DNA from: a virus | Reading direction: 5' to 3' (one strand) | Virus record (IMG/VR): IMGVR_UViG_3300006736_000070 | Coordinates: 1 to 27,869 of that record | Length of the DNA: 27,869 nt | Part shown: piece after piece, positions 1 through 27,869 of the stretch | How positions within the stretch are numbered: position 1 is the first letter of the stretch | Layout of the letters: the number at the start of each line of letters is the position of its first letter | Program-made: the position numbers and the translations under genes | Notes under the pieces: generated by a model | Told to the model about the DNA's origin: nothing | The model's input: only the letters and a program-made list of their open reading frames with translations | Database searches by the model: none

Positions 1-43
1 TAAACTTGTACTATAAATTAAATTAAATACCTATATTATTACT

Positions 44-274
44 ATGGAAAAACGAATTAAAGGCAAACGATTTAACACTGATAACGCTAATAAACTGGCT
101 TCAGTTACTAGAGGATCTGGCGGTTCTAGGTTCACAGAAAATCTCTATATCTCACCACGAGGGGACTATTTCTTACACGGTAAAGGCGGACCTCTGACCC
201 GTTGGAATGGTGAGGGAATAGTCTCCATTAGTATTGAAACCGCACAACACTGGATGCAAAAATATGACAAATAA
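44..274 (+). CDS. Conserved small hypothetical protein
   Basis: A 76-residue soluble basic protein. Its core (residues 32-53) reads roughly ENLYISPRGDYFLHGKGGPLTRW, with a tail rich in I/S and an EAQHW ending. From memory, this layout (LY..prG.yFLHGeGG..s.y, then an acidic segment ending W) resembles a family of small proteins of unknown role found on plasmids and phages. No catalytic motif is evident. The ATG lies in an AT-rich leader with no Shine-Dalgarno match. The 3' end overlaps the next gene by 11 bases, suggesting coupled translation. That it is a gene is fairly sure; its function is unknown. Confidence 0.65.
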   Translation: MEKRIKGKRFNTDNANKLASVTRGSGGSRFTENLYISPRGDYFLHGKGGPLTRWNGEGIVSISIETAQHWMQKYDK

Positions 275-467
275 ACGAGGCAGGCCGCCATTGCATGAAA
301 GCGGAACTGCTTTTGTAGGCACTTCACAGCCAAAAATTTTAGTGGATAATATGCTAAATATCGCCAGAATTGAATCATCTGACGAATCTAAGACCTGGCG
401 ATTGGCGGCAACACGATTTGTAGAAAACTGGAAGAAAGAGAACCCTGGTGTTTTGGAAGCCAGATAG
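264..467 (+). CDS. Small basic hypothetical protein with AT-hook-like N terminus
   Basis: A 67-residue protein starting MTNKRGRPPLHE. The KRGRPP stretch is the core of an AT-hook, a minor-groove DNA-binding element, but the motif is short and also occurs by chance. The rest (ILVDNMLNIARI... and WRLAATRFVENWKKENP) looks helical. An upstream in-frame ATG at 234 would add ten residues, but 264 is preferred because it overlaps the previous stop in the usual coupled manner. The stop codon lies within the left arm of a 13-base inverted repeat. A DNA-binding role is only inferred. Confidence 0.55.
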   Translation: MTNKRGRPPLHESGTAFVGTSQPKILVDNMLNIARIESSDESKTWRLAATRFVENWKKENPGVLEAR

Positions 468-528
468 AGGGTGGTTTAACTATTGCTCAACAATCAAACT
501 AATTCCTTGCTTGTTCCCTCTATCTGGC
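459..528. repeat. Perfect 13-bp inverted repeat around an intergenic gap
   Basis: The arms GCCAGATAGAGGG (459-471) and CCCTCTATCTGGC (516-528) are exact reverse complements separated by 44 bases. The left arm contains the stop codon of the preceding gene. No T-run follows the right arm, so this is not a typical Rho-independent terminator. It could be an mRNA stem protecting or separating cistrons, a protein-binding palindrome, or the scar of an inserted element. Confidence 0.6.
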
Positions 529-547
529 CTAATCAAAAAGAGAATTA

Positions 548-736
548 ATGCAGCCTAAACTAACAGCAAACGTATCTGACTTTAAGGCCGGAAGGTCTGC
601 CGTAAAACTCCACCTTTTAGCAAGGTTCAATAAACAAATATCTAATAGCTCTGAAAGATTATCTGATTACAGTTTCCGGTTCTATGTAAAAACAGGCGTT
701 ATGCACTTATCAGCTAAACTGAAGGGGAATGAATGA
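548..736 (+). CDS. Hypothetical protein
   Basis: A 62-residue basic protein with no cysteines and no recognisable motif. It contains an alternating region around YSFRFYVKTGVMHLSAKL that suggests a small beta hairpin at the C terminus. A weak purine-rich site (AAAGAGA) precedes the ATG. Its stop overlaps the next start as ATGA (733-736), supporting a real cistron in the same operon. Function unknown. Confidence 0.5.
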   Translation: MQPKLTANVSDFKAGRSAVKLHLLARFNKQISNSSERLSDYSFRFYVKTGVMHLSAKLKGNE

Positions 737-948
737 GTAAAGAAGTTGCCCCAGAAAGCCTAATCGATGAATTAAAGAGATTAAGACAGGAATACTTTTC
801 AATGAAGGAAATGACTGGTAAAATGCAGGGAATTTTACCTTGGGTTAATCATAAATACCATTGCCCTTTATTTATAGATGAGAGTTCAAAGAAGGATTGC
901 AACTGCGGATTGAGTGAGTATTTATCCACATCCCCCACAAGCAAATAA
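733..948 (+). CDS. Small hypothetical protein with Cys/His-rich C terminus
   Basis: A 71-residue protein. The first half is a charged helix (SLIDELKRLRQEYFSMKEM). The second half has the pattern W-V-N-H..YHCPLF...DCNCGL, giving two histidines and three cysteines that could bind one zinc ion. Small phage proteins with a similar YHC...CxCGL ending are common in memory but unassigned. An AGGGG ribosome binding site precedes the ATG, which overlaps the previous stop. Fold and function are not known; metal binding is inferred from residue pattern alone. Confidence 0.55.
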   Translation: MSKEVAPESLIDELKRLRQEYFSMKEMTGKMQGILPWVNHKYHCPLFIDESSKKDCNCGLSEYLSTSPTSK

Positions 949-962
949 CTTACTTTTATTTA

Positions 963-1286
963 ATGGAAGAAAATGATGATTTAAACCGTAACCATTCACC
1001 ACTGGCGAGAATAGAAAAAACACAAGGAACCCTTAACAAAGAAATTACAACCCTAGTTGCTTGGAGGATAGAGCACGAAACAAATGCCAAACGAGACAGA
1101 GAAGATTTAGAAGGGGTTAAGGTTCATCTTTACGGTAAAGATGGCAATGGTGGTATCTTTGGCAATGGCGGCTTAGATGATAAGGTCAAAGCTATGGAAA
1201 CCACGAGTAAAAATTTATGGAAATATATACTAGGAACAGGGGTTTTGGTCGGAATACTATCAAATTTGGACAAAATAATCAGATGA
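963..1286 (+). CDS. Coiled-coil protein with C-terminal membrane helix (XhlA-like topology)
   Basis: A 107-residue protein. Residues 10-60 form a charged amphipathic helix, followed by a glycine-rich linker (GKDGNGGIFGNGG). The C-terminal hydrophobic helix (about 84-102, WKYILGTGVLVGIL) ends in positive residues. This topology (soluble coiled coil, glycine turn, C-terminal anchor) resembles phage XhlA-type lysis accessory proteins, but no sequence match is claimed. The stop overlaps the start of the receiver-domain gene by four bases, so the two are probably made together. It could serve as a membrane anchor or lysis accessory; neither is shown. Confidence 0.6.
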   Translation: MEENDDLNRNHSPLARIEKTQGTLNKEITTLVAWRIEHETNAKRDREDLEGVKVHLYGKDGNGGIFGNGGLDDKVKAMETTSKNLWKYILGTGVLVGILSNLDKIIR

Positions 1287-1660
1287 AAATAGCCGTAATT
1301 GATGATGAAAAAGATGATAGATTTTTTCTTAGTCGAATATTGCTAAAGTATGATGTTGAAGTACAAACCTACACCTCAAGCATTGATTTTGGTGCCCATG
1401 CAAATGCGGATGACTTTGACTTTGTCTGGATAGACTTTACTATAAATCACGGAGCAGGGGCCAAAAACATCCTTAGAGCCTTAACAGTTAAATCAAGAAC
1501 AAGAGTTGTATTTATATCACATGGTGACAAACATTTCACGAAAGAATTCAGAGAAAACCCTATTGTATGGGGGTTATTACTAAAAGGTGATACTGATTCG
1601 ATTCATGAACACATAAAAAATAGGCTATACGAAAGGGCACACCCTGAAATTTATCAATAA
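1283..1660 (+). CDS. CheY-like stand-alone receiver domain protein
   Basis: A 125-residue protein with the hallmarks of a response-regulator receiver domain. It has the acidic pair D7-D8 after strand 1 (IAVIDDE), the likely phospho-acceptor D51 at the end of strand 3 (FVWIDF), S79 after strand 4 (VVFISHG) and K101 after strand 5 (LLLKGD). These spacings match the D12-D13/D57/T87/K109 pattern of CheY. There is no output domain. An in-frame ATG at 1217 is rejected because it extends back into the upstream gene; 1283 gives an ATGA overlap and begins exactly at strand 1. Phosphorylation by a host histidine kinase is inferred, and the target is unknown. It could instead be a degenerate receiver. 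Confidence 0.75.
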   Translation: MKIAVIDDEKDDRFFLSRILLKYDVEVQTYTSSIDFGAHANADDFDFVWIDFTINHGAGAKNILRALTVKSRTRVVFISHGDKHFTKEFRENPIVWGLLLKGDTDSIHEHIKNRLYERAHPEIYQ

Positions 1661-1701
1661 ATCGCTTTTATGATACCCAACAGATACTTATATTTAAACT
1701 T

Positions 1702-1708
1702 CACCACG
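1702..1708 (+). promoter_or_regulatory. Recurrent CACCACG leader motif before the ParB-like gene
   Basis: CACCACG lies eight bases before the ATG at 1717. Exact or near copies sit just upstream of the starts at 3903, 4229, 8655, 15577, 19454 and 26786. Exact copies also fall inside coding sequence at 153, 2316 and 2974, and on the opposite strand at 15496 and 24749. The G-rich base that follows it often forms the ribosome binding site. The function is unknown. Confidence 0.4.
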
Positions 1709-1716
1709 GGTAAAAT

Positions 1717-2211
1717 ATGTTAAAATGGTCAAATGAAGACCGACTCATTTCTGAAATAAGGGAATGGTCGAAAAACCCTAGAATCATTGGGGGCAAGAAA
1801 TTTGAGGATCTAATAACCTCAATGGATCGCTTTGGGTACGTTGACCAAATTGTCATAAATACGGACGGTGAGTTAATCGGTGGCCACGCTAGGTTACAGA
1901 AACTAAAACAAGATGGTGAAACATCCGTTTCTGTAAGAACCCCAGATAGAAAACTAAATGAAACCGAATTTTCAGAACTTGCAATTAGACTGAATAAGAA
2001 TATTGCAGGGGAATGGGATTTTGATGCTTTATTGAAGGATTTCGATTCTGGGGATCTAACCGAGTGGGGCTTTGAAAAATTCGACTTTCCAGTAGCATCC
2101 GATGACCCAGAAGATTACAATCAAGAATCAAGCGAACCTAAAGAAAAAATGGTGGCTTGCCCTGGATGCGGTAAAGAGTTTAATGCAAATAACCCTGTTG
2201 TAAAAACGTAA
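1717..2211 (+). CDS. ParB/Srx-fold domain protein with C-terminal CxxC
   Basis: A 164-residue protein. The N-terminal domain has the ParB/sulfiredoxin-like fold signature: N20-P21-R22, a helix, then GELIGGHARLQKL with G55-G56-H57-A58-R59-L60. It is followed by NKNIAGEWDFDALLKDF...GF, typical of ParB-like domains that precede phage DNA methyltransferases. Here no methyltransferase follows. The C terminus has one CPGC pair (148-151) in a KEFNANN context, half of a zinc ribbon that might be completed by dimerisation. Such proteins are often found near phage terminase genes, as here. A DNA-binding or CTP/ATP-dependent role is inferred from the family only. Confidence 0.75.
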   Translation: MLKWSNEDRLISEIREWSKNPRIIGGKKFEDLITSMDRFGYVDQIVINTDGELIGGHARLQKLKQDGETSVSVRTPDRKLNETEFSELAIRLNKNIAGEWDFDALLKDFDSGDLTEWGFEKFDFPVASDDPEDYNQESSEPKEKMVACPGCGKEFNANNPVVKT

Positions 2212-2240
2212 TTTAATTATATTAAATGTACAGTATATAA

Positions 2241-2771
2241 ATGGCTGTTAAAAAGAAAAAAGCAATCAAGAAAAAGAAACCTGTAGGTAGACCCGCATTT
2301 GAGGCTACTGAAAAACACCACGAATCAGCTTACAAAGGAGCTAAAAAAGGACTTAACGAACAAGAGATTTCCAAGGTAATGGGGATCGGATATTCCACTT
2401 TTAAGGAAAATAAGCAACTATTTCTGGCCGATATTAAAAAAGGACGTGAAGCTTCACAAGATGAAAGATTAAAAACAGTCGAAAACTCATTACTAAAGAA
2501 TTGTGAAGGATATTTTGTTGAAGAAACAGTTTTAGAACGTAGAGGCACTTTAGATAAAGATAATAACTTTACTGGAACCACTAATGCAGTACAAAGGAAA
2601 ACTAAGAAATATATCAAACCATCTGATATGGCTATTTTCTTCTTTCTCGTTAATCGATCTAATGGTAAATGGGAATCAATCAATAGAAGGGATTGGTCAA
2701 CTGAAAACGACCAAGGGGCGATATTATCAGCTATTCAAGCAATGAAGAAAAACGCAGTTAAGGGGGAATAA
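2241..2771 (+). CDS. terS: Probable terminase small subunit (HTH type)
   Basis: A 176-residue protein beginning with a very basic tail (KKKKAIKKKKPVGRP). It continues with a helix-turn-helix: about residues 38-58 (LNEQEISKVMGIGYSTFKEN). Next come a segment resembling LLKNCEGYFVEETV and, near residue 130, PSDMAIFFFLVNRSNGKW. The sequence order HTH / a.gy.y.E / p.d..a..fwL.nR....W is that of small terminase-like proteins, which recognise the packaging site and load DNA onto the large terminase. It is not adjacent to the large subunit but lies about 1.7 kb upstream. No Shine-Dalgarno site; the leader is AT-rich. Other HTH DNA-binding roles remain possible. Confidence 0.7.
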   Translation: MAVKKKKAIKKKKPVGRPAFEATEKHHESAYKGAKKGLNEQEISKVMGIGYSTFKENKQLFLADIKKGREASQDERLKTVENSLLKNCEGYFVEETVLERRGTLDKDNNFTGTTNAVQRKTKKYIKPSDMAIFFFLVNRSNGKWESINRRDWSTENDQGAILSAIQAMKKNAVKGE

Positions 2772-2962
2772 TGGAATGTGAATTTTGCAAAAAAGATTTA
2801 GACTTGGGCGCCCACTCTTCAGATTGCCCATTAGAACTAGAAGGGATGACAACTGAGGCCACATTAACCAAAATGTTTAATACCGGATGGACTTGCCCTA
2901 GCTGCAAGAGAGTGTACAGCCCGATGAATAATGAATGTAAAAAATGCAATGAGGGGTTATAA
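2771..2962 (+). CDS. Small double zinc-ribbon protein
   Basis: A 63-residue protein with six cysteines and one histidine in plausible metal-binding spacing. They are CEFC (3-6) with H15 and C19, then CPSC (residues 42-45) with C56 and C59 in NECKKC. The last module, GWTCPSCKRVYSP...C..C, resembles zinc ribbons in many phage microproteins. The start overlaps the previous stop by one base (TAATG) and has a strong AGGGGG site. The role is unknown; zinc binding is inferred from the pattern. Confidence 0.65.
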   Translation: MECEFCKKDLDLGAHSSDCPLELEGMTTEATLTKMFNTGWTCPSCKRVYSPMNNECKKCNEGL

Positions 2963-3289
2963 ATGGAAGATCTCACCACGATCAAGATAAAAGTAAGCAA
3001 AGAAGATTACGAGCGGTTTCAACTTCATAGATGTTCGCACCAATTATACGAAGATGCCTGTGTTTTATACGAAGCCGAACAGAACAAGATAGGGCCTGGA
3101 GACTGGTTTTTGTATCAATATAAAAATGAATGCTACGTTCAACGAGCTAAATCAATCAACCAACAAACCACAATAGTTTATGCTTATGCAGGCAATGTGA
3201 ATTTCAGCTTAGAATTTTGCACAAAACTATCTCCAGAAGCCCAAGACATTCTAAACAAGGAGACTGGGAAGAATGATAAAAGCGCTTAA
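2963..3289 (+). CDS. Hypothetical protein
   Basis: A 108-residue protein with an N-terminal IKIKVSKEDYERFQ segment and central aromatic strands (GPGDWFLYQYKNECYVQRAKS) that suggest a compact alpha/beta fold. It starts directly after the previous stop with a GAGGGG site. Its last 17 bases overlap the next small gene. Nothing identifies its function. It lies among short accessory genes between the small and large terminase subunits. Confidence 0.6.
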   Translation: MEDLTTIKIKVSKEDYERFQLHRCSHQLYEDACVLYEAEQNKIGPGDWFLYQYKNECYVQRAKSINQQTTIVYAYAGNVNFSLEFCTKLSPEAQDILNKETGKNDKSA

Positions 3290-3443
3290 ATCCCTAATTT
3301 CAATGTTTTATAATACATCTAAGATTAGGTGCAACTGCGGGAAATCATTCAATTCTAATACAGAATATCTTTGTCACTGGCACGATGAGATTTATAGAGC
3401 TGATAGTAAGTCTAAAATACACTTTAACTTGAGTGAGGAATAA
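3273..3443 (+). CDS. 56-residue zinc-finger-like microprotein
   Basis: A 56-residue open frame that overlaps the previous gene by 17 bases and ends in a TAATG junction with the next. After a hydrophobic N terminus (MIKALKSLISMFYN) comes CNCGKSF...YLCHWHDE. The order C-x-C-G, then C, H and H, could coordinate one zinc ion. An AAGGAG site lies about ten bases upstream of the ATG. Function unknown. The dense overlaps on both sides are the main evidence that it is translated. Confidence 0.55.
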   Translation: MIKALKSLISMFYNTSKIRCNCGKSFNSNTEYLCHWHDEIYRADSKSKIHFNLSEE

Positions 3444-3514
3444 TGGATACCCCTGAATTACTACTGATAACCGTGGTTGTTATAGCTTTTGTTATAGCAG
3501 GGGTTTTAAAATGA
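3443..3514 (+). CDS. 23-residue transmembrane microprotein
   Basis: A very short frame encoding MDTPELLL followed by an unbroken hydrophobic run (ITVVVIAFVIAGVL) and a terminal lysine: a single membrane helix, N terminus acidic and C terminus positive. It has a GAGGA site. Its start overlaps the previous stop (TAATG) and its stop overlaps the next start (ATGA). Such peptides occur as lysis or regulatory membrane peptides, but no role can be assigned. Evidence is junction architecture and the hydrophobic profile. Confidence 0.5.
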   Translation: MDTPELLLITVVVIAFVIAGVLK

Positions 3515-3675
3515 AATGCCCAATATGCCATAAAAACACTGTTAAGGATGAGCTAAAGCCCTTTAACGGCGACAAGAACCTACTACAGTTCACAGGTGAT
3601 TTAGTCTGTACCAGTTGTGGTGGTAAGTTTAATGCTGAGATAATGAAGGGTATTGATCATTCAATTAGGGGGTAG
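3511..3675 (+). CDS. 54-residue zinc-ribbon microprotein
   Basis: A 54-residue protein with CPIC (3-6) and CTSC (33-36) separated by 26 residues, the standard four-cysteine zinc ribbon. It is translationally linked to the membrane microprotein (ATGA overlap) and has an AGGGG site. It ends three codons after an isoleucine-rich tail. It may bind zinc for structure or nucleic-acid contact; function unknown. Confidence 0.6.
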   Translation: MKCPICHKNTVKDELKPFNGDKNLLQFTGDLVCTSCGGKFNAEIMKGIDHSIRG

Positions 3676-3676
3676 T

Positions 3677-3829
3677 GTGACGCAACAGGAGATTAGAAAC
3701 GAGTTAGGCGTGTTTATTTGCAGATTTATTTCCTTATTTAAGATTGATATAAACTCAGAACAGGATGTTGATGTACTTTTAGATAATATTGATAAGTGGA
3801 TGAACAAGAGAGGGTACGTTTTAGAATAA
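3677..3829 (+). CDS. 50-residue hypothetical protein, GTG start
   Basis: A 50-residue frame beginning at GTG one base after the previous stop, preceded by AGGGGG at good distance. The product is acidic and helical (DVDVLLDNIDKWMNKRGYVLE) after a hydrophobic stretch (VFICRFISLF). No alternative ATG exists before residue 42, so GTG is the only sensible start. No family is recognised. Confidence 0.45.
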   Translation: MTQQEIRNELGVFICRFISLFKIDINSEQDVDVLLDNIDKWMNKRGYVLE

Positions 3830-3887
3830 AATCATCACACAAGACCTTATAAATGACCTATACGAGACACTATTAGAACGAAATCAT

Positions 3888-3894
3888 CACCACG
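3888..3894 (+). promoter_or_regulatory. Recurrent CACCACG leader motif fused to GGAG ribosome site
   Basis: TCACCACGGAGA spans 3887-3898, eight bases before the ATG at 3903. The same arrangement with GGAG recurs before the gene at 26786 and, with CACCACAGGAG, before the gene at 4229. Confidence 0.45.
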
Positions 3895-3902
3895 GAGATT
3901 AA

Positions 3903-4232
3903 ATGAAGATATTAATATGGATAATCATTAACGGGACAATGCTTTATTTCCTTACAAAAGGGGAAGAGTGGCAGTTAAACATTTGGAAGTTCTGGTTCTG
4001 GGTTTCGTTTGTATCCACCATACTTGCGCTATTCATGATTGAGGGTATTAAAAAAAGCGGAGCTAAACCTAGCGTTCCTATTTCAGTATATGCTACCTAC
4101 GGGGCTGTAATAGCTTGCCTTTTGGCTTCAAACGGGTGGTTCTGGTACGCTGGGTTTTGTGCTTTTAAGTGTTTTTGTCAATCAGTCATTTTTCAACATC
4201 AAAAAACCATCACCACAGGAGAAAGTAAATGA
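3903..4232 (+). CDS. Small integral membrane protein, three helices (holin candidate)
   Basis: A 109-residue protein with three hydrophobic segments: about 2-17 (ILIWIIINGTMLYFL), 28-46 (FWFWVSFVSTILALFMIEG) and 60-85 (ISVYATYGAVIACLLASNGW and on). The C terminus is charged. Size and three-helix topology fit class I holins, which open the membrane for endolysin, and a probable endolysin lies 1.5 kb downstream. No sequence family is recognised, so this is a topology guess. It carries the CACCACGGAG leader. Its stop overlaps the next start by four bases. Confidence 0.6.
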   Translation: MKILIWIIINGTMLYFLTKGEEWQLNIWKFWFWVSFVSTILALFMIEGIKKSGAKPSVPISVYATYGAVIACLLASNGWFWYAGFCAFKCFCQSVIFQHQKTITTGESK

Positions 4233-4426
4233 GAGTAATATTAGAGTATAACCCTATAGATGGGCAAATTACAGATTCAATGGGTGGGTTTGTGGGTAAT
4301 ATCATAAAATTAGCCCATTTTGGAGAAGCCAAAGATGCTGTCAGTGTTGAGGATCTTTCAAAGCTAAAAACGTCAGGGTATTCCGCCCAAGAAATTATTC
4401 AGATGAAACACGCGAATTTAATCTGA
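4229..4426 (+). CDS. Hypothetical protein upstream of terminase
   Basis: A 65-residue protein with no metal-binding residues. It begins with a beta-type region (RVILEYNPIDGQITDSMGGFVG) and ends with a helical region, SVEDLSKLKTSGYSAQEIIQMKHANLI, that resembles short sequences of the form 'L..L...GyS.eEI..m', often a DNA-binding or adaptor helix. It overlaps the membrane-protein gene and its TGA directly abuts the terminase ATG. Function unknown. Confidence 0.6.
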   Translation: MRVILEYNPIDGQITDSMGGFVGNIIKLAHFGEAKDAVSVEDLSKLKTSGYSAQEIIQMKHANLI

Positions 4427-5653
4427 ATGGAACTGTCCCAAAAACAAGCTGAATCAATAGATCAAGCTACAGGTAGATCAAATATCTGGCATGGCTCAGT
4501 ACGATCTGGAAAGACCGTTGGATCTATAATGAAATGGATTGAATACGTTCCAAGTGCCCCACAGCATATTGATGGCCATTTAATGATGGTAGGTAAAACA
4601 GAGCGAACACTAGCCACAAATATCTTAACACCACTTCAGAACTATCTAGGCAAAAGAAACTTCAATTTCACACTTGGAGCGCATAAAGCTTATATGTTCG
4701 GAATTCCTATAGAGTTATACGGGGCCAGTGATGCCAGAGCCGAAGAAAAAGTCAGGGGTTCCACTGGTACTGGGGTTTATGGTGATGAAATTACTTTATG
4801 GCCCAAAGGGTTCTATAAGATGCTTATGACTCGTTTAAGTGTTGAAGGGGCGCAAGGATTCTTTACAACTAACCCAGATTCACCATACCACGAAATCAAG
4901 ACTGAATTCATGGATAATAAGGGAATTGATTTAAAGAGTTTTCATTTTAAACTTACAGATAACCCATTTTTACCGAAAAAATACGTAGAGGATCTACAAA
5001 AGGAATACACAGGCTTATTCTATAAGCGGTTTATTCTTGGTGAGTGGGTACTAGCTGAAGGGGCTATATTTGATTTCTTTGAAGATAAGGCGCCAATGGT
5101 AATCCCGGCTGAAGACCTTCCAGAAGCCAAATGGCACACAGCCTCTATTGATTATGGTACTCAAAACCCTTTTTGTTGTGGATTATACGGGCACAATCCA
5201 GACACTACCCCAAAAGTATGGCAGATAAAAGAATATTGGTACGATGGTAGAAAGGCTAATAAGCAGAAAACAGATTTAGAATACTGTGAAGATTTGAAAG
5301 AGTTCTTTGGCCCGATTAAACCAAGAAAGATATTTGTTGATCCATCGGCAGCCAGTTTCAAGGTTCAAATGAAGAGATCTAGTTTCATGGGTATCAACGA
5401 TGCTGACAATGACGTGGTAAATGGGATAATGACTCACTCTAGAATGTTGAAAAGCGGTGAGTTTGCTGTAAGCAGTGATTGCAAGAATTCAATCAGAGAA
5501 TACCAGTCATACGTTTGGGATGAGAAAGCTCAGGATAAAGGCGAAGATAAGCCAAAAAAGGACAATGATCATTCGATGGATCAGATTAGATATTTGCTCC
5601 ATAGCCTATTTGGCGAAGATCACTTAGATTATAGTAAACTGGTTACTTGGTAA
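4427..5653 (+). CDS. terL: Terminase large subunit (PBSX/Terminase_3-like)
   Basis: The 408-residue motor that packages DNA into the prohead and cuts it. The ATPase domain shows Walker A G23-S-V-R-S-G-K-T30, Walker B V117-Y-G-D-E-I122 and the coupling motif FFTTNPD (145-151). The C-terminal RNase H-like nuclease shows D242 (SIDYG), D305 (FVDPSA) and D385 in HSMDQIRY, the three expected metal ligands. Length is normal for this family. The ATG follows the upstream TGA directly and lacks a clear ribosome site, so translation is probably coupled. Domain motifs are complete; the assignment is firm. Confidence 0.96.
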   Translation: MELSQKQAESIDQATGRSNIWHGSVRSGKTVGSIMKWIEYVPSAPQHIDGHLMMVGKTERTLATNILTPLQNYLGKRNFNFTLGAHKAYMFGIPIELYGASDARAEEKVRGSTGTGVYGDEITLWPKGFYKMLMTRLSVEGAQGFFTTNPDSPYHEIKTEFMDNKGIDLKSFHFKLTDNPFLPKKYVEDLQKEYTGLFYKRFILGEWVLAEGAIFDFFEDKAPMVIPAEDLPEAKWHTASIDYGTQNPFCCGLYGHNPDTTPKVWQIKEYWYDGRKANKQKTDLEYCEDLKEFFGPIKPRKIFVDPSAASFKVQMKRSSFMGINDADNDVVNGIMTHSRMLKSGEFAVSSDCKNSIREYQSYVWDEKAQDKGEDKPKKDNDHSMDQIRYLLHSLFGEDHLDYSKLVTW

Positions 5654-5695
5654 ATTAATATTAGGATATAACATTAAATAAAGTATTTTATAGAT

Positions 5696-6112
5696 ATGGC
5701 TTATAAGTGCAAACACTTTAAGATTTACGAGCTAGTTGATCCTGTTACATATAAGGCTAGAGGCCAATTATCATGGGAATTGATGGATGAACGTCTTTTA
5801 AGATTAATTGATAAACTTAGAGACACATTTGGCCCGGCTACTATAAACACATGGAAATGGGGTGGTAAATTTCGTTGGTCTGGGCTAAGAACCCCGGCTT
5901 GTAATATTGGCGCTAGAAGGTCTCAGCATAGATATGGTAGGGCCGCTGATATGAAATTCAAGAATATTAAGCCTGCTGCAATAAGAAAAGCTATTAGATT
6001 AGATTCTGAATACTGGAAAAAACAGGGCGTGTGCTGTGTTGAAAACGGAACTAAAACTTGGTTACACGTAGATGTCAGAAACACTAAAAAAATTAAATGG
6101 GTGAATCCATGA
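5696..6112 (+). CDS. M15A-type peptidase, probable endolysin
   Basis: A 138-residue protein of the Peptidase_M15_3 (D-alanyl-D-alanine carboxypeptidase-like) type. The first zinc motif is SQHRYGRAAD, giving H78 and D85; the second is WLHVDV with H124; E116 is a possible catalytic base. An upstream WSGLRTP segment is also typical. Such phage enzymes cleave the peptide side chains of cell-wall peptidoglycan at lysis. There is no signal peptide, so export would need a holin. Its position between terminase and portal, rather than in a late lysis cassette, is a little unusual. No Shine-Dalgarno site; the leader is AT-rich. The stop overlaps the portal start. Confidence 0.88.
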   Translation: MAYKCKHFKIYELVDPVTYKARGQLSWELMDERLLRLIDKLRDTFGPATINTWKWGGKFRWSGLRTPACNIGARRSQHRYGRAADMKFKNIKPAAIRKAIRLDSEYWKKQGVCCVENGTKTWLHVDVRNTKKIKWVNP

Positions 6113-7509
6113 ATAAAGCTGTAAAGAAAAGCGTAAAGAAAAAAATCACTACTAGAAAAGATGTAGCAGAAGGGAAAATGGAAATAATCCATGAAGATGG
6201 GTGGAGCAACCTCCTAACCAAAATGGGTACTTCCAAAGATAACCAAACCTCGGATGTTTTCGGGGTAACAGTAGACCGAACATTTGGCGAATTAGAGGAA
6301 TTATACCGGGGTGATGGTTTAGCAAAGAGAATTGTCGATTTACCTGCGGCGGAAATGACTCGCAATTGGTTTGATGTCACAGGTGATACTGAAGGTGATG
6401 TTGAAAAAGCATTAGTCGAATTAGATGCCAAATCTCTTGTAAACAAAGCTTTGAGATGGGGCGGGGTATATGGTGGGGCACTAGTTGTAATGCTTATTGA
6501 TGATGGTGGTGAGCTTAAAGATGAGCTTGATTTAAACAAAATCAACAAAGTCGAAGAATTAAGGGTATACGATAGATTTAAAATTTGGGCAGACCCTACA
6601 GATATTCAGCAAGACCCACAAAAGCCCGGTTTCGGTAAACCTTTCAGGTATCAAGTAAACCCAATTGAAAACACTTTTTCAGGCGCTCTTTTCACTGTTC
6701 ATGTTTCCAGGGTGTTATCGTTTGATGGGGTTGATATTTCTGAAGTTTCCAGAAAAATAAACAAAGGTTGGGGTGATTCTGTTTATCAGGCGATCCATAA
6801 ACAGCTTTCAAATGTTGGTGGTGCTTATCATTCTACAAGGTCAATTTTAAATGATTTCATCCACCCAGTACTTTCTATTGATAATCTTCAAGATTTAATC
6901 GCCGGTGGGCAAGAGAATTTAGTTAAGGCTAGGCTCGAAATTATGGATTTATCAAGATCTATTCTTAATACAACTTTGATCGACTCTAAAGAATCCTACG
7001 AGAAAAAAGCTTCCAGTGTTGGTGGTTTAGATGCTCTTATTGATCGGTTTACGGTTGCTTTATCAGCTGTTTCTGGTATCCCTCATACTCTTTTAATGGG
7101 CCAATCACCTGCAGGGTTGAACAGTACTGGCGAATCAGATATAAGATTCTGGTATGATAAGATTGCAGCATTACAGCAAGAGAAGATGCTCAAACAAATG
7201 ACTTATCTAGTCAAAATAATAATGCTATCTAAACAGGGCCCTACTAATGGAAAAGAGCTAGATGATTGGTCAATTCAATTCAACCCTTTATGGCTACCAA
7301 CAGAAAAAGAGCAGGCTGAATTAAGAAAGATCCAATCTGAAACTGATGTTAATTACATTAATACTGGTGTTTTAATCCCTGCAGAAGTTGCTGTTTCAAG
7401 GTTCGGCGGTGATCAGTACAGCACCGAGACAATTTTAGAGCCAGGCGATAGAAAGGATTTAATCACTGATCCTGAAGATTTTGAGGATAAAGAAACCAGG
7501 AAAAAATAA
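6109..7509 (+). CDS. Portal protein (DUF1073 / HI1409-like)
   Basis: A 466-residue protein. Key segments are YRGDGLAKRIVDLPAAEMTRNWFDV near residues 65-90, RWGGVYGGALVVMLIDDGG near 120-140, a YDRF..WADPTD segment, and SGIPHTLLMGQSPAGLNSTGESDIRFWYD near 325-355. These are characteristic of DUF1073 portals, the dodecameric ring through which DNA enters and leaves the capsid. The longer start at 6097 is less likely; 6109 overlaps the preceding stop as ATGA and removes only MGES. The N terminus is strongly basic, consistent with DNA contact. Size is typical for the family. Confidence 0.93.
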   Translation: MNKAVKKSVKKKITTRKDVAEGKMEIIHEDGWSNLLTKMGTSKDNQTSDVFGVTVDRTFGELEELYRGDGLAKRIVDLPAAEMTRNWFDVTGDTEGDVEKALVELDAKSLVNKALRWGGVYGGALVVMLIDDGGELKDELDLNKINKVEELRVYDRFKIWADPTDIQQDPQKPGFGKPFRYQVNPIENTFSGALFTVHVSRVLSFDGVDISEVSRKINKGWGDSVYQAIHKQLSNVGGAYHSTRSILNDFIHPVLSIDNLQDLIAGGQENLVKARLEIMDLSRSILNTTLIDSKESYEKKASSVGGLDALIDRFTVALSAVSGIPHTLLMGQSPAGLNSTGESDIRFWYDKIAALQQEKMLKQMTYLVKIIMLSKQGPTNGKELDDWSIQFNPLWLPTEKEQAELRKIQSETDVNYINTGVLIPAEVAVSRFGGDQYSTETILEPGDRKDLITDPEDFEDKETRKK

Positions 7510-7913
7510 TGGAATACAGAAAAGGCTATAAATATCAACTACACAAAGATGAGGTCATTGTATTAGGTGAGGCTTTCAGGACCGTTAAACCAATAAAATC
7601 CGATTTAATAGAATTATTCGATAATGTTTTAGTAGTTAAAGAGCATTATGCTTGGGATGGTGCCAGTGGCCCCACCAAAGATACGGATGATACAATGACA
7701 GCTTCTTTATGCCATGATGCCTTATACCAATTAATGAGGAAAAGGCTATTACCGCATTCTTTATGGAAACAGGCAGATAAGGAATTAATGAAACTTTTGA
7801 AAAAGAATGGAATGCCACTTTTCAGGCGCACCTACTGGAATTTTTTCCTTTCCAAAGCCAGGGGTAAACACGCCTCGCCAAAGAATGTAAAAAAAATATA
7901 CAGTGTAAAATGA
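7509..7913 (+). CDS. DUF1353-like phage protein
   Basis: A 134-residue protein with the segments YAWDGASGPT (48-57), MTASLCHDALYQLMRKRLL and ADKELMKLL...GMPLFRRTYW. This order (a GxxGPT-type turn, HDALYQ, then aD..l...ll...Gm) is that of DUF1353-like phage proteins, whose role is not established. The invariant His-Asp may be catalytic or structural. It overlaps the portal stop by one base (TAATG) and the next gene by four. Confidence 0.7.
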   Translation: MEYRKGYKYQLHKDEVIVLGEAFRTVKPIKSDLIELFDNVLVVKEHYAWDGASGPTKDTDDTMTASLCHDALYQLMRKRLLPHSLWKQADKELMKLLKKNGMPLFRRTYWNFFLSKARGKHASPKNVKKIYSVK

Positions 7914-8221
7914 GTGAAGGAAATGACAGCACATTCAGTTTCAAGATTGATAAGAAATCAATTAAACTATTACTTGGGCTTGTGCTTTTACCAGGTGGGG
8001 GTTATTCAGTAAAAACTTTGATTTGGGAACCTTATAATGAAATTAATCAAGCCCGGATCAAATCAGATTCATTACGAACAGATAGGATTTTGGAAGAGCA
8101 ACACCACTCCAGGAGTGAGCTACAGCAAATCAAACATGGTATTATAGTAATACAGCACCAATTATCAGGCATGGCTTTAGATAATGCGATTGAAGCTACC
8201 AATGAAGAGTTAAATGAATAA
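7910..8221 (+). CDS. Single-pass membrane protein with coiled-coil tail
   Basis: A 103-residue protein. A hydrophobic segment (about 18-34, IKLLLGLVLLPGGGYSV) is followed by a long charged amphipathic helix (ARIKSDSLRTDRILEEQHHSRSELQQIKHG) and an acidic end. The topology resembles Rz-type spanins or other phage envelope proteins, but sequence support is lacking. It sits between a DUF1353-like gene and a coiled-coil gene, overlapping both. Function unknown; a lysis role is only possible. Confidence 0.55.
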   Translation: MSEGNDSTFSFKIDKKSIKLLLGLVLLPGGGYSVKTLIWEPYNEINQARIKSDSLRTDRILEEQHHSRSELQQIKHGIIVIQHQLSGMALDNAIEATNEELNE

Positions 8222-8420
8222 GAAAGTAGACCATGAATTATACAAGAAAGCATTAGATACAATACGAATGACCAAAATTCTCTTAGATGAGAAAAAAAAA
8301 CTTATAGAGGTCTTAAATAATATTATTGATACAATGGAAAAAAAGTATGTTATTCAGGAAAAATATATCAAAGATCTTGAAAATCTTGTGGAGGTTCAGC
8401 TTGAAATGTTTAAATTGTAA
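8214..8420 (+). CDS. Coiled-coil hypothetical protein
   Basis: A 68-residue, almost wholly helical, lysine- and leucine-rich protein (TKILLDEKKKLIEVLNNIID and DLENLVEVQLEMF) with heptad-like spacing of hydrophobic residues. It overlaps the preceding gene by eight bases. Its 3' end contains the strong ribosome site and TTG start of the next gene. No family is recognised. Confidence 0.55.
   Translation: MNKKVDHELYKKALDTIRMTKILLDEKKKLIEVLNNIIDTMEKKYVIQEKYIKDLENLVEVQLEMFKL
8388..8394 (+). promoter_or_regulatory. Strong Shine-Dalgarno site deciding a TTG start
   Basis: GTGGAGG ends six bases before TTG at 8401, an ideal distance. There is no in-frame ATG downstream until well into the protein. 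This site sets the start of the zinc-ribbon gene. Confidence 0.7.
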
Positions 8421-8658
8421 TGATGAGGGGGCCACTACTTTTAGAGGTATAGCCACTTGCCCAGAATGTAAGTATAAATGGAAAATACCTAGAAATTTCC
8501 GTACTAATGAAATGGAGGTTCCACGTGAAACAATTGTTAAGCCTACCGAACAAGAGCCAACTATTTCCAAAATGGAAACTGTTGAAATAAGCAAGAAAAC
8601 AGGAAAAAAGAAAAGAGTCTATAAGAAACGCAAAAAGAAATCCACCACGAAAGAATGA
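8401..8658 (+). CDS. Zinc-ribbon protein with basic tail, TTG start
   Basis: An 85-residue protein. It begins at TTG with CLNC (residues 3-6) and CPEC (20-23), a four-cysteine zinc ribbon of the CxxC-x13-CxxC type containing GATTFRGIATCPEC. The C terminus (about 62-85) is extremely basic (KKTGKKKRVYKKRKKK). An ATG at 8326 would add 25 residues but would place the start far from any ribosome site. The basic tail suggests nucleic-acid binding; the ribbon with an Arg/Lys tail could be an adaptor or transcription-associated protein. Function unproven. Confidence 0.65.
   Translation: MKCLNCNDEGATTFRGIATCPECKYKWKIPRNFRTNEMEVPRETIVKPTEQEPTISKMETVEISKKTGKKKRVYKKRKKKSTTKE
8643..8649 (+). promoter_or_regulatory. 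CACCACG motif before the gpF-like gene
   Basis: CACCACG occupies the last codons of the zinc-ribbon gene, five bases before the ATG at 8655. It belongs to the dispersed motif series. Confidence 0.35.
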
Positions 8659-9620
8659 TTGCAACTAGAAGAGACAGGGTTGATCTTGTAAATGAGATCG
8701 CAATGAGGCGTGAAAACCTCAACAAAAGGAAGGTTAAGAAAACGCCTACTGTTAAATGGCTTTTCCCAGTTCCAGTATCTAGGCAATACCAAAGAATCTT
8801 AGATCGCCATGTTGAGAATATGATCGCCTTAACAATCCAGATTGTGGTTAATAACCTTGAGAGTTTAACCGCTCAAAGAGACTTAGAATTCCCAGAACTA
8901 CTTAAAACAGATGCTTTTGAGGAATCCGCAGACAGAGTTATCAATTCCCTTCAATTAGGAATTGCCTCACAGCCTCTAGGTAAAGTTTTAACCGCCGAAG
9001 AGATAGGCCAAGAAACTTCAGTCTGGAATGATGCCCAGTGGCAAAAAACAATGAAAAACGTGATGGGCGTTGCAATATTCCAACAAGAACCATGGTTGGG
9101 GCCTGTGTTAAATGGCTTTACTAAAGAAAATGTGCAGCTTATAACGAAATTAGAGCAAGACTACCTTGCTGATGTTTCAGGTATTGTACAAAGGGGCCTT
9201 AGACAAGGCGATAGTCATAGAACTATAGCTACCCGATTATTAGGTGATGCAAGATTAGCTAGTGGGTTGAGATCTGGCATAGTTCAATTCGAGCAAAGAG
9301 GGAAAAAGTTCCCTATTAAAGGAAAAGATCTCGCATCCAAAACAAAGAACCGGGCCAAGCTAATAGCCAGGGATCAGGTAAGTAAATTAAACGGGCAACT
9401 CACGAAATTAAGAGAAACTAATCTAGGCATCCAAAAATACACTTGGAGAACTGCACAAGATGAGCGAGTAAGACCCACCCACAGGGCAAATAATGGAAAG
9501 GTTTTTAATTGGGATGAATCACCGGCAAATACAGGGCACCCAGGGGATGATGTACAATGCAGGTGCCATGCTGAACCAATTTTTGACGATATAATAGAGG
9601 GGATTTTACAGAATGGCTGA
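8655..9620 (+). CDS. Mu gpF-like minor head / head morphogenesis protein
   Basis: A 321-residue protein of the phage Mu gpF / SPP1 gp7-like family, which binds the portal or enters the head during assembly. The distinctive C-terminal part shows KNRAKLIARDQVSKLNGQL, then WRTAQDERVRPTHRANNGKVF, then PGDDVQCRCHAEPIF, with C302, C304 and H305 as a possible metal site. The N terminus is basic and helical. Overlap with the previous gene is four bases. Its position just downstream of the portal genes agrees with the family. Confidence 0.9.
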   Translation: MIATRRDRVDLVNEIAMRRENLNKRKVKKTPTVKWLFPVPVSRQYQRILDRHVENMIALTIQIVVNNLESLTAQRDLEFPELLKTDAFEESADRVINSLQLGIASQPLGKVLTAEEIGQETSVWNDAQWQKTMKNVMGVAIFQQEPWLGPVLNGFTKENVQLITKLEQDYLADVSGIVQRGLRQGDSHRTIATRLLGDARLASGLRSGIVQFEQRGKKFPIKGKDLASKTKNRAKLIARDQVSKLNGQLTKLRETNLGIQKYTWRTAQDERVRPTHRANNGKVFNWDESPANTGHPGDDVQCRCHAEPIFDDIIEGILQNG

Positions 9621-9786
9621 TTCTAGTAAATTACAAGAAAGCTTGGCGAATATTGCTAGAGAAATTCGATCTGAGTCAGACAAGAGTTTCACAGGTAGAA
9701 TTGACGTTGGGATTAAGATGAATCAAGGCGGGATAGACCATATTTCAATGAAAGTTGAAAAAAATATCAATTTAAGAAAAAAATAA
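9613..9786 (+). CDS. 57-residue hypothetical protein
   Basis: A 57-residue basic protein overlapping the end of the gpF-like gene by eight bases. The N half is helical (SKLQESLANIAREIRSE); the C half is a strand-like segment ending in lysines. No family is recognised. The terminator follows 75 bases after its stop, so it is the last gene of its transcription unit. Confidence 0.5.
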   Translation: MADSSKLQESLANIAREIRSESDKSFTGRIDVGIKMNQGGIDHISMKVEKNINLRKK

Positions 9787-9861
9787 TTAGGATTAAGCCC
9801 TAAAATATCGTATTATAGAAATAGTCTTTTGGAATAATTTCCTTTTAATAAAGTGAATATT

Positions 9862-9902
9862 AATCCCGGCGAAGTGTTAAAGCTTTTCCGGGATTTTTTT
9901 TT
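9862..9902 (+). terminator. Rho-independent terminator
   Basis: The arms AATCCCGG (9862-9869) and CCGGGATT (9888-9895) are perfect complements with an 18-base loop, and the right arm runs into a tract of T residues ending at 9902. It closes the packaging/portal transcription unit. It is the only strong intrinsic terminator I see in the window. Confidence 0.9.
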
Positions 9903-9910
9903 GGTCAAAA

Positions 9911-10063
9911 ATGATTAAGCAAGCAAAAGTAATCCTCTACCCTATTTTTGTAGGGTTTGGAAAAAAAGTCATATCTGCACTATTTTTGACAGATACAGAG
10001 GCACCTGCTAATTTTCTAGTAGACACAGAATTACCTCCAAATAGGCTCGTTTGTAAATTCTAA
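9911..10063 (+). CDS. 50-residue hypothetical protein after the terminator
   Basis: A 50-residue frame beginning eight bases after the terminator T-run and ending in a TAATG junction with the repeat protein. The N half is basic and hydrophobic (KVILYPIFVGFGKKVISALFL). The C half carries a doubled motif: TDTEAPANFLV and VDTELPPNRLV. The doubling and the coupling junction argue for a real gene. There is no good ribosome site and a promoter-like sequence lies inside it, so it could instead be leader sequence. Confidence 0.45.
   Translation: MIKQAKVILYPIFVGFGKKVISALFLTDTEAPANFLVDTELPPNRLVCKF
9986..10014 (+). promoter_or_regulatory. Candidate sigma70-type promoter
   Basis: A perfect TTGACA (9986-9991) is followed after 17 bases by TAATTT (10009-10014), which matches TATAAT at three of six positions. 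It would start transcription about 40-45 bases before the repeat-protein ATG and just after the terminator, where a new unit is expected. A weak -10 box and its place inside a small frame keep confidence modest. Confidence 0.4.
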
Positions 10064-11769
10064 TGGCAGTACACGGACCAAGCATAAATGTAGATCCAGA
10101 TGCGATCCATGATAATGTCGCTGATGAAATAGGTGTCATTGCTGAGAAAGTAGCCCCTATCGCTGCTGATGAAATCATCATAGAAGATAGTGCGGATTCA
10201 AACAATAAGAAGAAAATCCAAGTGGGTAACTTACCTCCCACGACTTCAAACGACTCTGATGCTTTGCATGACAATATCGCCGGTGAAATTGATGCCGTTG
10301 CTGAAAAAGTAGCCCCTATCGCTGCTGATATACTTGTGATCGAAGATTCGGCTGATTCTAACAATAAAAAGAAAGTACAAGCAGGGAATTTACCAGTTGC
10401 TTCTCATACTCACACAGAAAGTGAAATATCTGATCTTGATCATATAGATGCAGATGCCATTCATGATAATGTTGCCGGTGAGATAGATAGTGTAAGCCTA
10501 AAGGCAGCACCGGTTCCTGGGGATCAGCTTTTAATAGAAGATTCTGCAGATGTCAATAATAAAAAAAAGGTTACTGTCGGTTCACTCCCCTTTACGGCAA
10601 CCGGGCATACTCACAGCGAATCGGATATAACCGATTTAGACCATACCGATACAAACGCTTTACACGACAATGTGGCAGGTGAGATTACAGCTATTGCAAG
10701 CAAGGGTACACCAGTAAATGCTGATACAATTGTTATCGAAGATTCTGCTGCTGCTGATGCCAAAAAAAGTGTAACAATCGGAAATTTACCTTTTGCTGCT
10801 CCAAGCCATACTCACACCGAATCAGAAATTAGTGATTTAGATCATACTGATGCTGATGCCTTACATGATAATGTGGCAGGTGAGATCTCATTAATAACTA
10901 ATAAAACCACACCCATTGGTGCTGATTTACTGGTTATCGAAGATTCAGCAGCCACTAATGCGAAAAAGAATGTTTTAATTGGTTCTTTACCTTTTACAGC
11001 CCCAGGCCATACACATACTGAATCTGATATAACAGATCTAGTACATCCTTTTATGGAAGGATGGGTCAAAGGTTTAGAGATGACTTTTGCAAGTGTATCT
11101 ACGGTATCAATTGAAGCGGGTAAATGTAGAGATAGCGCGAATGGGTTTAATATTATTAATACAGCCACGAGAACAGCCGATATTACTACTTCTGGCCTAA
11201 ATGGGTTAGACACTGGGACAGAAGCGGTCAGCACTTGGTACGCATTATTTATAATTGATGATTCTACAGGTTCCAATACAGAAGGGGCTTTATTGTCTCT
11301 TTCTAGTACCGCGCCCACGCTTCCAGGTGGATACGATGTATTTAAAAGGGTTGGATGGGTTCGGAACAATGCTTCTGGTGATTTTATAAAATTCATCCAA
11401 ACAAGAACGAATGATTTTAGAAAAGTTTTCTATGATGAGGAAATTACTAATTTAACAGTTTTATCACTTGGTTCAGCTACCATTTACACGGGGGTAAGTT
11501 TAGCTGCATTCGTTCCACCTACATCATTGGAACCTATTTTGGCCCTTGTTATAGCCCCAGATGATAGGGGTGATTTCCTAGAAATTAGGCCGACAGGCTC
11601 CACAATGGACAATGCCACTTATAAATTCAATGGTATTGATGACAAGAATAAATCTGGGTACGGTATCCAGGAAACTATTTGTAGTAATCTTCAAAACATT
11701 GAATATAGAGTAACACAAGCATCTGATGATGCTAGTATCGGAGTAGTGGGTTATTATGACCAACTTTGA
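10063..11769 (+). CDS. Repeat-containing phage structural/fibre protein
   Basis: A 568-residue protein. Residues 13-326 hold five tandem units, each close to HDNVAGEI..I..K..P..AD.LVIEDSA.(N)(N)KK.V.IGNLP. The later units are separated by HTHTESDISDLDH linkers. Units start at H16, H69, H134, H201 and H268. The repeats are joined to a C-terminal beta-rich domain (about 330-568) with no cysteines. The HTH and IEDSA repeats resemble those of phage fibre and appendage proteins. Its position inside the head gene cluster, and a matching repeat in the fibre gene at the window end, suggest a capsid- or tail-attached fibre. It overlaps the next gene by 14 bases. Confidence 0.75.
   Translation: MAVHGPSINVDPDAIHDNVADEIGVIAEKVAPIAADEIIIEDSADSNNKKKIQVGNLPPTTSNDSDALHDNIAGEIDAVAEKVAPIAADILVIEDSADSNNKKKVQAGNLPVASHTHTESEISDLDHIDADAIHDNVAGEIDSVSLKAAPVPGDQLLIEDSADVNNKKKVTVGSLPFTATGHTHSESDITDLDHTDTNALHDNVAGEITAIASKGTPVNADTIVIEDSAAADAKKSVTIGNLPFAAPSHTHTESEISDLDHTDADALHDNVAGEISLITNKTTPIGADLLVIEDSAATNAKKNVLIGSLPFTAPGHTHTESDITDLVHPFMEGWVKGLEMTFASVSTVSIEAGKCRDSANGFNIINTATRTADITTSGLNGLDTGTEAVSTWYALFIIDDSTGSNTEGALLSLSSTAPTLPGGYDVFKRVGWVRNNASGDFIKFIQTRTNDFRKVFYDEEITNLTVLSLGSATIYTGVSLAAFVPPTSLEPILALVIAPDDRGDFLEIRPTGSTMDNATYKFNGIDDKNKSGYGIQETICSNLQNIEYRVTQASDDASIGVVGYYDQL
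10099..11041 (+). repeat. Five tandem coding repeats (53-67 codons each)
   Basis: The repeat units at residues 16, 69, 134, 201 and 268 are spaced 53, 65, 67 and 67 residues apart. The first two units share nearly identical protein (AEKVAPIAAD and IEDSADSNNKKK) and DNA. The last three carry the HTHTESD linker. DNA has diverged mostly at third positions, indicating old duplications kept by selection on protein. Confidence 0.8.
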
Positions 11770-12082
11770 GATTGTAGACTGCTTGGATTGCGGGAAATGT
11801 TGTACCTCTAAAAGTTTGGAGAATATTTCTGTATATGCCACTGATGAAGAATGGGAAGCTATTCCGAATCGATATAAGCCAATATTGAAATGGCAAAAAA
11901 ACCACATGGGGTTCAAGCCACATGATGATGGTTTTTGTTGCAGCGCTTTGTCTGGTGAAGTCGGAAAGAAAATCAGTTGTGATATATATGAAATACGCCC
12001 GGACTCTTGCAGAAAGTTTGAAGTGGGTAGTGAAAGATGCTTGGAAGCTAGAAAGCTTGAAACTACGGGGTTCTTACAATGA
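11756..12082 (+). CDS. YkgJ-type cysteine-cluster protein
   Basis: A 108-residue protein with nine to ten ordered cysteines: C9, C12, C15-C16 in DCLDCGKCC, then C61-C62 (GFCCSAL), C75 (SCDIYEIRP), C85 in DSCRKF and C95. CxxCGxCC, then CxxL, then C.IYe.RP..CR.F is the signature of the YkgJ / UPF0153 family, which binds zinc or an iron-sulfur cluster; its role is not well settled. Bacterial members have been linked to oxidative protein modification or metal clusters. It lies between two fibre-type genes, with overlaps on both sides, so it may modify or stabilise the fibre. Confidence 0.8.
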   Translation: MTNFEIVDCLDCGKCCTSKSLENISVYATDEEWEAIPNRYKPILKWQKNHMGFKPHDDGFCCSALSGEVGKKISCDIYEIRPDSCRKFEVGSERCLEARKLETTGFLQ

Positions 12083-12648
12083 CAATGCACATAGTTACAG
12101 ACACAGCTACCGGAAGGATTTTAAGAAGCGGTCACGATGTTGATTTTGAGAATGATGGTTCCTTTGATTCATCTACTGAATCTTATAGAACAGATGCCCC
12201 TGATAACGTAAAGGCTTCCAAATTAGATGATACATCAGACCATGATATATACAATGGGTTCGCTTATGAGACTGTTTCGGAAACAACCCCTGAAAAACTT
12301 ATTAAATACAAGAAAAAGAAAAGAAAAAAGATTACTAATAAAACATATAAAAAGCTGAGCGAAGGATTTTCGCATAACGGAAAACATTTCTCTTGTATAA
12401 AAAAAGCACAAGATTTTATTGCTCACATGAAACAATTTATCGATAAAAGTAAACTTTTCATCCCATTACAAATAACCACTATTGAAGATGAGACTTATGT
12501 TTTTAACACTATTGAGGATTTTAATTTATTTGTGGACACCGTTTTGGGTACAGTAAAAAATCATAAGGATGAGGAACGTCCCATTAAACAACAACTTTTT
12601 GCGGCTACCGATATTGCTGCAGTTGACGCGATACTAGATGAGAGGTAA
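12079..12648 (+). CDS. DUF4376-like protein, possible tail-fibre assembly factor
   Basis: A 189-residue protein. Its N terminus (VTDTATGRILRSGHDVDFENDG) is beta-rich. After a lysine-rich linker comes FSHNGKHFSCIKKAQDFI and then FIPLQITTIEDETYVFNTIEDFNLFVDTVLGTV. This is the pattern of DUF4376 domains (a 'fs.dg..fs....aq..i' strand, then 't.dg.....n...l..f'), common in phage fibre-assembly proteins. The C-terminal KQQLFAATDIAAVDAILDER also fits. It overlaps the YkgJ-like gene by four bases and probably helps assemble the neighbouring repeat fibre. Family identity is from pattern memory only. Confidence 0.6.
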   Translation: MTMHIVTDTATGRILRSGHDVDFENDGSFDSSTESYRTDAPDNVKASKLDDTSDHDIYNGFAYETVSETTPEKLIKYKKKKRKKITNKTYKKLSEGFSHNGKHFSCIKKAQDFIAHMKQFIDKSKLFIPLQITTIEDETYVFNTIEDFNLFVDTVLGTVKNHKDEERPIKQQLFAATDIAAVDAILDER

Positions 12649-12650
12649 TT

Positions 12651-12914
12651 ATGCAAAATAACGGATTTACAGCACCAAATGGTTCAACTCTTGAAGTGGC
12701 CACAGTATCCTCGGATACCAAATTAATTCTAATTCAGAATAACGACGCCTCAAGTGATTTGAGATTTGGGTTTACGGATGCTAAAACAAACGCTACCGAT
12801 GGGTTTTTGGTTGAAGCAAAACAAACATTTCCTTTGCCAGTAGATGGTAATGGTGGAAAAATATTTGTTTTTGGTGTCGGCGCAATTGTTGCCGGGGTAA
12901 TAGGTCAACTATGA
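12651..12914 (+). CDS. Small beta-rich hypothetical structural protein
   Basis: An 87-residue protein with alternating hydrophobic strands (TKLILIQNNDAS, LRFGFTDAKT, GGKIFVFGVGAIVAGVIGQL) and no cysteines. An AGAGG site precedes the ATG. It overlaps the protease start by four bases. Location next to the head maturation gene suggests a minor virion protein such as a decoration or fibre-attachment protein, but nothing in the sequence proves it. Confidence 0.55.
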   Translation: MQNNGFTAPNGSTLEVATVSSDTKLILIQNNDASSDLRFGFTDAKTNATDGFLVEAKQTFPLPVDGNGGKIFVFGVGAIVAGVIGQL

Positions 12915-14020
12915 GAAGATACGATACAGGCCGACTTAAAAACGCTAGAATACTAGATGATGGCAGGTTAATGGCTGATGTAATCGTTTCTAGGACTGGA
13001 GTTTTGGATTATCGAAATGCTGATGGATCAGCTAGAAAAGAGTTTAGGGATCCTGATGAAGTGTTTAAACTTGATAGCCTAGCAACAATGAATATGATTC
13101 CTGTTACTGATGGACACCCTTCAGCGGGCCTTGTTACTTCAGAAAACGTAAAAGAATTAGGCGTAGGGCAAACAGGGGAAAATGCTCGTGCTGATGGCAT
13201 ATATGTAATGAACACTCTCACGGTCAATAACCAAGATGTAATCGAAAAAATTATGTCAGGTAAGCAAGAGTTGAGTTTAGGCTATCAGCTTGACCTTGAC
13301 GAAAGCCCAGGGGAACATAAAGGCATTCATTATGACGCCGTACAAAAGAACATAAAATACAATCATCTGGCTTTAGTAGTTAATGCCAGGGCAGGGTCAC
13401 AAGCAAGGATTTCCCTTGATTCTGGCGATGCCATCCAAATAAACAAACAACAGGAGAAACCAGAAATGGAAAAGAATTTACTTACCGTAAATCTGGATGG
13501 CATTGAATATCAAGCCTCCCCAGAGGTCAAGAAGGAACTTGACAGACTAATCTCTCGCGCTGATAAAGCCGAAGGTTCAGTTTCCACAATTAAAGAAGAA
13601 AAAACCACTCTTCAAGCTAAGTTTGATTCTCAGAAAGAAGAATTAGAAAAGCTTAAAAATGTGGATAATTCTGAAGAAATTAAAACAGCTGTTGACGCTA
13701 GAATTTCTCTAGTAAGTTCAGCTCTTAAACATCTTGATTCAGAAGAATCTAAAGAAATCGAGCTTAAAACTGATAGCGAAATCAAAATTGCTGTTATCAA
13801 AAAGTACTCACCTGATTTCAATGCTGATGACCAAGAGGAATCTTACATCAAAGCACGTTTTGATATTGCCTTAGAAAACACACCTAAAAAATCAGGTGTT
13901 GCTGATCAAAGACAACAAATGCAAAACAAAGATGGTGAAGAACCTATTGTAAATTCAGATGAAGCCCGTAAAAATATGTACAAAACTGTAACAAATGCCC
14001 ACAAAGGCGAAACTAAATAA
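12911..14020 (+). CDS. DUF2213-type prohead protease fused to scaffold
   Basis: A 369-residue protein. Residues 1-170 resemble DUF2213 head maturation proteases: an N-terminal beta domain, then MNMIPVTDGHPSAGLVTSENVKELGVG, SGKQELSLGYQLDLD and IKYNHLALVVNARAGSQARI. H70 in GHP and S122 are candidate catalytic residues. Residues 186-369 are an acidic, lysine-rich coiled coil (ADKAEGSVSTIKEEK and on), the usual scaffold composition. It forms the internal core of the prohead and cuts itself and the capsid proteins after assembly. A second ATG at 13466 has its own ribosome site. Confidence 0.85.
   Translation: MRRYDTGRLKNARILDDGRLMADVIVSRTGVLDYRNADGSARKEFRDPDEVFKLDSLATMNMIPVTDGHPSAGLVTSENVKELGVGQTGENARADGIYVMNTLTVNNQDVIEKIMSGKQELSLGYQLDLDESPGEHKGIHYDAVQKNIKYNHLALVVNARAGSQARISLDSGDAIQINKQQEKPEMEKNLLTVNLDGIEYQASPEVKKELDRLISRADKAEGSVSTIKEEKTTLQAKFDSQKEELEKLKNVDNSEEIKTAVDARISLVSSALKHLDSEESKEIELKTDSEIKIAVIKKYSPDFNADDQEESYIKARFDIALENTPKKSGVADQRQQMQNKDGEEPIVNSDEARKNMYKTVTNAHKGETK
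13452..13456 (+). promoter_or_regulatory. Internal ribosome site for nested scaffold
   Basis: AGGAGA ends about nine bases before an in-frame ATG at 13466. It falls exactly at the boundary between the protease and scaffold regions. Confidence 0.55.
13466..14020 (+). CDS. Nested scaffold protein from internal start
   Basis: A probable second product of the protease gene: 184 residues, in the same frame, starting at MEKNLLTV and sharing the stop. It consists almost wholly of the coiled-coil scaffold. Lambda C/Nu3 and other phages make a free scaffold from an internal start in the protease gene, and the position of the ribosome site here fits that plan. Translation from this start has not been shown. 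Confidence 0.55.
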   Translation: MEKNLLTVNLDGIEYQASPEVKKELDRLISRADKAEGSVSTIKEEKTTLQAKFDSQKEELEKLKNVDNSEEIKTAVDARISLVSSALKHLDSEESKEIELKTDSEIKIAVIKKYSPDFNADDQEESYIKARFDIALENTPKKSGVADQRQQMQNKDGEEPIVNSDEARKNMYKTVTNAHKGETK

Positions 14021-14038
14021 CCAAAGGAGAATTGAAAA

Positions 14039-14518
14039 ATGTCAGTACAAACTTCATATAACAGTAACTCCGATGTAGCCTTTGCAGGCATGAAAGCCGA
14101 CTCAGGCTTTGATCGGGTGAATTCAGGAATTGGTGAAAGCACTATTCCTTTCGGACACGGCCTTATCGCCGGAACAAACGCGGAAACTCAGGTAAAAAAT
14201 GCTGATGGTGCCGGTGTTTTCCGTGGTATATCTGTTCACAAACATAAAGAACCTTCTGCAGCCGGTGTTAATGATGCTGAATATGCAGACGAAGAAATGG
14301 TTTCAGCACTTACCCAGGGAAGAATCTGGTGTGCAGTTGAAACTTCTGTTTCCGGTTCAATCGCAATTGATGACGATGTTTTTATTAATATCGATATTGG
14401 CGGTGCCGAATTAGGAAAAGTAACTGATACTGTAGGGACTAATATCGCTACTGGAGGCAAAGTCATAAAAGTAGACGTTGCTTTGAAACTTGCACAAATT
14501 GAAATCAACCTTCCATAA
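14039..14518 (+). CDS. Head decoration / structural cement-like protein
   Basis: A 159-residue protein, beta-rich and free of membrane segments. The first part holds FAGMKADSGFDRVNSGIGESTIPFG. The middle is a small barrel-like region with GVFRGISVHKH, WCAVETSVSGSIAIDDDVFINI and GKVIKVDVALKLAQIEI. This is the composition of DUF2190/Gp24-like cement proteins that stabilise the mature capsid. It has an AAAGGAG site and lies directly between protease/scaffold and major capsid genes, the usual place. Confidence 0.75.
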   Translation: MSVQTSYNSNSDVAFAGMKADSGFDRVNSGIGESTIPFGHGLIAGTNAETQVKNADGAGVFRGISVHKHKEPSAAGVNDAEYADEEMVSALTQGRIWCAVETSVSGSIAIDDDVFINIDIGGAELGKVTDTVGTNIATGGKVIKVDVALKLAQIEINLP

Positions 14519-14540
14519 CGAATAAAGGAGAAACATCATA

Positions 14541-15488
14541 ATGGAACAACTAACAAATCTTGATGCCGGTGAATCGGTCTTCTTTTCCCGTCAATTGGAA
14601 AGCATCAGAACAAAAGTATACAATGTTTTATATCCTGAGTATAAAGCAACTAGCCTATTGCCTGTAGATACATCTGCCGGTCCTGGTGCTGAAACAATTA
14701 CTTACAGGTCTTTTGATCGTGTAGGCGTAATGAAACTGATCGCAGATTATGCTGATGATCTTCCACGTTCTGACGTTAAAGGTAAAGAAGTTACCATTAG
14801 AGTTAAATCGTTGGGTGGATCTTTTGGCTATAATCTTCAGGAAGTACGAGCTTCAGCAAAAGCCGGTACAGCCTTGAGTCAGTTAAAAGCTAATGCAACT
14901 AGACAAAGCTATGAAGCAAAAGTAAATGAACTCGCCTTTTTTGGTGATGCTGAAGCAGGCTTATTGGGCCTACTTAATCAGCCCGATGTACCTGCTGCAA
15001 CAGTTCAAACTGGCGTTGTTTCTGGTAATGTTACTTGGCTTGGCGCTTCTCCTAAAAATACTGATGAAGTATTAAAGGATATGAATGACGCGGTTAGAGA
15101 TCCCATGACCCTTTCAAAAGGTGTTGAGATCCCTGATACCCTTCTTTTGCCTCTTGATGAGTATAGTTATGTATCTACTACTCGTTTAGCTGCAGGAACA
15201 GACACTACTATTTTGCAATTTTTTCTTCAAAATAATCCTGGTGTTACTGTTGAATGGGTGAATGAATTAGCTGATGTTGCCGTACTACCTTCTGGTGGTG
15301 GTGGACCCGCTAATGTAATGATCTCATACAAGAAAAGCGCTGATAAATTAACCTTAGAACTACCTTCTCTTTTCGAGATGTTAGCAGTGGAGGCTCGCGG
15401 TTTAGAGTTTATCGTTAATGCTCATGCTCGATATGCCGGTGTTCAGGTTTATTATCCACTTTCAATGAATATTGTTGAAGGAATCTAA
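14541..15488 (+). CDS. Major capsid protein (DUF2184-type)
   Basis: A 315-residue protein. It shows segments typical of DUF2184 capsid proteins: ESVFFSRQLESIRTKVYNVLYPEYKATSLLPV at the N terminus, GAETITYRSFDRVGVMKLI near 50-70, DLPRSDVKGKEV near 74, and YEAKVNELAFFGD near 124-136. ARYAGVQVYYPLSMNIVEGI is at the C terminus. HK97-fold capsids form the icosahedral shell. A strong AAAGGAG site, lack of cysteines and its place after the cement protein support the call. It is followed by a structured intergenic leader. Confidence 0.93.
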   Translation: MEQLTNLDAGESVFFSRQLESIRTKVYNVLYPEYKATSLLPVDTSAGPGAETITYRSFDRVGVMKLIADYADDLPRSDVKGKEVTIRVKSLGGSFGYNLQEVRASAKAGTALSQLKANATRQSYEAKVNELAFFGDAEAGLLGLLNQPDVPAATVQTGVVSGNVTWLGASPKNTDEVLKDMNDAVRDPMTLSKGVEIPDTLLLPLDEYSYVSTTRLAAGTDTTILQFFLQNNPGVTVEWVNELADVAVLPSGGGGPANVMISYKKSADKLTLELPSLFEMLAVEARGLEFIVNAHARYAGVQVYYPLSMNIVEGI

Positions 15489-15491
15489 TTA

Positions 15492-15561
15492 CTCTCGTGG
15501 TGAGAGGTTGCCTCGCCGGTATGCCGGGGCTTAAAAAAATAGCATACTACTAACCACGAGA
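15492..15561. repeat. Structured leader with competing hairpins after capsid gene
   Basis: CTCTC (15492-15496) can pair with GAGAG (15502-15506) around the loop GTGGT. Alternatively TCTCGTGGT (15493-15501) pairs perfectly with ACCACGAGA (15553-15561), next to the AAGGA ribosome site of the following gene. A GC-rich element (15510-15530), with CCGG-TATG-CCGG, lies between them. No T-run follows, so it is not a standard terminator. The 15496-15502 stretch is also an inverted CACCACG copy. Confidence 0.5.
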
Positions 15562-15576
15562 ATAAGGAATTAAAAA

Positions 15577-15933
15577 ATGATTATTAACAGAAAGAAATCA
15601 AACCCATACAGATGCGAAGGCGTATTAATTATGCCTGGTGTAACTGAGATCAAGAACCCAGAAGATGTTAAAAAGCTAAAAGCAAATAAGCAGTTTCAAT
15701 ATCAAATTGATAATGGTGTAATGCTGATAGTTACTGGAAGAGATGATAAAGGTAAAAAAGTTAGTGAGCCCAGTGAAATGACTGATGAATTATCTATTGG
15801 AGTAATCGAACAGACTTTTGATGCTAAGACTCTTGATAGTTTCAAGGAAAAAGAAATAGACAATAAAGGTAGAGGAAAAGTAATCAACTTTATTGACAAA
15901 CAAATAAAATCCTTAACTGATCATCATAATTAA
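15577..15933 (+). CDS. Hypothetical head-region protein
   Basis: A 118-residue protein with two parts. The first (PYRCEGVLIMPGVTEIKNPEDVKKLKANKQFQYQI) has the form of a short beta-sheet with a helix. The second is lysine-rich and helical (DAKTLDSFKEKEIDNKGRGKVINFIDKQIKSL). It lies just after the capsid gene and before a connector. In many phages a gene here encodes a short head or connector protein, but this one is not recognised. The ribosome site AAGGA is adjacent to a potential mRNA stem. Confidence 0.6.
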   Translation: MIINRKKSNPYRCEGVLIMPGVTEIKNPEDVKKLKANKQFQYQIDNGVMLIVTGRDDKGKKVSEPSEMTDELSIGVIEQTFDAKTLDSFKEKEIDNKGRGKVINFIDKQIKSLTDHHN

Positions 15934-15935
15934 TC

Positions 15936-16319
15936 ATGGCAATTACTACCGTACCAGAAATAGTCGCTTTAAAAAGCCCGGATTTCGCAGGCGATTCACG
16001 CTTGACGGATTTTGAGGCTTTGGCACGACTACAACTAAGCGCTGATGTGTTTGGTGATAAAGGTACGTATGCAATTGCTCTTTTGGTCTTGCATTGGCTC
16101 CACTTGGATTCACTTTCAGGTGGTAGCAGTACGGGGTCTGGTTCTGGTTTTGCCGGTACCATTACAATGGAAAAAGAGGGTGATTTGGCCCGTTCTTATA
16201 GTGCCCCAACTGCCACTGGTAGTGCTTCAGAAGCTTATTATGGGAAAACCATTTATGGCCAAGAGTTATATCAATTAATTAGGGGCTGCCTCATTTTACC
16301 CATGAATAGGTGTATATGA
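15936..16319 (+). CDS. DUF4054-like head-tail adaptor
   Basis: A 127-residue protein. It has helical segments (RLTDFEALARLQLS and TYAIALLVLHWLHLDSL), a glycine/serine loop and the ending SASEAYYGKTIYGQELYQLIRGCLILPMN. The 'Y...T.yG.e...l......lp' ending is typical of DUF4054 proteins, placed in the head-completion or adaptor ring below the portal. Overlap with the following gene is four bases. Position after the capsid gene agrees with this role. Confidence 0.75.
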   Translation: MAITTVPEIVALKSPDFAGDSRLTDFEALARLQLSADVFGDKGTYAIALLVLHWLHLDSLSGGSSTGSGSGFAGTITMEKEGDLARSYSAPTATGSASEAYYGKTIYGQELYQLIRGCLILPMNRCI

Positions 16320-16807
16320 GCACAAGAGATATTGATTTAGGTTGGGGTAAGTTCATGGACAACATGGTTGCTGTTGATGATTCATACACAAAGGTTGGTT
16401 TGCCTGAAAATGCTACTCTAAAGCCTGGAACTAAATCTGGTTCTGGTGCAGATGAAGCTAGTGATATGTCTGAATTGATTAAGATCGGTGCAATACATGA
16501 ATTTGGAACAAAAAACATACCATCCAGACCTTTCATGAGAAACACTTTCGACCAGAACCGAACCAAAATAAATAAGATTCAACAGGTAATGTATGATAGG
16601 TTGGTCAAAGGTAATACTACAGTTAAAAAAGGCTTGGGCATTATTGGTGAGTCTGTTTCTAGGTTAGTCAAAAAACAGATTACGGATTTAAGATCACCCC
16701 CTAATAAACCATCCACAATTAAAAGGAAAAGAAGCTCTAATCCTTTAATTGATTCTGCACAAATGAGAAATTCAATATCTCATACTGAGGTTACACGTGG
16801 CATCTAG
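16316..16807 (+). CDS. HK97 gp10-like head-tail / tail-completion protein
   Basis: A 163-residue protein starting at ATG 16316, which overlaps the previous stop; the upstream GTG would add only two residues. The key motif IGAIHEFGTKNIPSRPFMRNTFDQN (about 58-82) is the 'a.iHEfG....iP.RPF.r..' signature of gp10-like/minor tail completion proteins. The C-terminal part (DLRSPPNKPSTIKRKRS...LIDSAQMRNSISH) matches the usual 's.PNkpsTi.rKg...PLidtg.l..si'. Role: sealing the head-tail interface or terminating the tail. Confident. Confidence 0.82.
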   Translation: MSTRDIDLGWGKFMDNMVAVDDSYTKVGLPENATLKPGTKSGSGADEASDMSELIKIGAIHEFGTKNIPSRPFMRNTFDQNRTKINKIQQVMYDRLVKGNTTVKKGLGIIGESVSRLVKKQITDLRSPPNKPSTIKRKRSSNPLIDSAQMRNSISHTEVTRGI

Positions 16808-17147
16808 TTTTGGAAATACGATTACAGGCGTTCGACATTCTGGTGCCGGATCTTATGATGCTTTGGGTAAATGGTCTGAAGGTGGTACTGATCCAATCAG
16901 CTTTAAGGGTAGCATACAGCCACCACTAGGCGATGATATGGCCTCTTTACCCGAAGGGCGCAGGGAAGTTGAAGCTTATCGCATCTATTCAGAATTTGAA
17001 TTAAAAACTGTAGATGAAAATGGAAAGATTAATCCTGATAAATTAACACTTTTTGGTAAAACAAATGCTTTTGAAGTTGTTAGGGTTGAGGCTTGGCAGA
17101 ATGGTGTTCGATCTCACTATGAATCACTGGTGGCTTTAATTGGCTGA
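16797..17147 (+). CDS. Head-tail connector protein, GTG start
   Basis: A 116-residue protein starting at GTG (16797), eleven bases before the upstream stop, with GAGG at a good distance. Beta-rich; segments SFKGSIQPPLGDDMASLPEGRREVEAYRIYSEFEL and KTNAFEVVRVEAWQNGVRSHYESLVALI are typical of short phage connector/completion proteins, which often end in 'y.v.g.e.W...i.HY...l.r'. No catalytic residues. It sits between gp10-like and neck proteins, which fixes the general role. Confidence 0.7.
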   Translation: MASSFGNTITGVRHSGAGSYDALGKWSEGGTDPISFKGSIQPPLGDDMASLPEGRREVEAYRIYSEFELKTVDENGKINPDKLTLFGKTNAFEVVRVEAWQNGVRSHYESLVALIG

Positions 17148-17667
17148 TTTAACAACTATACAAACAGCTATTAAAGCATGGGTTGATTCTGAAACTACTA
17201 ATGTATGTATTATGGCAGAAGGAAATGGGCCCAAACCAGACGCACCTTTCTTTACTTACCGTTTAGCTTCTTTTATAGATGAGGCTGAAGATCATACATC
17301 TAGCCCTGATGCAATTTCAGGTGATGTAGTCATCACTGGAAACAGAGCTTTCACAGTTGAAATAAATGGATATGGCCCAGGGGTCATACAGAAATTAAGA
17401 GATTTAAAAAATAGTACTAGAAAGGGAACAATATTAGACACCTTTCGTTTATCTAATTTAATCATAGTAAATAGGCTTGCAATAACAAACCTGACAGGAT
17501 TAGATCAATCAAATTTTGAAGAGCGCGGTATGTTTGAACTTTTAATGAGAACTGATAGTGTTATTACAGACACCGGTTCAGTAATTGAAGATTTTAACGG
17601 AACGGGAACTTTAAGTCAACCACCTAAACCAGATGTAACAACAACGTTGGAAGTTACCACACCATAA
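17140..17667 (+). CDS. Neck terminator-like protein (LIC_12616 type), TTG start
   Basis: A 175-residue protein beginning at TTG, eight bases before the upstream stop; no in-frame ATG occurs until residue 25. The N-terminal half has FFTYRLASFID, and the middle ITGNRAFTVEINGYGPG, the pattern of the phage neck terminator gp12-like / LIC_12616 family ('PyatyrI......G', then 'r.f.vsi..yG..a...l..l...l'). These close the tail tube or join it to the neck. It directly precedes the sheath gene. Confidence 0.75.
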   Translation: MADLTTIQTAIKAWVDSETTNVCIMAEGNGPKPDAPFFTYRLASFIDEAEDHTSSPDAISGDVVITGNRAFTVEINGYGPGVIQKLRDLKNSTRKGTILDTFRLSNLIIVNRLAITNLTGLDQSNFEERGMFELLMRTDSVITDTGSVIEDFNGTGTLSQPPKPDVTTTLEVTTP

Positions 17668-17679
17668 AGGAGAATAAAT

Positions 17680-18984
17680 ATGAGTATCAATGATATTGTA
17701 AATGTCAATATCACCCGGCAAACTTCCTCAGTTTCACGGGTTGGTTTTGGAACAATAAATATAATGGGGGTAAGTAAAGCTTTTACACCTCTAATTAAGT
17801 TTTATAACACTTTATCTGAAGTTGCTGAAGATTTCGACACTACTGCAAAAGAACATATTGCAGCCAGTGATGCTTTCGCACAAAATCCACAGGTAAGTAG
17901 AATTGCCATTAGCCGTAGGGCCACCTCTGATACTTCAGTTGTGACTGTTGACACGGTAACTGATTCTGTAAACTATTCAATTGTAATTGATGGTGAAACA
18001 TTCACTTTTAATTCTGGTATTGGTGCAACAGCAATCACTATTGCAGCCGGATTAGTTGGTCTTATTAATGCTTCTGGAACTTTAGCCGTAACAGCTACTG
18101 ATAACTTAGATGGCACTTTTGATCTAGATCCTGATGTAGCCAGTACAGATTATGCTGTTAAAATCGAATCTAAATTAACAATTACTTACACTACAGCAAC
18201 AACCCCAGGCGCTGATCTTACAGCTATCAATACGGCTGATGATGATTGGTATGGTCTTGTTTATACTGAAAGAGTTGAAGCAGATGTTGAAGCCATTATG
18301 GATTGGGTTGAAGCAGAATTCAAAGTATTTGCAACAGCTTCCGCTGATGCTAATATCAAAGACCAAACTGATGCGGTTGATGTAACCACTGCAGCTTATT
18401 ATGCTAAATCACAATCATTATCCAGGTCAGCGGTTTTCTACCATGCAAATGCTGCTACTCAATATCTCGATGCCGGTTTTCTTGCTGTTACTTTAGTTCA
18501 AGACCCAGGCTCTTATACTGGTATGTTCAAAACAGTTTCTAGTGTAACCGTTGACAGCTTATCTGCTACACAAGAAAAGAATGTAAAAGACAAAAATGCT
18601 AACACTTACTTAACCGTGGCTCAAGTGAATATCACAGCTGAAGGTAAAGTTGGCGAAGGTGAATATTTTGATGTAATTGTTTTTGTTGATTGGCTTAAAT
18701 CAAGGATGCAAGAGCGTATTTATTCTGTATTAGTTAATAGCTTAAAAGTACCTTATACTGATGCCGGTATTGCTGCAATTGAAGCAGAAGTTACCGCACA
18801 ACTTCAGGATGGTATTGCAGCTAAAGGGCTTACAAATAACCCTCAACCGACTGTTACAGTACCCAAAGCTATTGATATTTCTGCGGTTGATAAAGCCAAC
18901 AGAGAATTAAACGGCATAACATTTCAGGCAACACTCGCAGGTGCGATTCATGCCGTAACAATTAATGGAACCGTTTCGGTTTAA
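17680..18984 (+). CDS. Tail sheath protein (DUF3383-type)
   Basis: A 434-residue protein. It starts SINDIVNVNITRQTSSVSRVGFGTINIMG, then FYNTLSEVAEDF, AASDAFAQNPQVSRIAISRR and a variable inserted domain (about 85-165). Next are DDDWYGLVYTERVEADVEAIMDWVE and a C-terminal core with VFVDWLKSRMQERIYSVLV and FQATLAGAIHAVTINGTVSV. That is the DUF3383 layout of a contractile sheath subunit. A strong AAAGGAG site precedes it. It establishes that the phage is contractile. Confidence 0.92.
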   Translation: MSINDIVNVNITRQTSSVSRVGFGTINIMGVSKAFTPLIKFYNTLSEVAEDFDTTAKEHIAASDAFAQNPQVSRIAISRRATSDTSVVTVDTVTDSVNYSIVIDGETFTFNSGIGATAITIAAGLVGLINASGTLAVTATDNLDGTFDLDPDVASTDYAVKIESKLTITYTTATTPGADLTAINTADDDWYGLVYTERVEADVEAIMDWVEAEFKVFATASADANIKDQTDAVDVTTAAYYAKSQSLSRSAVFYHANAATQYLDAGFLAVTLVQDPGSYTGMFKTVSSVTVDSLSATQEKNVKDKNANTYLTVAQVNITAEGKVGEGEYFDVIVFVDWLKSRMQERIYSVLVNSLKVPYTDAGIAAIEAEVTAQLQDGIAAKGLTNNPQPTVTVPKAIDISAVDKANRELNGITFQATLAGAIHAVTINGTVSV

Positions 18985-18994
18985 GGAGTAAAAA

Positions 18995-19420
18995 ATGGCA
19001 GTTTTAACCTATGACCCTAGTCAAGTTATAATAAGTGTTGGCGGTATCCCAATGTCAGGTTTTGCTGATGGAACCTTTGTTTCTATTATGCGATCTGAGG
19101 ATGCTTATTCAAAAATAAATGGTGCTGATGGTGTTACATCAAGAGCAAAATCTAGTGATAAATCTGGAGAAATGACTCTTACATTAGCGCAAACTTCACC
19201 TAGCAATGATGTACTTTCGGGTATTGCTCTTGCTGATGAACTTACAAATGGTGGGGTCGTTCCCATCATTGTAAAAGATGCTTCTGGACGAACTAACTAT
19301 TTCTCAGGGAATGGATGGATCAGAAAGACACCTGAAGCGGCTTTTGGCAAAGAAGTTGATAATCGTGAATGGACGTTTGACCTAGCGGATCTTGATGTAT
19401 TCGCCGGTGGAAACGGATAA
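18995..19420 (+). CDS. Tail tube protein (DUF3277-type)
   Basis: A 141-residue beta-rich protein. It begins VLTYDPSQVIISVGGIPMSGFADGTFVSI, continues EDAYSKINGADGVTSRAKSSDKSGEMTLTL and ends in GNGWIRKTPEAAFGKEVDNREWTFDLADLDVFAGG. This is the DUF3277 pattern: tail tube subunit that stacks inside the sheath. It lies ten bases after the sheath stop with an AAGGAG site and before the chaperone, the standard order. Confidence 0.9.
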   Translation: MAVLTYDPSQVIISVGGIPMSGFADGTFVSIMRSEDAYSKINGADGVTSRAKSSDKSGEMTLTLAQTSPSNDVLSGIALADELTNGGVVPIIVKDASGRTNYFSGNGWIRKTPEAAFGKEVDNREWTFDLADLDVFAGGNG

Positions 19421-19453
19421 CTTAACCAACTCGCCACGAGGGAGAAATGAATA

Positions 19454-19903
19454 ATGATAAAAACACAGGACAAATTAATTGATGGCCAAAAGGTCGAAGT
19501 CACCCAACTGCCGGCGCGTAGAGGGTTAAAGCTAAAGCTTAAAATAACCCGCTTAGTCGGCCCTGCGTTGGGAAAATTAATTGGCGCAAAAGGCCAAACA
19601 GAATCTTTTCTGGATTCTGATATTGATATTTCAGAAATGCTTGAAAAGCTATTTGAAAATGTTGATGAAGAAACCCTCATGAACCTTATACAAGAAATAC
19701 TTGTTACCACTAGGGTCGATGGCCAGGAAGTGGCTAAAGATGAAGTGTTTGATATGGTTTTTGCTGATGGTTATGCTTTAATGTATAAAGTAGTTTGGTA
19801 TACATTGGAGGTGAACTTCAAATCTTTTTTGGAACTGATGGGTATTGGAAAAGCGAACAGCAAAGGCCAAACTCAAACGCAGAAAAAACGGAACAAAGGC
19901 TAA
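19454..19903 (+). CDS. Tail assembly chaperone, short form
   Basis: A 149-residue protein that folds on the tape measure during tail building and is not in the virion. The first half shows LPARRGLKLKLKITRLVGPALGKLIG and a charged middle; then EKLFENVDEETLMNLIQEILVTTRV, KDEVFDMVFADGYALMYKVVWYTLEVNF. It lies directly before the tape measure. Its ORF overlaps a second one in the -1 frame, and a T TTT TTG heptamer at 19825 is positioned to make the longer form. The ATG at 19447 opens only a few codons and is rejected. Confidence 0.85.
   Translation: MIKTQDKLIDGQKVEVTQLPARRGLKLKLKITRLVGPALGKLIGAKGQTESFLDSDIDISEMLEKLFENVDEETLMNLIQEILVTTRVDGQEVAKDEVFDMVFADGYALMYKVVWYTLEVNFKSFLELMGIGKANSKGQTQTQKKRNKG
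19825..19831 (+). other. -1 programmed frameshift site T TTT TTG
   Basis: In the chaperone frame the codons read TCT TTT TTG GAA. The heptamer T TTT TTG therefore has its first T as the third base of a codon, the exact phasing needed for simultaneous -1 slippage of two tRNAs. After slipping, translation continues at GGA (19831) and stays open to 20076. Confidence 0.8.
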
Positions 19904-20076
19904 GTGAAGAATTAAGGGAAGAATTTATTATATGGCGAATATGGCACAGTGGGAAAGCAACATTGGAAGAACTAGATACATTCTGGTCACTTGATGATTG
20001 CCTACGCGCTGAAGCCGTAATGGATATGTTTCAGTATTACGAAAAATTAGAAACGGATAAGGTTAATAAAAAATGA
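19831..20076 (+). CDS. Tail assembly chaperone, -1 frame extension
   Basis: The second frame of the chaperone, used only after a -1 shift: 81 residues that give a fusion of about 207 in all. It has a charged helical region (NSNAEKTEQRLSEELREEF) then IIWRIWHSGKATLEELDTFWSLDDCLRAEAVMDMF, typical of the second domain of G/GT-like chaperones. An isolated ATG at 19795 lacks a ribosome site and starts within the upstream ORF, so frameshifting is the better explanation. The stop overlaps the tape-measure ATG as ATGA. Frameshift efficiency cannot be judged. Confidence 0.8.
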   Translation, partial: GTDGYWKSEQQRPNSNAEKTEQRLSEELREEFIIWRIWHSGKATLEELDTFWSLDDCLRAEAVMDMFQYYEKLETDKVNKK

Positions 20077-21848
20077 TCGTTAGGGAATTAGTCACAAAAT
20101 TATCTTTCCGAGCTGATAACTCAGCTGTTAAACGGTTCGATCAAAATATTGGAAGATTAAAGAATTCTCTCGGTGGTGTTACTACCAATTTAAAACAAAC
20201 AGCTAATGGTATCCGTAATTTAGGGGCGGGCTTAACTGCTTTTGTAAGTTTACCTCTAGGTTTATTAGCCGGCGGAATGATTAAAGCTGCTAGTGATGCG
20301 GAAGAAACAGAGGCCAAGTTTGGAACTGTTTTTTCCAGTATACGAAGTGAAGCGGATGCCGTTGCTGATAATTTAAAAAAGAATTTTGGACTATCTTCAA
20401 ATGCTTCTAAACAATTATTAAGTGATACGGGTGATCTTTTATCTGGCTTTGGGTTTGCTCAAGATGAGACTTTAAAATTCTCTAAAGATGTTAATGAATT
20501 GGCGGTTGATTTAGCTTCATTCACTAACTTAGAGGGTGGGGCTGAACGTGCTAGTAGATCACTTACAAAAGCCCTTTTAGGTGAACGTGAATCGATTAAA
20601 GAATTAGGTATTGCAATTCTTGAAAAAGATGTGATTGAACGTGTCGCATTAAACCGATCTAAAGGAATTACAAGGGCCACAATGAGGCAAGAAAAAGCCT
20701 TGGCTACACTACAGCTCGCTCAATTACAAAGCAAAAATGCAATAGGTGATTTCGCCCGTACTTCAGAAGGCTTTGCAAACCAAATGAGGATCTTTAAAGC
20801 TAGGCTGAATGATTTATCTGTTGAGTTTGGTAAGATTCTTTTACCGGTTGCTTTAAAAGTTGTGAGGGCATTGGGAAAGGTTGTAGCAAAATTTAGCGGG
20901 TTAAGTAAATCAGCTAAAACTACGATTTTAATAATCGGTGGTATTGTGGCTGCACTTGGGCCTCTTCTTTTGGTGTTTGGTGTATTAGCTAGTGCGGTTA
21001 TTAGTTTAATTAGTTTGTTTTCAGTGTTTGGGGTATGGTTACTCCCTATAATAGCGGTAGTTGCTGCTATTAGTGCGGCGGTGGGGCTTTTGATTGAGGA
21101 TTTTATTGTCTGGACAATGGGCGGTAAATCATTAATAGGGACTTTGATAGGTAGCTTTGAAGATTTTAAGGCGAAGGTCATGCCTGTTTTATCCCTGCTA
21201 AAAGATACCTTTGTGAATTTTTGGAAAGGTGTTGTAAAAGGTGATCAGGAAGCTTTAGCTGCTTTTACTAAAAACATTGAAGAACTGGTTCCAGTATTAG
21301 TGAAGGTTACTACTAAATTATTAGGGGTGATGCTTAAAGTAGCTAAAGAACTGGGCAAACTGTTTTTTGGTATTCTTGAAAGGTTGATCTCTTCAATTGG
21401 TGGTGCCATAGCAAGGATGATTGCTTCAGCTTTTTCTAAACTGATAAAATCCACGAATAATTTATTAGACGGAGTGGTTGATGGGTTGATTGAAAAATAC
21501 CCAGTACTAGGAAAATTCTTAGTCGGTTCTGGCAAAAAAAGACCGCCAAAAGCACCGGAAACAGGGGGCAATAGTTCTGGTGGTGGATTTTTTGATAGCC
21601 TTAAAAATATAGGAAGTTCTTTTAAGGGGACGGCAAGTTCACAAAGTACAAGTGCTAATTTTGCAAGGGCTTTTAGTGTTGGTGGTAAACCTGGAATTTC
21701 CCAACAGAATCAATTCCATACAGAATTAACTGTGCAGCTTACGCCAGGAACAACAAATGAACAGGCGGAAGAATTGTTAGGCATCATTAGGGATGAAAAT
21801 GCACAAAACATTGAATCAGCAATAAACTCTTCACCGGTGGTTGAATAA
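20073..21848 (+). CDS. Tail tape measure protein
   Basis: A 591-residue protein. The N-terminal third is a helical, low-cysteine coiled coil with LSFRADNSAVKRFDQNIGRL and DNLKKNFGLSSNASKQLLSDTGDLLSGFG, typical of tape measures. Hydrophobic stretches lie at about 52-70 (GLTAFVSLPLGLLAGGMI) and 284-340 (TTILIIGGIVAALGPLLLVFGVLASAV onward), the membrane-active region. The C terminus is glycine- and serine-rich. The tape measure sets tail length; by the usual rule of about 1.5 angstrom per residue, 591 residues suggest a tail near 90 nm. Confidence 0.9.
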   Translation: MIVRELVTKLSFRADNSAVKRFDQNIGRLKNSLGGVTTNLKQTANGIRNLGAGLTAFVSLPLGLLAGGMIKAASDAEETEAKFGTVFSSIRSEADAVADNLKKNFGLSSNASKQLLSDTGDLLSGFGFAQDETLKFSKDVNELAVDLASFTNLEGGAERASRSLTKALLGERESIKELGIAILEKDVIERVALNRSKGITRATMRQEKALATLQLAQLQSKNAIGDFARTSEGFANQMRIFKARLNDLSVEFGKILLPVALKVVRALGKVVAKFSGLSKSAKTTILIIGGIVAALGPLLLVFGVLASAVISLISLFSVFGVWLLPIIAVVAAISAAVGLLIEDFIVWTMGGKSLIGTLIGSFEDFKAKVMPVLSLLKDTFVNFWKGVVKGDQEALAAFTKNIEELVPVLVKVTTKLLGVMLKVAKELGKLFFGILERLISSIGGAIARMIASAFSKLIKSTNNLLDGVVDGLIEKYPVLGKFLVGSGKKRPPKAPETGGNSSGGGFFDSLKNIGSSFKGTASSQSTSANFARAFSVGGKPGISQQNQFHTELTVQLTPGTTNEQAEELLGIIRDENAQNIESAINSSPVVE

Positions 21849-22543
21849 TGGCTGAATCTAAAGTTTCCTTATTGTTTGGTAGTAAAAAGGGTGCTACGAT
21901 TGGTGAATTGGTATGTGATGCGACTTTAAAAGAAACGCATGATTACAAAAACGAAGTAACTCAATGGCCTATTGAAGAGGGCGCTAATATATCAGACCAT
22001 ATTAGGCAGGCCCCTGATGAAGTAGAAATCAATGGTTTTGTAACTAACTCGCCAGTACTCCAAGCTAATGTACAGAGGTTAGGGCAATTCGTAGGTTCAC
22101 AAACTGACCCATTTATAGCCGGTGCCGTTGGGACCGCTGCAAATGTTGGTGGTTTGGTTTATAAGAACTTAAAAAGGCCCGGTTCAGTAAACCAAGTTGA
22201 ACTGGCTAGGGATATTCTTTTAGATATTTCGGGGCGAACAGAAAACGGTAGTAACCACCAACCTTTAAAGGTTAAAATCGTCACTGGACTTAGATCTTAT
22301 TCTGACATGGCCATGCTGTCTCTTAACATGCAGAGAGATGCTAGAACAGGTGAGGCGATGCCTTTTACTGCTAGGTTTAGGAAGATACGAACAGTTTCCA
22401 CTGATACAGTTACTATTCCAAGGCCCTCGACTGATGTATCAAACACAACAGGTTCAACAGAATCAAATAAAGTAAATACAAATGAGACTACCGTACAAGA
22501 GGGTGAACTTGCTTCAGGGCTTTATAACGGTTTGGTGAAATAA
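21848..22543 (+). CDS. Dit-like baseplate protein
   Basis: A 231-residue protein. The N-terminal region shows CDATLKETHDYKNEVTQWPIEEGANISDHIRQAPDEVEINGFV, the 'h.y.n.vT..Pve.G..i.DHi...P..i.l.G.v' signature of a Dit-like phage tail domain. A central helical insertion contains QRLGQFVGSQTDPFIAGAVGTA, followed by VKIVTGLRSYSDMAMLSLNMQRDARTGEAMPFTARF, typical of the C-terminal strand pair of the same domain. It likely forms the ring that attaches the baseplate to the tail tip. It overlaps the tape-measure stop by one base. Confidence 0.8.
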   Translation: MAESKVSLLFGSKKGATIGELVCDATLKETHDYKNEVTQWPIEEGANISDHIRQAPDEVEINGFVTNSPVLQANVQRLGQFVGSQTDPFIAGAVGTAANVGGLVYKNLKRPGSVNQVELARDILLDISGRTENGSNHQPLKVKIVTGLRSYSDMAMLSLNMQRDARTGEAMPFTARFRKIRTVSTDTVTIPRPSTDVSNTTGSTESNKVNTNETTVQEGELASGLYNGLVK

Positions 22544-22545
22544 TA

Positions 22546-22878
22546 ATGAGTGTTGTAATACCTATAGATAATGAAATAACCTCTCAGGAGTTAGAGGTTG
22601 GTTTAGATGGTACTCCGTATAAAATCAATTTCACATACAATGATAGGTTTGGTTTTTGGACAATGAGTTTTAAAAACTTGGAAGATGAAAGTTTAGTTTC
22701 TGGAATAAAGGTTGTTTTATCTTACCCTCTTTTGGACCAGTTCACAGACAAGGGTTTACCCCCTGGTGAATTATTCGCAATTGATACCACCCAAAATGAA
22801 ACGAGTGTAAATAGGGATAATTTTGGAATAACTGTTAAAATGGTTTATATAACTGAGGCTGATATTGACACAATTTAA
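22546..22878 (+). CDS. Baseplate plug-like protein
   Basis: A 110-residue beta-rich protein with IDNEITSQELEVGLDGTPYKINFTYNDRFGFWTMSF and VSGIKVVLSYPLLDQFTDKGLPPGELFAID. The layout '..l.g..y.l.f.yN.r...W.l.i.d', then 'l..g..l..d....p.l.pG.l...d', is that of phage baseplate plug proteins. It lies between Dit-like and hub genes. Overlap with the following gene is 14 bases. Minor doubt only about the exact family. Confidence 0.75.
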   Translation: MSVVIPIDNEITSQELEVGLDGTPYKINFTYNDRFGFWTMSFKNLEDESLVSGIKVVLSYPLLDQFTDKGLPPGELFAIDTTQNETSVNRDNFGITVKMVYITEADIDTI

Positions 22879-23734
22879 TCGGTCCACCTCTTTCAACATT
22901 GGGCCAGTAGCAGGCCAAGGCGTAAAGGTTCAGAATTTACGCATTAATTTTAATATTAAAAAAACCAATAACAAAGAACCCAATATAGGGAGTATTAAGG
23001 TTTATAATTTAAGTCAATCCACGCGTGAACAGCTTGATAAAAATATTGAATCTGAAAACAAAAATAAGATTTATCTTAGTGCGGGGTATCTTGATTCAGA
23101 AGGGGAAAAGCTTCTATTTGTGGGTGATGTGAACAAAATCGAACACATGAAAGAAAATGCTGATGTGATTACTATGATTTCAGCCCAGGATGGGGCTAGA
23201 AATTTAAACACAGTAAAAGCTTCAGTTTCGTTTAAAAAAGATGCTTCTGCAAAAGAAATACTCGAGACTCTTTTGAAGTTATACCCCATTTCAAATGACC
23301 TTAAAAACACTGCAATCAAGGATATAAGACTTAAACAGGGCTTTTCTTTTGGTGGGTTGGCTAGTGAAGGTATTAAGAAAATAACTACTCTTTTAGGTTT
23401 GGATTTCAGTATTCAAAATGATGAATTAAGAATCATTCCATTAGATGGAAATAACAGCACCTCAGTTGTTAGTTTAACTAGCAAGTCTGGGTTGATCAGA
23501 TCCCCTACCAGAATTAATGATGAGACAGAAAAATCATTAGGTAAATCAAAAAAGACGAACCCAGGTTGGAGGTTCATTTCTCTTTTGCAGCCTCTTATAA
23601 TTCCAGGTGGAAGGGTTCAGGCTGAATCTAGGGATATACCCAAATCTGTTTTTACAGTCGTTTCTGTAGAACATAAAGGGGATAATTTTATAGGTGAGTT
23701 TCAAACTTTAACGGATGTAAAAGATGCCGCCTAA
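22865..23734 (+). CDS. Baseplate hub protein (Mu gp44-like), TTG start
   Basis: A 289-residue protein. TTG at 22865 is preceded by GAGG at six bases, and no in-frame ATG precedes the conserved region. The N half shows LRINFNIKKTNNKEPNIGSIKVYNLSQSTREQL and KIYLSAGY...LLFVGDVNKIEH, typical of the first domain of gpD/gp44-like hubs. The C half has DFSIQNDELRIIP and a segment ending GRVQAESRDIPKSVFTVVSVEHKGDN. Hub proteins form the trimer that carries the spike. It overlaps the spike gene by 11 bases. Confidence 0.82.
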   Translation: MTQFNRSTSFNIGPVAGQGVKVQNLRINFNIKKTNNKEPNIGSIKVYNLSQSTREQLDKNIESENKNKIYLSAGYLDSEGEKLLFVGDVNKIEHMKENADVITMISAQDGARNLNTVKASVSFKKDASAKEILETLLKLYPISNDLKNTAIKDIRLKQGFSFGGLASEGIKKITTLLGLDFSIQNDELRIIPLDGNNSTSVVSLTSKSGLIRSPTRINDETEKSLGKSKKTNPGWRFISLLQPLIIPGGRVQAESRDIPKSVFTVVSVEHKGDNFIGEFQTLTDVKDAA

Positions 23735-24311
23735 TTTAGCTACAGCAATTCAAAACACATTTCAGGCTATGATGGCCCAAATGAATACCAGTTTGCCGGG
23801 TGAGATTGTAGAGTATGATTTCAAGAGCCGAAAAGCTGCTGTTAAGCCATTGATTAAAAAGAAATTCCTTAATGGTGAGACTTTGGTGCTCCCTATTATT
23901 CGCGAAGTTCCGGTGGTTTTCCCTGGTACTTCTAAGATCGGGTTACATATCCCAATGAAAAAGGGTGACAAAGTTTTGATTATTTTTGCACAAAGGTCGC
24001 TTGATGCTTGGCTTGCTTCTGGTAAAGATGTTGACCCCCTTGATTCTAGGAAGTTTGATCTATCTGATGCAATCGCTATTCCAGGGCTGAATTCTTTTAA
24101 TGAAAGTAATTTTGCAGATAATAACGATGATTTGTTTATAAAAATGGATGGTAGAAAATTAAAAATAGGTGAGGGCACCACTGAATTACTAGATGGTGTT
24201 TTAACTGGAAAAACCATAAACCCTTTTACTGGTACACCCTATTCACAATTACCGGGTGCAAGTAGTACTGGTAAAAATATGAGTAATAAAGTTTTCGCGG
24301 AGTTTGGATAA
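23724..24311 (+). CDS. Baseplate spike (Gp138-like membrane-puncturing)
   Basis: A 195-residue protein. The N-terminal OB-fold region carries SLPGEIVEYDFKSRKAAVKPLIKKK, VLPIIREVPVVFPG and IPMKKGDKVLIIFAQRSLDAWLASG, then DLSDAIAIPGLN. This is the pattern of the Gp138 N-terminal domain, found in central spikes. The C part is shorter and ends in a proline/glycine-rich region with no histidine-rich iron-binding tip evident. The spike forms the needle point of the baseplate. It overlaps the hub and is followed directly by a small gene. Confidence 0.85.
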   Translation: MPPNLATAIQNTFQAMMAQMNTSLPGEIVEYDFKSRKAAVKPLIKKKFLNGETLVLPIIREVPVVFPGTSKIGLHIPMKKGDKVLIIFAQRSLDAWLASGKDVDPLDSRKFDLSDAIAIPGLNSFNESNFADNNDDLFIKMDGRKLKIGEGTTELLDGVLTGKTINPFTGTPYSQLPGASSTGKNMSNKVFAEFG

Positions 24312-24632
24312 ATGGCCTTAAACGCTACAAATTTAAAAAATGATATAATTACAGCCTTAGAGGGTGATAGTAATTTTTCAAACGATTTGAGTGCGGACGC
24401 CCCTGCTCATGTGGCTTTTTTGGATATTTTGACCGATAAAATTTTAAGTCATATCGTTTCTAACTTAGAAATCAATGGTATTACAGTAAATGTGGGGAGT
24501 TTGTTAAACACTCCCACCGTACCGGTTCCAGTACCTACAGATGGCGGGGCTGCGGTTACCACTACTATGATAGCAAACACAACAGGAAAAATTATAAATC
24601 AAGATAACGATGGTACGGGGTTGGTTGCATGA
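24312..24632 (+). CDS. Small tail-region hypothetical protein
   Basis: A 106-residue protein. The N half is helical (NLKNDIITALEGDSNFSND and HVAFLDILTDKILSHIVSNLEING). The C half has a proline/valine linker (TPTVPVPVPTDGG) and a threonine-rich end. A GGAG site precedes the ATG. It lies between spike and gp25-like wedge genes. In related phages genes of similar size here are unassigned; a minor baseplate role is likely but unproven. Confidence 0.6.
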   Translation: MALNATNLKNDIITALEGDSNFSNDLSADAPAHVAFLDILTDKILSHIVSNLEINGITVNVGSLLNTPTVPVPVPTDGGAAVTTTMIANTTGKIINQDNDGTGLVA

Positions 24633-24988
24633 TTGATTTAGCTTTAGACTTAGTGAAAAAAGACTTATTAATTGATGGGTTAGATCTGAAATTAGTAGAT
24701 AAATCAGATTATATTAGACAATCCCTGCAAATCAGGTTGTCATTCTTTCGTGGTGAGTGGTTTTTAGACACTGAAGCAGGCACACCTTTTTACCAAGATG
24801 TGTTTGTAAAGAACCCTAACCTACCGAATATTGAAAACATTTTTAAGGCTCGTATTATTGAGACTGAAGGGGTAAATGAATTACTCTCTTTCACCCTGGA
24901 ACTAGCAAGCGATAGAAGCGCCAAAATAGAATTCCAGGTAAACACGATTTTTGGCATAGTTGATTTCTCAGAAACTATATTTGTATAG
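24629..24988 (+). CDS. gp25-like baseplate wedge protein
   Basis: A 119-residue protein with LVDKSDYIRQSLQIRLSFFRGEWFLDTEAGTPFYQDVF at about 22-60, the 'I.Q.l...L.t..GE...d...G.p..' pattern of gp25/Mu gp46-like wedge proteins. It continues with NIENIFKARIIETEGVNELLSF and a C-terminal sheet. Wedge proteins link hub to sheath and start sheath polymerisation. It overlaps the previous gene by four bases and directly precedes the J-like gene, the standard order. An inverted CACCACG copy lies inside it at 24749. Confidence 0.85.
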   Translation: MIDLALDLVKKDLLIDGLDLKLVDKSDYIRQSLQIRLSFFRGEWFLDTEAGTPFYQDVFVKNPNLPNIENIFKARIIETEGVNELLSFTLELASDRSAKIEFQVNTIFGIVDFSETIFV

Positions 24989-24997
24989 AGGTAAATA

Positions 24998-26764
24998 ATG
25001 GCTTTTGGACTTTTCGGAACTGGACTTAATAAAAAGAAACTAGCTGATATTTTCTCAGAAGTTATACTGGATTTCCAGGAAGAAATCGGTGCAACTGTTG
25101 ATTCTTCTCCCGAAAGCGTAATAGGCCAAATTGTTGGTATTTTTGCCGAAAGAGAAGCTTTGTTATGGGATTTAGCCGAAAAAGTTTATCTATCTAGCTT
25201 TTTAAATAGTGCTGAATCGGTACAATTAGATAATGTGGCCTCAATAGTTGGGCTGACAAGAGGTTCAGCAACTAGTTCAACTGCATTTTTAATGCTTTTT
25301 GGTGATACTGCTACAGTAGTTCCAGAGGGGACTTTATTTGAACAAGATGCAACTGGTGAAAGGTTTGAACTCGATAATGGTGGGGTTGACTCTACAATTG
25401 ATTTATCAAATGCCGCAGGCGTTATTATTTCAATAAATACGGTTGCTGATTCTACTTTATATCAAGTCGATCTTGATGATGGCACCCTTGAGTCTTATGA
25501 TCACACAACCGGTACAGGCGAAACTGCTACAAATATCCTAGAAAAAATTGCTGAAGATATTCAATTCAAGTCTCCTGGCTTATACCGTACTGTTGTCGAT
25601 AATGAACAATTATTAATTCAACGTACAGATAGTGCTGAAGGGCTTCAAACAACTTTCACCACAACACCAATTACAGCGAATATTACTATAGATTCTTATG
25701 GAACTGAAGGGAATGTAAAAGCCGTAAATACTGGGGTTATAGCAGTACCGGCACACACAATCAGTTCGGTAATTACAGCAGTATCTGGTTTAGATTCTGT
25801 TGATAATGCCATTTTAGGTTTATCTGGTGTAGAAACTGAATCAGATATTGATTTCAGGGCCAGAATAAGAACTAGCACCCAGATTTCAGGAGCTGCTACC
25901 GTACCGGCGATTCAAGCTAGGCTAGTTGATGACCTTGCTTTCATTACTGCTGCGATTGTTTTAGAGAATAGAACGGATGTAATCGACTCTAATGGTTTAC
26001 CTCCACATTCATTTGAATCGGTTTTAAGTACTACTGATTCTAGTTCAACAGCAAAAGATTTAATCGCTTCAAAGATATTTGAGGTCAGACCCGCCGGAAT
26101 TCAAACATTTGGAAATGAAACCGGCTCACATACTGATTCACAGGGCAACCCACAGATAATGAGCTTTTCATTCACAGAGCCTGTTTATATTTTTCTCAGG
26201 ATCAAATACACTATTTATTCAGAGGAATCATTTCCTTTGGATGGTGAGGCCCGTATAAAAACAGCCGTTGCTGAAGCCGGTAATGATATGGCCGGATCAG
26301 GAATAGACGTTTTAAGACAAAGACTTTTTGCTTCTATCTTCACAATACCTGGTGTCAAAACGGTTGACGTAATGGACACCGCTGCTAGATTATCGGTGGC
26401 CGGTGGCCCTTCAGGTGTTGGTCAACCATCTGATATTGCTTTAGTCGAAAGCGGAAACACAGACGGATTCACAGCAAATAAATTAATAGATTCAGGGGCT
26501 TCTTTCACAGCAAATGTTGAGCGTATGATGTGGGCACAAAACACATCTGGGGTTGAGTTTGCTTTAGTTTACGGACCTACCACAACGCCAACTAGTAACC
26601 CAGTTACATCTGACACGGATTTAGATTTAGAAAACAATGCTTTTCCAGTTTTTCCATTGCCTTATGAAATCGGTGACTGGGGTATTGCACAAGATTTACC
26701 CATATCTGCAAGGCAAATTGCAGTATTTAACATAGACCGGATACAAGTATCTGAAACACCATAA
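24998..26764 (+). CDS. Baseplate J-like protein (Mu gp47-like)
   Basis: A 588-residue protein. It contains SSPESVIGQIVGIFAEREALLWDLAEKVYLSSFLNSAESVQLDNVASIVGLTRG near 37-90, TATVVPEGTLFEQDATGERFEL at about 106-128, and GVETESDIDFRARIRTSTQISGAATVPAIQARL near 280-312. This is the J-like family layout. J-like proteins form the outer baseplate wedge and transmit the signal for contraction. An AGAGG site precedes the ATG. The C terminus has extra residues beyond the core domain, possibly a fibre-attachment region. Confidence 0.92.
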   Translation: MAFGLFGTGLNKKKLADIFSEVILDFQEEIGATVDSSPESVIGQIVGIFAEREALLWDLAEKVYLSSFLNSAESVQLDNVASIVGLTRGSATSSTAFLMLFGDTATVVPEGTLFEQDATGERFELDNGGVDSTIDLSNAAGVIISINTVADSTLYQVDLDDGTLESYDHTTGTGETATNILEKIAEDIQFKSPGLYRTVVDNEQLLIQRTDSAEGLQTTFTTTPITANITIDSYGTEGNVKAVNTGVIAVPAHTISSVITAVSGLDSVDNAILGLSGVETESDIDFRARIRTSTQISGAATVPAIQARLVDDLAFITAAIVLENRTDVIDSNGLPPHSFESVLSTTDSSSTAKDLIASKIFEVRPAGIQTFGNETGSHTDSQGNPQIMSFSFTEPVYIFLRIKYTIYSEESFPLDGEARIKTAVAEAGNDMAGSGIDVLRQRLFASIFTIPGVKTVDVMDTAARLSVAGGPSGVGQPSDIALVESGNTDGFTANKLIDSGASFTANVERMMWAQNTSGVEFALVYGPTTTPTSNPVTSDTDLDLENNAFPVFPLPYEIGDWGIAQDLPISARQIAVFNIDRIQVSETP

Positions 26765-26767
26765 CCT

Positions 26768-26774
26768 CACCACG
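26768..26774 (+). promoter_or_regulatory. CACCACG motif fused to GGAG ribosome site
   Basis: CTCACCACGGAG (26766-26777) includes the GGAG ribosome site, nine bases before the ATG at 26786. The same combined element occurs at 3887. Confidence 0.45.
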
Positions 26775-26785
26775 GAGAAACGAAA

Positions 26786-27211
26786 ATGAAAGTAAAATTT
26801 ACACATCAGGAATTATTAGGGCTTCAAATGTCAATTAACAGCCCATCACTCGGAGATTATGAGGGCGTAAAGTTTTGTTATGCTCTTAATAAAAACTGTG
26901 ATAAAATAAATAAAGAATGTACGGATATTCGTAAAGCAATGGCCCTTGATGATAGTCTTATAAAAAAGCTTGATGAAAAAGAAGTTGATGGCAAGACCTG
27001 GGAAGATATGGGTGAATTTCTTGTGGGTGCTGATTTAGAAGATGCCGAAAAACAAAAAGCAATTGATAAGTGCAAAGAAAACGTATCGTTTTTGTCTCAA
27101 GAAATAGAGATTGATGTGCATGGCCTTAAAATTACTGATATGCCTGTCAACATCAAAAACAAGCACTATAAATTATTAACTCCTCTTTTTAACGAGGAAA
27201 AAACGGAGTAA
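26786..27211 (+). CDS. Hypothetical helical protein between J-like and fibre genes
   Basis: A 141-residue, charged, mainly helical protein (VKFCYALNKNCDKINKECTDIRKAM, then KTWEDMGEF, then KQKAIDKCKENVSFLSQEIEIDVHGLKI). It has four scattered cysteines without CxxC motifs. It reads like a small phage protein of unknown role, perhaps a fibre chaperone or a baseplate-attached adaptor. It starts with the CACCACGGAG leader and lies just upstream of the fibre gene. No family can be assigned. Confidence 0.6.
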   Translation: MKVKFTHQELLGLQMSINSPSLGDYEGVKFCYALNKNCDKINKECTDIRKAMALDDSLIKKLDEKEVDGKTWEDMGEFLVGADLEDAEKQKAIDKCKENVSFLSQEIEIDVHGLKITDMPVNIKNKHYKLLTPLFNEEKTE

Positions 27212-27214
27212 GTT

Positions 27215-27869
27215 ATGGCAGTAATAGCAGCGAATAAATTTATTCAAGTATCTGGGGCACCTTCAGGTGGCGAACAGGCAATGGCTTCTGGTAGTTGGGG
27301 CGAAAGCGCAACGGGAATCCTAACTAATGGGGCCTTAGCCTTTCCTAAAGTAGCCGGTACTCTTGATGATTTATTATCAGTCGATAATTCTGGTAATGTT
27401 ATTTATGTAACTCGGGGTGGTATTGATACTACTGCTTTTCATAATAACGTAGCCGCTGAAATCTCTGCTATTACATCTAAGGCCACACCTATTGGCGCTG
27501 ATTATCTTTTAATAGAAGATTCAGCTGACTCTGATAATAAGAAAAGAATCCTTATTTCAGCATTACCTAGTGGTGGCGGTGGAACTCCAGGTGGTTCTGA
27601 CACACAGGTTCAGTACAATGATGGTGGTGCTTTCGGTGGAATGAGTGCTCTTACTTATGATGATTCTACTGGTAAAATTACTGCTAATGCTTCAGCTTCC
27701 GCCACTGCTGACTTTGAAGTAAAAGCCCAAACTACTGGAACGGCTATTTATGCTGATGTAAGCGCAAAACAAATGGTTATTGGTTCAAATACATCTTTTG
27801 TAAATGCCGATCTAATGTTAGATAATGGTGGATATTTAGGTCTAAAAGAGACAACAACACCAACAGCTA
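27215..27869 (+). CDS. Tail fibre-like protein, 3' end outside window
   Basis: An open frame of more than 218 codons with no stop before the window ends. It begins AVIAANKFIQVSGAPSGG and then carries one repeat unit (27440-27569) of the type HNNVAAEI..ITSKATPIGADYLLIEDSADSDNKKRILISALP. It continues with GGSDTQVQYNDGGAFGG, a motif common in phage fibres, and beta-rich sequence TYDDSTGKITANASA. The GGAG site and ATG are sound. The C-terminal receptor-binding part is missing. Its repeat matches the units in the protein at 10063. Confidence 0.75.
   Translation, partial: MAVIAANKFIQVSGAPSGGEQAMASGSWGESATGILTNGALAFPKVAGTLDDLLSVDNSGNVIYVTRGGIDTTAFHNNVAAEISAITSKATPIGADYLLIEDSADSDNKKRILISALPSGGGGTPGGSDTQVQYNDGGAFGGMSALTYDDSTGKITANASASATADFEVKAQTTGTAIYADVSAKQMVIGSNTSFVNADLMLDNGGYLGLKETTTPTA
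27440..27569 (+). repeat. Sixth copy of the IEDSA repeat unit
   Basis: The unit in the terminal fibre gene matches the five units near 10099-11041 in order (HNNVAAEI, ATPIGAD, LIEDSADSDNKK, ALP) and length, about 43 residues without the HTHTESD linker. It links the two genes as relatives by duplication or recombination. Confidence 0.7.

Follow-up and report, generated by a model that had tools for sequence, protein, structure and literature searches.

The tail assembly chaperone (TAC) gene analysed here very probably gives rise to a short and a long chaperone through programmed -1 ribosomal frameshifting at a slippery heptamer, T TTT TTG. On the evidence of sequence comparison, the slippage would be stimulated by a Shine-Dalgarno-like GGAGGT upstream and, in many relatives, by a downstream stem as well. 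The gene lies in a window (the whole stretch of DNA that was analysed) of 27,869 nt, which corresponds to positions 1 to 27,869, on one strand, of the IMG/VR virus record IMGVR_UViG_3300006736_000070. The window is AT-rich, and a megablast comparison of its 15-25 kb region with phages gave no match. Table 1 provides the coordinates of the features discussed below.

Table 1. Features of the chaperone locus in window coordinates
Feature	Coordinates	Strand	Evidence or remark
Tail sheath protein	17680..18984	+	phrog_205 E 4.2e-98, PF11863 (DUF3383); context
Tail tube protein	18995..19420	+	PF11681 E 7.3e-10, phrog_280 E 1.3e-44; context
Tail assembly chaperone TAC-N, 0 frame, 149 aa	19454..19903	+	PF21822 (TAC_15) E 1.6e-24, phrog_1613 E 1.8e-28
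GGAGGT, internal Shine-Dalgarno-like sequence	19807..19812	+	12 nt before heptamer; codon choice beyond amino-acid constraint
Slippery heptamer T TTT TTG, X XXY YYZ phase	19825..19831	+	in-phase XXX TTT N in 77/101 non-redundant relatives
C-terminal T domain in the -1 frame, 81 codons 3' of the shift + stop	19831..20076	+	frame conservation, third-position substitution bias
Possible stimulatory stem, 5' arm	19839..19848	+	7 nt after heptamer; family arm swap; weak in window
Possible stimulatory stem, 3' arm	19867..19875	+	fold of window; family arm swap
Tape measure protein	20073..21848	+	phrog_991 E 2.2e-20; ATG overlaps T-domain stop (ATGA)

The genes run in the order sheath - tube - TAC - -1 ORF - tape measure - Dit-like protein - baseplate hub - baseplate J, and this order matches that of a contractile-tailed phage. 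The TAC gene is placed between the tube gene and the tape measure gene, as in chaperones of the lambda G/GT type, and its PF21822 match is above the family cut-off. Both profile matches of the gene in Table 1, together with the gene order, bear out the identity of tail assembly chaperone that the initial annotation had proposed.

That annotation had also described two overlapping frames before the tape measure gene, the second in the -1 frame, and these were recovered at 19454-19903 and, counted from stop to stop, at 19789-20076, where the -1 ORF reaches the tape-measure start. The phasing of T TTT TTG for -1 slippage is exactly as first read, with AAA TCT TTT TTG GAA as the 0-frame codons around the heptamer. 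It is the sole full XXXYYYZ within the frame overlap; the nearby A-rich runs are out of phase, in agreement with the earlier reading. The predicted fusion has 126 + 81 = 207 aa, the length of about 207 residues originally put forward, and its junction is SFL-GTDGYW. T TTT TTG is outside the set of the most slippery heptamers in E. coli.

We compared this site with the rest of the window. In-phase XXXYYYZ occurs at 64 sites among 8,422 window codons, and 4 of these lead into a -1 frame of at least 60 codons; at each of the other three, the gene is ending and the following gene overlaps it. When open off-frame stretches of 83 codons were sought inside genes, 0 of 10,046 were stop-free. Sequencing error or decay of the gene may also leave two gene parts that differ in frame by a single base. 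However, the same virus is represented by three metagenome contigs, which contain no indel and show no difference over 19781-19930 (150 nt), and because they agree base for base, the break is not a sequencing frameshift. Dozens of divergent relatives break at the same codon, and error or decay is considered refuted, with next to no probability left to it.

Relatives were collected with three proteins as queries, TAC, sheath and tube, which gave 101 non-redundant TAC genes; many of the loci came from searches with amino-acid patterns containing LEVN, which place no condition on codon choice. A scan of genome contigs provided one relative, within a metagenome-assembled genome, and a scan with the alignment of the T domain was of no use, the domain being too poorly conserved to serve. 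According to the initial annotation, relatives devoid of both the heptamer and the second frame would speak against frameshifting. It was found that the relatives keep both: an in-phase XXX TTT N heptamer at the homologous codon, followed by a long -1 frame, is present in 77 of the 101. The heptamer is T TTT TTN in 63 of these 77 (39 T TTT TTC, 10 TTG, 9 TTT and 5 TTA); in the others it begins with CCC, GGG or AAA, followed by TTT N. In 9 of the 77 a -1-frame stop stands immediately 5' of the heptamer, and therefore the shift is pinned to the heptamer in these relatives; in 26 more, such a stop is found within six codons. Past the TAC stop, most substitutions that separate closely related pairs are at the third position of -1-frame codons, and by this measure the T domain is under protein-level constraint beyond the TAC stop.

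Another reading of the -1 ORF is that it encodes a separate protein, translated from an internal start or by translational coupling without any frameshift. Public records do list a hypothetical gene of its own for the second frame, and there is a TTG at 19795 in the -1 frame of the window. On the other hand, in 73 of the 77 relatives the stretch of the -1 frame from its last stop to the heptamer has no ATG; in 66 it lacks ATG, GTG and TTG alike, and in nine a stop stands directly 5' of the heptamer. The window offers the -1 frame no plausible start codon: none lies at initiation distance after GGAGGT, and the first one past the heptamer is codon 46 of the T domain, within the conserved domain. 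Given the conserved frame and heptamer, the -1-frame stops, the scarcity of upstream ATG and the third-position bias, independent initiation and chance are both poor explanations, and we hold a separate protein to be very improbable. We give an equally small chance to slippage by RNA polymerase, instead of the ribosome, on the T run. Homopolymer runs can give transcriptional slippage, but the run here is of six T only, and at this codon some relatives carry C CCT TTN or G GGT TTT, with no long homopolymer and with the tandem-tRNA phase kept. For ribosomal frameshifting, the phase, the conservation of the heptamer and of the second frame, and the lack of any other plausible entry into the -1 frame can be read directly from the aligned genes.

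The GGAGGT and the downstream stem of the family were absent from the initial annotation. GGAGGT is located in the codons of the LEVN motif, and GAGG ends 13 nt (GAGGT 12 nt) 5' of the heptamer at constant spacing in 51 of the 77 relatives. A Shine-Dalgarno sequence is stated to stimulate -1 shifts, those of dnaX and of many insertion sequences among them, over a range of 9-14 nt (PMC5009743), and the 12-nt spacing of the window falls inside it; an alternative range of 8-11 nt has also been given (PMC6321510). With a standard anti-Shine-Dalgarno sequence assumed for the host, GGAGGT would be a strong Shine-Dalgarno element in the window.

The frameshift at the heptamer may be real while GGAGGT reflects nothing but codon preference in the conserved LEVN motif and stimulates nothing. 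LEVN is indeed strongly conserved as protein, which fixes the GT of Val and the GA of Glu in GGAGGT, and 11 of the 77 relatives have no GAGG element. What opposes this explanation, besides a spacing that fits the known stimulatory range, is the choice of codons. Glu-Val and Leu-Glu-Val occurrences from the same loci, TAC excluded, served as controls. The Glu of LEVN is GAG in 62 of 71 relatives, and among the control Glu-Val pairs the share is 195 of 462 (Fisher p 2e-13); Leu-Glu-Val is spelled with GGAGGT in 37 of 55 cases at the site and in 4 of 38 control cases (p 4e-8), although both p-values are optimistic because the relatives are not independent. The bias is not an effect of the search, as the locus patterns left the codons free. 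Codon usage thus indicates that GGAGGT is kept beyond the amino-acid requirement, and we consider mere codon preference unlikely.

The stem was examined across the family. The 80 nt past the heptamer fold better than their shuffles, with a mean z of -1.6 against -0.2 and -0.3 for the controls, and the family stem begins about 5-8 nt 3' of the heptamer. As MAFFT misaligns the 3' stem arms, pairing was tested by swapping arms between relatives and not by column covariation. When the region from +5 to +18 was paired with that from +21 to +72, native arms gave -12.9 and swapped arms -9.2 kcal/mol (z -13.4). The z value was -9.6 with GC-matched swaps, and -1.4 and -0.5 for the control arms. The pair types vary at every stem position among the relatives; paired arms include GGCGGTATTG with CAATGCCGCC, GGAGGTATTT with AAATGCCTCC and AAGCAATATTG with CAATATTGCTT. 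Judged by these folds, a downstream stem is supported for the family. In the phage of the window, the stem is only possible and marginal, because its own stem is short, bulged and no better than swapped arms (rank 36 of 77); the window fold has a z of -2.04 in a chosen 44-nt stretch and of -0.14 in 89 nt.

For the protein products, the AlphaFold model of TAC-N has a pLDDT of 80, and its best Foldseek match is 5ir0 (E 0.025, TMt 0.70), the match to the HK97 TAC 2ob9 being weak (E 2.0, TMt 0.43). The T domain is predicted to be all-helical. An alignment of the T domain of the window and its relatives matches families of unknown function only, among them phrog_3976, phrog_4364 and DUF6889, and the comparison suggests that phrog_3976, phrog_4364 and Pfam DUF6889 are probably the C-terminal halves of frameshifted chaperones. 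Sequence searches of the PDB with both domains returned implausible matches only.

The mechanism that we propose is as follows. Most ribosomes would read through to 19903 and produce the 149-aa TAC-N. A minority would slip one base backward on U UUU UUG, where tRNA-Phe and tRNA-Leu would re-pair on UUU UUU, and would continue to a 207-aa TAC-N/T fusion that terminates where the tape measure gene begins. If the proteins work like lambda G/GT, tape measure binding would fall to the N part and recruitment of tube subunits to the T part. Upstream, GGAGGT would pair with the anti-Shine-Dalgarno of the 16S rRNA, holding the ribosome and raising slippage as in dnaX; in many relatives the downstream stem would slow the ribosome and add to the slippage, again as in dnaX. 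That slippage occurs, its rate and the roles of the proteins are what we infer from the features above.

TAC frameshifting as such is textbook knowledge (PMC5009743). Like the present locus, lambda gpG/gpGT has the chaperone gene directly before the tape measure gene, a -1 shift near the 3' end, and a short and a long isoform, the latter with a C-terminal T domain. They differ in that the TAC sequence families are unrelated and an upstream Shine-Dalgarno-like element exists in the phage of the window. The slippery heptamer of lambda is GGGAAAG, which differs from T TTT TTG. A conserved TAC -1 frameshift at GTTTTT was proposed for Vandenendeviridae and Andersonviridae in a December 2025 paper on phage Adele (PMC12846349), and a translational frameshift in the tape-measure chaperone was described with a Felix O1-like genome in 2015 (PMC4319497); neither paper mentions a Shine-Dalgarno element or a stem. 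The TAC of Pakpunavirus and Andersonviridae belongs to the same chaperone family, with the proposed -1 shift at the same position and a T-rich signal, and the PaP1 TAC matches that of the window by tblastn and also by HMM. Unlike the window, PaP1 and XD2 have G GTT TTT only, without GAGG. In the searchable literature on tail chaperones we found no report of a Shine-Dalgarno element or stem, and the three-part arrangement of Shine-Dalgarno element, heptamer and stem is likely, but not certain, to be new for tail chaperones.

On sequence grounds, the signal resembles that of E. coli dnaX, which likewise combines a Shine-Dalgarno-like sequence, a slippery heptamer and a downstream stem. The dnaX gene is unrelated and uses A AAA AAG in place of T TTT TTN, and its shift, which occurs at about 50%, leads to the shorter product, whereas the TAC shift would give the longer one. 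Among cultured phages, T TTT TTC stands in phase, together with a conserved -1 frame, in phiEcoM-GJ1, ST32 and Myduc (Chaseviridae), JES2013 (rV5-like) and tootiki (Felix O1-like). The upstream element is GGAGGT in JES2013 and GGAGGC in tootiki; at the place of GAGGT, the three phages GJ1, ST32 and Myduc carry GAAGC or GAAGT, and they are without a clear stem. In GenBank, the TAC of these five phages (L165, L166, L168, L169 and L172 in our set) is deposited as separate genes with no joined product.

The frameshift is an ordinary finding in kind, and it is the conserved added signal that makes this variant worth testing. With fair but clearly lesser confidence than for the frameshift itself, we propose that in a large group of phages with contractile tails, most of them uncultivated, a dnaX-like cassette of GGAGGT, a 12-nt spacer, T TTT TTN and a stem sets the chaperone isoform ratio, and that anti-Shine-Dalgarno pairing is the main stimulator where the stem is weak, as in the window. 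The variation in stimulator strength from lineage to lineage suggests tuning of this ratio. A chaperone and a hypothetical protein that are routinely annotated apart would become one gene with two products, and phrog_3976, phrog_4364 and DUF6889 are among the function-unknown families drawn into it. The relatives offer dozens of natural variants of upstream and downstream stimulators around one slip site, and in the cultured E. coli phages (rV5-like, Felix O1-like, phiEcoM-GJ1) it is possible to measure what rRNA pairing contributes to phage frameshifting.

Some further observations were made. At 20073-20076, the T-domain stop and the tape-measure start share bases in ATGA, and translation of the tape measure could be coupled to frameshifted ribosomes through this overlap. 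As a general feature of the family such coupling was rejected, the exact overlap being found in 13 of the 68 relatives with a scorable start. Elsewhere in the window, an in-phase A AAA AAA at 7889-7895, and A AAT TTA and A AAT TTG at 1211 and 1262 (1211-1268), are found close to gene ends at which the following gene overlaps in the -1 frame; these following genes have their own ATG, and frameshifting there is only a possibility. Several relatives (L039, L147, L155 and others) keep only the second half of the heptamer, T TTY. In a separate clade (L147, L155, L148, L139 and similar loci), GAGG is mostly missing at the usual place and the full heptamer is replaced by CTT TTT or CTT TTC only, but the -1 frame is kept, and a single-tRNA slip on T TTY is possible.
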